A stretch of DNA of 64,000 nt from Prostheceraeus crozeri (Eukaryota > Platyhelminthes > Polycladida > Euryleptidae). This document shows, piece by piece, positions 1 to 64,000 of the stretch. The position numbers and the translations under genes were made by a program. Position 1 is the first letter of the stretch, and the number at the start of each line of letters is the position of its first letter. The stretch spans positions 198,501-262,500 of the forward strand of contig CAJQUW010010372.1 of the NCBI GenBank assembly GCA_907163375.1, given 5' to 3'. The notes beneath the pieces are model-generated. The model worked only from the letters and a program-made list of their open reading frames with translations. It did not search any database and was not told the origin of the DNA.

Positions 1-113
1 TTCCGTGACTGAGAATAAGAATTTTTTGAACATCAAAAATTGTCCTTGTAGCCTAGTCAGCATCATCGCCGATGATAGAAGCGAAAAAGGCGTCCGAGCG
101 ACCACGGGAGAAA

Positions 114-431
114 TCAAAACCTTCCAATTTGCAATTTGAACTCAGTGTCATTTTGGAGCAGGAGGAACAGAGCTCTAGCTCTATCACCTGATTCAGCTGA
201 AATGCGCTTCAATCTCACCGATTCTTGAACAAAAGAAATCGAACGTTTGCAGCATAAATCAAGCTTGGATTTCTGAAGAGATGGCGAGATGCAGCTAGCA
301 TCACGAAAGCAGCGAATCCTGACTGCACATTTGCGAAACAAATCGTTAGTAAATTTCACGAAGAAACTTTTGCAGTCGTCATAGAATTTTTCTGCTCCAT
401 CAGTTGCTACAGGCGACATGACTACTGTCAC
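114..431 (-). pseudogene. possible transposase-derived fragment
   Basis: An open frame of 105 codons with no convincing start context. A stretch with spaced Cys and Phe (near KFYDDCKSFF and CISPS) loosely resembles the C-terminal part of hAT-derived proteins, whose upstream part may be the minus-strand fragment at 4061-4449. If so, the two pieces are remains of one gene separated by later insertions, but this is inference. It could equally be a chance frame. Confidence 0.2.
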
Positions 432-994
432 GCCGAATCAAATATCGGGTTTGCGCTTGCGCATCCGTTCATCTATAACATCACTACTGCAAAGTTTCGA
501 ATGTGAAGTTGCTTGGACCAATGTTTTCTACTTGAAGAAGGCAATCACTAAATTGCGAATAAGATTTTGTTATCACTCACAGACAGATAATTGGCGAGAC
601 AGTAGCCGGTAACTGAAATTTTCTCATAAAAGGTTCAACAAGACACAAATTTAAAGAAATGCCATTTTTCCAAAATCAAGTTCTCTCTGAAAGCAGATTC
701 TACGTGCGAGAAAGAAGCATTGACGGTCAATTTAGTAGATGGATTTTCAATCTATTGATGCATATTAAGAGTAATAATGATTGCTCGTTCGCAAGCTCGC
801 GAGTTTTCCAACCGATTACGCAGAACTTCACTGGAGATATATATCAAACCCTGTAATTTCGTAGTAAATTGTTCTTCGTGCAGGAGTCTTTAGAAATATA
901 GCAGAGATGCCGTAGGAATCCATTAATATCCCATACCCTTGGTGACCGTGGAACACTGAGTTAAAAATTTACTGAACTTTTTAATGACACCTAG

Positions 995-1666
995 CAGACC
1001 TGGAACTGGTCCACCGGCCCGCTCCGGTCCGGTCCCGGTCTGATTTTCGTTGCCCTGGTCCGATCTGTAAATTTATTTTCTGGACCGCTCTAAAATTTCA
1101 GACCGATCTTAAATCAGCTCTAGCACAATTATATAATCAAATATCCTACAAATGATTTTTTTTCATTTATAGTAAGATATTGAAATGTTTAGGACATTAA
1201 AGGACACAAGTCGACAGGCTTTTATTACAAATGCTCAGCTACCTAAGTTTGCCGTCTTATATGACATGCCTCATTACGAAATTTCGAAGAAACAAATGGT
1301 GCTTCCTACAGTGCTTCCTTTCTATGGCGCTTCCTATGAACTTTGTTTTAATTAAGGAATTAAGAATTTGTCTTAATTAAGAATTGGCGCATTAGATTAA
1401 AAACTTCGTTCCTATCAAACTCACTTAAATCAAATTTTGAATGATTTATACGTTTAAATAAGTGTTATTCCAATCGTTTCATAAATCAATAAGCCCTTAA
1501 TCAATTTATAAATTACACCGAATATCACTAGAAGCATCAAATTAGGAAAAATTAAATTTCTGGTCTGAACCGGTCCAGTCAGGTACAGCTTTGATCATTC
1601 CGTTGCGGTCTAGGTTTCGCAAATAACCGGATCGTTCTCCGATTTTTCAGACCAGTTCCAGGTTTG
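995..1666. mobile_element. hAT-like non-autonomous element (MITE)
   Basis: The ends form an inverted repeat: the left begins CAGACCTGGAACTGG and the right, reversed, begins CAAACCTGGAACTGG. Flanking 8-bp copies ACACCTAG (987-994) and ACACCGAG (1667-1674) differ at one base. An 8-bp duplication and CA(G) termini are typical of hAT transposons. The interior is AT-rich with no coding frame, so this is a passenger element mobilised in trans. Confidence 0.6.
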
Positions 1667-1674
1667 ACACCGAG

Positions 1675-2876
1675 GGCCCAGTATATGCTACATATTTAAT
1701 AACGTGGTGTCTGTCTCCGATGGCTTTTCAAGTGTTTTGAAGGTTGCATAGTCCATCAGTGGTTCGTTTTACTTGGAGTTTGTTATCAGTCACTTCGTCT
1801 TGAAGGTTTGGATCGTCTTGTAACATCGTGACTCTGCATTCCCCTGAGTTTTCGCGATGTTTCAGCTTTTTTCCATATTCTTGTCCCAATGAGCTTCGAT
1901 TGAGAATCACTCATGATTTGTCATTTCTATCAGTTGTTGTCCACTGCATAATTGGAGTTCCTCGCTTTCTTTTTCTAAGTCGATATCTGTGTAAATCCTA
2001 CAAGTGTGAGTTCGTCATCGATCTTATAGGGGGCATGTTGTTCTACTTTTAGCGGCCGGTATTGTCGGTTGTCATTGCCAATCAGCTGTGATTTTCTCTT
2101 GATCTGGACGGGACTCTCGCAAAATTTTGCTAATTATCGATTTGTTGTGCGTGTTCGTGGCGTGATAAGTATTCGCGTGTTAAACGTCATAATTGTTTGT
2201 ACTCCTTGTGACGATTGTCCAACACAATAATCATGCCAGAGACACGCAAGAATAGCATGGAGGAATCCCGCTTCCGTGACATCGTAAGAGAAGAAATGGA
2301 GCTTGTGTTCCAAGAAGAAATGAAAACATTCGCCACTTAGACAGACTGCCGTGCTGACGTACAGCTCCTGTCTGCGGCTTGCTTTTCTGCTTTGTTGCCT
2401 CAGCTTTCTTAAGTATGCTGCTTTCTTCGTGATAATGATATCTGCTGCTGTATATATTCGGATTACATCGTCACCTGCTTCGACTTACTTACTTAAGTGA
2501 TTTCGACATTCGCTTCTCGGACTACAGCGCTTATGATATATTTTTACAACGCTATATACGGTTATATTTACAAGGCTGTTCCTTTCATTTTGCAACCTTC
2601 CTCAGCCGTCAATGCTTAGTCATCGTCTCGCCTCCGACTTCCCATTGTACATTTATTCCTTCTTAGAATTCTGTCACCGTTATCGCCTGCACATTATCTC
2701 TACATCGCTTGCGTGCTTGCAACGCAGTGTGACGTGTTTATGTCCTGCCTTCTCCCGATTACTTTTTGTGACCCTACGCGAGCACCGCGCTAGTTTTCTA
2801 TTGTAAAGCTCTCACCGACTGCTCCTTGTGAGACTAATAAAGATATTATTATTATTGTTATTAACAGTCTTCGAAA
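1675..2876. other. non-coding stretch with a LINE-like 3' tail
   Basis: No convincing gene. A 35-codon frame at 2233-2340 (start MPETRKNSM, acidic) follows a G+C-richer leader and may be the start of a decayed retroelement ORF. Sequence from about 2341 to 2860 ends in AATAAAG followed by short TTA-type repeats, which resembles the 3' tail of some non-LTR retrotransposons. Confidence 0.25.
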
Positions 2877-3505
2877 GAATTTATCAAGAAATTACTGAAA
2901 TATGAGTTTTGTTTCAGAATGAGCTTGTCATATTCAAAACTGATATTGATTTCCGATGAGGTTGGAACTCTGAATAGTGCAGTGGAAATGCAAAACTCGG
3001 TAATGGAATATGTAAATAATATTTATTTGAAAAAAATAAGAAAAGTTGATTAAGACAAGACGACAGCTATCTTGTAACTTTGTGGTAAGTGGGATTTTTG
3101 AGCAGCAGAATGAAACTCAGCAAAAATTAAAACAGTTCGTTCAAGACATTTTGGATGATATTGACGCAACTAATGTTGAAATAACTTTTGTTGGAAGAAT
3201 ACGAAAGTTCATCAATGGTAAAGCCAGAACGGTCAAAAGTCTCCACCAATTGTCAGAGTGAAAGGATTCTGGTTCTTATTAACAACAAAAAATTGAAACA
3301 GGATGTGAAGTACAAAAATGTTTTCATAAATCTTGATCTATGTTTGATTGATAGGAAAGAGAACATAAGATTGAGGGATACCGTAAAATCTCTCAGATCC
3401 CAATTCCCTGGTAGGAAAATTGTCTTGTATAAATGGAAAGCTTTGCTTGATGGTAACGTGGTCGACTATGAGCAAACATTGAATCATGTTTTCGGTACCT
3501 TTTGA
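2877..3505 (+). pseudogene. LINE ORF1-like remnant, frameshifted
   Basis: Two overlapping frames (3046-3261 and 3188-3505) together look like the RNA-binding ORF1 product of a CR1/Jockey-type LINE. The first carries a charged segment ending FVGRIRKF. The second carries ILVLINNKKLKQD and then a lysine/arginine-rich region of the kind seen after the ORF1 RRM-like fold. A frameshift lies between them, so the copy is dead. Family assignment is by pattern only. Confidence 0.4.
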
Positions 3506-4060
3506 CAATCCATATCGGAAAACCAATGTAAAGCTAAATATGCTAAGACTACTATTTTACATGTATGCAAGAAAGCCGGATTCATAAAACATATATCAAT
3601 TGGGAAATTATATATCGTGATCAAGTTAAGTTAAATTTCACAATTTCGCTGTACGATTAACTTCATCGATGTAGAGTCCTATCTGATGTCAAAATAACAA
3701 CAACACAACATCAAAATCAACCTACTTCAGCGCTTATGGTACACTATAGCAGGTCCCTAACATTTACGTTCCTAACCATATCCTAAAAATATTCTATAGG
3801 CCCTATACATTCATCAATAAATAAAATGTCAAAAATACATGATGGAAATTTTAGCATTCCGACGCTGCATCACAATTATTGAATTAACAACTGCTAACAA
3901 TAAACAATTAATAACTATTAATAATTATCAGCAACTATTTAATTAATAATTATCAAGAAATTCACTCGAAATGCTGAAATAAGGAATTTCAGAAAAAAGA
4001 TTACAAGCTTTCTTTTGAAAAGAATCTAGCTCTTGAAATTTTACTGACAAACACGAAAAT
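3506..4060. other. AT-rich stretch, nothing recognised
   Basis: About 550 bp of AT-rich sequence with short iterations of TTAATAATTA near 3895-3955. I see no gene, RNA or element boundary. Confidence 0.5.
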
Positions 4061-4449
4061 TTACTGACACAAAAAGTTTACTGACAATTTACTGACCGTG
4101 GTCACCATGCACACCGATGCTGTGGGACTAGCCTGGAAAGGAATGTTGATTATATGCAGCCCACAGGTACCTGAATGTATCACACCAGGAGCGTTGGGAG
4201 ATGAAGACAATTCAGCAGCATTCAGTTCCCGATAAAACTTTTCATTCACCGATGGACCATCCATCGATATTTGCAAGATTTGTTCAGATGGCAAAGGATC
4301 GGTTCCTTTCTTATCGGCAACACTAACATGAAGGCTGTATTGAAGCATGATATGACGACTTGCTTCCGATCATTTTCCCAAAAGCGAATATGTAATTCCA
4401 TTTGGCCCCGTTGTTGTTTTTGGTTTAGCGATTCGTCAAAGCAGATCAC
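4061..4449 (-). pseudogene. hAT-derived transposase-like fragment, frameshifted
   Basis: Two minus-strand frames (4246-4449 and 4061-4348) read as consecutive parts of one protein: first a segment with FDESLN and RFWENDRKQV, then one with ILQISMDGPSVNEKF and GVIHSGTCGLH. Motifs of this order recur in hAT-related or domesticated transposase proteins of animals. The switch of frame near 4300 shows it is broken. It may belong with the minus-strand fragment at 114-431. Confidence 0.4.
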
Positions 4450-5219
4450 AAAAGTATAACATTGATTTGTTTAGTTTTTCAATCATTTCTTGTCTGAAAT
4501 ATGTTAGATTAAAATTTTCCGGTTATTTTGGCCGAATTCCTGGTTTTTCCTGGTTTCCAGAAGAAATGGCCATTTTCTCGGTCGTGGTCACCCTGATTTT
4601 AGTAATACAGCATTCTGTAAGTTTTATGTAACAGTATATTAACTTTATGAATATAAATAATAGAATAAATAATACTGAATAACATTAAATATAATTGAGT
4701 GATAATAACGATGATAATATAATTAAATTCACAGAAAAAATTGGCGCATTTCCCCAAAAACTCCAACGATCCGCAAAAATTCTAATTTTCCGCAAAATCT
4801 GCCACAGTTGCTGCACGAAATTCAGTTCCATGCAACATTTTTTAAACAGAGAAATTCTTGCAAACTTCATCTATTTTGAACCATGAATTATCTTTGATTT
4901 TATCTGATGCATGATAGATGAAGTGACAAAATATTCTGAATACTCGTACCATGTACTGAATGCTGGATACGTGAGTCTCGTAAGTCTGTGAGTTCTCGTA
5001 CAAGAGAGTGTAGATCGTGTACTACATATTCTTTTAATTTTCTGTCGTAATATTTCCGAGTTAGCTTCACAAACCTGCGATGCGATATCGGATGAATCAT
5101 TCCCTGACTTTTGATAGACAACTCAAGGAAAACAAAAACAAGTGAGACAGTCTGCTGATAAATTGATGATCTCTTGCCTTACAACTTTTACATCTCTGTT
5201 GAAAGGTCGTCAAACTCAC
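4450..5219. other. intergenic or intronic; possible further host exon
   Basis: Mostly AT-rich non-coding sequence. A minus-strand frame at 4900-5121 (RRFVKLTRKYYD and HDLHSLVRELTDLR) could be the next exon of the FAN1-like gene at 5220-5500, because both the spacing and the pattern of that family (KLYVRLFQRK, then DLTPVIEEL) are similar. I could not find a clean acceptor in phase. Confidence 0.25.
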
Positions 5220-5500
5220 CTGTCAATTCTTGGAAGTCACTTCTCCAATCCAATTCTTCAGCAGTGAACAAGCTTTGATAATAATTGTCGTCAAGAATCG
5301 AGTTCATGACTATCATGAAGTGATCCAGGTAGTATGGCACTGAAAAATCTTCAGATCTCGTTTCATCGTCGCCTGCATCTTCGGGAATAGATTGTAGCGA
5401 CGACTGAGAGGACACCTCAGAGACAGCGGACACCTCGTTGCACTTTGTTGATGATGGGGTATTTGCAACAGAGGATGCGACAGAAGACATTCGACGCAAA
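5220..5500 (-). CDS. host exon, FAN1-like nuclease (partial)
   Basis: A 281-nt exon bounded by canonical splice sites: on the minus strand it is preceded by TATATTTTCAG and followed by GTGAGT after GACAG. It encodes a low-complexity Ser/Glu-rich segment and then VPYYLDHFMIVMNSIL with LFTAEELDW. That resembles the region of FAN1, the Fanconi-anaemia-associated nuclease, reading PYYL..F..VLE, an acidic LF..E motif and a short linker. It is the only candidate host gene here. The remaining exons are not confidently located, so it could be another gene or a pseudo-exon. Confidence 0.35.
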
Positions 5501-6650
5501 CTGAAAATATAAATGATGATAAATCAGCAATAACGCTGACAATTACTCTATACATGAGGACATGACATCAGAAGAATTTTTCAGCAGATGTTGCAGGATG
5601 TCCACAGAATTATCTTATAAAATTTCCCGGTCAGTCTAGGCTCAGTTTCCCGACTTTTTTCCCCCGGAGAATTTTTCAAAAACCACTGGTTTTACCTAGG
5701 ACCCTGCGGGTCGGGCCTTTGTCAACCTCGAGTCCAGTAGGGCAAAATTTTCAAAAATATTAAGAGGAAAAAATATGTTTAGGCCTACTTAGGCCAATAA
5801 AAGCAATGAAGAGAATAAAAATAAGGTATATGGCGACTCAAATAGTTGATCGAGTGAGTGGGTTATCCTTTGTTAAGTACATGCAATTGTGGACATTAGG
5901 CATACATTACACAAATTTTAAAAATTCTATGCATTTAAATTATTTTTGCAATCAAGTTTTTTTAAAACCTTTTGTTATAAGCACATATCTTTTACCATGT
6001 AGGTATATTATACAATATTTAGCAAGCGTGCCATTATTCTGAATACCGTACAGACATCGCTCAGTGACTATTAGGAAATTGACAAAAGATCAATTTCATC
6101 TTTAACGAGTTAACTTAAACCTGTATTTTTTGCAATTGTGAAGTGATATTTCTACTGGTCCTATTATTTTAATATTTATAGAAATTAACGGAGTTCGCAA
6201 TTTTTATTCAAGTTGTACACTATTGCAATGTGCATTTATCGCTTTTTTGTGTATTTATCTAATAGTTCTCTATTCAATCTATTCCAGTGAAACAGTTACA
6301 CATCATCAAACTATCTATCAATTGCAGCTGATTAATGTGATTTTACTCGAGTTGTAGTCTGCTGACCATGATATCATCCTGCACTTGCCTTTATGAGAAA
6401 CCTGTTTACCTACGTTGATGTGTGTAATTTTTTGTGAGTAGTGTATTGAATCATTTTTCGTTTTTCAACAAAATATGATAACAGTATACGTGCGCATTTT
6501 TACTCAAATACGAAATAAAGTATGATCTCTGAACAGCTGCCACCACGCTACCTTCTTTATCACGAAGTCCTACACTTCCTGGATGGATAGTCTGGTGCCG
6601 TGCGATTACGTTAAGTGGATTTAACTCGAGCTTTTGACAAGCTTCCACAT
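5501..6650. other. non-coding stretch, nothing recognised
   Basis: About 1.1 kb of AT-rich sequence with a G+C-richer patch near 5650-5740. It may be intron of the FAN1-like gene. No gene, RNA or repeat boundary is visible. Confidence 0.4.
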
Positions 6651-6659
6651 TCTGCTATC

Positions 6660-7260
6660 ATACAAGCCATGGCGACATTCAACTTACTGAGCGAGGCTGT
6701 GCAATGGGAAACGAGATTTCTCAGCAACAGCACAATGCATAAGTATGCTGACGACGTCACTACTCCACTTCATTCGCCATCCCGCTGACGATTCCTTACA
6801 CACGAACGGGACAACATCATATGCTGGTCTTACAACATCTCCCATTCAATCCTGAAAAATTAACTGTGATGGACTTTATCACAAAGAAAGCCCTTCCTCT
6901 CCATCCCGTGAGTGCCACCACATATGAACATCTGCCTCCAGTCAAGTCTATGAAGCTGCTCGGAGCACAAACATCGAAAACATTATCCCTAAGGCTTCGA
7001 AACGACTCTTCGCGCTGCGTTTCATCCGCAAATCTGCATGACCAACCGGCATTATACTGAAAGCCTATAACGCTTTTATCCGGCCTCTACTATTGTACTG
7101 CTATACTGCTATATGTAACATGCCCTCGTATCTTACGGAAAAACTCTTCAGATTAGAAAGAAGGGCACTTCGTGTCATTGGAGATGTGTCTCAACCCCCT
7201 TTTACGTAAACTGCTACATCCTACTGTTCGAGGCTTTTCTCACAAGTAGCTGCAGATAAG
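6660..7260 (+). pseudogene. non-LTR retrotransposon reverse transcriptase fragment
   Basis: Conceptual translation across several frames shows the catalytic motif KYADDVTT near 6745 and a Leu/Arg-rich C-terminal reverse-transcriptase segment near 7080-7190 (EKLFRLERRALRVIG). These are hallmarks of CR1/Jockey-type LINE ends. Stops and frame changes between them show a dead 5'-truncated copy. Confidence 0.55.
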
Positions 7261-7529
7261 AACCATCCTTTACGTGGCTGCTTCCTATTTCGTGAGCCAA
7301 CAAGACGGAACCAATGCCCCTTGCGTCCTCCTCATGCTAGGACGAAGCGGTCTAAAGAACTCTTTTGTGCAGTTTTGCACCCTATTTACTTTTCCTTGTA
7401 CCCTTTCTATCAGAATCCCTCCATTTCTAATTCGAGCTCTGTTCATTCATGTCTGTGTGACTTGTGATGCGCTCACTGATTTCTTATGTGAGTCGAATGA
7501 AGATGCCATTACTATTATTAGTAGTAGTA

Positions 7530-8340
7530 TTGTTCTTTCCTCATGACAATGACGTGTTTGACTGCCTGGTTGGATCGACTTCTGCCCGACTTTATGCTGA
7601 TGACTTGAAATTAATGTCAACCGGAAGTAATAGCTCCTCCTCACAGGCATCTGCAGACCGTAATCATGCTCTTCGCGAACTTGACAATTGGTGCAGAATA
7701 GAGCAATTGAATGTTTCTTTGCAAAAAAGCTTGCAATTTACCGTTGGAGATCGATATGCACCCTCCGTCGAGAGCTATGACCCTGACAGCGCATCCTTGA
7801 ACAATTCAATTGCTGTGAAAGACGTAGGCATATTGCATCCTAAAAGCTTTCGTTTGCCATGACTCCCGCATCTCAATGAAAGTTTTTGTTGCTTTCGTTC
7901 GTCCTCTTTTGGAGTTTGGAAGTGTCGTCTTTTCACCGTACCTTAAACGCGACATTTCACGTATTGAAAGTGTTCAAAGATACTTTACCCGCGTGTTTGT
8001 AAACGCTCTCGTATTAAGTATAACTACTTTCACAGACTACAATTGTTAAAATTAAAATCACCAGAATATAGGCGTATTTTGTCAGATCTGTACTTTTTGT
8101 ATAAACTGTGCTATGATCATTTCGACTTGTCGCTCAACTCCTTCTTCATCTCACATTACTCGCGGTTAATCACGCAACAGCTGTCAGATGGCACCTGCCT
8201 TAAAAGTTAATTCGAACTATCTTAGAGAACGACTGTCTTTCTTCCGTGTCATCAAACTATGAAATTCATTGAACGATTCAATTGTGAAAGCTCCAACCTT
8301 CGCGAAATTCGAGAACAAACTCAGATCTGTTGATCTCAGT
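7530..8340 (+). pseudogene. second LINE reverse transcriptase fragment
   Basis: The frame at 7464-7862 contains ARLYADDLKLMS (RT catalytic loop), then LDNWCRIEQLNVSLQKS and a KDVGI segment, all typical of the LINE RT palm and thumb. In a shifted frame downstream, near 7880-8000, comes FVRPLLEFGSVVFSPYLK. The copy is frameshifted at about 7860 and dead. It is distinct in sequence from the RT fragment at 6660. Confidence 0.6.
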
Positions 8341-8509
8341 GAATTTTGCTTGTAGTGTCAATGACTTTCGTATAAAATTATGAGACATGAATGTTATACT
8401 TGACGGGAAATATTTATTTATATACATGTCTTTGTTCCATGGTGAAGACCCTCATCATAATGAAGATTGAGAAGACACTTAATTCCATTGATCCGCGTGA
8501 AACTGTCTA

Positions 8510-8553
8510 CACTCCCGCTCAAAAGTCTTGACCCACCCTCATTTTTGCCCGAT
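8510..8553. repeat. Tc1 element left terminal inverted repeat
   Basis: Begins CACTCCCGCTCAAAAGTC and matches the reverse complement of 10296-10338, with a few mismatches at the outermost bases. Confidence 0.8.
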
Positions 8554-8571
8554 TATTTTGCTACATTCACT

Positions 8572-8712
8572 TTGTGAATGATAGATCATTCCAATGCAAT
8601 TAATTATGTCACTTATTGAAAAAAATCATGTTCCTTTTATACTTTGATGATAGATCATTCCAATGCAATTAATTATGTCACTTATTGAAAACAATCATGT
8701 TCCTTGTATACT
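8572..8712. repeat. tandem duplication of about 70 bp
   Basis: Two copies of a unit containing GATAGATCATTCCAATGCAA lie head to tail inside the 3' part of the Tc1 element, just inside the left terminal repeat. Subterminal repeats of this kind can be transposase-binding sites, but that is inference. Confidence 0.7.
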
Positions 8713-8781
8713 TTGTTACAAAATTTGCGTCAATACAAGAATATTTCACGCAAGATATCAAGAAAGCGAAGAAGGTACTAA

Positions 8782-9933
8782 TCAATACTTAGTCACTCCG
8801 CCACGTGCCTGAATTACGGCTTTGCATCGTCTCGGCATGCTTTCCACGAGCTTGTGCGCAAGTTCTTTTTGATCCATTTCATGGTACCATACCCGAACAA
8901 GGGAGGCAATCAACTCTTGCTTCGTTCTTGGGGTTTTCTTCATTGCTAAATCTCCCAATTGCTTCCACAGCTCTTCAATTGGATTAAGGTCTGGTGAATT
9001 TCCGGGCCAGTCCATTACGCGGATGTTCTTCAGGGCGAGAAATGCTTTAACCTGAAAACAAAATGAGATTAAGACAATGAAATTGGCAATTCTAAAAGTA
9101 TCAATACCTTGTAGACTCACCTTTAGTGCTGTGTGTGCTGGGGCAGAGTCTTGTTGAAAGATAATGTCTTCTCGTGAATATCCATGAAGCGTCGTCAGAG
9201 TGGATATTGAAGGCAGCAAGCTTGTATTCAAGATCTGCATGTAGCTTTCCTGATTGACCGATCCTTCACAAATTTGCAGTCTTCCCATTCCGTACCAGCT
9301 AAAGCAGCCCCATACCATGGTGCTTCCGAGGAATTTTACTGTTGATTGCACACAGTCCGGATGATAAGCTTCTCCGCTTCTTCGCCTTACAAACTGTCGT
9401 CCATCTGAACGAAAGAGGTTAAATTTTGACTCGTCCGACCATACCACTCGCTTCCACTGATCTTCGGTCCAAGATGAGTATTTCCTTGCCCAAGTAAGGC
9501 GCGCAAGCATCATCCTCTTGGTCAACAGAGGTTTTCGCTTTGGACGTCTAGCAACGTATCCCATTTGGCACAGGGCACGCCGAACAGTCTGAGGACTCGC
9601 GTGAACTCCTACTTTGGTCAGATTTGATGACATTTCCGTAGACGTTACTCGGCGATCTTTCAGGACCATGCTCTTCAATCTTCGTTTAGCTCGAACTGTC
9701 AGCTTTGTTGGCCTTCCCGACTTATGAAGTGGTTCACAGGGTTGTCCTTTCTTCATCTTGCAAACTACACGATCCACAGTCCTTCTACTTTTCTTGACAC
9801 GTTTTGATATTTCTCTGTTGCTTAGTCCTTCCCTCGAAAGTGCTTTAATAACAGCAATATCAGGCGGAGTTGTGTATCGTCCTGGCATTGCAAACAGCAT
9901 CAGAGGAAATGTGTCATTGTACTCGCATGACAT
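8782..9933 (-). CDS. Tc1-type transposase with one intron
   Basis: The N-terminal half holds paired helix-turn-helix DNA-binding domains (LSREGLSNREISKRVKKS, then the region ending ARRPKRKP). The catalytic domain follows with the acidic triad: first Asp in VVWSDESKFNL, second in FQQDSAPAH, and Glu in SPDLNPIEELW. The frame is open, but residues between HTALK and VKAFLALKN do not fit the family. At that point the DNA reads GTGAGT...TTTTCAG (9120 down to 9052), a canonical 69-nt intron in phase 0. Splicing gives 360 residues, close to the usual Tc1 length. The transposase cuts and pastes the element at TA sites. Confidence 0.85.
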   Translation of the reverse strand: MSCEYNDTFPLMLFAMPGRYTTPPDIAVIKALSREGLSNREISKRVKKSRRTVDRVVCKMKKGQPCEPLHKSGRPTKLTVRAKRRLKSMVLKDRRVTSTEMSSNLTKVGVHASPQTVRRALCQMGYVARRPKRKPLLTKRMMLARLTWARKYSSWTEDQWKRVVWSDESKFNLFRSDGRQFVRRRSGEAYHPDCVQSTVKFLGSTMVWGCFSWYGMGRLQICEGSVNQESYMQILNTSLLPSISTLTTLHGYSREDIIFQQDSAPAHTALKVSLQGIDTFRIANFIVLISFCFQVKAFLALKNIRVMDWPGNSPDLNPIEELWKQLGDLAMKKTPRTKQELIASLVRVWYHEMDQKELAHKLVESMPRRCKAVIQARGGVTKY

Positions 9934-10295
9934 TATTGAGCGACCAACCCAAAACCGATGTTTTGACCAACCAATCGCTAATCGTCGTCCATAGCAACCA
10001 TAGCCAATTATTTAGTGATGCGAAAAGAGGACATTTGGAACCAATGTAAATATAATTGAAGCGCATGATGCAGGTTACAACATCGGAAATCCATAATTTG
10101 GAGGGGAAGTCTAAAAAAGATACTGAACATGATATCAGGTTTGTACGGCAACAAAGTCTTATTCTCCCGATATTTTACAACTTTCGTAAATATTTTGAGC
10201 ATTTTGTTCAAAGCATGATGTTTGCTTTCAATTACAAGCAAACTGATTCATGTACATGTGATCAGTTACCCGTGCGAGAGAGACTAAGAAAAGAA

Positions 10296-10338
10296 AACAA
10301 GAAAATGAAGGGTGGGTCAAGACTTTTGAGCGGGTCTG
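10296..10338. repeat. Tc1 element right terminal inverted repeat
   Basis: Reads GTGGGTCAAGACTTTTGAGC near its outer end, the reverse complement of the left repeat, followed by the TA target site at 10339-10340. Confidence 0.8.
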
Positions 10339-11094
10339 TATATTGTAGGCAATAAAGGGCAAACTTTGTATTATGTCACATTTATTTATATATTAGATGG
10401 TAACATTTACCCTCATTTGTTCCATTGTGAAGACTCCCAACCCAGTGAATTTTGACAATGTCGTGATCACTCTGTAAATTTGTAAATATATGTGTCTCAT
10501 ATATTTTGTACGAGTATATGATGGTGAACTTTGAGTATGCATATTTTGTGTAATGTGTAATCAACGCTTGCTTGCTAGTGCCCGTGCGACCATTGCTTTG
10601 CGTTTTCTGCTTTACTTCAGAATAGACATTTATGTTGCAATTCATAAAATGAGGGTTAGAGGAACAAATATTGCAAGTACAGTCATTTTCGTTTCTACTG
10701 AAGAAACCTGGATGGGTATTTAATGGTTCTCTAGGTTTAGGAATAATTTTCATTGGCATTTTGTATTCATCAGCAAGTTTATAAAATCGAGAGAGTTTAC
10801 ATTGATTTTCTTTTTCTTTTGTTTTTCTGTAGTAGGTCTCTCAATTAGGTCCGTTTCAGAATAATCATTTTGTTATAAACTATGTAAAGCAGAACTGATG
10901 TTGGAATTACATGATTCACTGGTAGAGCATCTATCTTTGACATGCTTCAATGTGCTTTTGACGAAGTTAGATTTAACTACCTGAGAAACACAAGAACGTT
11001 AGACTTGCAATGCACAGTCGCTATATGTGACACACATGTGAAATTATGCGATCTCGAAACGATATCAGTTTATGAATAGTTTGAACAATCAATT
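10339..11094. other. non-coding stretch, nothing recognised
   Basis: A minus-strand frame of 125 codons (10382-10759) has no recognisable domain and is probably chance. No RNA or repeat boundary is visible. Confidence 0.4.
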
Positions 11095-12642
11095 ATGGGT
11101 AGAATCAAACAGCAACACGCCGATTCGGAAGTACTAACACAAAAACCGGCTGGCAATAATAAAGCCCAATGTGAGGCCTGCAACCAGATTTTAGCGGTGA
11201 ACCAAGGATCCATCAAGGGACTGCATAATTACCTCAAAACATATGATCTAAAGTTGCCCAAACATAAACCTAAATCAAACGATTAAACAGCTAGCAAGGC
11301 CTCAAAATAGTAACTGTTAGCAGGATTTCTGGTGATGGTCGTTTATCTTATTTAGATGAAGTGTCCCCCCCCTATCAATACGTCTGTCAATGATGCAAGG
11401 AATCAAAATTTCAAGGCGAACAAATTGCCGTGGAAAGTTGCAGACATAATAGCAGGAGACGCTAACGCTCATACTAACGACTGGGATCCAAGGAAGAATG
11501 CCATTGGCAAAGACATCAAAGACCAAGCTAAGATGCAGAGATACAGTGTACTCAACAATGGAAAGACTACCCTTCTCAGCAAGGCTGATGGCACAAAGAG
11601 TACAACAGACGTCACTCTATGAAAAGACAATAGCAAGAGAAAATGCAGATGGGAAATCACTCACGACATCGGATCCGATCACCTCCCAACTATCATAACT
11701 ATCAAGAAACCATCTTCCGAGAAAAGAAAAGAAGTCATCGTTTCATCAACATAGCAAATGGAACTACGGCAAAGCCAACTTGCACAAGTACCAGACAGAA
11801 ATAACAGAGGATTTAAAACGAAGCAGAGAAGTCTCAACTAATATCAAGACTAGATACAATAAATTCAAACAGTTCGTTCTAGAAGCAGCCAATAATTTCA
11901 TTCCCAAGAAAGGCAAAAGACTTGGAAAAAATTGGTGGTCTGAAGAATGTGAAAAGGCGACGCAGAAACGAAATCAAGCAAGGAAAGAAGCGGAAGCAGA
12001 TCCCAGAAACAGAGGAAAATGGATTGAAGAATGCAATAATTGTAAGAAGACCATTACAACTGAGAAAGAGAGATGCTGGAAAAATCGGGTGAAAGATTAT
12101 AGCCTAACGTCTAACCAAAAGAAAGTCTGGGGTGTTGTCAAGGCGATGATTGGTAAAACTGCTAACAAAAAGAAACCTGCGATGGTGAAAGGGAGCAAGT
12201 GGTCTACGATGACAAAGGGAAGTGCGGAGCACTTATTCAGCAATATGATGAAGAAGGCACTCTTGAGATAAATGATAAAATATGGGTAAAATCTGTAAAG
12301 AAGAATAACATGAAGGAGATAAAAAAATCATGCAATCATAACACAAACCACAAAAGCAAAGAATGCAGCTACTTCACCAGACAAGAACTGAACCATGCGA
12401 TCAAAAATTCACAAATGAACAAATCCCCTGGAGAGGACGGTATTTCTAACAATGTGTTACGTCAACTACTAGAAGAGGGAAAGGAAGAGCTATTGAAAAT
12501 CATCAATCTCTCATGGGACGTTGAACACCTTCCTATCGACTGGCTTGAAGTAGACATTGTCCCAATTTTAAAAACTGGTAAGCCTGAACCAAAATCAGAA
12601 TCATACAGACCGATTAGCTTGACAAGTTGTGTATGCAAGATG
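11095..12642 (+). pseudogene. LINE, 5' part: endonuclease and start of reverse transcriptase
   Basis: A small zinc-finger-like frame (11095-11286, CEACNQ...H) precedes an endonuclease/exonuclease/phosphatase remnant with GDANAHTNDW and STTDVTL (11356-11622), then, in another frame, a SDHLPT motif near 11670. The linker (11780-12271) and the RT fingers (12199 on: KSPGEDGISNNVL, VPILKTGKP, SYRPISLTSC) follow with a further frame change. The protein is cut after Cys-Lys-Met by element I and continues at 49,139 with Met-Glu-Arg-Met. The frameshifts predate or are independent of that insertion. Confidence 0.8.
12637..12642. repeat. target-site duplication of element I, left copy (AAGATG)
   Basis: AAGATG here and at 49139-49144 flank element I. 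Removing the element and one copy restores the LINE reading Cys-Lys-Met-Met-Glu-Arg. Six base pairs is the duplication length characteristic of Polintons. Confidence 0.95.
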
Positions 12643-13151
12643 AGTAATGGGCAAAAGACCGTTCCAGGCCACCATAAAATCAAAAAAATTGGTATCTTTA
12701 AAAACGACATAAATTCATGAATTTAGTCCTTTTTTCAGGTTTTTAAGACCTAAATACATGAATTTAGTCCATTCAAAAAGTACCATTTTTTCAAAAAATG
12801 ATATTTTTAAAAACGACATAAATTCATGAATTTGAATCCTTTTTCAGGTTATGAAGACCTAAATTCATAAATTTGGGCGTTTTTAAAAATACCCAATTTT
12901 TCAAATTTTTCAAAATCTCAAAATTTGTGAATTACAATTTTTACCTTGTAAATCATGACCGTTCCAGGACACCGAAAATCATAAAAGTTGAGAATTTCAA
13001 ATTCATGAATTTTATCCATCTTTCAGGTTTTTAAAATATATCATGTGACTAAAAATATTTCTTTAAAAATGGAAGAAACAAAAGTGGATGAAACAAAAGT
13101 GGAAGGAACTTCAGAAATGGAAGAAACCGCAAGAATATATCCTTCGTTATC
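12643..13151. repeat. Element I left terminal inverted repeat
   Basis: About 510 bp matching the reverse complement of 48587-49138. It contains repeated palindromic words such as AATTCATGAATT and the motif GACCGTTCCAGG, present twice. The left copy lacks a roughly 70-bp tandem duplication found in the right copy but has a short extra coding insert near 13095. The repeat ends inside the membrane-protein gene, so its first codons are present at both element ends. Confidence 0.9.
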
Positions 13152-13179
13152 TCAATTAAACTTTTACGGAGCAGCGTGA
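13069..13179 (+). pseudogene. truncated membrane-protein gene in left TIR
   Basis: Thirty-six codons starting MEETKVDETKVEG match the start of the membrane protein at 47792-48634, then run out of homology after IYPSLS where the inverted repeat ends. It exists because the inverted repeat overlaps the gene and is unlikely to be functional. Confidence 0.8.
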
Positions 13180-13672
13180 CTTCTTTCTTTCTCTCTCTCT
13201 CTCTCGATCCTGTCTGTTACAGGAATATTGTATTCACAATGTCATGCATTCTTTAAAACAATTGCTTGTCTTCAATGAGAATAATTCCCATATGCTTTTA
13301 ATAGAATGACCTTGAACGCTAATGGAAAAATACACCAATTGTCGAACCATATCGACAGCCATGTCGACAAACTTTCTGACATCGGTTCGACAGTTGGTGT
13401 ATTTTTCCATTCAAAATAATGTCGCATGAATGATTGTTATGGAAACCCAAAATGAAGAGAAATGCTCATTCATTTCTCTTCTCTCTCATATGCCTATTGT
13501 GTTAAGATTGTATTTTGTTCTTTTGTTCTCATAGTGTGAATGAGATTTCACAACCCGTATCATGAGCTATTGTCTGTGATTTCCTTCACTCGTATCAGCT
13601 GACACAATTTTAGCAGCTGCCACACGGCAATTCTTTTGAGAAATTTCTGAAATAGATTTTATTCCATTTAAA
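13180..13672. other. unique spacer inside element I left end
   Basis: Contains a CT-rich run (13188-13210) and the long palindrome annotated separately. No coding frame of note. Base composition is less AT-rich than the rest of element I, similar to the spacer upstream of the 196-residue gene in element II. Confidence 0.4.
13321..13411. repeat. 91-bp imperfect palindrome
   Basis: Arms of 28 bp (13321-13348 and 13384-13411) begin AATGGAAAAATACACCAA and differ at one position. The 35-bp centre has further GTCGACA-type words. It may be a foldback or MITE-like insertion, or a structural site near the element end. Confidence 0.85.
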
Positions 13673-13859
13673 ATGAGTAACATTAGAGACTTTCTAAAAA
13701 TATACGGCAAACAAAACCACATCAAATTTCGATTTAAATGAGATTGCTAAGCAATTAGGAATAAAGAATTTTCACATATTGATGAGTAATGAATTACTAT
13801 TGATAAAAGATGTGCGAAATACTAACTCTACTAATACAATGCAACAATGTAACGTTTAA
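13673..13859 (+). pseudogene. broken partial duplicate of the protease gene
   Basis: Starts ATG AGT AAC ATT and encodes MSNIRDFLKIYG, a diverged copy of the start of the protease at 14105 (MSNINEFLKLYG). After about 15 codons the reading frame shifts: the matching segment (EIAKQLGIKNFHILM) is in a different frame and ends at a stop. It is a dead 5' duplicate that suggests a past tandem rearrangement at this end of element I. Confidence 0.75.
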
Positions 13860-13892
13860 ATTTAGATTAAATTAAATCATTTCAAAATTGAA

Positions 13893-14075
13893 TAAGTAGT
13901 AAGGAAAGTCATCATTGTGGAACAGTTTTAAATCAATACCCCCTTCTGACTAAGTAGTAAGGAAAGTCATCATTATAAAAATGTTTTAAATCAAAACCCC
14001 TTCTGACTAAGTAGTAAGGAAAGTCATCATTAGAGAACAGTTTTTAATCAATACCCCCTCCCTTCTGTCTTCTAG
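13893..14075. repeat. 57-bp tandem repeats upstream of protease
   Basis: Three units, each containing AAGTAGTAAGGAAAGTCATC followed by TTTTAAATCAA and a C-run. Four units of the same repeat lie upstream of the element II protease (43141-43378). Conservation of position in both elements suggests a promoter, enhancer or origin role. Confidence 0.85.
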
Positions 14076-14104
14076 GGGTCCCTTAAGAAATTTTTTATTA
14101 TAAA

Positions 14105-14548
14105 ATGAGCAACATAAATGAGTTTTTGAAATTATATGGACCACAAACGACAACGAATTTCGACCTAAAGAAAATCGCAAATCAACTAGGAATAAAGAAT
14201 TTTCATGTTCTAATGAGAGCCGAATTACAATTCCTAAAAAATAGGCCAACAGGAACCTTCAGTTCCCGGAACAAAGTTCAAACTGTAAAATCCATAACAA
14301 ATCTTCAAACGTCAGATGAAAAAGGTGTACATTGGTCAGCAGGTATGTCTAATAAAAATGGAGATAATTACTATTTTGACTCATACGGACTTCCACCTAC
14401 AAACGAAGTCAAAAAATTACTTGGCAATGGAATTTTTAATACATTTCAAATTCAAAAACCGGGAACTACTTACTGTGGTCAATTATGTCTTTATGTTTTA
14501 TTCAAATTGCAAGAAGGAGTGTCATTTCTTGATATTATGTTAGAATTG

Positions 14549-14579
<31 letters not shown>

Positions 14580-14587
14580 ATAATTAA
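14105..14587 (+). CDS. adenain-like cysteine protease (element I)
   Basis: The 160-residue protein has the adenovirus-protease fold signature: His in VHWSAG, an acidic residue in YYFDSYGLPP and the catalytic Cys in TTYCGQLCLYVL. In adenovirus and Polintons this protease matures virion proteins. The end is an Asn repeat (AAT/AAC run) not present in the element II copy. It lies tail-to-tail with the integrase gene, 4 bp apart. The catalytic residues are present, so the gene looks intact. Confidence 0.85.
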
Positions 14588-14591
14588 AAAG

Positions 14592-15914
14592 CTAAAGCTC
14601 AGTTCGTTGTAATTCATTTTGATAAAATCGGCCTCTGATATCTTCATCATCTAAATCTTTGATTTCGTAAGTAATCGGATAGCTTTGATTTATTTTAGAA
14701 ATTTCAAATATCTCTTTCGTCCAATAGCCAACAAAGCCTTTTTCAAATTTGTTCTTATATTTAAATATTCTAACTCTATCTCCAATTTTAAATTTCGGCT
14801 TAAGTTTCCGCAAATTCGGATTACTCTCATTCAAATTATTATTCTCGAATATTTTCTTTCGGATTAAATCAGGGTCGTCAGAAGCATTCTTTGGAGTTTC
14901 TTCAATACCAGAATGAACTTTATTATTGTACTCTTCTACAACTCCTGGTAATATCTTCAACCATTTCTGATTTCTTTGCTCAGTAAATTTCTTGAATAAT
15001 TTATTTTTTAACGTCCGATTGAATCTTTCTATCACTACAGCTCTTCCTGCGTTTTTAGTTGAATAAACAGTTTCAAATAGTGGCTGAACGTTTCTGTTAT
15101 AAACTTCCGACCCTTTATCAACAAACAATTTTTTTGGCTTTCTCTTACTTTCTTTAAAGATTTCTTCAAACGCATATTTAACTGATAGACCACTTTTATT
15201 TTTTAAAGGCTTTACCCAAGCGTATCGTGTATATAAATCTATAACGGTCAATACGTATTTATAATCTTTTTCATTCGGCATATGAATAAGATCAGCACTC
15301 CAAATATCATCTTTATTAAATACTTTTACTTTCAATAAATATTTAGGCCTTCTGTATTCTTTATGAATTTCGGAGGCGTAGGATCGAGCGTTGCTCTCAG
15401 ACAGCTTTGCTGTCGTTTCATTTAAACCCTGACCGAATAATATTTTAGCTTGTAAAGCTTTCTTAACAAACATTCTTTCAATTTTTTCTCTAAATGTAGG
15501 ATTTTGAATACTATCTAATTCTTGAATCATCTTCTTATCAGCCGCATGTCGAGAACTTAGATCATGATTTCGATAAGCTAAATCATGCCTGTAAGCTGCG
15601 GCATCTACTCTATTTATCGGTTCTTCACCTGGTTTCGGATTATTATTTTCATCTAGTCTTATATCTAATCGAGTTCCTGGACCGGTATATGAATGACCAG
15701 GAAGATGTTTTTCTTTCGAATATTTACTCCAAATAAATCCAGGAAAGTTTTCTAATGTTTTTTGTATATCACCACCGAAGTGGTATGGAACTTTGTTCTT
15801 GTCACCTCCAATATTCTGACAATTTGAGTTTTTATTTTTGTTTAATAGATAATTTAATAAATCTAAATTACAAATTTTTAATTTAATTAAATTTTCAGAA
15901 TTTGTAGAATTCAT
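14592..15914 (-). CDS. PLA2-integrase fusion (element I)
   Basis: The start chosen is the Met of MNSTNSEN, matching the element II copy; upstream frame is extra. The 440-residue protein has two parts. Residues 74-115 form a parvovirus VP1-type phospholipase A2 module: calcium loop YTGPGTRL and catalytic His110-Asp111 in DAAAYRHDLAY. Residues 190-310 are a retroviral-type (rve) integrase core with Asp208, Asp266 (VDKGSE) and Glu296 (VIERFNRTLK); the last two are 29 residues apart, shorter than usual. Residues 370-430 are an SH3-like tail (FKIGDRVRIF). No N-terminal HHCC zinc finger is seen. The core should insert the element; the PLA2 module would be expected in a virion protein. Confidence 0.85.
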   Translation of the reverse strand: MNSTNSENLIKLKICNLDLLNYLLNKNKNSNCQNIGGDKNKVPYHFGGDIQKTLENFPGFIWSKYSKEKHLPGHSYTGPGTRLDIRLDENNNPKPGEEPINRVDAAAYRHDLAYRNHDLSSRHAADKKMIQELDSIQNPTFREKIERMFVKKALQAKILFGQGLNETTAKLSESNARSYASEIHKEYRRPKYLLKVKVFNKDDIWSADLIHMPNEKDYKYVLTVIDLYTRYAWVKPLKNKSGLSVKYAFEEIFKESKRKPKKLFVDKGSEVYNRNVQPLFETVYSTKNAGRAVVIERFNRTLKNKLFKKFTEQRNQKWLKILPGVVEEYNNKVHSGIEETPKNASDDPDLIRKKIFENNNLNESNPNLRKLKPKFKIGDRVRIFKYKNKFEKGFVGYWTKEIFEISKINQSYPITYEIKDLDDEDIRGRFYQNELQRTEL

Positions 15915-15967
15915 TTTAAAAGATAAAATAAATGTTTTACCGAAAAGAACCAAAGGTCCTGAGGTTA

Positions 15968-16453
15968 TTACCGAATCATACTAGGACTTAGATATATTCC
16001 AGAACCATCTTTAGTTTCTTTAATTTCAATTAAATCATCAACATTGTGGAGAATATTTTTAAGAACTCGTTTTCCTTCATCAACTAAATTTAATTTACTA
16101 ATAAAATTATCTACTACTCCTTCACCCCTAGCAACTTTCTCTAACTCTCTATTATGACGTTTTTGTTCTTCTAATGCTGCCTTCTCTGATTTATTTTTAT
16201 TTACTGCTTGGACAATACCTGCTGTCCCACCTGCAACACTTCCTGCTGCTGCTATGCCTCCTATTATTAGTGGAATTAATGGTAGAATTCCGCCATTCTT
16301 TTCTTCTTGTAATTGAATATTCTCTATCATTGGTTTACTTATGTAATACTTTTTTTTATTAATAGTAATAGTTTTAGGGGTATTTTTGTCAACAATATTA
16401 CGTAATTTTAATTCAACAGTATTATTATTAATATTACTTTTCGCTTGCGACAT
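15968..16453 (-). CDS. pX-like minor virion protein (element I)
   Basis: A 161-residue protein with a hydrophobic, glycine/alanine-rich segment GGILPLIPLIIGGIAAAG at about 75-105, followed by a charged helix. Proteins with this GG(I/L)LP-hydrophobic signature occur in Polintons and adintoviruses and are compared to adenovirus pX or pVI. The likely role is core or membrane interaction in the virion. It lies between integrase and capsid genes in the same orientation in both elements. Confidence 0.65.
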   Translation of the reverse strand: MSQAKSNINNNTVELKLRNIVDKNTPKTITINKKKYYISKPMIENIQLQEEKNGGILPLIPLIIGGIAAAGSVAGGTAGIVQAVNKNKSEKAALEEQKRHNRELEKVARGEGVVDNFISKLNLVDEGKRVLKNILHNVDDLIEIKETKDGSGIYLSPSMIR

Positions 16454-16598
16454 TTTTAATAAAAAATTTTAAGTTATCAAAAATTTAAATCTATTCTAGT
16501 TATGAAAAATTTTTAAGTTAAGAATTTTTAATCTATTCTAGTTATGAAAAAAAATTTTATTACTAATTGCTAAAAAAAATTTTAATCTAAGAATTTAA

Positions 16599-17933
16599 TT
16601 AACCTATCCTTGACATCTTTCCATTAAGAATTTCAATAGAATATTTTACATCTTCTAGCAATAAACCATAAGCCATCAATGAAGTTGTGGAATCTTTCTT
16701 TTCAATATTAACTGTTACATCACAACCATTTTTAATAATATCTTCAGATTGTGCACTTAAATCGAAACAGAAAATAGGATATAAATGTCTCCAATCTCCA
16801 GGAGTTAATTGTGGTTCAACTCCAAATTCTATGCAAAGATTTCGATAAGAATCATATCCTTCCATAAATTGATTATTGGTATCATCGAATCTTAATGGAT
16901 CAATTGGATACCGGGTTTGATTTAATGAAACTTGTAAACTTCGAATTGTATTAATATGGAAGAGATTATTGTTCTTATCAAAACTTGGAGAATTATTTCT
17001 TTGAAATGTTAGTAATAAATATCTTGGAGTATTCGCAGTTCTAGTAAAATGCCAGTTAAATCTTTGTTCGGAAAAAGTTACTGAACTAGCAGTACGCTTT
17101 AGAAAATTTACTGGAATTGGTTTGTTAGTATTTAATCTTTTTGCAATAGCTGTTTCAATCTCTAAACTAGGAGCAATATGCTTAATCCACCATTCAAGTC
17201 TATCAATTTTTAAATATGCTTTTTTTCCAGTGTTACCAAAAAAGATTAATTCATTATTTGCTGTACGATGAATTATTAATTTAAATTTTAATTGATATGA
17301 TATTTTATCATAATCTAAATATCCGAATAATGGAGACAATGACCAATTTACTGTCTGTTTACTTTTCTTGTTAAATTCACGTCTTTCTTTATATGCATCA
17401 TTATTTGTTTTATTTAAATGTTTTGCAATATTTTCTACATCTTTCGCAATTCCTGCTGCATCTGTTCCAGCGTGAGTTAAATCATCAACAATTATACCAT
17501 CATTAGTATCAGGAAACCAACCTTCGATTTCATGCTTTTTATTATTTTCACCAATTGTTATAAATCTAAGCATTGTATCAATTACACCTGGAGAATCACT
17601 TATTGTTTCTATATTTTGAGTTGCAACATCTAAACGCATTTGTGTAAATAATCTTGGAAAAAAATTATTCTCTAATGCAATATTATCGGTATCTGGTAAT
17701 GGTGTTGTAAAATTAGAATCACTATATAAAGAATATTCACAGTGTAAAAACGAATCAGGTAAATATAAATAACTTTGTTGATTATCAACTTCAAAGATTA
17801 AATCTCCTCCAGTATTTACTCTACTAGAAGATCCGGGATTCATAGCAATTCTTATATAGTCATTCTTTTTTTGATTGTAACTGACGAACGGAGGATCGTC
17901 TAATCTAAATTTATTTTCGATAAGCGAAGACAT
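16599..17933 (-). CDS. double jelly-roll major capsid protein (element I)
   Basis: The 444-residue protein carries the Polinton/adintovirus hexon signature: ENNFFPRLFTQM, an IE...PG..DTMLRF segment, then GWFPDT, with the second jelly roll after about 250. It would form the pseudo-hexameric capsomers. It differs from the element II copy at 14 positions by my count and has no stop or frameshift. The ATG is preceded by TTTTTATAAAA. Family membership is by motif pattern. Confidence 0.85.
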   Translation of the reverse strand: MSSLIENKFRLDDPPFVSYNQKKNDYIRIAMNPGSSSRVNTGGDLIFEVDNQQSYLYLPDSFLHCEYSLYSDSNFTTPLPDTDNIALENNFFPRLFTQMRLDVATQNIETISDSPGVIDTMLRFITIGENNKKHEIEGWFPDTNDGIIVDDLTHAGTDAAGIAKDVENIAKHLNKTNNDAYKERREFNKKSKQTVNWSLSPLFGYLDYDKISYQLKFKLIIHRTANNELIFFGNTGKKAYLKIDRLEWWIKHIAPSLEIETAIAKRLNTNKPIPVNFLKRTASSVTFSEQRFNWHFTRTANTPRYLLLTFQRNNSPSFDKNNNLFHINTIRSLQVSLNQTRYPIDPLRFDDTNNQFMEGYDSYRNLCIEFGVEPQLTPGDWRHLYPIFCFDLSAQSEDIIKNGCDVTVNIEKKDSTTSLMAYGLLLEDVKYSIEILNGKMSRIG

Positions 17934-18053
17934 TTTTATAAAAAATAATTTGACTTTTTGTTTTTTCTCACAGATAGAAAAAATTTTTACTAAAAAAATA
18001 GCTAAAAATTTTACTAAAAATTTTACTAAAAATAATTTTACTAAAATATAACT

Positions 18054-18572
18054 TTAGAATTTTGCTAGACCAGCTCCGCTGCTCACGCCATTACCTCTTA
18101 TTTCTTCAATTGTTTTTTCATTATGTTTACTATCAGACGGAGCTCCGCTCCTCGAGGGTTCCCCTTTAGAATCCACAGCTATGTTAGCAATTTTATTTTT
18201 TGTTGCCTCTGAAAGTTTTTTAATTTTTTTAGTTCTTCAGAATCATTCTTAAGTTTACGAATAGCTTCTAGTTGTTTTAATTCGTTTTGAGACTTGACAG
18301 CATTTGATATTGCACTAGCTGTACTACCTATAGCAGCTGCTCCTTTTGCAGCAGATATAATCTTTATTATTTTTAATTAAGTTAACGATACTTCCAATAC
18401 CAGAAAAGATGCCAGCTCCTTCTTTTTGGACGGCACCTGCAGTGCCTAGGAACTTTTGTGTTCCGATTGTTTCTACACTGTCATAATGGTATACAGGTTT
18501 CTGAGATGGTTCATGAGCAATTTTATTATTTGATGCAAAATGTTTAAGATTGTGTTTATAAATTATAGGCAT
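18054..18572 (-). pseudogene. pVI-like virion protein, frameshifted (element I)
   Basis: Homologue of the intact 183-residue gene at 38279-38830. The first 70 codons (start MPIIYKHNLKHF) are open, but 5 bp are missing after NNKD, so translation ends after 82 codons. The rest of the gene continues out of frame to 18054. Near 18060-18160 the sequence carries short G+C-rich inverted repeats (GGAGCTCCGCTCC). Confidence 0.85.
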
Positions 18573-18614
18573 TTTTTAAGCTTAAATTTGACTTTTGTGA
18601 AAAATATTTACGTG

Positions 18615-19496
18615 TTAAGATTTACGTTTGTGAATGGACAACAACTTCGAGATAACTTTATTAATTGACTGTTGTACTTTATCTATTGCGTCAAGCAGCG
18701 TGTGATGTACTTTAATTTCTTTTCTATTAACTTGCATTTTCTGCTGATTAATCTTCAATGCCGTTTTAAGTGCATTTAACTTAATTTTAAGAACATCAAA
18801 TTGTCTTTTAACAGCATCTAACTGTTCTTTATTTTATTTAGAGTTTTCTTGTAAATTTTTCTTTAATTCATTTTCTAAATTGATTTTAAGAGTTTTCATT
18901 TTATCAACTCTTTGATTAAGCAAGTTTACTTCATTTATTATTCTATTCATCTTTTTCATTTGTTGAGTAATTTTAGAACTCAACTCATTAACACTTTTTT
19001 GGAATGTAGTTTGTAACTTCTTTAAATTTTTTTTAATTCTTTCAGGTAGTTTTTCTATTTCATCTTCTAATTGTTCTTTCAATAGTTGTATCTGATGTTT
19101 ATTTTTAATGACTGCAGATTTTAAATTTATAGAAAGTAATATTAAAATTTTTGTTTGTTCTGAAATTTTTTTAAAAAATTTTGCTATATTTACTTCTAGC
19201 TCTATATCCTTTTTATCAAGTTTCAATAATTTTTCGTTTAATGATTTGTCATTAAGTTTTAGCAACTTTAATTCATTCATCAGTGGAACCAAAACATCGT
19301 TTATATGTTTTTCTTTTAAGTCATTGATTTGTGTATCAACATATTGTTTATTTGTTAACTCTGTATTTTGTTGCAGAAGTATAGAAAGATGCAATGGACC
19401 AGATAAAACGTCTCCAGTTTTCATGATATAATTTTCTATTTCTGATTCACGATTATTCGGGATATATGCACCTCCACCAACATTTGGTAACATCAT
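18615..19496 (-). pseudogene. fibre-like coiled-coil protein, truncated by nonsense codon (element I)
   Basis: Matches the intact gene at 37349-38236. A GAA codon of the intact copy is TAA here (18834-18836), ending the protein at 220 residues and removing about 73 C-terminal residues; the frame is otherwise open down to 18615. The N-terminus has the glycine-rich start MMLPNVGGG and the tail-fibre-like segment described for the intact copy. Confidence 0.85.
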
Positions 19497-19541
19497 TTTT
19501 TAACAATAAAAATAAAATTTTTTCTAATAAAAATAAAAAAA

Positions 19542-20456
19542 ATGGAAATGACTCAAATTTGTCAAGTTTGCAATATGTGTTTTTTAAATCAAACACTATT
19601 ATATTCTCGTATGAAAAACACACCATGTGGTATGCATATAAATCAATTTCAACCTAATAATAGTATTCAACCTAATAATAGTATTCAACCTAATAATAGT
19701 ATTCAGTATAATAATATTCAATCAGAGCAACCATTACAAAGATTAAAGCATTTATTTATTTCAGATAAAGAACAAAATCTTTATACTGCTAGGCAAAATA
19801 ATAATTATTTAGCACAAAATACACCTAGGCAAAAGAATAATCATTATTTAGCACAAAATAATAATAATTATTTACCACAAAATAATAATAATTATTTACC
19901 TCAAAATAATCCTTTTGTTCAAAATAATAATGTAGCACAAAATAATTATGTTGATAAAAATCAATTTGTTGAATGTAATAACAAAAAAATATGTTCCGGA
20001 TGTAATAAAAATATAACGTCTAAAAATTTTGCACGTCATTTAAAATTATGCGAACAACCAGAAGAGGTTAAAAAAGATAAAAAAGATAAATTAAAAGATC
20101 AGTTATGTCGTAATTGTAATAAATATTTTACAAGTCAAGGAATTACTAATCATTATAATTCTTGTATAAGTTCTACAAGACAATGTACAAGTTGTCAAAT
20201 TACTAAATCTAAGACAGAGTTTTATGATAGTAAATATCAGTGTAAGGATTGTTTAAAAGAAAAAGTTAAATGTAGAGGTTGTCAAAAAATTATATTAAAG
20301 AAAAATTTTCAGCGACATGTAACACTATGTCCAAAACTTAATAAAGATCTTAATCAACATAATAATAATTTATATCAAAATAATTTATATCAAAATAATT
20401 TATATCAAAATAATAATAATTTATATCAAAATAATAATAATAATAATTTATATTAG
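19542..20456 (+). CDS. Asn-rich zinc-finger protein (element I only)
   Basis: The 304-residue protein begins with a CQVC...C-type knuckle, passes through a long Asn/Gln low-complexity region with repeats QPNNSI (three in a row) and NNNYL, then has three to four Cys/His knuckles at about 150-265 (CSGCNKN...H...C, CRNCNKYF...H...C, CTSCQ...CKDC, CRGCQK...H...C), and ends in LYQNN repeats. It is probably a nucleic-acid-binding protein. It sits at the head of the plus-strand replication block of element I and has no counterpart in element II. Precise function unknown. Confidence 0.6.
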   Translation: MEMTQICQVCNMCFLNQTLLYSRMKNTPCGMHINQFQPNNSIQPNNSIQPNNSIQYNNIQSEQPLQRLKHLFISDKEQNLYTARQNNNYLAQNTPRQKNNHYLAQNNNNYLPQNNNNYLPQNNPFVQNNNVAQNNYVDKNQFVECNNKKICSGCNKNITSKNFARHLKLCEQPEEVKKDKKDKLKDQLCRNCNKYFTSQGITNHYNSCISSTRQCTSCQITKSKTEFYDSKYQCKDCLKEKVKCRGCQKIILKKNFQRHVTLCPKLNKDLNQHNNNLYQNNLYQNNLYQNNNNLYQNNNNNNLY

Positions 20457-20825
20457 ATAAAATTATTTTTTATTATTTAAATAGTTGTATTTCTACTAAA
20501 ATAGTTGTATTTCTACTAAAACATTTGTATTTCTACTAAAATAATCTTATATATATTAAAATAATAATAATTTATATCAAAATAATAATTTATATTAGAT
20601 CAAATTACTTTTTATAAAGAATAAAATATTATTTTTATCAAAATATTCTTAAGCATTCCGAAAGAGAGGAGAGGTTCGGAACATACTTCTTTTGAGTATA
20701 GGAACAAATATTCCGTTACATTCCGGAGGTTCTACAGAGGTTAAAAAACACTCATAAGAGTGTAAGAATGCGAGTCCGGAATCAACAAATAATAATTCCT
20801 AATTTTTTTATTTTAAAAATATTAA
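20457..20825. other. spacer with 22-bp repeats and a structured G+C-rich segment
   Basis: Three copies of ATAGTTGTATTTCTACTAAA lie at 20476-20545. From 20650 to 20790 composition rises and short inverted repeats appear, for example ACACTC-ATAA-GAGTGT at about 20749-20764. It may be a promoter or structured leader for the ATPase gene that starts at 20826. No coding frame. Confidence 0.5.
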
Positions 20826-22145
20826 ATGAATAAAAGCGAAAATTTGGAAGATTTATATTCACCGGTTATAATTAAAAGTGATAAAAGTAATAAAAGTAAT
20901 CTAAGTCGTCATAAATCTCTTAATGCATTAAATGAAATGATAAATAATTATATAAATAACACTGAGTTTCAAGATACACTAACCCCTCAATATCCTAATC
21001 TAAAAGATATTAATAATATTGTAGATAATCCTAGATATAATCCTAGATATAATAATAATATAGATAAAAATATATATAATAAAAAATATTTAGAGACACT
21101 ACCCACTAATTCATCTCCTAATAAAAAAATAGCACAATCAGATCTTACACGTCTTTGGATTTTTTTAAAATTTCATTGTATAAAAATAATGTTAGCATGT
21201 ATCTTAATATTTTTTATTTATCATCTTGTTATATGTATTGGAAATCAATGGGGTTACTTTCTAACAGAGGAACAAAAGAGAATAAATTTTTATAAACAAG
21301 AAATAGAAACTTTTAAAGGATGGAAGACTGAGGAGGATAAGATTAAGGATAAAACTAATAATAAAAATATTAAACAAGGTAAAATGTATCAAGAAAATTT
21401 ACATTTCATTGTTTACGGTAAAACTGGAAGTAGTAAGACTACGTTTATTAAAAAATATATAAACCAATATTATAAGGACGAAACAAAAGTACATATTTTT
21501 TGTATGCATACTTCTGAATGGCCAACTTTTACAAACGTTTATAATGATAAACAATTAGATGAGTTACAAGATATGGAAAGTTTTGCTGGTACACCTGAAA
21601 ATAAATCTTTATTAATTTTAGATGATGTTGCAAGTTTATCAAAACAAAAAAATATGTCAGAAATATTTACAAAAGGAAGACATCAAAATATTCAAATAGT
21701 TGTATTAGCTCATAAAGCTTGTGATGTAGATAATAAGATTAGAGAAAACATTCAAACATTTTTTACAACTACACAAAATAATGCAGCATTCTTTAATGAT
21801 ATTAATAAAAATTATAAAATGAATATGCCTTTATCATATTATACACAACATAAATATGGAATAATACGTGTTGATACCATAAGTGAACATATGCAAGTAT
21901 ATGATAAAGATTTGAATATATTAGTAGATACTGAACATGAAATCTATAATAACTCTCAAGATTTTGATATTATAATGTATGCAAATGCAAAACATTTATC
22001 AAATCAAGTTATAGAACAAATAATTATTTTTTTAGAATATGAATCGAAAGTACCACTAAAAATTATTCCTGATACATTTTATTTTTATTTTGATAACTAT
22101 TTAAATACAAAATTTGGTATACCAATACCAAATTTTACAAGATAA
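20826..22145 (+). CDS. membrane-anchored A32-like ATPase (element I only)
   Basis: The 439-residue protein has an Asn/Ser-rich N-terminus, a transmembrane helix at about 119-139 (IMLACILIFFIYHLVICIG) and a P-loop ATPase domain: Walker A GKTGSSKTT at 198-206 and Walker B LLILDD at 262-267, followed by FTKGRHQNIQIVVLAH, which parallels the motif after Walker B in the packaging ATPases. Element I thus has two FtsK/A32-type ATPases. This one may be the replaced or ancestral packaging motor, or a membrane-docking motor. No stop or frameshift. Confidence 0.65.
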   Translation: MNKSENLEDLYSPVIIKSDKSNKSNLSRHKSLNALNEMINNYINNTEFQDTLTPQYPNLKDINNIVDNPRYNPRYNNNIDKNIYNKKYLETLPTNSSPNKKIAQSDLTRLWIFLKFHCIKIMLACILIFFIYHLVICIGNQWGYFLTEEQKRINFYKQEIETFKGWKTEEDKIKDKTNNKNIKQGKMYQENLHFIVYGKTGSSKTTFIKKYINQYYKDETKVHIFCMHTSEWPTFTNVYNDKQLDELQDMESFAGTPENKSLLILDDVASLSKQKNMSEIFTKGRHQNIQIVVLAHKACDVDNKIRENIQTFFTTTQNNAAFFNDINKNYKMNMPLSYYTQHKYGIIRVDTISEHMQVYDKDLNILVDTEHEIYNNSQDFDIIMYANAKHLSNQVIEQIIIFLEYESKVPLKIIPDTFYFYFDNYLNTKFGIPIPNFTR

Positions 22146-22332
22146 TGAAACATTAAACTATTTGAAAACTGCAATAGATGATGTTAGAAACGGCTTAAGA
22201 AAAGCAACCCCAATAATATCTGATGTTAAATCTACATTTTCTGATGCCAAATCTACATTTGATGAAGCCAAAAAAACATATAATGATATAAAACCATTAA
22301 TAAATGGTGTTAGTGAAATACTTGATAATTAA
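22114..22332 (+). CDS. small amphipathic-helix ORF overlapping the ATPase end
   Basis: A 72-codon frame without an ATG overlaps the end of the ATPase gene in another frame. It encodes repeats of an 11-residue amphipathic pattern (VKSTFSDAKSTFDEAKKTY). It could be a C-terminal extension of the ATPase lost by a 1-2 nt indel, a frameshift product, or chance. No known family. Confidence 0.3.
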   Translation: MVYQYQILQDNETLNYLKTAIDDVRNGLRKATPIISDVKSTFSDAKSTFDEAKKTYNDIKPLINGVSEILDN

Positions 22333-24397
22333 ACAAATTTATCATAATTTTACAGATATATCAGAATTTTTCCATTATATATATATTTTAGAATTTTTTT
22401 CTCTAAAAATTAAAACACAAATTTTTCTCTTAAAAAATAAAAAAAATGGATCAGTTTTATTGTGTTATATGTGAAAAAAAATTGCAAACAAAAAGAAGTT
22501 ATCAATCTCATCTACAAAGTAAAATGCATTTACAAAATGTAGAACGAGTTGATAAAGGAAATATATTAAAATTAAATAATTATAAAAACTATATAGAAAC
22601 ATTACCTACTGATATAAAAGTTAAAAAAATATTTGATGATTATTCACATTCAGAATATAAAAAAGTTTTTAATAGGGAAGATGAACATGAACCAGATGGA
22701 AGATATTTATTTAGCGATACTGATGAATTTAACGAAATAGATGAATTTGATGAAGCTGAACGAACCGATGAAACCTTAGCAAATATAAAATATTTATTTA
22801 ATCAGTCTTTTGAATATAATGAAACCGATAAAACTTTTTATAATGTATTAACTAACTTTTATGATATATTTAAGAAATCTTTCAAATGTTATATGAATGT
22901 AGAAGTACTTTATACAAAAAATGGACCTGATGGAATTCCTGAAGAAATAATACAAGGACATTTTACAAATTCACAAGAAATTCATAATGTAAATGATATA
23001 CAACCCATATTTGAACAAATGATACTTAAATTAGAAAATTGTATAATTGAAGCCCAGTTACGTGAATTTGGTTGGAGATTTGTTAAAATACTATCTAAGA
23101 AAATAGTAATTGATAAATATAAAAATAATACTGGTGGTAGTTATGTTCCTTTACCTTTCAGTTCACCACAAATAATCAACATAAAAAATGAAGATGATTA
23201 TTGTTTTCTGTGGAGTATTATAGCACATTTACATCCTGCAGAATATCATAAAGAAAGACTAAGTCATTACAATAAAGAAGAATACATAAGTGAATTTGAT
23301 CTTTCTGATGGCTTAGATGAATTTCCATATGATTATAATAGGTTACTAAAGTTTCATAAAAAGAATAAAAATTTAATTGAAGTAAATGTTTTTGAATTAA
23401 ATGTGAATTATGTTTCTATTGGTAAAATTACTCCACTTTACCCAGATTCAAAAGAATTTTATTTGAATAATAAAAATTTATGTCAATTAGAAATAGTATA
23501 TAATGATAGAGGAAATTACATGCATCATAATATTTTTTACCAAGGAAATATAATATGTATTGAAAAATTTGAACTTGTTAAAACATTATCGCCAATAATG
23601 ATTAATCATAATAATTATAAAGGACGTAATGATTATAATTACAAATAATCATTTTTATCTTCAGAATATCAACAAAAATTACAAACTTTAAATGAAATTT
23701 TACAAAAATGTAAAACAGATTATCAACAACAAACAAAAATGTTACTACAAGAATATCACCATAAATATCAAAATAAGATAGAAACAATTCAAAAATTAAA
23801 TGAAGAAAATAATGAAGACAATAAAGAATTAAATAATGAAGAAAATGAAACCAAACAAAAAATAAATGAATGTTTAAAAAAATGTCTACAACAATATAAA
23901 GAACAATATGATAAAGAATATAGTTATCAGTTACAAATATTAAATCAAAATTATCGTCAAAATATATTTAATATTACAAAAGAAATTGATGAAACACATG
24001 AAATATATAAAGATAAATTTGTAAAATTAGAACAGTCAAAACAACCAGCACAAGCGAATATATTATATTATCAGGGTCATTTTATATTGTGTAAAGATGT
24101 TTCTATATTTACAAAAACTTCAGATAATAAAAATTTTCCTTGTCTTCAATGTATGACAAGTTTTAGAACTTTAGAAGAAATGAATAGACATTTGGAGAAT
24201 TGCCAACAAAATGAAGCAGTTGAAAATACTTTTCCTAAGGATGATTAATTAGAATATAATAAATGGTATTTCAAAAATAAAGTACCCTTTACTATTTATT
24301 GTGATTTTGAAGCATATAATGTTAATATGACACAAAATCAAACGGAAAGTTCCAGGGCTTCACCCGATTCTGAAAATGATAATTCTGAAAATGGTAC

Positions 24398-24423
24398 GGG
24401 CGAAGCCCTAGAACCTTCGGTTT
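24398..24423. repeat. dispersed double-hairpin repeat inside PolB
   Basis: GGGC-GAA-GCCC followed by GAACC-TTC-GGTTT. It is read through in frame as TGEALEPS in a poorly conserved linker after exonuclease motif I. A degenerate copy lies just upstream at about 24350. Confidence 0.75.
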
Positions 24424-25141
24424 GTAATTCTGGAAAAAGTGCATCTGGAAAAAGTGCAGCTGAACAAAGCAAAGAAAAATATTTATTTGAACAAAAACCA
24501 TTATGTTGGGGAATGTACATTCATTCAAATTATCCTGAATTATTTAAATCAGAATATTATCAATACTATGGTGAAGATAGTTCAGAAATGTTTACAAAGA
24601 AAGTAGAAGAATTACAAGGACGTTTTTCACAATTGCTTGAAACAAATATACCAATGATACCATTAACAAATGAAGAAAGAAAAGAATTTTATGATGAAAT
24701 AAATTGTTATTACTGTGGAAAAGGTTTTACAAATAAATATAAAACTGGCAGAGGTAGATATCTTGATAAGGTAAAAGATCATGATCATCTAAATGGATTA
24801 TATAGAGGTGCAGCACATAATTCTTGTAATCTTAATGCTAATAAATTTAAATATAACTTTGTTCCTTTATATTTCTACAATGGTTCTAAATATGATTTCC
24901 ATCTAATAATGAAAGATTTATTTTCATCTGAAAAATTACAGCAACAACAAATAAATGTACTATGTAAACAAGAAGAATATTTTTCAATGCAATTAGGTTG
25001 TATTAGAATTTTAGATGCATTTACATTTTTTACTCCTTATTCATTAGATGTTATGGGAAAAACTTTGAAACCTGAACAATGTAAAATACTAAATAAATAT
25101 AATTTAAAACCTTTAAAAGGAATATTTCCGTATGAATATTT

Positions 25142-25227
25142 AACCTGTGGTTCACAGTCGAAGACTGATATAACTGGAGATAAAACCTGTGGTTCACAGT
25201 CGACCTGTGGTTCACAGTTGAAGACTG
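25142..25227. repeat. CTGTG-GTT-CACAG hairpin repeats inside PolB
   Basis: Three copies of ACCTGTGGTTCACAGT in 85 bp, read in frame as TCGSQ repeats. They are palindromes with a 3-nt loop, the same design as the other dispersed hairpins in elements I and II. Confidence 0.7.
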
Positions 25228-27175
25228 ATTTTAATTCTGTGAATAAAATTATGGAAGAACAGAAACTTCCTCCAATAAACAAATTTAAATCAACATTAAA
25301 ACAATCACAATTATCTAAAGAAGATTATGCAGAAGCTGAAAAAAATTGGAGAGAGTTAAATTGTAGAACAATGTATGATTATACAATGAAATATCGTCAG
25401 ATAGATGTATTAATACTAGCTGATCTTTTCGAAGACTTCCGTGACATGTGTTTAGAATATTACGGAATAGATCCATGTTATTGTTATTCTACACCAGGTT
25501 TAACATGGTTAGCAGGATTAAAACATACTGGTGTTCAAGCCGATAGCTCTAGGACAAAGTCCGTTAAACTTAAACATTATAAAGAAAATACATATGATAA
25601 ATTATTATTTTTTGAATCTGGAATTAGAGGATGAGTTTCATCAGTTTTAGGTAATCGTTATGTACAGTGTTACAATAAAAAAGTAAATCCTGATGATTAT
25701 GGAATAATGAAACCTTTATCTCCAGAAGAAAGCGATCAGTTTATAAAATTGTTTAATCAAAATATAGAAGGACTTATATCAAATGAAGATAGTCAAGCAG
25801 CAGTTGATGAAATCATGAGAGAAAACTATTTGTTATATTATGATTTTAATAGCTTATATTCTTCTTGTATGATACAAGAATTACCAACAGGTGAGATGGA
25901 ATGGTGTAATAATCTTGATTATCAAAAAACATATGATGGAAATCGTAATTCTGGTTATATATATGAAGTTGATTTAGTATACCCTGATTATATAAAAGAC
26001 GCAACAAAATATTATCCTTTCTGTCCCGAAAACAAAATTCCCAATATAGAAGATTTTTCAGATTATCAAAAATCTATAATGCCTAAAAAATACAGACCAA
26101 CAAAAAAACTTATGTTAACACAAAGCAATAAAGGAAAGTATGTTGTTGAAGGAAGAATGCTAGATTGGTATTTAGATCATGGAATGATTCTCACAAAAAT
26201 TCACCGGAAACTAGAGTATAGAAAATCTAAATGGTTAAAAAATTATATAGAGTTCAATATTGAAAAACGTAAAATAGCTAAAAGAAATAAAGATGATTTT
26301 GGAAACGTGTTCTTCAAATTAATGAATAATGCATTTTATGGTAAGACTTTAGAAAATGTGCGTAATAGACAAAATATTGAAATAGTTTATGATAAAGATA
26401 GGTTTCAAAATTTAACAAGGAAACCTACATATAAAAGAACTACTAGATTTAGTGATAATCTATGTGCTGTACATTTACGTCGAATTAGCGTAAAACATGA
26501 TAAGTTTAATTTTATAGGATTCACTATATTAGAATTAGCTAAACTATTTATGTATAGATTTATATATGATTATTTAGCACCTGCTTATGGCAAAAACTAT
26601 AAATTACACTTTACAGATACCGATTCTGTTTTCTTAGAATTAACAATACCGTATAATTCTTCACTTGATGAAGAAATTAATAAAATAAAAGATATCATTC
26701 ATCCTTCTGATTTATGTAAAGTAAAAGATGAACTAGAAGGAAATGAAGATTTCATAACAGAAGCTATATTTTTAAAATCTAAATGTTACTGTTATGATAC
26801 AACTAATAATATTAAAACACATAAAACATTAAAAGGAATTTCAAAGGCATCAGTGGCTAATCAAATAACATTTCAAGATTATAAAAATGCATTATTTAAT
26901 AATGAAATAAAAACAGCATGTAATTATAGACTTAATTCAAAGAAACATAAAATGTATTTAAAAGAAGAACATAAATTAGCATTAGATCCATTTGATGATA
27001 AAAGAAAAATTTTACCTGATGGAATAACTACTGAACCTTTTTAATTTTCTAATTTCTAAGATAGACAAATTTGATATATAAAATATAAAAATATAAAAAT
27101 ATAAAATATTATAAAATAATATAATAATATAACATAAAATTATAATATAAAATAATATAAAATTATCATATAAAA

Positions 27176-27868
27176 ATGGATAAAGTTAGAGCTGATAATT
27201 TTAAAAGAATAAAACAATTAGACGAATTAATAAAACAAAGAAATATTATGAAAGAAAATCATCTTCAACATAGAATGACAAAAGCTGGTATTCAATCTGA
27301 TATGTATGATAAAGTAAAATTAACTGAAGAAGTAAAAACTGATTATGAAAAAACTGTCAAACCATTTAAAACTCTTGAAAAAGAATTAAATGAAAAACGT
27401 GTTAATATAGCGGATCCTATACTTAAATCACTATTAGATGACTATGGTTTGTTAGAAGCAAACATAGATAAAAAATTACCAAAATCTATGTTATTCGAAC
27501 ATTCTACTTTCTTTTTAGAAAACAAATTATTTGCAAGATTTTATCTTGGTGGTAAAGAAATATTCCCACAACCTTTACGAGGATTAATTTATACTCCAAA
27601 TAAAAAACCTATTAGTTTAGATAGAAATTTTGTTGATCTTTTAAGAGGAGCAGATTTAAATAATTATTCTGTAGAAGATCTCTTAAGATATAAAGCTATG
27701 TTAGATAGAGTTGGTGTAGTAAAATCTCTTAGTCGTTATAAACAATTAGAAAATTTATTATCAACAGCACCTAAAACAGGTACACCTAAAGCAGGAACAC
27801 CTAAAACAGGAAAAGGTTTATCTGAAAAACAGAAAACAGAAACAACCATATTCTTACCAGATGATCCA
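27176..27868 (+). pseudogene. gene X of element I, 5' part (split by element II)
   Basis: The first 231 codons (MDKVRADNFKRIKQLDEL...) of a conserved Polinton protein; the rest is at 45753-45908. Element II is inserted between the Asp-Pro codons of VFLPDDP and the following Gln-Glu-Leu, in frame, so the gene was open before the insertion. The N-terminus is a charged coiled coil, the middle is FYLGGKEIFPQPLRG, and the C-terminus is a short helical motif common in animal adintovirus-like elements. Function unknown, probably virion-associated because it precedes the penton. Confidence 0.85.
27863..27868. repeat. target-site duplication of element II, left copy (GATCCA)
   Basis: GATCCA here and at 45747-45752 bracket element II exactly. 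Removing the element and one copy restores gene X in frame, matching the uninterrupted paralogue at 29135-29959. Confidence 0.95.
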
Positions 27869-28625
27869 AGTAGTTTATAGTGTGACATCCGGCGCGACGC
27901 TTCGCTTCGCTTTGCTTCGCTTCGCTTGCGCCGGATGTCACACTTTTGCGGGTTTTTTCAAAAAATCAAAATTTCAAAATTTTAGGTAGACTTCAAATTT
28001 CACGTGGCCGAAGGCCGAAGGGCGAAAATTTAAGCGTTTTTAAAAATACCCAATTTTCAAATTTTTCAAAATCTCAAATTTGAGAATTACAATCGGGCGA
28101 AGCCCTAGAACCTTCGGTTCGATTTTCACCCCCAAAATCATGACCGTTCAAGGACACCGAAAATCATAAAAGTTGAGAATTTCAAATTCATGAATTTTAT
28201 CCATTTTTCAGGTTTTTAAAATATATCATGTGACTTGCGAACCGAAGGTTCAGGGCTTCGCCCGTTAAAAATATTTCTTTAAAAATGGAAGAAACAAAAG
28301 TGGAAGGAACTTCAGAAATGGAAGGAACCTCAAGAATATATCCTTCGTTATCATATGAACGTAGTTCTACTTTAATGGACATTGAAAAAATGAACATTGA
28401 AAAAATGAACAAAGAAAAACACAAAGATAGAGTACGTTATATGAAAGATAAGGAATCTCAATTATTATTAAGATTAGAGCATTATAAAAAATTAAGAAAG
28501 AGATGGAGTAAAGTTAAGAATGTAACACAAGGAATTGGCATATTCTTAACAATAAGTTTAGGTGCTTTAACAATTGTTATATCTTCAGGTGTTTTAGTAA
28601 TTCCAGTAGTTGCTACAGCTTTAAC
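27869..28625. repeat. Element II left terminal inverted repeat
   Basis: 757 bp matching the reverse complement of 45041-45746. It includes a terminal hairpin, two double-hairpin repeats (28095-28120 and 28239-28263) and the first third of the membrane-protein gene. The right copy lacks 51 bp (17 codons) of that gene. Homology stops just after codons for VVATAL. Confidence 0.9.
27879..27944. repeat. subterminal 17-bp-arm hairpin in TIR
   Basis: Arms AGTGTGACATCCGGCGC and its exact reverse complement enclose a 32-bp loop made of GCTTC repeats. The same hairpin lies at 45671-45736 in the right TIR. It starts 11 bp from the element end, where a replication-priming or integrase-binding site might be expected. 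Confidence 0.85.
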
Positions 28626-29013
28626 AGGTACGGGTGTTTTTGCAACTTCAATTGTTACAATGTTAGATAAATCTTTAATAACTAAGAAACGAAAATCATT
28701 AAAAACTAAGCATTTACATATTAAAGAAATTTATGACAAATTACACTACTACTTTCAAAGAGTATGTGATGATAATGTTATTACGTTAGATGAGATTGAA
28801 AAATTTGATCAAATAGCTAATGAAGTAAATCAAATATCATTTCAATTACAGTCAGAAAAAGTTGATGATAAAAATAAAAAGGATGGTAAAACTTTTACTG
28901 ATGGTAAAATTTCTAATGAAGAAAATGACAAATTTTTTTTAGAAGAGCTAAAAACTTTAAGCGAAAATTTAAGCAAAACTTTATTAAACAAAACTTTATT
29001 AAACAAAACTTAA
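28285..29013 (+). CDS. conserved Polinton membrane protein (element II)
   Basis: 242 residues. The N-terminus is charged (MEETKVEGTSEMEGTS). Then come a basic helix (EHYKKLRKRWSKVKNV), two hydrophobic segments at about 85-135 (FLTISLGALTIVISSGVLVI and VVATALTGTGVFATSI), and a helical tail with CDDNVITLDEIEKFDQIANE. Similar small membrane proteins occur near Polinton termini; the role is unknown, possibly membrane penetration or egress. Compared with the element I copy, a homopolymer change near 28935 gives a different C-terminus: element I continues into a basic, Cys-rich tail, whereas this one stops after LLNKT. Confidence 0.65.
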   Translation: MEETKVEGTSEMEGTSRIYPSLSYERSSTLMDIEKMNIEKMNKEKHKDRVRYMKDKESQLLLRLEHYKKLRKRWSKVKNVTQGIGIFLTISLGALTIVISSGVLVIPVVATALTGTGVFATSIVTMLDKSLITKKRKSLKTKHLHIKEIYDKLHYYFQRVCDDNVITLDEIEKFDQIANEVNQISFQLQSEKVDDKNKKDGKTFTDGKISNEENDKFFLEELKTLSENLSKTLLNKTLLNKT

Positions 29014-29134
29014 AACGAGAAAACTTTAAACGAAAAGATGTCAGACAACAAAGCAATAAAAAAATAATTTGTTCAGTAAAATGTTTTTGTTGTATTCCAA
29101 TGTTACCACAAAATTCAAATATTATATTTTAAAA

Positions 29135-29959
29135 ATGGATAAAATTAGAGCTGATAATTTTAAAAGAATAAAACAATTAGAAGAGTTAATAAAACAAAGA
29201 AATATTATGAAAGAAAATCATCTTCAACATAGAATGATAAAAGCTGGTATTCAATCTGATATGTTTGAAAAAATGCAGCAAACCGAGCAAGTAAAAACTG
29301 ATTTTGAAAAAACTATGAAACCATTTAAAACTCTTGAAAAAGAAAGTACAAATAATGATAAACAAATTGATATAACAGATCCAGAGCACAAAACTATATT
29401 AGATGACTATGGATTACTAGAATCAAACATTAATAAGAAATTACCAAAATCTATGCAATTTGAACATTCTATTTCATTTATAGATGGAAAAACAATACCT
29501 AGATTTTATCTCGGACAAAAAGAAATATTTCCACAACCTTTTCGAGGTATAATTTTTTCACCAGATAAATCTCCTTTTAATTTAGATAGAAATTTTGTTA
29601 ATCTTTTAAGAGGAGCAGATTTAAATAATTATGCTGTAGAAGATCTCATAAAATATAAAGCTATGTTAGACAGAGTTGGTGCAGTAAAATCTCTTAGACG
29701 TTATAAACAATTAGAAAATTTGTTATCAACGGGAGTTAAAGTAGGGAAAGGTTTATCTGAAAAACAGAAAACTGAAACAACTGTATTTTTACCAGATGAT
29801 CCACAAGAATTACTAAATAGATTAAATATTTTAATATCTGCAATAAAAGAAGGACATAATTCTAGTTTCAATGAAATTCATGCTATATTGAAAAGACTGT
29901 TAGAAAAGAATATTCTAAATGAAGAGGATTATAAAAGTATAACGAACCGAATGTTCTAG
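29135..29959 (+). CDS. gene X: conserved Polinton protein (element II)
   Basis: 274 residues starting MDKIRADNFK; this ATG matches the element I copy and follows a TATTTTAAAA leader. N-terminal coiled coil, then RFYLGQKEIFPQPFRG, NLLRGADLNNYAVEDL and a C-terminal motif TVFLPDDPQELLNRLNIL ending ITNRMF. The C-terminal helical motif recurs in animal adintovirus-like elements, but its function is not known. The stop codon lies inside a double hairpin at 29944-29969. It precedes the penton gene by about 115 bp. Confidence 0.65.
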   Translation: MDKIRADNFKRIKQLEELIKQRNIMKENHLQHRMIKAGIQSDMFEKMQQTEQVKTDFEKTMKPFKTLEKESTNNDKQIDITDPEHKTILDDYGLLESNINKKLPKSMQFEHSISFIDGKTIPRFYLGQKEIFPQPFRGIIFSPDKSPFNLDRNFVNLLRGADLNNYAVEDLIKYKAMLDRVGAVKSLRRYKQLENLLSTGVKVGKGLSEKQKTETTVFLPDDPQELLNRLNILISAIKEGHNSSFNEIHAILKRLLEKNILNEEDYKSITNRMF

Positions 29960-29969
29960 GGCTTCGCCC
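29944..29969. repeat. double-hairpin repeat at the end of gene X (element II)
   Basis: GAACC-GAA-TGTTC followed by GGGC-TTC-GCCC, overlapping the stop codon of gene X. The equivalent copy in element I is at 45893-45918. Confidence 0.75.
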
Positions 29970-30075
29970 GAACCGGACATCTCTGATGTCCTCCAGGACT
30001 TCGCCCGTAGCTGAAATATGTTGTTGTTTTACTTTTTTCATAAAAAAATATTTATTTAATTTTTTTAGTTTAAAA

Positions 30076-30864
30076 ATGTGTTCGGCAGATTTAGACAAAA
30101 TTAATAATCATTTAGAAAATTTGACAGAGATTTTGGGTTCATCAAAATTTAGTACGACGTTAAAAATTATAACAACTACTTCATCACACACTTGTAATTT
30201 AGAACCCATTCTACATTTGGAACAAAATAAAAATTATCAAATTGCATTGACTAGTTTCTCTACATTTAACACTATTCAAAACGTTATCAAAGATGTGAAT
30301 GATCAATTTAGATATTCTACTGATAAAGGCAAAACGTGGAAAATATTAACTTTTCTTCCTGGTTCTTACGAAGTTGAAACAATATCAAATGAAATTAAGA
30401 GACACTTAGGTATATCATTTAAAGATAAGAAACAATTACATTTTGCAGTTGAACCGGCAGTTAATAAATTTTCTCTTACTTTAGACGAAAATCATCAAGT
30501 TGATTTTAATCATGATAGATCATTGTCAAAGCTATTAGGATTTAATAAACAAACCTATAGTCAAGGTTATCATTTAGGTGAGAAGATTCCAAAAATAACT
30601 GAAATAAATTCAATTGTTGTACATTGTGACATTATTGAAGGAGGATATATAAATGGTAAATTATCAAATTTAATATTCAGTTTTCCAGCTTTTACTGTAC
30701 CCATTGGTTATAGATTAAATGTTATTCCACAAACATTAATATATTTTCCTATTACAAGAAAAACTATTAACAACATTGGCATTAGAATCACTGATGAGAA
30801 AGGACAAGAAATAAATTTTGGAGGTGAAGAGATTATGATAGATCTTTTGGTTCGGGAGGTATAA
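30076..30864 (+). CDS. penton-like minor capsid protein (element II)
   Basis: 262 residues starting MCSADLDKINN; the upstream frame is ignored because the element I copy also starts here. The pattern LEPILHLEQNKNYQIAL, then FRYSTDKGKTWKIL and PGSYEVETISNEIKRHLG, matches the single-jelly-roll penton or minor capsid protein of Polintons and adintoviruses, which occupies capsid vertices. It differs at seven residues from the element I copy. It lies upstream of the ATPase in both elements. Confidence 0.75.
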   Translation: MCSADLDKINNHLENLTEILGSSKFSTTLKIITTTSSHTCNLEPILHLEQNKNYQIALTSFSTFNTIQNVIKDVNDQFRYSTDKGKTWKILTFLPGSYEVETISNEIKRHLGISFKDKKQLHFAVEPAVNKFSLTLDENHQVDFNHDRSLSKLLGFNKQTYSQGYHLGEKIPKITEINSIVVHCDIIEGGYINGKLSNLIFSFPAFTVPIGYRLNVIPQTLIYFPITRKTINNIGIRITDEKGQEINFGGEEIMIDLLVREV

Positions 30865-30925
30865 ACTCCCGTTCGGGAGGTATAAACTCCCGTTCGAGAG
30901 GTATAAACTCCCACGCGAAGCTAGA
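30848..30925. repeat. GGGAG-loop-CTCCC hairpins, three tandem copies
   Basis: Units of CGGGAGGTATAAACTCCCGT repeated three times, beginning in the last codons of the penton gene. Element I has a single unit at the same place (46813-46833), so the array has expanded in element II. Confidence 0.8.
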
Positions 30926-30994
30926 GAAGTTTAATTTTCTTCTTCTTTAGAAACAAAAAATAAAAAAAATAAAAATAAATTTTTTTATTAAAAA

Positions 30995-31762
30995 ATGAGT
31001 GAACTACCTCCATTAAATAAAAAAAAACTTAAATTTAATCATCATCCAAATTTATCTAATAAAGTTTTGTCAGTTATTTGTGGAAGATCAGGATGTGGAA
31101 AAACGTATCTATTATTTAAATTTTTAACGACTCCAAATTTTTTGGATTATAACAATCTTATAATTTATACAACAACGGCAGAACAACCCGTCTATCAATT
31201 TTTAAAATATAGATTTGAAAATAATCTTAAAAAAACAGCAATTGCTTCATTATTCAAAGAATATGAAAAATCTGAAGATGAAGAAGAAATAAGTTCGTGG
31301 TGTGAAGAAGCAGCAAAAAATAATCAGTTAGTAGAATCTAATAAAAATAACCATATGAAGATACAATTAATAGATGATAGTGGTAATATGCAAGATCCTA
31401 GTAAACTAGATAAAACAATGAAACATTGTGTAATTTTTGATGATTGTGTTAATGATAGAAATCAGTCAGTTCAGAGAAATTATTTTACACGAGGTAGACA
31501 TAATAACTGTAGTGTTTTTTATTTAACACAAAGTATGTATTCATTAGACGGAAGTGTTATTAGAAAGAATGCAAATATATTTATACTATTTGAAATAAAT
31601 GCAAGAAACTTAAGTGATTTGTTAAGAGATTTATGTGTAAGAAATAAAGATGAATTTAAACAATCGTGTAATAATGCTTGGTCAAAAGATTATGGCTTCA
31701 TTACAATTAATATTGATAAAAAAATTCATGAAAGAGTTATAGAAAATATTTTCGAGGAGTGA
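30995..31762 (+). CDS. FtsK/A32-type DNA-packaging ATPase (element II)
   Basis: 255 residues. Walker A GRSGCGKT at 30-37, Walker B VIFDD at 146-150, followed by NYFTRGRHNNCSVFYLTQSM, the sensor/arginine region of A32-like packaging ATPases. It would drive DNA into the capsid. The start is fixed by TTTTTTATTAAAAAATG. The copy in element I at 46906 is broken. A G+C-rich spacer with repeats of GGAGTGACCGAA follows at 31757-31790. Confidence 0.85.
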   Translation: MSELPPLNKKKLKFNHHPNLSNKVLSVICGRSGCGKTYLLFKFLTTPNFLDYNNLIIYTTTAEQPVYQFLKYRFENNLKKTAIASLFKEYEKSEDEEEISSWCEEAAKNNQLVESNKNNHMKIQLIDDSGNMQDPSKLDKTMKHCVIFDDCVNDRNQSVQRNYFTRGRHNNCSVFYLTQSMYSLDGSVIRKNANIFILFEINARNLSDLLRDLCVRNKDEFKQSCNNAWSKDYGFITINIDKKIHERVIENIFEE

Positions 31763-31839
31763 TCGAAAGGAGTGACCGAACGGAGTGGCCGAATAATTTT
31801 TTCTTATAAATTTTTTGTTAATAAAAATAAAAAAAAAAT

Positions 31840-32169
31840 ATGTTGAATGATTATAAGATAGAGCATGTACCAGTTTTAAAAGATTATCGTCATCCTACAA
31901 ATCCTGTAAATTCGAAGAAAGAAGTTAGATTTTATTATCATCATAAATACGTTGCGCTCGTTACAGATTATAAAACAAAACATGGTATTAAACCGTGTGT
32001 TAAAACAAAAGACTTTCCACTTTGTTTAAGAAGTTTCCGAGTATTTTTGGCGTATAATAATTTATGGTGGTTGGTTAAGAAAGAACATTTAACAACACAT
32101 GAATTAGAAACATTACATCAATTACATATTCCTGTGTATATGCAAAAACGGAACCGAGGTTCTATGTAA
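31840..32169 (+). CDS. 109-residue protein of unknown function (element II only)
   Basis: Begins MLNDYKIEHVPVLKDYR and is rich in Lys, His and aromatic residues (FYYHHKYVALVTDYKTKHG, NNLWWLVKKEHL). No domain recognised. It is encoded 26 bp upstream of PolB in the same direction and is absent from element I, so it travels with this replication module. A DNA-binding or primer-related accessory role is possible but unproven. Confidence 0.5.
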   Translation: MLNDYKIEHVPVLKDYRHPTNPVNSKKEVRFYYHHKYVALVTDYKTKHGIKPCVKTKDFPLCLRSFRVFLAYNNLWWLVKKEHLTTHELETLHQLHIPVYMQKRNRGSM

Positions 32170-32195
32170 AAAATTAATTTTTTCTTTTAAAAAAT

Positions 32196-35100
32196 ATGAA
32201 TCGTGAAATGTCTCTCGGACAAACGTCTAGGATTGATGAATTAATCAAGAAACAAACTACTGAGTTTGATGCGCAAATTAAACATAGTAAACGTAGTAAA
32301 CGTATTAAAAAACAGAAACGTACTAGGCGTAGTATTAGACGTAATACTAAAAAACAGAAAAGTGGAACAAAAGAAATATTAGAAACTCCTATTACTGATA
32401 TCTTTTTTGATGATAGAATTAAGGATGAACTTGGTGATGATTTATGTAATTTATTTAATCCAAATGAAATTAAATATGAAAATGTATCTTTTATTAATGT
32501 AGTAAATGATATGCGGAAACTTTTAGCAAATGGTAAAATTATTAATTTACTTGGAAAAGTTATTAAAGATCAGGAAAATATAATTCAAAATTTTTACGTA
32601 ACCTTCTATAATAAAAAATCATTTGAAACATGGTTTTCGAATCTGGATGAGAAATCCGATGCTAACGAATGGATTTTTACAGGTAATATTAAATATGAAG
32701 ATTTTGGAATGAAGTTAGTACAAAGATCGCATAGAGGGGCAGGGATTAATATGAAATATAGAATCAAAGAATATTTCGGTGAATATTGTTATATTCCTTC
32801 TGAAGATTTTTGTTTTATTAAATGTTATAATGTTTTACGAGGTTTTAATGAAGAACAAGGAGAAATGATGAAAGAAATGTTTAATAATTTTTTATATAAA
32901 GAGAAAGCCACATCTAGAACAGGAGTAATGTCAAACTGCAAATTTTCTCAATTCAATAAATATTTTGGAGAATGTGTTCAATATTATAGTCCTGCCAATC
33001 GTCATTTAAATCCTAGAGGAATTGAAACGTTGCATAATTATGTTTATTACAATTATTTTCACGCAGGTTCAACAATTGGACACTATTGTTTAATTAATAA
33101 ATCTCATAAATTAAAAGCTATTAGAGAAATTGAAAATAATTTCAAACCCATATATAAAACAGTTACTGATGAAAATCTAACAACGCGTCCATATAAAATC
33201 ATAACAAAGAAAAAAATTGACTATAGTTCAACATATATTTGGGATCTCGAAACTTTTCCCGATCCTAACTGTTCAACAGCTCATCCTATTCCTTACGCTG
33301 TAGGAGCTATTAATTTTAATAAATTTATATGTTGTTTACCGAAACAAAGATTGAAAGAATTAGAAACACGTTTGTTAAGTGATATGATTAAAATTAAACG
33401 ATCAAAAGATGAAGATGAAATTAAAAAACTTAAAAAACAGATTAATGAGTATAATAATTTAACTGAATTAGAATTTAATAAACTTCAAAATTGTGTGAAA
33501 ATATTTACGAGAACTGAGGATGATGAATGTTCGATCGGGGGAAACCCAGAGGACGTATGTCCGATCCATCAATTTTTTAAAACTCTTGGAAAATTTAATT
33601 ATTCGAGAGTAACTTTAATAGCTCACAATTCATCAGGTTTTGATTCCTATTTTCCGATAAAAGCTAATTTTAAATTATCTAAACCGCCTCTTAAAACTTC
33701 AAGAGGAATATTGACTGCTTCATTACAAAATCCTTATACAACTGAATGTGTTAGTAGATATATTCAAAAATCTCTTAGATTTAAAAACAATATGAAGAAA
33801 GATTCACTTTCAGGTAAATTAGCACTTCAAACTATTATAATGAAATGTAGTTATCAACATGTAAAAACAAGTCTTTCTAAATGGTGTGAGAATTTTAAAA
33901 TTCCTACGAATGTGTGTAAATTAAATTATGAAATTGGAGACATAACACATGAAAATTATAAAGAAAAAGAAAATGAATGGAGACCATATTTAGTTAACGA
34001 TATTCTTTCTTTAGCTTTTTGTATCTACAAATATAATAATGTTATGCGAGATTTAGTTGGTGAAGATATAACTACTAATTTAACATCCTCTGCTTTAACA
34101 TTTAACGGTTGGATGAAAAGCGTACAAAATGACAATATAAATATTCATTCTCATATAGATTTATGGGCTAGAAATTATATTAGAAAATCTGTTAAAGGTG
34201 GAAGAGTTTCAGCGAATATAAGAAAATACATATCGCCATTTTGTAACATCTTGTTACCAATATTAAAAAAACAGTATTTACCTGGTCGCTACGCTGGTGG
34301 GGCTTTGTCCCCTGGAAGTAATTTAATAGATTTAATGAAACAGTATCGAGATTTAGGAGATAAAACTGAAATTTGTAAGAAAATTGCAAATCAACTACTT
34401 GAACAAAAAAATGAATTTCTAATGGCTTTTGATGCAACATCTTTATATCCATCAGCTATGTATGATGAAAATTCAGAATACCCTAAAGCTGAATCAGCTA
34501 GAAAATTTCGTCAAGAAGAAGAGCGGGAAATAGTATATAAATTTAATAATCAAACATTTAGACCTAAAACTGGAATATTCTCTGTTGTGTTTCAATATCC
34601 GAATGATATGTTTTTCCAACCAGTTCCTATAAAAGATAAAGTTAAAAATCAAAATAATAATTCTCATGTAAAAGTAATCAGGTTTAGAAATGGTATATGT
34701 TATGATGTATTAACTTCTGTAGACATACAAGAAATTGTTAGATGTGGGGGAAAAATCTTACATATTACTGATGGTATAATTTATGAAAAAAATTATCAAG
34801 TTTCACCATTTCGAAATTATATTGAAAAACTTTTTAATTTGAGAAAAAGATATAAAACAGAAGGAAATACTGTAGGTGATGAGTTAATTAAATTATTGAT
34901 GAATTCGCTATATGGCAAAACTGTGCAAAAAGATATAACCACTAAATATCATTTATGGAATGAGAATACATTGAGAAAAAATTTCACTCAAGAAGTAAAA
35001 GATTATGAAAAATTAAATGATGACCAATATTTAGCGAAAGTAGAAATGGAAGATGATGAATTTCTCAAAACTAATATTGTAAAAGATGGGAAGACGTCAT

Positions 35101-35705
35101 TCATGCCATCACACTTAGGTTCTTTCATTCTTTCTCACTCTAGAAGAATCATGAATAACTTTATTTTAGAAATTAATGGTTTCAAAGAAAAATACATTTA
35201 TTATACAGATACTGATTCAATATATATTTCCAATGAGCTCTTTAATAAATTAGACGCGGCTGGATATGTTGGAGGAGAATTGTGTCAAGGGAAAAATGAT
35301 TATGGAAATGGTGGAATTATTTTTGCAATGTTTATTGCACCTAAAGTAAAATACTGTATTACTGTAGATGAGCAAGGGAGACTTAGTGAAAAGAAAACAT
35401 TCAAAGGTTATTCACAAAACAAAGTAAAAGTAGAAGATTTTATAAAATTATATTCGGGGAAAACATTATCGACTACAGTTAATAAACCATGGAAAAGATC
35501 TTTAGAAACTGGAATTAGTATTCCTGATAAAAATAATAATACTGAAGAAAAAAAATTTTCTGGTCAAATAAATATTCTTAAACGTCAAGCACCTGATGAA
35601 AATGAAATTATGTTACCTTATAACGGAGAAGATATTCAAGCTGAAATATTTCAAACAATCATCTGTGAGAGTAATTTAAGTGATGATGATGACACGTGGG
35701 AATAA
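32196..35705 (+). CDS. type B DNA polymerase, distinct lineage (element II)
   Basis: Uninterrupted, 1,169 residues. A strongly basic N-terminus (about 25-60) is followed by a large N-terminal region with CFIKCYNVL near 210. Exonuclease motif I is YIWDLETFPD (about 349), ExoII IAHNSSGFDSY (about 475) and ExoIII YLVNDILSLAF (about 600). Palm motifs are A FDATSLYPSAM (about 745), B LMNSLYGKT (about 902) and C YYTDTDSIYI (about 1003). It lacks the zinc finger, CFLWSI-type module and HNH insert of the element I polymerase and is only distantly related. A protein-primed mode is expected from the TIRs and family context. Confidence 0.85.
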   Translation: MNREMSLGQTSRIDELIKKQTTEFDAQIKHSKRSKRIKKQKRTRRSIRRNTKKQKSGTKEILETPITDIFFDDRIKDELGDDLCNLFNPNEIKYENVSFINVVNDMRKLLANGKIINLLGKVIKDQENIIQNFYVTFYNKKSFETWFSNLDEKSDANEWIFTGNIKYEDFGMKLVQRSHRGAGINMKYRIKEYFGEYCYIPSEDFCFIKCYNVLRGFNEEQGEMMKEMFNNFLYKEKATSRTGVMSNCKFSQFNKYFGECVQYYSPANRHLNPRGIETLHNYVYYNYFHAGSTIGHYCLINKSHKLKAIREIENNFKPIYKTVTDENLTTRPYKIITKKKIDYSSTYIWDLETFPDPNCSTAHPIPYAVGAINFNKFICCLPKQRLKELETRLLSDMIKIKRSKDEDEIKKLKKQINEYNNLTELEFNKLQNCVKIFTRTEDDECSIGGNPEDVCPIHQFFKTLGKFNYSRVTLIAHNSSGFDSYFPIKANFKLSKPPLKTSRGILTASLQNPYTTECVSRYIQKSLRFKNNMKKDSLSGKLALQTIIMKCSYQHVKTSLSKWCENFKIPTNVCKLNYEIGDITHENYKEKENEWRPYLVNDILSLAFCIYKYNNVMRDLVGEDITTNLTSSALTFNGWMKSVQNDNINIHSHIDLWARNYIRKSVKGGRVSANIRKYISPFCNILLPILKKQYLPGRYAGGALSPGSNLIDLMKQYRDLGDKTEICKKIANQLLEQKNEFLMAFDATSLYPSAMYDENSEYPKAESARKFRQEEEREIVYKFNNQTFRPKTGIFSVVFQYPNDMFFQPVPIKDKVKNQNNNSHVKVIRFRNGICYDVLTSVDIQEIVRCGGKILHITDGIIYEKNYQVSPFRNYIEKLFNLRKRYKTEGNTVGDELIKLLMNSLYGKTVQKDITTKYHLWNENTLRKNFTQEVKDYEKLNDDQYLAKVEMEDDEFLKTNIVKDGKTSFMPSHLGSFILSHSRRIMNNFILEINGFKEKYIYYTDTDSIYISNELFNKLDAAGYVGGELCQGKNDYGNGGIIFAMFIAPKVKYCITVDEQGRLSEKKTFKGYSQNKVKVEDFIKLYSGKTLSTTVNKPWKRSLETGISIPDKNNNTEEKKFSGQINILKRQAPDENEIMLPYNGEDIQAEIFQTIICESNLSDDDDTWE

Positions 35706-35910
35706 TAATTTTTTTATTACATCTAAAAAATTTATTACATCTAAAAACTTATTACATCTAAAAAATTTATTACATCTAAAAACTTATTACATCTAAAAAT
35801 TTATTACATCTAAAAACTTATTACATCTAAAAATTTTATTACATATGAAAATATATTTATCGAATATTTTCTTTATCACATTAAGTTTTATCATATTAAG
35901 TTTTACCATA
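35706..35910. repeat. tandem TTATTACATCTAAAAA repeats
   Basis: About eight units of 16-18 bp (35715-35850) followed by four ATATTAAGTTT-type units to 35915. They lie between the convergent PolB and clamp-like genes and may contain 3' signals for both. Confidence 0.85.
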
Positions 35911-37230
35911 TTAAGTTTCATCATATAATGTTTTATCAAAAGATAATTTAAATTTTTTTTCACTAACTATTGATTCTTCATCATCATCATCAATTGATTC
36001 TTCATCATCATCATAAATTGTTTCTTCATCATCATAAATTACACTTTTTGGTATAGGATGCCCTTCCATGATAGGATACCATTCTCTTATTGGAATATCT
36101 AATTCTAAATTACATTTCTTATCTGTTCATAATATAATAGAGAAAAATATTGGTCTTTGATCTCTTTTGGAAAATTTAATAACACCACCATAATCTGAAT
36201 CACTTTTAGTTTTTGTTAAAGATGATAAAATTTTAAATTGATTAGATGTAAATCCTAATTTAAATTTTGTAGACCCGACACATAGTTGTCTAACAGTATC
36301 TTCAACTATGCCATCATTATTATTTTCAATTGTAAGAAAATAAAATTTAGATAAATTTTTATAATTACTAATATTTTTATAATCTTTTTTACCATTTACA
36401 CCTTTTTCAGATGTTACAGAATCATCATTATTATCATAAGATTCTTCAATATGATTCAGAGGATTGTTATGATCGGGCAAAGCCCTAGAACCTTCGGTTC
36501 GTTTATTATGATTATGGTCATTGTTTATAGTATAAGGTGTTGACCACATATAAATTTTTTCTTGTTGAGCTAAGCCATTTATGTAAGATTTTAACAAATT
36601 AATATTTAAGTTTGAATATAATCCTATATAAGTATCATCATCATATCTTTGCGGCATTTCTAATGTTTCTTGTTTATAAATTGTGTCTCTATAATAAACT
36701 TGACATAATAATTCTTCATTATGTTTTTTACTCTCTATGTGAATGTTATATTGATTTTGATCGTCAACAAATAATCTAATTTTTTCTTTCGAAAAAGATT
36801 TTAATTTTTTAACTAATTCTTTAATATTGATATAATTAATAATTTTAGTTTCTATCCAATCAGTATTACTAATTGGTAACACTGCTCTAATAAATCCATA
36901 AACATTATTATGACCTATTATAACCATATTTTCTTTATTTAATTCCACATAAGCTACATCATTATATTTACTAACAATCTCCATAAATTTAATAAATGGA
37001 TCTCCTGGAAACAAACAATAATTAGTTTCTATAGAAGGTAAACCTTTTGTTTGTTCTCTAAATATTTCGGCTTGTAATTGAAACAAAAGATTAACATCTA
37101 TACATGGATTTGTAATAGTATTATTATTATTATTATCAAAACATTTATTTTCAAATCCCGTTGATCTCGTCGAATAAGAAGAACAGGATGATGCGGGCGA
37201 ATATAATTTTTTTAAATTTGGATTTTCCAT
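35911..37230 (-). pseudogene. clamp-like protein interrupted by one in-frame TGA (element II)
   Basis: The first frame encodes 367 residues and ends at TGA (36127-36129). The same frame stays open for about 71 more codons, continuing with NLELDIPIREWYPIMEG and an acidic Asp/Glu repeat tail, then TAA at 35911. The downstream part clearly looks coding. Alternating strand-like segments (VYGFIRAVLPIS, KIRLFVDDQNQYNIHI, KFKLGFTSNQFKILSSL) loosely resemble a PCNA-type sliding clamp, and the gene neighbours PolB, but this assignment is weak. A double-hairpin repeat is in frame at 36475-36500 (reads TEGSRALP). Whether the TGA is a lesion or read through is open. Confidence 0.55.
36475..36500. repeat. 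double-hairpin repeat inside the clamp-like gene
   Basis: GGGC-AAA-GCCC followed by GAACC-TTC-GGTTC, inside a low-complexity linker of the minus-strand gene. Its in-frame presence suggests insertion into a tolerant loop. Confidence 0.75.
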
Positions 37231-37348
37231 TTTTTTATTTTTATTAGAAAAAATTTTATTTTTTATTTTTATTAGAAAAAATTTTATTTTTTATTTTTAT
37301 TAGAAAAAATTTTATTTTTTTTCTCATTACTTTTTTATTGTTTTAAAA

Positions 37349-38236
37349 ATGATGTTACCAAATGTTGGTGGAGGTGCATATATCCCGAATAATCGTGAAT
37401 TAGAAATAGAGATAGAAAATTATATTATGAAAACTGGAGACGTTTTATCTGGTCCATTGCATCTTTCTATTCTTCCACAACAAAATACAGAGTTAACAAA
37501 TAAACAATATGTTGATACACAAATCAATGATTTAAAGGAAAAATATATAAACGATGTTTTGGTTCCACTGATGAATGAATTAAAGTTGCTTAAACTTAAT
37601 GACAAATCATTAAACGAAAAATTATTAAAACTTGATAAAAAGGATAGAGAGCTAGAAGCAGATATAGCAAAACCTTTTAAAAAGATTTCTGAACAATCAA
37701 AAATTTTAATATTACTTTCTATAAAGTTAAAATCTGCAGTCATTAAAAATAAACATCAGATAAAAATGTTAAAAGAACAATTAGAAGATGAAATAGAAAA
37801 ACTTCCTGAAAGAATTAAAAAAAATTTAAAGCAGTTACAAACTACATTCCAAAAAAGTGTTGATGAATTAAGTTCTAAAATTACTCAACAAATGAAAAAG
37901 ATGAATAGAATAATAAATGAAGTAAACTCGCTTAATCAAAAAGTTGATAAAATGAAAACTCTTAAAATCAATTTAGAAAATGAATTAAAGAAAAATTTAC
38001 AAGAAAACTCTAAAGAAAATAAAGAACAGTTAGATGCTGTTAAAAGACAATTAGATGTTCTTAAAATTAAGTTAAATGCACTTAAAACGGCATTGAAGAT
38101 TAATCAGCAGAAAATGCAAGTTAATAGAAAAGAAATTAAAGTACATCACACGCTACTTGACGCAATAGATAAAGTGCAACAGTCAATTAATAAAGTTATC
38201 TCGAAGTTGTTGTCCATTCACAAACGTAAATCTTAA
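37349..38236 (+). CDS. fibre-like coiled-coil protein (element II)
   Basis: 295 residues. The glycine-rich start MMLPNVGGGAYIPNN is followed at 28-60 by MKTGDVLSGPLHLS and NTELTNKQYVD, which matches the segment MKTGDxMSGxLxL...NKxYVD repeated in bacteriophage tail fibres. The remainder is a long, Lys/Leu-rich coiled coil (60-295). By analogy it may be a trimeric host-attachment fibre. It heads the plus-strand virion operon-like block of element II. Intact here, truncated in element I. Confidence 0.6.
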   Translation: MMLPNVGGGAYIPNNRELEIEIENYIMKTGDVLSGPLHLSILPQQNTELTNKQYVDTQINDLKEKYINDVLVPLMNELKLLKLNDKSLNEKLLKLDKKDRELEADIAKPFKKISEQSKILILLSIKLKSAVIKNKHQIKMLKEQLEDEIEKLPERIKKNLKQLQTTFQKSVDELSSKITQQMKKMNRIINEVNSLNQKVDKMKTLKINLENELKKNLQENSKENKEQLDAVKRQLDVLKIKLNALKTALKINQQKMQVNRKEIKVHHTLLDAIDKVQQSINKVISKLLSIHKRKS

Positions 38237-38278
38237 CACGTAGATATTTTTCCCAAAAGTCAAATTTAATCTTAAAAA

Positions 38279-38830
38279 ATGCCTATAATTTATAAACACA
38301 ATCTTAAACATTTTGCATCAAATAATAAAATTGCTCATGAACCATCTCAGAAACCTGTATACCATTATGACAGTGTAGAAACAATCGGAACACAAAAGTT
38401 CCTAGGCACCGCAGGTGCCGTCCAAAAAGAAGGGGCTGGCATCTTTTCTGGTATTGGAAGTATCGTTAACTTAATTAAAAATAATAAAGATTTGATTACA
38501 TCTGCTGCAAAAGGAGCAGCTGCTATAGGTAGTACAGCTAGTGCAATATCAAATGCTGTTAAGTCTCAAAACGAATTAAAACAACTAGAAGCTATTGGTA
38601 AACTTAGGAATGATTCTGAAGAACTAAAAAATTTAAAAAAACTTTCAGAGGAAACAAAAAATAAAATTGCTAACATAGCTGTAGAGGGTGATAGTAAACA
38701 TAATAAAAAAACAGGCGTAGCCATAGAACCTACGGTTCGTTCAATTGAAGAAATAAGAGGAAATGGCGTGAGTAGCAACCTTCGGTTTAACCAGCAAAGC
38801 TGTAGCGGAGCTGGTCTAGCAAAATTCTAA
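38279..38830 (+). CDS. pVI-like virion protein (element II)
   Basis: 183 residues. After a basic N-terminus, residues 45-100 form glycine/alanine-rich amphipathic helices (GAGIFSGIGSIVNLIKNN, SAAKGAAAIGSTASAI), resembling the membrane-lytic cement protein pVI of adenovirus and its Polinton analogues. The C-terminus ends SGAGLAKF. Position between fibre and major capsid supports a virion role. The assignment rests on composition and context more than on strict sequence identity. Confidence 0.5.
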   Translation: MPIIYKHNLKHFASNNKIAHEPSQKPVYHYDSVETIGTQKFLGTAGAVQKEGAGIFSGIGSIVNLIKNNKDLITSAAKGAAAIGSTASAISNAVKSQNELKQLEAIGKLRNDSEELKNLKKLSEETKNKIANIAVEGDSKHNKKTGVAIEPTVRSIEEIRGNGVSSNLRFNQQSCSGAGLAKF

Positions 38831-38956
38831 AATATATTTTTTAGTAAAATTTTTTTTAGTAAAATTTTTTTAGTAAAATTATTTTAGTAAAATTTTTTAG
38901 TAAAATTTTTTTCTGTCTGTGAGAAAAAACAAAAAGTCAAATTATTTTTTATAAAA

Positions 38957-40291
38957 ATGTCTTCGCTTATCGAAAATAAATTTAGATTAGACGATCCTCC
39001 GTTCGTCAGTTACAATCAAAAAAAGAATGACTATATAAGAATTGCTATGAATCCCGGATCTTCCAGTAGAGTAAGTACTGGAGGAGATTTAATCTTTGAA
39101 GTTGATAATCAGCAGAGTTATTTATATCTACCTGATTCATTTTTACACTGTGAATATTCTTTGTATAGTGATGCCAATTTTACAACACCATTACCAGAAA
39201 CCGATAATATTGCACTAGAGAATAATTTCTTTCCAAGATTATTTACACAAATGCGTTTAGATGTTGCAACTCAAAATATAGAAACAATAAGTGATTCCCC
39301 AGGTGTAATTGATACAATGCTTAGATTTGTAACAATTGGTGAAAATAATAAAAAGCATGAAATCGAAGGTTGGTTTCCTGATACTAATGATGGTATAATT
39401 GTTGATGATTTAACTCACGCTGGAACAGATGCAGCAGGAATTGCGAAAGATGTAGAAAATATTGCAAAACATTTAAATAAAACAAACAATAGTGCATATA
39501 AAGAAAGACGTGAATTTAACAAGAAAAGTAAACAGACAGTAAATTGGTCATTGTCTCCATTATTCGGATATTTAGATTATGACAAAATATCATATCAATT
39601 AAAATTTAAATTAATAATTCATCGTACAGCAAATAATGAATTAATCTTTTTTGGTAAGACTGGAAAAAAAGCATATTTAAAAATTGATAGACTTGAATGG
39701 TGGATTAAGCATATTACTCCTAGTTTAGAGGTTGAAACAGCTATTGCAAAAAGATTAAATACTAACAAACCAATTCCAGTAAATTTTCTAAAGCGTACTG
39801 CTAGTTCAGTAACTTTTTCCGAACAAAGATTTAACTGGCATTTTACTAGAACTGCGAATACACCAAGATATTTATTACTAACTTTTCAAAGAAATAATTC
39901 TCCAAGTTTTGATAAGAACAACAATATTTTTCATATTAATACAATTCGAAGTTTACAAGTTTCATTAAATCAAACCCGTTATCCAATTGATCCATTAAGA
40001 TTCGATGATACCAATAATCAATTTATGGAAGGATATGATTCTTATCGAAATCTTTGTATAGAATTTGGAGTTGAACCACAATTAACTCCTGGAGATTGGA
40101 GACATTTATATCCAATTTTCTGTTTCGATTTAAGTGCGCAATCTGAAGATATTATTAAAAATGGTTGTGATGTAACAATTAATATTGAAAAAAAAGATTC
40201 CACAACTTCATTGATGGCTTATGGTTTATTGCTTGAAGATACAAAATATTCTATTGAAGTTCTTAATGGGAAGATGACTAAGATAGGCTAA
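38957..40291 (+). CDS. double jelly-roll major capsid protein (element II)
   Basis: 444 residues, intact. The motifs ENNFFPRLFTQM, PGVIDTMLRF and GWFPDT fit the Polinton/adintovirus major capsid family. The protein should form capsomers of an icosahedral virion. The start is preceded by TTTTTTATAAAA, as in element I. Fourteen amino-acid differences from the element I copy, mostly conservative, show recent common ancestry of this module. Confidence 0.85.
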   Translation: MSSLIENKFRLDDPPFVSYNQKKNDYIRIAMNPGSSSRVSTGGDLIFEVDNQQSYLYLPDSFLHCEYSLYSDANFTTPLPETDNIALENNFFPRLFTQMRLDVATQNIETISDSPGVIDTMLRFVTIGENNKKHEIEGWFPDTNDGIIVDDLTHAGTDAAGIAKDVENIAKHLNKTNNSAYKERREFNKKSKQTVNWSLSPLFGYLDYDKISYQLKFKLIIHRTANNELIFFGKTGKKAYLKIDRLEWWIKHITPSLEVETAIAKRLNTNKPIPVNFLKRTASSVTFSEQRFNWHFTRTANTPRYLLLTFQRNNSPSFDKNNNIFHINTIRSLQVSLNQTRYPIDPLRFDDTNNQFMEGYDSYRNLCIEFGVEPQLTPGDWRHLYPIFCFDLSAQSEDIIKNGCDVTINIEKKDSTTSLMAYGLLLEDTKYSIEVLNGKMTKIG

Positions 40292-40430
40292 AGCCAGAGG
40301 AGCTTAGCTCCAATCGGTTAGTAACCTGAGGACCTTTGGTCCGATAGGCTAAAGCCAGAGGAGCTTCGCTCCGATCGGTTAGTAACCTGAGGACCTTTGG
40401 TCCGATAGGCTAAAGCCCAAGACTTCGTCG
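40292..40430. repeat. tandem G+C-richer hairpin repeat after capsid gene
   Basis: Two and a half units of about 64 bp containing GAGGAGCTTAGCTCC or GAGGAGCTTCGCTCC and GAGGACCTTTGGTCC, each a short palindrome. Absent from element I at the same place, so it arose or was lost after the elements diverged. Confidence 0.8.
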
Positions 40431-40637
40431 TTTAATTAATTTAATTTTTTTGATAACTTAAAATTTTGATAACTAGAATAGATTAAAATTTTTTTGGTAA
40501 CTTAAAATTTTTTCATAACTAGAATAGATTAAAATTTTTGTTAACTTAAAAATTCTTAACTAAAAATTTTTCATAACTAGAATAGATTTAAATTTTTTGA
40601 TAACTTTAAATTCTTAACTTAAAATTTTTTATTAAAA

Positions 40638-41123
40638 ATGTCGCAAGCGAAAAGTAATAGAAATTATAATAAAACTGTTGAATTAAAATTACGTAATATT
40701 GTTGACAAAAATACACCTAAAACTATTACGATTAACAAAAAAAAGTATTACATAAGTAAACCAATGATAGAGAATATACAATTACAAGAAAAGAATGGCG
40801 GGATTCTCCCATTAATTCCACTAATAATAGGTGGCATAGCAGCAGCAGGAAGTGTTGCAGGTGGGACAGCTGGTATTGTCCAAGCAGTAAATAAAAATAA
40901 ATCAGAGAAGGCAGCATTAGAAGAACAAAAACGTCATAACAGAGAGTTAGAGAAAGTTGCTAGGGGAGAAGGAATAGTAGATAATTTTATTAGTAAATTA
41001 AAATTAGTTGATGAAGGAAAACGAGTTCTTAAAAATATTCTCCACAATGTTGATGATTTAATTGAAATTAAAGAAACTAAAGATGGTTCTGGAATATATC
41101 TAAGTCCTAGTATGATAAGGTAA
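40638..41123 (+). CDS. pX-like minor virion protein (element II)
   Basis: 161 residues, nearly identical to the element I copy. A hydrophobic Gly/Ala segment (GGILPLIPLIIGGIAAAG) lies at about 74-103, then a charged helix (QKRHNRELEKVARGEG). Probably a core or membrane-interacting virion protein. The upstream region 40440-40620 has five copies of CTAGAATAGATT-type repeats that also precede the element I gene. Confidence 0.65.
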   Translation: MSQAKSNRNYNKTVELKLRNIVDKNTPKTITINKKKYYISKPMIENIQLQEKNGGILPLIPLIIGGIAAAGSVAGGTAGIVQAVNKNKSEKAALEEQKRHNRELEKVARGEGIVDNFISKLKLVDEGKRVLKNILHNVDDLIEIKETKDGSGIYLSPSMIR

Positions 41124-41199
41124 TAACCTCAAGACCTTTGGTTCTTTTCGGTAAAACATTTATTTTATTTTATCTTTTAAATTTTTTTTATCTTTTAAA

Positions 41200-42576
41200 A
41201 TGAATTCTAAAAATTCCGAAAATTTAATTAAATTAAAAATTTCTAATTTAGATTTATTGAATTATCTATTAAACAAAAATAAAAACTCAAATTGTCAGCA
41301 TATTGGAGGTGACAAGAACAAAGTTCCACACCACTTCGGTGGTGATATACAAAAAACATTAGAAAACTTTCCTGGATTTATTTGGAGTAAATATTCGAAA
41401 GAAAAACATCTTCCTGGTCATTCATATACCGGTCCAGGAACTCGATTAGATATAAGACTAGATGAGAATAATAATCCGAAACCAGGTGAAGAACCAATAA
41501 ATAGAGTAGATGCCGCCGCTTACAGGCATGATTTAGCTTATCGAAATCATGATCTAAGTTCTCGACATGCAGCTGACAAGAAGATGATTCAAGAATTAGA
41601 TAGTATTCAAAATCCTACATTTAGAGAAAAGATTGAAAGAATGTTTGTTAAGAAAGCTTTACAAGCTAAAATATTATTCGGCCAGGGTTTAAATGAAACG
41701 ACAGCTAAGCTGTCTGAGAGCAACGCTCGAACTAATAACTCTGAGAGCAACGCTCGAACTAATAACTCTGAGAGCAACGCTCGAACCTATGCGTCCGAAA
41801 TTCACAAGGAATATAGAAAGCCGAAATATCTATTGAAAGTAAAAGTATTTAATAAAGATGATATTTGGAGTGCTGATCTTATTCATATGCCGAATGAAAG
41901 GGACTACAAATACGCATTGACCGTTATAGATTTATATACACGATACGCTTGGGTAAAGCCTTTAAAAAATAAAAGTGGTCTATCAGTTAAATATGCGTTT
42001 GAAGAAATCTTTAAAGAAAGTAATAGAAAGCCAAAAAAATTGTTTGTTGATAAAGGGTCGGAATTTTATAACCGAAACGTTCAGCCACTATTTGAAACTG
42101 TTTATTCCACTGAAAATGCAGGGAAGGCCGTAGTGATAGAAAGATTCAATCGGACGTTAAAAAATAAATTATTCAAGAAATTTACTGAGCAAAAAAATCA
42201 GAAATGGTTGAAGATATTACCAGGAATTGTGGAAGAGTACAATAATAAAGTTCATTCTGGTATTGAAGAAACTCCAAAGAATGCTTCTGACGACCCTGAT
42301 CTAGTACGAAAGAAAATATTCGAGAATAATAATTTGAATGAGAGTAATCCGAATTTGCAGAAACTTAAGCCAAAATTTAAAATTGGAGATAGAGTTAGAA
42401 TATTTAAATATAAGAACAAATTTGAAAAAGGCTTTGTTGGCTATTGGACTAAAGAAATATTTGAAGTTTGCAAAATAAATCAAAGTTATCCGATTACTTA
42501 TGAAATTAAAGATTTAGATGATGAAGATATCAGAGGCCGATTTTATCAAAATGAATTACAGAAAACAGAGCTTTAA
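41200..42576 (+). CDS. PLA2-integrase fusion (element II)
   Basis: 458 residues with the same architecture as in element I: parvovirus-type PLA2 module (YTGPGTRL and DAAAYRHDLAY) and then an rve integrase core with catalytic Asp in WSADLIHM, Asp in VDKGSE and Glu in VIERFNRTLK, and a C-terminal SH3-like domain. The linker between the two domains carries a 27-nt repeat expanded to three units (SESNARTNN), against one in element I, which accounts for the length difference. No disabling change is visible, so this is the likely active integrase. Confidence 0.85.
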   Translation: MNSKNSENLIKLKISNLDLLNYLLNKNKNSNCQHIGGDKNKVPHHFGGDIQKTLENFPGFIWSKYSKEKHLPGHSYTGPGTRLDIRLDENNNPKPGEEPINRVDAAAYRHDLAYRNHDLSSRHAADKKMIQELDSIQNPTFREKIERMFVKKALQAKILFGQGLNETTAKLSESNARTNNSESNARTNNSESNARTYASEIHKEYRKPKYLLKVKVFNKDDIWSADLIHMPNERDYKYALTVIDLYTRYAWVKPLKNKSGLSVKYAFEEIFKESNRKPKKLFVDKGSEFYNRNVQPLFETVYSTENAGKAVVIERFNRTLKNKLFKKFTEQKNQKWLKILPGIVEEYNNKVHSGIEETPKNASDDPDLVRKKIFENNNLNESNPNLQKLKPKFKIGDRVRIFKYKNKFEKGFVGYWTKEIFEVCKINQSYPITYEIKDLDDEDIRGRFYQNELQKTEL

Positions 42577-42610
42577 CCTCTAGGTGGCGCTTTAGCTAGC
42601 TTCGCTTGAG

Positions 42611-43099
42611 TTATAGATTGTTTAACTCTAACATAATATCTAGAAATGATACTCCTTTTTGTAATTTGTACAAAACGTATAAACATAATTGCCCACAATA
42701 AGTTGTTCCCGGTTTTTGAATTTGAAATGTATTATAAATTCCATTGCCAAGTAATTCTTTTACTTCATTTGTAGGGGGCAAACCGTATGAGTCGAACCAA
42801 TAGTTCTCAGCCTCCGGGCGGTCAAAATAATAGTTCTGCTGATAATTTTTAACGCCTGCTGACCAATGTACACCTTTTTCATTTGACGTATGAAGATTTG
42901 TTATGAAATTTACAGTTATTGATGGAACTTTGTTCCGTGAACTGAAGGTTCCTGTTGGCCTATTTTTTAGGAATTGTAATTCATCCCTCATCAATATGTG
43001 AAAATTCTTTATTCCCAATTGATTAGCAATCTTATTTAAATCGAAATTCGTTGTTGTCTGTGTTCCATATAATTTCAAAAACTCATTTATGTTGCTCAT
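42611..43099 (-). CDS. adenain-like cysteine protease (element II)
   Basis: 162 residues, intact. Catalytic pattern: His in GVHWSAG, acidic residue in YWFDSYGLPP, Cys in TTYCGQLCLYVL. A short duplicated insert (YYFDRPEAENYWFDSYG) enlarges the loop before the acidic residue compared with element I. It should process virion precursors. It lies tail-to-tail with the integrase gene; the promoter side faces the 57-bp repeat array. Confidence 0.85.
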   Translation of the reverse strand: MSNINEFLKLYGTQTTTNFDLNKIANQLGIKNFHILMRDELQFLKNRPTGTFSSRNKVPSITVNFITNLHTSNEKGVHWSAGVKNYQQNYYFDRPEAENYWFDSYGLPPTNEVKELLGNGIYNTFQIQKPGTTYCGQLCLYVLYKLQKGVSFLDIMLELNNL

Positions 43100-43140
43100 T
43101 TTATAATAAAAAAATTTCTTAAGGGACCCCTAGAAGTCAG

Positions 43141-43378
43141 AAGGAGGGGGGGGTATTGATTTAAAACTGTTCTCTAATGATGTCTTTCCTTACTACTTAG
43201 TCAGAAGGGGGTATTGATTTAAAACATTTTTATAATGATGACTTTCCTTACTACTGGGGGGGGTATTGATTTAAAACTGTTCTCTAATGATGTCTTTCCT
43301 TACTACTTAGACAGAAGGGAGGGGGTATTGATTTAAAACTGTTCCACAATGATGACTTTCCTTGCTACTTATTCGATT
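43141..43378. repeat. 57-bp tandem repeats upstream of protease (element II)
   Basis: Four units containing TATTGATTTAAAAC and TGACTTTCCTTACTACT, separated by G-runs. They are the same units as at 13893-14075 in element I, in mirrored orientation, as expected from the opposite gene direction. Confidence 0.85.
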
Positions 43379-43765
43379 TTGAAATGATTTAATTAAATCT
43401 AAATTAAAACGTTACATTGTTCCATTTTATTCTTATGAACTCTTGTTAAGAGAATATTGATTGTTTTATCTGTATTAAGACATTAGCAACATCTGTTACT
43501 AAATTTCTCAACATGAACAGCTGCTACCAGTTTAAGCTATTCAGTATGAGAGAATTCTTTGTGACCCGCATAACTCATAACTTTTCACTTGAACAGCTGC
43601 TGCCATTATTCCACGTATTACTGCGTGCATTCATTCTGCGAGCGTTCTACGAGACTGTGACTGCTTACGAATCATCTGTGACCTTTATCTATTTTGGTCA
43701 ATTTCATCAGCGACTTTCAACAATTTTATTTTTTATCATAATTAATTCACTACGTTTTAACGAAA

Positions 43766-44356
43766 ATGGCACGTTCAAGCATCGCCTTTGCCGATTTGAA
43801 AAGAAAAATTTCAGACACTATTGTGAACGAAGATCAACGGAAGAAGTGTATTGAGATGCTAACAGAATTTCAGGAGAAATATCTTAAACCAAGGGAGGAA
43901 GAAGACATCCACGCATCAAAAACATTCAGAGAATTTTTAGTGATAAATCGATTTGAAGACACATTGCAAGATAACGCCATCAATATCAGTTCAAACTATA
44001 ATTTTGAAGAAGAAATTCAAAGAGACATCTTACCATCAGAGCTAACTAATTATTTAGCACATTTAAGAAGAGAAGAAGACATTTCGGTGAACAATACTGT
44101 GAAGTTATCGTTGTTAAAAGGAAGAGCTTTGACTGTAATCCGGGGAAGTGGCCATGTTTGTGAACAATTAGGTTATTCCAGAGGCTATAACATCTTTTTA
44201 AGAAAATTTTATAAACTATATTTACGTTTTCCGTTTATTAAGAACTCGACGGAATCTATATCATTTTTCAAAAGGAACTTCGCTATTATTGACTCGTATC
44301 TTCGCCATGGGAGACAGCGCCCAACCCTTGATGAAATACTAAACTCAATCAATTGA
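43766..44356 (+). CDS. 196-residue protein of unknown function (element II only)
   Basis: Begins MARSSIAFADLKRKISDTIV. It is mostly helical and charged, with IVNEDQRKKCIEMLTEFQEKYL early and SLLKGRALTVIRGSGHVCEQLGYSRG in the C-terminal half. Base composition is closer to host DNA than the capsid genes, and it lies in the unique spacer next to the right TIR, where Polintons often carry acquired cargo. No family recognised. An immunity or host-interaction role is possible but is only inference from position. Confidence 0.5.
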   Translation: MARSSIAFADLKRKISDTIVNEDQRKKCIEMLTEFQEKYLKPREEEDIHASKTFREFLVINRFEDTLQDNAINISSNYNFEEEIQRDILPSELTNYLAHLRREEDISVNNTVKLSLLKGRALTVIRGSGHVCEQLGYSRGYNIFLRKFYKLYLRFPFIKNSTESISFFKRNFAIIDSYLRHGRQRPTLDEILNSIN

Positions 44357-44383
44357 AACGGTAAGCTACTCGCAATGGATAAT

Positions 44384-44990
44384 AGTACTATGAGTATTAC
44401 CTTATTTCTATTTACGAGAAACAAATGTATCATGCCATAATACATTTTAGTAACATATATATTATTCGTTGTAAACCATACTACTTGTCCTCATTGGTTT
44501 TATAGTTCTATGAGCCTTACCTTATTTTACTCATACAGAAACAATTGTATCATGGCATAATACATTTTCTAGTCAACATATTTTATTCGTTGTAAACCAT
44601 GCTACTTGTCCTCATTGGTTTTATAGTTCTATGTGCCTTAGCTTATTTTACTCATACAGAAACAATTGTATCATGGCATAATACATTTTCTAGTCAACAT
44701 ATTTTATTCGTTGTAAACCATGCTACTTGTCCTCATTGGTTTTATAGTTCTATGAGCCTTACCTTATTTTACTCATACAGAAACAATTGTATCATGGCAT
44801 AATACATTTTCTAGTCAACATATTTTATTCGTTGTAAACCATGCTACTTGTCCTCATTGGTTTTATAGTTCTATGAGCCTTACCTTATTCTACTCATACA
44901 GAAACAATTGTATCATGGCATAATACATTTTCTAGTCAACATATTTTATTCGTTGTAAACCATGCTACTTGTACATAGTACTTGTCTGTG
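44384..44990. repeat. 121-bp tandem array, about five units
   Basis: Units start at about 44384 (diverged), 44505, 44626, 44747 and 44868, a strict period of 121 bp. Each includes CTATGAGCCTTACCTTATT and GTAAACCATGCTACTTGTCC. Later units are nearly identical, so the array expanded recently. Short frames inside it are by-products of the repetition. Confidence 0.95.
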
Positions 44991-45006
44991 ATGTGAATAA
45001 AATATT

Positions 45007-45330
45007 TCAAAGATGGAAATGTGTTTTCATTTTGTATCGAGTTAAAGCAGTAGCAACTACTGGAATTGTAAGAACGCCAGATGAAATGTCAATTGTTAAA
45101 GCATTAGACCTTCTCTTTCTTAATTTTTTATAATGCTCTAATCTTAATAATAATTGAGATTCCTTATCTTTCATATAACGTACTCTATCTTTGTGTTTTT
45201 CTTTGTTCATTTTTTCAATGTTCATTTTTTCAATGTCCATTAAAGTAGAACTACGTTCATATGATAACGAAGGATATATTCTTGAGGTTCCTTCCATTTC
45301 TGAAGTTCCTTCCACTTTTGTTTCTTCCAT
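45007..45330 (-). pseudogene. truncated membrane-protein gene in element II right TIR
   Basis: The inverted-repeat copy of the gene at 28285. It starts identically (MEETKVEGTSEMEG), lacks 17 codons around the first hydrophobic segment, then runs through SSGVLTIPVVATAL and leaves homology at the TIR edge. The part after the deletion (nucleotides reading SGVLTIP) is closer to the element IV copy at 63260 than to its own left-TIR partner. Confidence 0.8.
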
Positions 45331-45746
45331 TTTTAAAGAAATATTTTTAACGGGCGAAGCCCTGAACCTTCGGTTCGCAAGTCACATGATATATTTTAAA
45401 AACCTGAAAAATGGATAAAATTCATGAATTTGAAATTCTCAACTTTTATGATTTTCGGTGTCCTTGAACGGTCATGATTTTGGGGGTGAAAATCGAACCG
45501 AAGGTTCTAGGGCTTCGCCCGATTGTAATTCTCAAATTTGAGATTTTGAAAAATTTGAAAATTGGGTATTTTTAAAAACGCTTAAATTTTCGCCCTTCGG
45601 CCTTCGGCCACGTGAAATTTGAAGTCTACCTAAAATTTTGAAATTTTGATTTTTTGAAAAAACCCGCAAAAGTGTGACATCCGGCGCAAGCGAAGCGAAG
45701 CAAAGCGAAGCGAAGCGTCGCGCCGGATGTCACACTATAAACTACT
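45041..45746. repeat. Element II right terminal inverted repeat
   Basis: 706 bp, reverse complement of 27869-28625 except for a 51-bp gap. It contains the hairpin at 45671-45736 and double-hairpin repeats at 45352-45376 and 45495-45520. It ends CTATAAACTACT, followed by the duplication GATCCA at 45747-45752. Confidence 0.9.
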
Positions 45747-45752
45747 GATCCA

Positions 45753-45908
45753 CAAGAATTACTAAATAGATTAAATATTTTAATATCTGCAATAAAAGAA
45801 GGACATAATTCTAGTTTCAATGAAATTCATGCTATATTGAAAAGACTGTTAGAAAAGAAGATTCTAAATGAAGAGGATTATAGAAGTGTAACGAACCGAA
45901 TGTTCTAG
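45753..45908 (+). pseudogene. gene X of element I, 3' part
   Basis: The last 51 codons of gene X (QELLNRLNILISAIKEGHN ... VTNRMF), continuing in frame from 27868 once element II and one GATCCA copy are removed. The stop codon lies inside the double-hairpin repeat 45893-45918. No other defect. Confidence 0.85.
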
Positions 45909-46034
45909 GGCTTCGCCCGAAGCTGAAATATGTTGTTTCTAATTTTTATCTATGATTTTTATTCATGATTTTTATCTATGATTTTTATCCATGATTTTTA
46001 GCTATAATATTTATTTAAAATTTTAACTAAAAAA

Positions 46035-46823
46035 ATGTGTTCAGCAGATTTAGACAAAATTAATAATCATTTAGAAAATCTAGCAGAGATTTTGGGTTCA
46101 TCAAAATTTAGTACGACGTTAAAAATTATAACAACTACTTCATCACACACTTGTAATTTAGAACCTATTCTACATTTGGAACAAAATAAAAATTATCAAA
46201 TTGCATTGACTAGTTTCTCTACATTTAACACTATTCAAAATGTTATAAAAGATGTGAATGATCAATTTAGATATTCTACTGATAAAGGCAAAACGTGGAA
46301 AGTACTAACTTTTCTTCCTGGTTCTTACGAAGTTGAATCAATATCAAATGAAATTAAGAGACATTTAGGTATACCATTTAAAGATAAGAATCAATTACAT
46401 TTTGCAGTTGAACCGGCAGTTAATAAATTTTCTCTTACTTTAGACGAAAATCATCAAGTTGATTTTAATCATGATAGATCATTGTCAAAGCTATTAGGAT
46501 TTAATAAACAAACCTATAGTCAAGGTTATCATTTAGGTGAGAAGATTCCAAAAATAACTGAAATAAATTCAATTGTTGTACATTGTGACATTATTGAAGG
46601 AGGATATATAAATGGTAAATTATCAAATTTAATATTCAGTTTTCCAGCTTTTACTGTACCCATTGGTTATAGATTAAATGTATTTCCACAAACATTAATA
46701 TATTTTCCTATTACAAGAAAAACTATTAACAACATTAACATTAGAATCACTGATGAGAAAGGACAAGAAATAAATTTTGGAGGTGAAGAGATTATGATAG
46801 ATCTTTTGGTTCGGGAGGTATAA
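46035..46823 (+). CDS. penton-like minor capsid protein (element I)
   Basis: 262 residues, open, differing from the element II copy at seven positions. The same motifs (LEPILHLEQNKNY, PGSYEVESISNEIKRHLG) mark it as the Polinton penton-type protein. The leader holds several ATGATTTTTATC repeats (45950-46005). It survives intact beside a broken ATPase, so decay of element I is recent. Confidence 0.75.
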   Translation: MCSADLDKINNHLENLAEILGSSKFSTTLKIITTTSSHTCNLEPILHLEQNKNYQIALTSFSTFNTIQNVIKDVNDQFRYSTDKGKTWKVLTFLPGSYEVESISNEIKRHLGIPFKDKNQLHFAVEPAVNKFSLTLDENHQVDFNHDRSLSKLLGFNKQTYSQGYHLGEKIPKITEINSIVVHCDIIEGGYINGKLSNLIFSFPAFTVPIGYRLNVFPQTLIYFPITRKTINNINIRITDEKGQEINFGGEEIMIDLLVREV

Positions 46824-46905
46824 ACTCCCACGCGAAGCTAGAGAAGTTTAATTTTCTTCTTCTTCTTTAGAAACAAAAAAATAAAAATAATTTTTTTATT
46901 AAAAA

Positions 46906-47673
46906 ATGAGTGAATTACCCCCATTAAATTAAAAAAAACTTAAATTTAATCATCATCCAAATTTATCTAATAAAGTTTTGTCAGTTATTTGTGAAAGATC
47001 AGGATGTGGAAAAACGTATCTATTATTTAAAATTTTAACGACTCCAAATTTTTTGGATTATAACAATCTTATAATTTATACAACAACAGCAGAACAACCC
47101 GTCTATCAATTTTTAAAATGTGGATTTGAAAATAATCTTACAAAAACAGCAATTGCTTCATTATTCAAAGAACCTGAAAAATCTGAAGATGAAGAAGAAA
47201 TAAGTTCGTGGTGTGAAGAAGCAGCAAAAAATAAACAATTAGTTGAATCCAATAAAAATAAGCATATAAAAATACAATTAATAGATGACAGTGGTAATAT
47301 GCAAGATCCTAGTAAACTAGATAAAACAATGAAACATTGTGTAATTTTTGATGATTGTGTTAATGATAGAAATCAGTCAGTTCAGAGAAATTATTTCACA
47401 AGAGGTAGACATAATAACTGTAGTGTTTTTTATTTAACACAAAGTATGTATTCATTAGACGGAAGTGTTATTAGAAAGAATGCAAATATATTTATACTAT
47501 TTGAAATAAATGCAAGAAACTTAAGTGATTTGTTAAGAGATTTATGTATAAGAGATAAAGATGAATTTAAACAATCGTGTAATAATGCTTGGTCAAAAGA
47601 TTACGGCTTCATTACAATTAATATTGATAAAAAAATTCATGAAAGAGTTATCGAACAATTGTTCTCTGACTAG
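46906..47673 (+). pseudogene. packaging ATPase with nonsense codon and altered Walker A (element I)
   Basis: The ATG at 46906 is equivalent to the intact start at 30995, but codon 9 is TAA where element II has AAA. The rest of the frame is open. The first glycine of the Walker A motif (GRSGCGKT in element II) is glutamate here, which should impair ATP binding. Walker B (VIFDD) and NYFTRGRHNN remain. Two independent lesions make it non-functional. Confidence 0.85.
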
Positions 47674-47791
47674 GCTTCGCCCTTCGGCTCGAGGGGCTTT
47701 GCCCCGACTGAAAGTCGATCGAAGATTTGTTTACCGAGTGATAAAAATATACGAATATACTATTATTATCAGCTTTAATTTTATCCATTTT

Positions 47792-48634
47792 TTAAAATAT
47801 GATATTTGAATTTTGTGGTAACATTGGAATACAGCAAAAACATTTTACTGAACAAATTATTTTTTTATTGCTTTGTTGTCTGACATCTTTTCGTTTAAAG
47901 TTTTCTCGTTTTAAGTTTTGTTTAATAAAGTTTTGTTTAATAAAGTTTTGCTTAAATTTTCGCTTAAAGTTTCTAGCTCTTCTAAAAAAATTGTCATTTT
48001 CTTCATTAGAAATTTTACCACCAGTAAAAGTTTTACCATCACTAGAAATTTTACCATCCTGTCTATTCTTATCATCAACTTTTTCGGACTGTAATTGAAA
48101 GGTTTGATTTACTTCATTAGCTATTTGATCAAATTTTTCAATCTCATCTAACGTAATAACATTATCATCACATACTCTTTGAAAGTAGTAGTGTAATTTG
48201 TCATAAATTTCTTTAATATGTAAATGCTTAGTTTTTAATGATTTTCGTTTCTTAGTTATTAAAGATTTATCTAACATTGTAACAATTGAAGTTGCAAAAA
48301 CACCCGTACCTGTTAAAGCTGTAGCAACAACAGGAATTACTAAAACACCTGAAGATATAACAATTGTTAAAGCACCTAAACTTATTGTTAAGAATATGCC
48401 AATTCCTTGTGTTACATTCTTAACTTTAGACCATCTCTTTCTTAACTTTTTATAATGCTCTAATCTAAGTAATAATTGAGATTCCTTATCTTTCATATAA
48501 CGTACTCTATCTTTGTGTTTTTCTTTCTTCATTTTTTCAATGTTAATCTTTTCAATGTCCATTAAAGTAGAACTACGTTCATATGATAACGAAGGATATA
48601 TTCTTGAGGTTTCATCCACTTTTGTTTCTTCCAT
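47792..48634 (-). CDS. conserved Polinton membrane protein (element I)
   Basis: 280 residues from the MEETKVDETS start. Same basic helix and paired hydrophobic segments as in element II. After SNEENDN the frame differs from element II because of a T-run length change, giving a basic tail (KRKFKQNFIKQNF) and a Cys-rich end (KKIICSVKCFCCIPML). The equivalent Cys-rich sequence exists out of frame after the element II gene, which suggests the longer form is ancestral, though this is uncertain. Its start lies in the TIR. Confidence 0.6.
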   Translation of the reverse strand: MEETKVDETSRIYPSLSYERSSTLMDIEKINIEKMKKEKHKDRVRYMKDKESQLLLRLEHYKKLRKRWSKVKNVTQGIGIFLTISLGALTIVISSGVLVIPVVATALTGTGVFATSIVTMLDKSLITKKRKSLKTKHLHIKEIYDKLHYYFQRVCDDNVITLDEIEKFDQIANEVNQTFQLQSEKVDDKNRQDGKISSDGKTFTGGKISNEENDNFFRRARNFKRKFKQNFIKQNFIKQNLKRENFKRKDVRQQSNKKIICSVKCFCCIPMLPQNSNIIF

Positions 48635-49138
48635 TTTTAAAGAAATATTTTTAGTCACATGATATATTTTAAAACCCTGAAAGATGGATAAAATTCATGA
48701 ATTTGAGATTCTTAACTTTTATGATTTTCGGTGTCCTTGAACGGTCATGATTTTAAGGGTGAAAATTGTAATTCTCAAATTTGAGATTCTTAACTTTTAT
48801 GATTTTCGGTGTCCTGGAACGGTCATGATTTACAAGGTAAAAATTGTAATTCACAAATTTTGAGATTTTGAAAAATTTGAAAAATTGGGTATTTTTAAAA
48901 ACGCCCAAATTTATGAATTTAGGTCTTCATAACCTGAAAAAGGATTCAAATTCATGAATTTATGTCGTTTTTAAAAATATCATTTTTTGAAAAAATGGTA
49001 CTTTTTGAATGGACTAAATTCATGTATTTAGGTCTTAAAAACCTGAAAAAAGGACTAAATTCATGAATTTATGTCGTTTTTAAAGATACCAATTTTTTCG
49101 ATTTTATGGTGGCCTGGAACGGTCTTTTGCCCATTACT
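48587..49138. repeat. Element I right terminal inverted repeat
   Basis: 552 bp, reverse complement of 12643-13151 with an extra tandem duplication of about 70 bp around 48695-48830 (two copies of TATGATTTTCGGTGTCC). It ends GCCCATTACT, followed by the duplication AAGATG at 49139-49144. Confidence 0.9.
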
Positions 49139-49424
49139 AAGATGATGGAAAGAATGTTGTTAAACAGACTCAACCGAATCATCGAGGAGAAATCTATTAT
49201 CAGGCCAGAGCAAGCGGGATTTAGGAAATGTAGAAGCGCTGAATATCAACTGGCAAGAATGCAGTAACAAGTCGTTGATACGCTCAACACTAAGTCAAAC
49301 AACAGCAGCAGTAAAAGAACCCTCATGGCGATGATAGATTTCTCAAAAGCTTTCGATAAAGTTTGGAAACACGGCCTAATCCACAAACTGATAGACAAAA
49401 ACATCCCTATGTGAGTAGTAAGTA
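49139..49424 (+). pseudogene. LINE reverse transcriptase, continuation of the 11.1-12.6 kb part
   Basis: Starts with the AAGATG duplication and reads MMERMLLNRL, RPEQAGFRK and MIDFSKAFDKVWKHGL (RT motif A). A TAG stop follows LARMQ and another stop follows DKNIPM, where similarity continues a few codons to about 49424 and then ceases. The catalytic YxDD region and 3' end are missing, replaced by element III or another rearrangement. Confidence 0.8.
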
Positions 49425-49961
49425 AAACTCCACTTCTGGACCGCGCCAGATGGCCGCCGTCGCTGACGTCCCCCCCCCCTCTGGAACGGCAGAGTATCGT
49501 GGTCGGCCGCCGTGGTGCTTTGAGTCTGACGTCTCCCCCCCTCTGGAACGGCAGAGTGTCGTGGTGTGCCGGCCAAGTGCGTCCGCCAGGTTCGCTGACG
49601 TCCCCCCCTCTGGTCGACCGTCGTATAGCGCGCGGTGATGTGGTGTCTAGGTTGGCGTGGTGTGCCGGCCAGGTTGGCGTGGTGTGCCGGCCAGGTTGGG
49701 AGGGTGGTCTGTCGTAGCTCACCTGAAAAAATCCTAAGTGTCAGAGTGGCTTTGTATGGGTAAAATTTTGAAAATTTTCCAAAGTGTGGCTTCCCTAGTG
49801 ATCAGTACAAGGCCTTCGGGCTGTCGACGGGATCGAGTGCCACTCACTACACTCAAATCTATAATTCCTGACTTAGTGTAATACTTTAGGAATATGACTG
49901 TACTACATGATTCCAAACTTATACAAATTTCATTATCTTACAGTTAACAATAAAATCAGGC
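49425..49961. other. G+C-rich repetitive junction at the left of element III
   Basis: Contains repeated CTGACGTCCCCCCCTCTGG and GTGGTGTGCCGGCCAGGTTGG units (49465-49715), far more G+C-rich than anything else here. It may be the left end (TIR-like repeats) of element III or a separate satellite. Sequence from 49730 to 49961 is ordinary, with a possible splice acceptor TTATCTTACAG at 49943 before the next gene. Confidence 0.45.
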
Positions 49962-51116
49962 ATGGCTAATGACAGGAATCGCAAATTCCATATTAAAATG
50001 TGCACATGTGGGCGAATCAATCGCAGTGCGGACGCCAAGGCTCATGTCAAGAAGGCGGGCACCGACCACATGATTATCCTGAATAGGGTTGTATGTGTGA
50101 AGTGTAGAGTGCTGAAGGGTGTTGAGGATGAGGCGCGTTTCTATAGAGTGCATGCTGACTGTAGTGGAGGTTTGGTGAATGACGTGCGATTCACGCAGTT
50201 GATTGTTAAACAGAGGGAGCGAATGTTGGCGATCGAGCGAGAGGGTAACGTTGAGAATGTTGTTGAGAATGATGAGTTGGCGAGAGCAGTTGCGTCGTTG
50301 GAGGCTGAGATTGGGCGAAAGAGAGTGCTTGAGAGTGATGATGAGGATGATGTGGATTTAGATAGGGAGCGTGTGAGGAAGTTGAGCTCTTCGTCGTCGG
50401 AGGTGTCAAACATTGTCATCACCGACCCCCCGAAGAGCTCATCTTCCCCAAAAGTGAAGAGTGGTGGGATTCGTATGCAGTCGGCGAGGTGGTTGAAGGA
50501 TGAAGAAAAGAAGCATGTTTCGCAGCAGATGGCGCATGATTTGTTGGTGAATAAGTATGAGAGTTTGAAGAAGGTGAAGGATGAAGTTGTGAAGGAGTTG
50601 GATGAGTTGAAAAAGAAGGAAATGAAGTCGAAGGAGGTAGCGGATGAGAATATTAGAATGAGGCGTAGTGTGACTGATTTGAAGAGCAAGACGCGAGAGT
50701 TGGAAGAGAAGAATGATGAGTGTGAGAAGAGGGCGAGTGCTGCGGAGAGAAGAATGAGAGATGCAGAAGCGAAGTTTGAGGAGATGATGAAGGAGATGAG
50801 TGTGTTGAGAGCGAGGAATGTTGAGTTGGAGAGGACTGTGGCTCGGCGGGGTGATGAGAGGCAGGCGCATGAGAAGTTGGAGCGCATGAGGGATGAGTGG
50901 AATCGTGTGAATGAGGATCGTTTGTTTGAGTTTCACATCCCTATTCGGGATAATCATTTGGACGGCGAAGTACTCGTAAACCAGAATTTAGATGACTCCA
51001 TCATATGTTACAACGGCCATCCAACGAAAAAATGTCTCCATGCCAGCCTAAGAATGCGCGGCCATCTGTATAAATTCTCGATTCGGATGCGCGCGAGACT
51101 GCCAAAGGATGGCTAA
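49962..51116 (+). CDS. zinc-knuckle and coiled-coil protein of element III
   Basis: 384 residues. The N-terminus has a CxC...CxxC cluster (KMCTCGRIN, VVCVKCRVL), a short acidic/Ser region (DDEDDVDLD, SSSSSEV), a long Lys/Glu coiled coil at about 180-320, and a C-terminal segment of different character (SIICYNGHPTKKCLHASLRM). No family recognised. The coding strand is very purine-rich, which produces spurious opposite-strand frames. A 60-bp GT-AG intron follows the stop, and the first 141-bp repeat with its stem-loop lies in the 3' region. Confidence 0.5.
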   Translation: MANDRNRKFHIKMCTCGRINRSADAKAHVKKAGTDHMIILNRVVCVKCRVLKGVEDEARFYRVHADCSGGLVNDVRFTQLIVKQRERMLAIEREGNVENVVENDELARAVASLEAEIGRKRVLESDDEDDVDLDRERVRKLSSSSSEVSNIVITDPPKSSSSPKVKSGGIRMQSARWLKDEEKKHVSQQMAHDLLVNKYESLKKVKDEVVKELDELKKKEMKSKEVADENIRMRRSVTDLKSKTRELEEKNDECEKRASAAERRMRDAEAKFEEMMKEMSVLRARNVELERTVARRGDERQAHEKLERMRDEWNRVNEDRLFEFHIPIRDNHLDGEVLVNQNLDDSIICYNGHPTKKCLHASLRMRGHLYKFSIRMRARLPKDG

Positions 51117-51120
51117 CTTG

Positions 51121-51180
51121 GTAAGTGAAAAGTAAATAAGATAGTATATCCTATTCTAATACATATCATTTTCATTGCAG
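51121..51180 (+). other. 60-bp candidate intron downstream of the stop codon
   Basis: Begins GTAAGTGAAA, ends TTTTCATTGCAG, and has a branch-point-like TTCTAAT 25-30 bp before the acceptor. It starts 4 bp after the TAA of the preceding gene, so it would be a 3'UTR intron. Confidence 0.55.
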
Positions 51181-51215
51181 ATCTTTGCCCGCCTTCACCA
51201 CCCCATCACGACACT

Positions 51216-51356
51216 CCCGAGAACGAACCATCGGCTCTCTTAAGGGCCACCTAGGGGCAAGACATGATAGAACCTCTACGCGGTTTGCCCTGGGCAGTCT
51301 TCGGACTGGCGAATACTATCATTAAGTTGAATCTGCTATCAGTCAACTTGAACGTT
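51216..51356 (+). repeat. 141-bp structured repeat, copy 1
   Basis: Begins CCCGAGAACGAACC and ends CAACTTGAACGTT. It has the same length as copies 2 and 3, with only a few substitutions. Contains a histone-type stem-loop, the perfect hairpin CAGTC-TTCG-GACTG (51295-51308) and a longer stem AAGTTGA...TCAACTT. Confidence 0.95.
51233..51248 (+). terminator. histone-type 3' stem-loop, copy 1
   Basis: GGCTCT-CTTA-AGGGCC followed by ACC. The 6-bp stem (one G-U pair), 4-nt loop of the YUUN type and trailing ACC fit the metazoan histone mRNA 3'-end consensus. A purine-rich stretch (GGGGCAAGACATGATAGA) follows where a U7-binding downstream element would lie. Structure is seen; function is inferred. 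Confidence 0.6.
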
Positions 51357-51373
51357 GCGTCGCGTTAGAGGGG

Positions 51374-51380
51374 TATATAA
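51374..51380 (+). promoter_or_regulatory. TATA box upstream of the 88-residue gene
   Basis: TATATAA in GGGGTATATAAACCACTG, 33 bp before the ATG at 51413, leaving a very short 5' leader. Confidence 0.65.
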
Positions 51381-51412
51381 ACCACTGCCTCCCATTTCAT
51401 TTCATTTCAATC

Positions 51413-51679
51413 ATGCAGACGCCGAACAGTCAAGTCAGCTCTCCTCGCGGACTGCACTTAAGGCCGCGAAATTTATTTGAGGAGTTTGTCAGGATAGAGG
51501 AGCAAGACAGAGTTTTTAATAATCTTGCTCGGATTGGCAATCCGATGACAGCAACTGCTGTCAATCCAACGGAATGGCGCTACATTCCACTTTTTAGCCA
51601 TGTACCAGTTAGTGTGGAAGTCAACAGTGCTACCAAAGAGAGAGTCAAAGACTCTCTCAGCAGAATTGGTAGGGTGTAA
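51413..51679 (+). CDS. 88-residue protein of element III
   Basis: Begins MQTPNSQVSSPRGLHLRPRN and ends DSLSRIGRV; basic, no recognisable domain. It is an autonomous small gene: TATA box 33 bp upstream, single exon, and a histone-type stem-loop beginning 29 nt after the stop codon. That arrangement copies metazoan replication-dependent histone genes, though the protein is not a histone. It could be an abundant early or S-phase-linked product. Confidence 0.55.
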   Translation: MQTPNSQVSSPRGLHLRPRNLFEEFVRIEEQDRVFNNLARIGNPMTATAVNPTEWRYIPLFSHVPVSVEVNSATKERVKDSLSRIGRV

Positions 51680-51691
51680 GATGACGTTACT

Positions 51692-51832
51692 CCCGAGAAC
51701 GAACCACCGGCTCTCTTAAGGGCCACCATGGGGCAAGATTTGATAGAACCTCCTCGCGGTTTGCCCTGGGCAGTCTTCGGACTGGCGAATACAATCATTA
51801 AGTTGAATCTGCTATCAGTCAACTTGAACGTT
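51692..51832 (+). repeat. 141-bp structured repeat, copy 2
   Basis: Same length and ends as copies 1 and 3, beginning 12 bp after the stop codon of the 88-residue gene. The UUCG hairpin and the AAGTTGA/TCAACTT stem are conserved. Confidence 0.95.
51709..51724 (+). terminator. histone-type 3' stem-loop, copy 2
   Basis: GGCTCTCTTAAGGGCC followed by ACC and a purine-rich tract, 29 nt after the stop codon at 51679. Distance and form are as in histone mRNAs. Confidence 0.65.
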
Positions 51833-51897
51833 ATGCAGTCGATTACTATCCCTGAAGCATTCTGATTCGCTGTTGAGCAATTCATTGTTGAAAACCC

Positions 51898-51904
51898 TAT
51901 ATAA
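51898..51904 (+). promoter_or_regulatory. TATA box upstream of the 84-residue gene
   Basis: TATATAA in ACCCTATATAAGCCAG, 48 bp before the ATG at 51946. Confidence 0.65.
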
Positions 51905-51945
51905 GCCAGAAGATTGTAGCGCTTCTCATTCAATTTCAAGTCACG

Positions 51946-52200
51946 ATGGAAGCGACATCTGCCAACAGCATTCCCGTCTTCATCGATGAAGACAACGCCA
52001 TTCCCGAGTTCGTCATCCTCGACGAGTGGGATGAAGAGGATGAGAAGAAGGGGAAGATCAAGAGGATCGTTTGGACGGATGAGGTGTGGACTCCGAATAC
52101 AACTCGCATCCGAAAGGTGCCAGATGCACCAGCACGACCTCGGCGGTATAGGGTCTATGACAACCTAACCGTCATACCCATTGACTATTCCAGCCAATAG
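51946..52200 (+). CDS. 84-residue acidic protein of element III
   Basis: Begins MEATSANSIPVFIDEDNAIP. An acidic N-terminal half (LDEWDEEDEKKGK) and a basic, Pro/Arg-rich second half (DAPARPRRYRVYDN). No family recognised. Like its neighbour it has its own TATA box and a histone-type stem-loop 34 nt after the stop. The two genes do not resemble each other, so the cassette ends are shared but the coding parts are not. Confidence 0.55.
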   Translation: MEATSANSIPVFIDEDNAIPEFVILDEWDEEDEKKGKIKRIVWTDEVWTPNTTRIRKVPDAPARPRRYRVYDNLTVIPIDYSSQ

Positions 52201-52217
52201 TCAACTTAAATTCACAC

Positions 52218-52358
52218 CCCGAGAACGAACCATCGGCTCTCTTAAGGGCCACCATGGGGCAAGACATGATAGAACCTCCACGCGGTTTGCCCTGGGCAGT
52301 CTTCGGACTGGCGAATACTATCATTAAGTTGAATCTGCTATCAGTCAACTTGAACGTT
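52218..52358 (+). repeat. 141-bp structured repeat, copy 3
   Basis: Same length and ends as copies 1 and 2, beginning 17 bp after the stop of the 84-residue gene. Differences from copy 1 are a handful of substitutions. Confidence 0.95.
52235..52250 (+). terminator. histone-type 3' stem-loop, copy 3
   Basis: GGCTCTCTTAAGGGCC, then ACC and GGGGCAAGACATGATAGA. Same geometry as copies 1 and 2. Confidence 0.65.
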
Positions 52359-52962
52359 GCAAATGAAGTTCGGTGTAATACTTCCTTTCGACGGGCGTTC
52401 CTGTAAAGGGCAGCGGTGAAACCCGTGGCTATGTATACCGCAAGGGATATTCGGCAATGGTCAATCTTGTTTAACCTCTCTGCGTCATGTTTGCAAGTGA
52501 TTGCCTCTGTCTCAACGTAGTATGCATTCGCGCCAGGGCGACATTTAGCCAACTGTCGAAGGTTGCCTAAAACTTTCCATTGCATACGTTATGAGAACCA
52601 TGAGTTCTACCTGTCTCTATCAATGAGACGAATTGATGAATGGAATGAAATGGGAGGACACTCACGCGCCACACGCAACATAACACACTTCTCTCTTCCG
52701 TAGTCTAACAAGCTCTTTACAAAGCTCTTTACACATGGATCGCAGTCGATTGCTATCCCTGTATCAGAAGTGTAAGCTATCTTAATTTATTTGACACCAT
52801 TTCATCTACCATCATCGTCCATATGAAATGTTTTAAGATTTACAAGTTAGATTAAGCGTGCTACTATTTCCAAATGAAAATGTATACATGGTTAAATCAT
52901 CCAATGAAGCCCCATTCAAGTAAGTCAGTATGAAAGCAAAGATAATACGAAATAAAAATTTA
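52359..52962. other. degenerate cassette remnant or spacer
   Basis: No convincing coding frame. A stretch near 52738-52770 (CGCAGTCGATTGCTATCCCTG) matches the spacer after copy 2 near 51835, so part of the cassette flank is duplicated here. It may be a decayed fourth unit. Confidence 0.4.
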
Positions 52963-53406
52963 TTATGGCATGTATTTCAAAAGGTCTTCATCGTCAATAT
53001 CGTCCCAGAGTCTGGCTTCACATAGATAACAAAAACAGTTCACTTGCTTTAATCGTTCTTCCACTGCGAGCCTCACTTTGTCAATATACTCCCACTCCGC
53101 CATAGTTCGTGGCTGGGAGTGAGGGGTGTACCACTCCCATAATTGGTGGAGGAATTTCGTGCTGGTGATCTCCATCACATCGTCAGTATCGTACTGGAGA
53201 TACTTCCACCTCACGCCTGTTAAGTCGGGACACTCCTCACATACACTCTCTTCGTTGTCCGCTGGTAATGACAACTTTCTGATATTGTCCAGTCGGTACA
53301 CCTTCTCTACCTTCCCCTTCGTTGGTGCGTTTGGTGCAAAGAGCGCCTTTGGTGTTGAGGATGGAGAAGAGAATTTTGTGTTTGGTGTTGTCGGAGGGCT
53401 TGTCAT
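52963..53406 (-). CDS. 147-residue protein of element III
   Basis: Begins MTSPPTTPNTKFSSPSSTPK. A low-complexity Ser/Thr/Pro N-terminus is followed by a compact region with two CxxC pairs (SVCEECPD and NCFCYLCEARLWDD), suggesting a small zinc-binding fold. It is divergent from PolB across a roughly 240-bp shared upstream region with a TATATATG motif at 53504. No family recognised. Confidence 0.5.
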   Translation of the reverse strand: MTSPPTTPNTKFSSPSSTPKALFAPNAPTKGKVEKVYRLDNIRKLSLPADNEESVCEECPDLTGVRWKYLQYDTDDVMEITSTKFLHQLWEWYTPHSQPRTMAEWEYIDKVRLAVEERLKQVNCFCYLCEARLWDDIDDEDLLKYMP

Positions 53407-53645
53407 GTTGACTGCGAATAATAACTTTGAAATGTTTTCTTATTCTTAAGTATCAACAAGCAACCAATCAGAATGAACAGCCAATGAATGATGAATACGA
53501 AAGTATATATGTAAAGTGACATTCGTGTCATTTCACTCTGTCTTTGTGACATATAAGTGAAGTGTTCTCTGGCGTATAAGTGAACTGCTCTCTCGTGAAG
53601 TCTCTATCTTGTTGAAGTATCAACCTTAAACTCGATTTCGTTGAA

Positions 53646-56600
53646 ATGGTAAGTTGAAAATTTCTTCACTCATCTCTCTCAAACGTGTGGCTAATAGCAT
53701 CTTCCTCAATTTCAGGCATCAACTTCATCACCAACGCCCTCCCTTCTCGAGGAAAGTTTAGAGTTGTTGAGTCAAAGTAGGTTGTAACAATACACTGAGA
53801 CTTGAACAGAGATGATAGAATGATTTCTCTTTCAGGTGATGTGAGTTCCAGCTCAGGACTCTCGCGACAAGGCAACGAGTGGGAATGTGCCGACTGCGGA
53901 CATATGTTTACAAGGAAGCACAGTCTCCTTCGACACATCAAACAACGTGTGTGTCAACGCAAAGCGGCGTCAATCTCCGGAGGTGAAGTTGATTCTGACG
54001 ATGACATTTCCTTTCCTTGCGATTTGTGCCCTCTTTCTTTTGATAGTCACTTTCAGCGATCTTCGCACAGACTTCAACACACTTATGCAAATGATCACTA
54101 CACCAACGATACCTCTATCATCTCCCTCATTAATGTTTCACACAATAATTTAGTACGCGACTACTGCATGGAGTCCAATACTCAAATAGTAGATTTTCCT
54201 GAGTGGCTCCTTCAAAATTCTAACATTATCGAAGCGCTCTTCAACAATTTAGACAATTTTAGAATGAAGGCGCTCATCTACCTCAAACTAAAATATATTA
54301 AGATAGATTTTCAAACGGGTCAAGTGACGGAGAGAATACAGTTTCATGTTCCTTCCTCTTCCGCAACTGAAGTTGTAGACTGCGAGTCTTGGCTAAATTT
54401 TCACGTTCAATGTTTAAAATCAAATGTAGATAAATTCAATCAACGCGACAACAGCGCTCTCATTTTTGATGGTGTGGACTCAGCCATATTCAAAATTTCC
54501 CTATTAGAAAGTCATGCAGCTCGAGGCACATTTAAACTACCAAAAACGTTGTATAATAAGAAAGCTGTCATCAATGTCGATTGTAAATCACAGTGTTTCA
54601 AATATGCAGTCCTATCCATCCTTCACTATAATGATATCAACGCGCATCGAGATCGCACCTATAGCTATAGACAGTGGGAGGATGAACTAGACTTTGAAGG
54701 TTGTGATAGTGACAACATGAAAATCAAAGATGTAGAAACGTTCGAAAAACATAATAAGATTAAAATTGTCGTTCACGTGTGGGAGAAGGGGTTGAAGGGT
54801 GCCCGCTATAATTCACGTTCAACTTGTTATGAACGTGTAGTCAACCTCTTATTAGTAAAACAAGATGATAGCGAGGAATGGCACTACTGTGGTATTCCCA
54901 AAATCTCTCGCTTGTACACTCACTTGGGGCACTCTAAAAGAGGTGAACATTTTGTATGCGACCGCTGCATCCGCTCCTTTTGGAGTAAAGATAAATTTGA
55001 AACTCACTATGAATGGTGCAAGCGACGTAAATTACAAATGGAACGCATGCCCAAAGATAAAATATTTTCACATAGGGATAATGGTGACGAATTAAGTCCC
55101 CTGCGTGTCATTTACGCAGACATAGAATGCTACATTGATGATATCATCCACAAACCAGCAGCCATATCCTGCTATGAAGTATGGCATGACCACTTTAGGA
55201 ATAGACAAAACAAAATGCATACTTGGCAAGGTGAAGATTGTAATTCAAAATTTCTAGAATTTCTCGATAAAGCTGCTAAATTTCAACAATCATATGATTC
55301 ACAATTGCAGCGTAGGTCACTACATATGTCAGATGAAGACAAACAGAAATTTGAAAGTTGCACATCGCGCTCTAAATGTCATAAAACGTTTGATGACGAT
55401 AAAATTAAGAAAGTGCGTGATCATGATCACATCACTGGTAAATTTAGAAACGCACTCTGCTCCAAATGTAACTTTTCACTTAGGTTGAGACGTCGTGTAC
55501 TACCCGTCATTTTTCATAACTTTAAGGGCTATGACAGTCATATGCTCATAAAAGGAGGGTTGAGCCAGATGAAATCGTGGCAGTTTAATGTAATAGCACA
55601 AACGAGAGAAAAATTCATGGCAATGACAGCAAAAGTAGCAGTAGATAAAACTAAAGAAAATAAGACAGTCTTCTTCGAAATAAAATTTTTAGATTCATTT
55701 CAATTCATGTCAGCGTCACTAGCTTCTCTCGTTCGAAATCTCAAGTTTCTTTCCCATAGACAAACTTTGAAGAAACACTATCCAAACTTAACGGATGACA
55801 TGATCACTCGCAAAGGAGTCTTTCCCTATGCGTATTTTAGCTCAATGTCTAAACTAAATGAAACAACCCTTCCTTCCATTGACAAATTCAAAAACGATTT
55901 GACGGGTGAAGATTGTCCAGTAGAGGACTATGAACATGCTCAAGAGGCATGGTTGAAATTTGATTGTAAAACGTTTGGCGATTATATGATCGCTTACTTA
56001 GAATTAGATGTCATTTTGCTGGTTGATGTCTTTCAGGAATTTCGACGAGTGGCATTAGAAGAAGACAAATTAGATCCTGTACACTTTGTCAGTCTACCAG
56101 CCATGTCCTTTAAATCAGCCTTTAAAATGACTGGTGAGACCATTCATCTCTTACAAGAACCGGAGATGTATAATATATTTGAGCGCGGAATACGCGGTGG
56201 TCTCACATTTGTAAATAAACATCATATAAAATCTGAAACAGTAGGTGATGATCATATCCACCTTAAGTACTATGACCAAAATAATTTATATGGCAGTTCA
56301 CTGTCTAAACCACTACCTCATTCCGAGTTTAGTTGGTTAAATCAAGATGAGCTTGAGTATTACTCCAACCCTTCAAACATACTGAAGATTCCAGATGAAG
56401 GTGATTGGGGATATTATTTTGAAGTGGATTTGATTTATCCAAATAGTATTAAAAATAAAACTGCTGATTTCCCACTCGCACCTGAATCTGGTGAAGTGAC
56501 TGAAGATATGTTTTCACCATTCATGTCACAATTTCATAATAACTTAACGGAGTGTGGACAGCCAAGGTACAAACCATGCCGCAAACTTTTACTCATCCAA

Positions 56601-57623
56601 TATGATAAGAAAAATTATCTCGTACACTTCTGCATACTAAAATTCTATTTAGAAATGGGCATGCTTCTAAAGTCAGTTCACCGCATTATCAAATTTAGAC
56701 AGAAAGCCTTCCTCAAACCCTACATAGATAGTAACAGTCAAAAACGTGCACTCGCCCAAAATAATTTTGAAAAGGATTTTTATAAATATAAGAATAACAG
56801 TCTTTTCGGAAAGACCATGGAGGATGTTAGAAAACGTATGAACTACAAACTAGTCGTTGATGAACAAAAATATCACAAATTGACCTCATCACCTCTTTTC
56901 ATTGATAGAGACATCATCGATGAGGATCTTGTAGGTGTTAAAATGATAAAATCAGAAGTTGAGTTGTGCAAACCCATCTATATTGGGCAAGCCGTTTTAG
57001 ATTATTCCAAGCTTGAAATGTATCAACTCTTCTACAAAATATTAAAACCATGACCTCTCGTAAAAGAGGTTCGCTTGCTGGGTGGTGATACAGATAGTTT
57101 CTTTGTAGGAATTACCACTCAAAAAGATTTAAATTTTAATGAAGTAGGTAAGTCATTAGAAAAATATTTCGACACATCTAACTACAATCCCACTCATCCA
57201 CTCTATTCCATACAGAATAAAGCCAAACTTGGTTGTTTTAAGGATGAAACAGCAGGAAAGGAAATAGATGAAATGATTCTCCTCCGTCCTAAAATGTATT
57301 CCATGAAATTAAAAGAATGTCCAGATAGTATTAAGCGTGCTAAAGGTATATCAAAATCCATTGTTCACAAAATGAAACATCGGTCCTATAAGAAGGCCTA
57401 TAAAAATAAAAATATAACGTTTGTCAATATGACAATCTTAAAATCACAAGTTCATACTGTGAAAACGTACACGTTCAAGAAACGAGCGCTTTCAGCATGG
57501 GAGGATAAGAGGTGTTGGATAGGACATAACACATCTCTTCCACATGGACATCCTGACACAAACATACCTCCACCCAAAAGAATAAAACTCACGCTACCAC
57601 ATTCAGGAGATGTATTGACATAA
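53646..57623 (+). pseudogene. type B DNA polymerase of element III, with two 5' introns and one nonsense codon
   Basis: Proposed exons are 53646-53648 (ATG only), 53716-53776 and 53836-57623. Introns begin GTAAGT and GTAGGT and end CAATTTCAG and CTCTTTCAG, and phases join correctly. Domains: a C2H2 finger (CADCGHMF...H...H), a second zinc region, an N-terminal module (SQCFKYAVLSILH), a third finger, ExoI (VIYADIECYI), an endonuclease-VII-like module (KVRDHDHITGKFRNALC), ExoII (HNFKGYDSHML), ExoIII (YLELDVILLVD), motif A (YYDQNNLYGSS), motif B (NNSLFGKTMED) and motif C (GGDTDSFF). A TGA at 57051, in frame, separates motif B from motif C. Otherwise intact. Confidence 0.75.
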
Positions 57624-57801
57624 TCAACTTTAACTCAGTATTTTGATGTTGCTTTTTGTAGATATACATGGTTGTTTTATGTATCGCATGAGATCGTTTC
57701 TTCCTTGTGAATATATGCCTACAGTCAGCCCATTCCCCTTTATCTGTGAAAAGACTTTTTCATACACATATTTATATTTCAATAAACATATCACAATGAC
57801 T

Positions 57802-59331
57802 TCACTTTGTTTTCCGAAACACTAAAGTTACGAGGGATTTAGTATCTTTCACATGGATGCACTCTTGTAAACCATTGGTAATTTTGATAGCAATAGAGGG
57901 TATAGTTTGTTTGACGACGGGATGATAGAAAATAGATTCAAACATCTTCTCGACTATTCCATATGAAGCGTCTTTATCATGAATGAAATCACGTAAAATG
58001 TATTCTTTTTTTTCACCAACAGAAATAGGAAGAATCAAATCACTTTGAATGTAAAGGTGCTGTTCATGTTTATCAAGTGTCATTGGTGTTTCTATACCAA
58101 TCATATGCGCAGCAGTAAACACAGTTTGTAGCATTGAAAAACCAAAGAGCTTTTTCAAATTTTTACTCAATTGACATTGAATGTCATCACCCAGTTTCAG
58201 AACAACGCGTTGATTTTCAATTGAAAACGAAATGTGGTGTGTCTTTACATCATATTTACTTTTCATCACATGCTTCAACTTCTGTTGTATATAAGGATTT
58301 ACTACAAGAATGAAGCTTTCAACTGTATGATATAGACGCGGCATTAGATTGATAGCAACTTTAGATTCTTCATAAGACTGGTAAATTTTCTTGATGCGAT
58401 CACCATAGATGTCCACCCACCATTCATCATTAACTGAATCAGCTTTAGTGTGATATTCATGAGAACCATACACCACACCGCTTCCAATAATAGGTGTATA
58501 ATGTCTTACAAAATGACGCAAGGTTGGAGAGAAATAAACTGTAAGTTTGTCATTATATTTCTAAATAACCAACTTATTTTTGTCCGCCATAATTTTCTCT
58601 CCATACTTCTTACCCACAGTCTCATTTCATCGTTTTACTAACTCAATAAGTGATAAAGGTTGAACACCACGCTTTTTCAAAATGATGCGTTCTTCACATT
58701 CTACAACATCTTCATCAAATATTTTAAATCTATAATGAAATTTGTTGATTCGATTTGAATAAACTTTTTTAACATTTGCAGTAGCAATTGACGTTAGATG
58801 CAGTCCATGACCAAAATCGGGATGTGGATAGAATTAATTATCCAACCTCAGTGTAAGACCTCTAGTAAAAGAATGAAAGCGAAGGAACTGTCTCCCACTC
58901 CAATGATAGATAGTAAACTCATAAGCTTTCTGATTTTTATTCTTCATGATGGAAGTATTACCACTATTGAACGCCTTAATAATTTTCTCATTCCCAAATG
59001 GTTCATAATAATCTGATTTTATCTGAATCCATTCATAGTTCCACTTTCCATCTGATGTTAAATTGTATGGGAACTGGAATGTATTATTCATCGTTATTCC
59101 ATCATGGGTGCGAGGAGTCAATATCATTTCTTCCAAATCATTCACATTCTGAATATTGCTATCATAGCAAATACTAGAAACGCCAACCTCCCATTCACCT
59201 TCTAAATGCAGTGGGCGATTTAATTCTACTCGATAGTCTGATGGTTTATTTTTGGGAAATTTATTCATAGAAGCATTACTGGGTAAGTAGATTAGAAACG
59301 AGTCCTTATTTTCACTTTCCATATTATTCAC
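57802..59331 (-). pseudogene. minor-capsid-like protein A, three nonsense codons (element III)
   Basis: One open frame of about 510 codons interrupted only by TAA (58834-58836), TGA (58627-58629) and TAG (58561-58563). The N-terminus LIYLPSNASMNKFPKNK and HLEGEWEVGVSSI mark a family that accompanies F54H12.2-like capsid genes in animals and resembles penton-type proteins. The C-terminal part has HLYIQSDLILPISVGEKKE and ends in SLVTLVFRKTK. It is paralogous to protein B (59363-60760). Function in vertices or capsid stabilisation is inferred. Confidence 0.65.
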
Positions 59332-59362
59332 ATTGGAAAAAATATATTAGAATACTTTTGCA

Positions 59363-60760
59363 TTAACTCTTCATTCGGAAATGGAGTGTGATACTTGTCA
59401 CAGCATCTTTATGAAAAGGAATCAACGCACCAGCATCGTCATAAATTGCAATATCAATTTGTGGGATGTAGTTTGATTTCAGCTTTGTATAATGCACTTT
59501 CTTGAAAGTATGCTCAGATAAAATACTGCAGCTTTTTGGCTGGTATGGTATCATTGCTAGCAATGGACTTTAAACATCTCCCACACGTACATCTTCACCA
59601 ATATTGGAATATATCTGAAAATAGTTAATACGACGCGATAGCGACATGTCTGCGCTAGCTTTGGTTACAGTACCACTTTTAAAGATATTTTGATCAAAAC
59701 CCAAAATGTCCATTAGAGTTTTATCCATAATTAGTTCAATACCTTTTCCACTTATAGTGAGAGACAAAGTACCTTCTTTTTCAGAAAATAAAATATGTTG
59801 CTCATTAATCACTTCATTTAAATAATCTACAACCAATTTAACTGAAGTAATGATGCGAGGCATCAACACTCTTGTTTCATGTAAGATACCACCTAAAGGC
59901 TCTACACACTTTCTATATAAAGATACGCTCCATTCTGTATCAAATTGATTTGACCTTTCACATGGTAAATGTTGCATATTAAATTTTCCATGAACAGCTG
60001 CAGAATGATGTCGTAAGAACTGATGAAAATCTTTTGAACAAACTAATACTAGATCATCATCATTTAATTTACTTATTGCAATATGATTAGATGATTTGAT
60101 ATAAGTCAATGTTGCCACTTGTTTACCATCAACTCGAAGGAGATAATTAAATTTCTTCAATAATGTTTCAGGAGTCATGTTTGTCTTTCTTGGCTTAATC
60201 ACAATCTTCTTCACCAACGTCTTCTCATTTCTTGGAATAAGATCTACATAATAAGCTTCCTCTCGATATATTAACTGTTTATAAACACTTATGTGGTAAT
60301 TAACGTTAAAATTATCATAGCTTGTTAAGGCGCTAGCGAGGTAACCTAAATCATTTCTTAAACTTGGACTTAAACCAACAATCCAATCTTTCTCAACTAC
60401 ATGATGTACATAAGTATAATCATCATTGTGCGGAGTAAATTGGACAATATGTTTACACGCTTTATTCAGGAAATCATATATAAACTTTTTACATAATAAG
60501 AGATCTTTCTTTGGCCACTGTGGAATGTATACTCGGCAGCCCTTTTCACATTGGTAAGCAGCTGTACGTCTCATATTAATAGTCATCACCTCACGATCAA
60601 AAGTATAGACACAGTTGCTATAAACAAGTTGAGTGACACCCACTTCCCAATTTCCATTTAGCTGTTGTGTATGATCAATGGGAGTAGAAAAGAGTGCGGC
60701 TCGATTACTAGCAAATCTATTTGCGGCCGCATTGCTAAGCAAAATATGATAAAACGACAT
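59363..60760 (-). pseudogene. minor-capsid-like protein B, one nonsense codon (element III)
   Basis: A 396-codon frame ends at TAA (59570-59572), but the same frame continues for about 69 codons (59569-59363) with the family's conserved C-terminal pattern, IDIAIYDDAGALIPF then ITLHFRMKS. The N-terminus (MSFYHILLSNAAANRF, QLNGNWEVGVTQLVY) matches protein A. The lesion therefore removes only the C-terminal domain. Neighbouring paralogous copies suggest two related capsid components. Confidence 0.7.
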
Positions 60761-60795
60761 TTTTATATTGCTGATCTGCGACTTTGCATAACATC

Positions 60796-61152
60796 ATGAA
60801 GACTTGGATTTTGGACTCTCTACAATATATCAGAGTTGATCGTGATGGAAACGTACATTTCAAAAATTCTCATGGTCATACATCAAGAGGTATTACATTA
60901 ACATGGCGACAATTTGTCAACCTCAATGATATCATGAGGGATTTGGAATATTTTGAAACATTAAGATTCATCTCCTTGGGTGATCAAGTTTGGCTTCAAC
61001 GTCGCAACAATGAAATTCAAATCTGCCATTCTCATTCCGCAAACTGTTTCTCATTTCGCAAATACAATTGGGAGAAGTATAGAAGATACATACATCGCTC
61101 CATCATGACATTTATTCGTCGTGAGTTCATCGCCCTACTATGCAAATCTTAA
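60796..61152 (+). CDS. PC4-like small protein (element III)
   Basis: 118 residues from the ATG at 60796. Pattern WILDSLQYIRVDRDGNVHFK, then SRGITLTWRQFVNLNDIM, similar to the single-stranded DNA-binding coactivator PC4/SUB1 (a strand-rich stretch followed by GISL...W..L). The second half (VWLQRRNNEIQICHSH, FRKYNWEKYRRYIH) may be a second degenerate PC4 unit. It is paralogous to the first 110 residues of the next gene, 22 bp downstream in the same direction. PC4 similarity is tentative. Confidence 0.45.
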   Translation: MKTWILDSLQYIRVDRDGNVHFKNSHGHTSRGITLTWRQFVNLNDIMRDLEYFETLRFISLGDQVWLQRRNNEIQICHSHSANCFSFRKYNWEKYRRYIHRSIMTFIRREFIALLCKS

Positions 61153-61174
61153 TCAGACATGACTACCACGCACC

Positions 61175-62041
61175 ATGAGTTGGAAATTAGATTCCCTACA
61201 ACGTATTGAAACGGATCATGATCGAAACGTCTATTTCAAAGATTCAACTGGAAATGTGAGAAGAGAGTTTGCTTTATCTTATCGTCATTTTCAATCTCTA
61301 CATCATATCATGAAGGATTTGAAATACTTCTATATGAAAAGACATTCACGTATTGGAAATCGCATCTGGCTGCGCGTCAACAATCGGCGAATTCAACTCT
61401 ATCATTCCCAACTTCATACTAACTTCACATTTCATCAAGGTAGTCGGGAAAGTATAAAAGGAAGGTACATCGCTCAATTTACTCATTCTTTCATCATGAA
61501 GCGTCATCGCTACACCATCGTCAACATTCTCCGTCGCTTCAGACTCTACACCAAAATCGATCTCACAACATTACACCAACACCTTCCAAACAGCAAGTAT
61601 TACCCGGGCCGACCTCAAATGTTAGTGGTGAAGATGAACAATTCACGGAATCTTCAACTCTTCCCAAATGGGACTGTACAGATTCTCGGCGCCCTTTCTC
61701 ATTCATCGGCGCAGTCAATGCGCTTAGAGCTGCAAAGACTACTACGTCGGATATGGATGAGGGAGAGGTGTGTGATGTCGAATCTGACTGTGGACAATAT
61801 GGTGATCTCTACTCAATTGAGTGAAAGTGTATCATTTTTGAAGATTCGTACCAGCAGTTACAATTTGTGTTATGAACCCGAACTTTTTCCTGCAGCTCTC
61901 ATTAGTTGTTGGTTACCTGTGCATGTGGCAATCTTTCATAATAGTAAAGTGATCATTACTGGATTAAAATCTCATGTACAAGCAAATGTGATCCTAGACT
62001 ATCTCATCGAGTATGTACGTACCCAGCGGATTGTAAAATAA
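61175..62041 (+). CDS. TATA-binding-protein-like factor with PC4-like N-terminus (element III)
   Basis: 288 residues. Residues 1-110 resemble the PC4-like neighbour. Residues 113-285 align with both repeats of the TBP saddle: repeat 1 KIDLTTLHQHLPNSKYYPGR and LFPNGTVQILGALS; repeat 2 VDNMVISTQLSESV, YEPELFPAALIS and AIFHNSKVIITGLKS. Of the four DNA-intercalating phenylalanines of TBP, three are present (Phe163, Phe238, Phe254); the first is replaced by Pro near 147. The frame is open. It should bind TATA-like DNA and could redirect transcription to the element's own TATA promoters. Inference: a virus-specific initiation factor. Confidence 0.75.
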   Translation: MSWKLDSLQRIETDHDRNVYFKDSTGNVRREFALSYRHFQSLHHIMKDLKYFYMKRHSRIGNRIWLRVNNRRIQLYHSQLHTNFTFHQGSRESIKGRYIAQFTHSFIMKRHRYTIVNILRRFRLYTKIDLTTLHQHLPNSKYYPGRPQMLVVKMNNSRNLQLFPNGTVQILGALSHSSAQSMRLELQRLLRRIWMRERCVMSNLTVDNMVISTQLSESVSFLKIRTSSYNLCYEPELFPAALISCWLPVHVAIFHNSKVIITGLKSHVQANVILDYLIEYVRTQRIVK

Positions 62042-62067
62042 AAAACAATTTTTCCAACATGATGTTT

Positions 62068-62529
62068 TTATTTCAAATCATGATAGAACTTACAAATCAT
62101 TTTTTCATTAGAGGATGGATTACATGAAAAGTTTTGAATAACAGATACAAATCGAGATACATGTAAACGTTTTAAGATGAAGTACAGTACAGAAGCGCCA
62201 CACGTTGATGAAAGTGGATGTTGTAGTATGCGTTCATTTCGCTGATATTGACGCGTATGTTTTCTCAACCACTGCTGTGTTGGTATATTTGGAGGTTGAG
62301 CAAGAGAGTCAAATAGTTCACCACGTCGTTCTTCTCCAATAAAGATCGCTTTCCAATGCTCACCGCCTAAATTCTGCGAATGAGTGTTTAGCACAATAAA
62401 GATGGGATAGTGATTTACTGCGGGTGGTAAGGTATCGAGTGAATAGACATTATCGAAAGCTTTCAACGTCGCTTCGTCTGCATTACGCTGCACTTTAGTC
62501 TTAATATCGTCAGCAGTCAACCAACTCAT
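62068..62529 (-). CDS. adenain-like cysteine protease (element III)
   Basis: 153 residues. Catalytic pattern: His in GGEHWKAIFI, acidic in RGELFDSLAQPP, Cys in SSTCGASVLYFIL, as in adenovirus-type proteases. The ATG overlaps the stop of the capsid gene upstream by one base (TAATG). It is clearly diverged from the proteases of elements I and II. Likely role: maturation of capsid precursors. Confidence 0.8.
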   Translation of the reverse strand: MSWLTADDIKTKVQRNADEATLKAFDNVYSLDTLPPAVNHYPIFIVLNTHSQNLGGEHWKAIFIGEERRGELFDSLAQPPNIPTQQWLRKHTRQYQRNERILQHPLSSTCGASVLYFILKRLHVSRFVSVIQNFSCNPSSNEKMICKFYHDLK

Positions 62530-62884
62530 TAACGATTATACTGAAGAATCACGTCACGATACTTTGTAATTTCAATATTTGAATCGAAGACTGCATAAAT
62601 TAATACATTGATCGTCTCAGGTAGTGTTCTTTTGAACGTCAAATCCAAACGAATATTATGAGGCACGTTCGCTTGACGATAGGGGGCACTAATGTCGCTG
62701 TCAGCAGTCAAATCAAATGCATAAATAGTATATCCACTCTTAAACTCTTTCATAGTGAGTCCGTTGGTGTCATCCGTATTGTAAAAGCCAAAGACATCCA
62801 TAAAATCAACATAACTGCGCATAAATTGATCCGCAGCAAAATCTGGTTTGTAGGGTGGACCAGGATGACTCAAGTAATATAATA
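62529..62884 (-). pseudogene. F54H12.2-like capsid protein, C-terminal part only
   Basis: About 118 codons: YYLSHPGPPYKPDFAADQFM, FKSGYTIYAFDLTADSD, then a strand-rich end with NVLIYAVFDSNIEITKYRDV. This is the C-terminal signature of the family annotated as F54H12.2-like in many animals, thought to be a viral major capsid protein. The N-terminal part is missing: at 62885 the sequence switches to element IV terminal repeat, and there is no ATG. The break is consistent with insertion of element IV into the gene. Confidence 0.65.
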
Positions 62885-62906
62885 TAGGCCGTTCCAGAAC
62901 ACCCAA

Positions 62907-63235
62907 TAATTTTTAAAAAAAAAATTAACATACCTGCAAAATCAGCCCCAAAATGCAAAATTAGACCCCCTCCTGAAATTTGTCACAGAAATGTTAAAAA
63001 TAGGGTCCTCCCAAAACACCCAATAATTTGAAAAATCCAAAATTAACATACCTGCAAAATCAGCCCAAAATGCCCAAAATTAACTACCCTACCTGGAAAA
63101 TCAGCCCCAAAATGCAAAAATAGGGACCTCTTGAAATTTAGCAAATCAAAATGCAAAAATAGGGTCCTCTTGAAATTTAGCAAATCAAAATACAAAAATA
63201 GGGGCCTCCTGAAATTTACAGTTACAAAAATGAAT
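62907..63235. repeat. short repeats in element IV terminal region
   Basis: Two kinds of repeat: AACATACCTGCAAAATCAGC (three copies, 62925-63105) and TAGGGNCCTCTTGAAATTTAGCAA-type units of about 45 bp (three copies, 63121-63225). Confidence 0.8.
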
Positions 63236-63259
63236 ATGAACAAAAATATTCATTTAAAA

Positions 63260-63538
63260 ATGGAAAATGAAAACCGAAAAGAACCATCAGCCCCTTTATA
63301 TCCCATATTGGAACAAATGGATAAAGCAAAACACAAAGATAGAGTCAGGTACATGAAAGATAAGGAGACACAACTATTGTCAAAACTAGAACATTATAAT
63401 AAATTAAGAAAGAGATGGACTATAGTGAAGAATGTAACACAAGGAGTTGGAGTATTCTTAACAATGTCTTTAGGCGCTCTCACTATTGTCATTTCATCTG
63501 GCGTTCTTACAATTCCTGTTGTTGCTACAGCTTTGTGA
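63260..63538 (+). pseudogene. truncated membrane-protein gene in element IV
   Basis: 92 codons starting MENENRKEPSAPLYP and carrying the family core (HKDRVRYMKDKETQLLSKLE, GVGVFLTMSLGALTIVISS). It stops right after VVATAL, where the TIR homology in element II also ends. As in elements I and II this looks like the TIR copy of a gene whose full version is at the other end. Confidence 0.75.
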
Positions 63539-64000
63539 TACAATTAGATTTTAGTTGTACGTTAGGCAAGTAGTTTTAATTCTTACGCACGTCAGCACAA
63601 CCGCATGACGTCAAAGCATCTGGCAGCTGTTTTCATTTCTCTCTCTTCTGTCATTGTTCCGTGTGCGCCGCTTTGATCATTCTGCTGTGGTAGAAGCAAA
63701 GTTCTCATTTGCAATGTCTTCCGTCAGCAAACTAGAGAGAGAATTTTGTTGTTTCGTGGAACAAGTTGCAGCTCTTATTTGTGATGAAGAATTTTGCTCA
63801 TCTTGAAGATTTCATTGATCATGAGAAAGAAGAACAAAAAGCGAAGATTAGCAGAATCCATATTTGATTCACCCAATGTGCAACAAACTGAGCAACAACC
63901 TGTGCAGCATACTGGACTCACGCAGGAATTTGAAGACTTACAAACGTGAAATTCTACTTCATAAGTAACAAGTAGTAACATTTATTGTAACTTATTTGCG
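63539..64000. other. unassigned sequence at the window edge
   Basis: A possible start at 63714 (MSSVSKLEREFCCFVEQ) is open for only 30 codons; by position this would correspond to the unique cargo region next to the TIR in element II, but no similarity to the 196-residue gene is evident. Nothing else recognised. Confidence 0.3.

Follow-up and report, generated by a model that had tools for sequence, protein, structure and literature searches.

How does a gene end its message when its stop codon is followed by a hairpin of the histone type and the next polyadenylation signal lies far downstream? The question is raised by three genes of the flatworm Prostheceraeus crozeri, each of them followed by a copy of the same 141-nt repeat. 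They lie in a stretch of 64,000 nucleotides, called the window here, which is part of a 2.05-Gb assembly. A preliminary description took the repeats to carry histone-type stem-loops behind small viral genes, and it tentatively assigned the processing of their messages to the host pathway of SLBP and U7, or to a variant of the element's own. I propose that the repeat is an mRNA 3'-end module of another kind, in which an HDV-like ribozyme makes the cut and leaves a histone-type end without poly(A), bound most likely by SLBP. Taken as a whole I consider this account moderately probable. The repeats, the genes next to them and the signals between them are arranged as follows.

49962..51116, + strand: open reading frame of 384 aa, upstream of copy 1
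51121..51180, + strand: possible 60-nt intron, GTAAGT...TTGCAG, between the stop of the 384-aa frame and copy 1, read from sequence only
51216..51356, + strand: repeat unit copy 1, 141 nt (leader, histone-type hairpin, predicted HDV-like ribozyme, downstream hairpin)
51374..51381, + strand: TATA box, 3' of ribozyme copy 1 and before the 88-aa gene
51413..51679, + strand: small gene of 88 aa, upstream of copy 2, with two metagenomic relatives, 92% and 67-69% identical
51692..51832, + strand: repeat unit copy 2, 141 nt
51898..51905, + strand: TATA box, 3' of ribozyme copy 2 and before the 84-aa gene
51946..52200, + strand: small gene of 84 aa, upstream of copy 3, with three metagenomic relatives, 89-94% identical
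52218..52358, + strand: repeat unit copy 3, 141 nt
53820..57053, + strand: EndoVII-type open reading frame, adjoining the repeats, for which the protein database has 518 relatives

That there are three such repeats with histone-type stem-loops, beginning at 51216, 51692 and 52218, is confirmed, and so is their equal length with few substitutions. The 141-nt units align without gaps and differ from one another at eight positions (copies 1 and 2), three (1 and 3) or five (2 and 3), and GGCTCT-CTTA-AGGGCC-ACC occurs in every one of them. A repeat finder puts the length at 152 nt and gives the other two copies 93% and 91% identity with the first. When the rest of the window is compared with the unit by blastn-short, nothing better comes up than three matches of 21-22 nt, all within a local repeat at 19648-19704. 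The placement of the repeats also proved to be as first described. Unit 2 starts 12 nt past the stop of the 88-aa frame and unit 3 starts 17 nt past the stop of the 84-aa frame, their hairpins lying 29 and 34 nt from those stops, and both small genes have a TATA box, TATATAA at 51374 and at 51898. The hairpin of copy 1 is farther away: from the stop at 51116 the distance is 116 nt, which shrinks to 56 nt should 51121-51180 be an intron that is spliced out. A dispersed repeat without function is an unlikely explanation, because two of the three copies begin so closely behind the stops of conserved genes.

Both small frames look real, to judge by their conservation. A Pfam scan of the 88-aa and 84-aa products gave no match, and having no Pfam family they are therefore no histones; a Pfam scan of the 384-aa frame gave nothing above the cut-off. 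After ribozyme 1 and again after ribozyme 2, a TATATAA box precedes the ATG that comes next, so these two ribozymes are most likely part of the 3' ends of the genes upstream of them.

The preliminary description suggested that the messages are not polyadenylated. On the + strand, the longest gap between AATAAA or ATTAAA signals in the window runs from 49992 to 52951 (2959 nt) and covers all three stops and all three repeats. From stop to first AATAAA the distance is 1834, 1271 and 750 nt for the three repeat-tailed frames, the signal being the one at 52951, against a median of 171 nt for 30 other frames. The gap is explained in part by base composition, because the higher G+C of the repeat region (0.48, against 0.32 in the window) makes such signals rarer there anyway. 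What counts against the argument is that five of the 30 other frames are likewise without AATAAA within 751 nt, those at 57802-58344 and 58834-59322 on the minus strand among them, and these five carry no such repeat. Messages without poly(A) are likely, given where the longest gap falls, with the five signal-poor frames on the other side of the scale.

If poly(A) is not what ends these messages, then the hairpin invites comparison with that of histone mRNA.

51233..51248, + strand: histone-type stem-loop copy 1 (6 bp, 4-nt loop), found as a pattern match; Rfam Histone3 18.9 bits
51709..51724, + strand: histone-type stem-loop copy 2; Rfam Histone3 18.2 bits
52235..52250, + strand: histone-type stem-loop copy 3; Rfam Histone3 18.1 bits

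The claim of a histone-type layout finds support. Counted on the alignment from CCA through ACC, 20 of the 24 positions of copy 1 agree with the consensus of Histone3; the departures are loop position 1, one stem position and the two nucleotides preceding the stem. The covariance model itself, which had been named as a check, gives a divided answer: each of the three copies can be aligned to Rfam Histone3 (RF00032), yet the 18.1-18.9 bits reached are well below the family's gathering score of 34. A pattern for the hairpin that allows at most one mismatch finds the three repeats and nothing else in the 64 kb, and it finds nothing in 100 shuffles, which speaks against a chance occurrence. The hairpin is present in the minimum-energy folds of units 1 and 3 and absent in that of unit 2. 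When short 5' pieces are folded, it is found in copies 2 and 3 and not in copy 1.

Behind the hairpin there is indeed a purine-rich tract, and here the preliminary description and the present reading part ways. The tract reads as P1, J1/2 and P2 of a ribozyme, the presumed U7 tract supplying the 5' sides of both helices, P1 and P2, in an HDV-like fold. For that reason it is probably no U7 downstream element, and the proposed use of the host U7 pathway is not supported.

51254..51322, + strand: predicted HDV-like ribozyme copy 1, predicted cut 51253/51254, putative catalytic C 51310; RF02682 28.3 bits (model 1-74/74), RF00094 22.3 bits
51730..51798, + strand: predicted HDV-like ribozyme copy 2, predicted cut 51729/51730, putative catalytic C 51786; RF02682 26.8 bits, RF00094 28.3 bits; P2 5/7
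52256..52324, + strand: predicted HDV-like ribozyme copy 3, predicted cut 52255/52256, putative catalytic C 52312; RF02682 26.8 bits, RF00094 25.9 bits

How close is the resemblance to HDV? Every pair of P1 (7/7), P3 (3/3) and P4 (5/5) is possible in each copy, in nested order, and P2, the pseudoknot helix that the Rfam HDV models leave unscored, can form seven, five and seven of its seven pairs in copies 1, 2 and 3. CUGGG and GGCgAAU agree with the RF00094 consensus in all three copies except for one letter of J4/2. The L3 sequence, CCUCCUCGC, matches the consensus fully in copy 2 and is one letter off in copy 3 and two letters off in copy 1. P1 opens with a G-U pair, and so does P1 of HDV. 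The C at 51310, 51786 and 52312 presumably has the catalytic role of its counterpart in HDV. The R2 ribozyme, too, is credited with a putative catalytic C in a passage of PMC3774820, and the J1/2 of the repeats, 3 nt long, has a length at which cleavage was measured in another HDV-like ribozyme, according to an excerpt of PMC4908430.

The alignments of RF02682 and RF00094 run the full length of the models in each of the three copies, with scores under gathering (26.8-28.3 against 44 for the former, 22.3-28.3 against 50 for the latter). A gathering score is the curators' threshold and no structural feature; a scan of the window at that threshold returns no match to any family in Rfam. When the whole window is scanned with 4227 families at E up to 5, matches to the HDV families are confined to the three repeats, RF02682 with window-wide E values of 0.32-0.73 against all 4227 families and RF00094 within E 5 for copy 2 only. 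The HDV-like model was proposed before the Rfam result was seen, and for a single family named beforehand the E value of 0.32 becomes about 8e-5 on division by 4227.

The 31-nt ribozyme core behaves as the hairpin pattern did, found in the three repeats only in 64 kb and never in shuffles. A descriptor of the HDV-like fold also matches just the three repeats in the window, but it is loose when taken alone, because 60 shuffled windows yielded 10 matches to it. As for the differences between copies, two of the eight variable columns are paired columns, both in P2, so that the avoidance of helices is weak (P = 0.07), and no covariation is available because the known copies are three and closely alike. 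The resemblance of the repeats to HDV-like ribozymes is well supported by their sequence, and it is highly probable that an HDV-like ribozyme is what they contain, whether by descent or by design of the fold.

Would the RNA adopt such a fold? For copy 1, the part assigned to the ribozyme has a more stable fold than its shuffles (z -2.88). This fold contains P1 and P4, and both helices appear in the minimum-energy fold of this part in all three copies. P3 is absent from the plain minimum-energy folds of all three units, with a pair probability of at most 0.18. When copy 1 is folded as a complete unit, its spacer and the beginning of P1 favour pairing with the J1/4 side. Copy 2 has a competing fold that replaces both P1 and the histone hairpin and accounts for about half of the ensemble (the hairpin's pairs stand at 0.46-0.55). 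The minimum-energy fold of copy 3 is the proposed fold except for P3. Plain minimum-energy folding cannot represent the two pseudoknots, and even pseudoknot software applied to a proven ribozyme missed P1.1 and shifted P3, as an excerpt of PMC4908430 relates. Because of this limit and this precedent, the adverse folds leave the odds as they were.

The repeat does not end with the ribozyme. A further hairpin follows in each copy.

51322..51351, + strand: downstream hairpin copy 1 (9 bp + 3 bp), fold z -2.67, no variable column
51798..51827, + strand: downstream hairpin copy 2
52324..52353, + strand: downstream hairpin copy 3

Its 12 pairs are all possible in all three copies, with zero substitutions, and it is part of the minimum-energy fold of all three units, copy 1 folding better than its shuffles. 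The last base of P2 is the first base of this hairpin, and its loop repeats CTATCA, which is the 3' strand of P2. One may speculate that the hairpin competes for P2 or, in copy 2, serves as a backup for it.

What joins the two halves of the repeat is geometry. The predicted cut, immediately before GGGGCAAG, falls exactly 5 nt past the stem of the histone-type hairpin in all three copies. In histone pre-mRNAs the cut comes at about this distance, some 5 nt past the stem, and a ribozyme with this cut site would therefore yield a histone-type end directly. I propose that each repeat serves as an mRNA 3'-end module and works in this way. RNA polymerase would transcribe the gene together with its repeat, and the HDV-like ribozyme would then fold and cut at its own 5' boundary, behind the hairpin. 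The product would be a short mRNA whose last letters are ACCUA or ACCAU behind the histone-type stem-loop. It would carry a 2',3'-cyclic phosphate and lack a poly(A) tail, and the stem-loop would take the place of poly(A), most likely through the binding of host SLBP, as in histone mRNA. The 3' fragment, consisting of ribozyme and second hairpin, would be discarded, though the free 5'-OH that it exposes may aid termination ahead of the next TATA box. Direct support for the scheme comes from the sequence, the possible pairing, the Rfam resemblance, the geometry, the conservation of the small genes and the lack of nearby poly(A) signals; from these I infer the cleavage, the extent of the transcript, the chemistry of its end, the binding of SLBP and the fate of the 3' fragment. 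It is likely that a ribozyme makes the 3' end of these messages, if the version without SLBP is counted in; with the predicted part for SLBP included, the chances come out a little better than even.

Other readings of the repeat share some of this evidence. The ribozyme might make the 3' end while the hairpin is a generic device, one that protects the end or offers a site to a viral protein, and SLBP has no part in it. Histone3 scores far under gathering would fit such a hairpin, and so would the departures of copy 1 from the consensus in the loop, in the stem and just before it. The match to the consensus over the rest of the positions, CCA through ACC, is more than a generic hairpin calls for, and neither would it need the same 5 nt between stem and cut in three copies out of three. 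I consider it unlikely, though worth keeping in mind. Far less can be said for a cut by host SLBP and the U7 snRNP at a purine-rich downstream element. A histone-like hairpin plus a purine-rich stretch fits that reading, but the stretch is accounted for by P1, J1/2 and P2, and the remainder of the repeat is conserved as an HDV-like fold that a U7 site would find superfluous. It is very improbable.

The ribozyme might also serve something other than the end of the gene before it. Many of the eukaryotic HDV-like ribozymes described stand at the 5' ends of retrotransposons, according to passages of PMC3774820 and PMC8256844, and by that analogy the cut would free the 5' end of the RNA downstream, as in R2 and other non-LTR elements. 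With a TATA box ahead of the first ATG after ribozyme 1 and likewise after ribozyme 2, with genes lacking any Pfam match after copies 1 and 2, and with two of the three copies starting a mere 12 and 17 nt past stop codons, this is improbable at the present locus. Among the frames scanned there is no reverse-transcriptase gene after the cut; after copy 3, the next + strand frame of at least 120 aa, at 53820, is the EndoVII-type one. An R2-like 5' end is disfavoured both by the TATA boxes and by the lack of a reverse-transcriptase domain in those frames. As slight a chance as that of the U7 reading attaches to the idea of a ribozyme that regulates negatively or sets a timing, as has been proposed for CPEB3: its cut would do away with the message, and uncut transcripts would go on to be polyadenylated downstream. 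CPEB3 protein reportedly increases when the Cpeb3 ribozyme is inhibited (in an excerpt of PMC10919898), and an AATAAA for the uncut transcripts exists at 52951. The cut predicted here, however, keeps the complete coding region together with its histone-type hairpin, and from the three stops it is 750-1834 nt to the nearest AATAAA or ATTAAA downstream.

Returning to the proposed ribozyme-made histone-type end, one may ask how it compares with known systems. It shares with the HDV-like ribozymes (drz; RF00094, RF02682; R2, CPEB3, Chilo iridescent virus, phage theta) the P1-P2-P3-P4 layout, the letters of L3 and J4/2 and a length of about 69 nt. It differs from them in its place in a presumed 3' UTR within a virus-rich eukaryotic stretch, in a predicted cut 5 nt past a histone-type hairpin and in scores below gathering. 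With the 3' end of replication-dependent histone mRNA (RF00032) it has in common the 6-bp stem, the 4-nt loop, the CCA and ACC flanks, the predicted end 5 nt past the stem and, in two of three copies, nearness to the stop; but the small genes are no histones, four of 24 consensus positions differ, and a predicted ribozyme sits in the place of the U7 site. The ribozyme at the 5' end of R2, described in a passage of PMC3774820, is a case of the same fold in a eukaryotic mobile element. There it frees R2 RNA from an rRNA co-transcript, whereas the repeats follow coding regions and, in copies 1 and 2, precede TATA boxes. The theta ribozymes, by an excerpt of PMC10879173, are HDV-like too and occur in viruses, with a proposed aid to tRNA maturation; they are minimal, in phages and at tRNAs, while the repeats stand at protein-coding genes and have P4 and an extra hairpin. 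Engineered cassettes also define mRNA 3' ends with the HDV ribozyme and, separately, with histone stem-loops (an excerpt of PMC10908868), but they are artificial, and in that excerpt the ribozyme is placed behind a poly(A) track. In the open-licence literature I found no description of an HDV-like ribozyme combined with a histone stem-loop, which is weak evidence of absence, and excerpts of one paper found for Polintons and ribozymes show no such case.

Searches beyond the window turned up no second example. The exact ribozyme core has no locus in IMG/VR, no relatives of the 84-aa, 88-aa and EndoVII proteins were found there, and a search of phage DNA gave no match. A search of the 2.05-Gb assembly with the 141-nt unit, which skips very common words, missed even the copies in the window and so gives no measure of copy number. 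A generic HDV pattern found two phage loci in the wider search. A pattern of hairpin plus GG...CGNGG found 43 loci, three of which pass a loose test for P1 and P3; in these three the J4/2 core was not seen by eye in 30 nt. Genome contigs yielded one EndoVII-type locus, of 3914 bases, and an Rfam scan of it at E up to 1 gave no match. Two loci deserve mention in their own right. In an IMG/VR contig (L001, 3900-4260, minus strand) there is an HDV-like ribozyme with P1 GGGGTCG/CGACCCT by eye, about 16 nt past a TAA triplet; a palindrome spans its predicted cut, and CPEB3_ribozyme scores 19.7 bits there against a gathering score of 35. In L002 (6213-6369, minus strand) an HDV-like ribozyme, scored by RF00094 at 32.0 bits against a gathering score of 50, comes immediately after a tRNA, in the layout of the theta ribozymes.

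What kind of element might carry such genes? The window has genes of the Polinton type at 14-43 kb: a DJR capsid, an rve integrase with a PLA2-like domain, an A32-like ATPase and PolB. At 12643-49138 there are two Polinton-like segments in near-mirror arrangement, with paired capsid and integrase genes and with inverted arms that reach 1399 nt in length at 97% identity. Within this region lies a tandem array with a 121-nt step (44336-45061), two registers of which are 98% identical to the reference copy and the outer two 63% and 71%; an open reading frame for a Tc1/mariner-type transposase lies at 8782-9933 on the minus strand. DNA_pol_B_2 was found in one (P0018) of four scanned relatives of the EndoVII-type protein, and precomputed domains show more among the best 120 of the 518. 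Four EndoVII-type relatives align on to about 57615, beyond the stop of the frame, and for this reason the copy in the window looks broken; it is perhaps an old insertion. That the three repeat-tailed genes are viral is suggested by this neighbourhood. A few kb from the EndoVII-type gene, at 61175-62041 on the + strand, an open reading frame has a TATA-binding-protein domain (PF00352, 6e-20), and the virus-like element there may bring a TBP of its own.

The idea can be put in a bolder form, to which I would give slightly less than an even chance. A eukaryotic DNA virus or Polinton-like element would have swapped the 3'-end machinery of its host for an RNA enzyme, which, by cutting 5 nt after a copied histone stem-loop, would send capped, poly(A)-free mRNAs into the histone pathway (export and translation by SLBP, coupling to S phase) with no need of U7 or CPSF73. 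If this is true, there would be natural eukaryotic mRNA 3' ends made without a cleavage factor or a poly(A) polymerase, and the products would be molecular mimics of histone mRNA. HDV-like ribozymes would gain a clear role at the 3' ends of protein-coding messages. The repeats would amount to a compact natural cassette for expression without poly(A), and they would hint at how a virus could tie its own genes to S phase.
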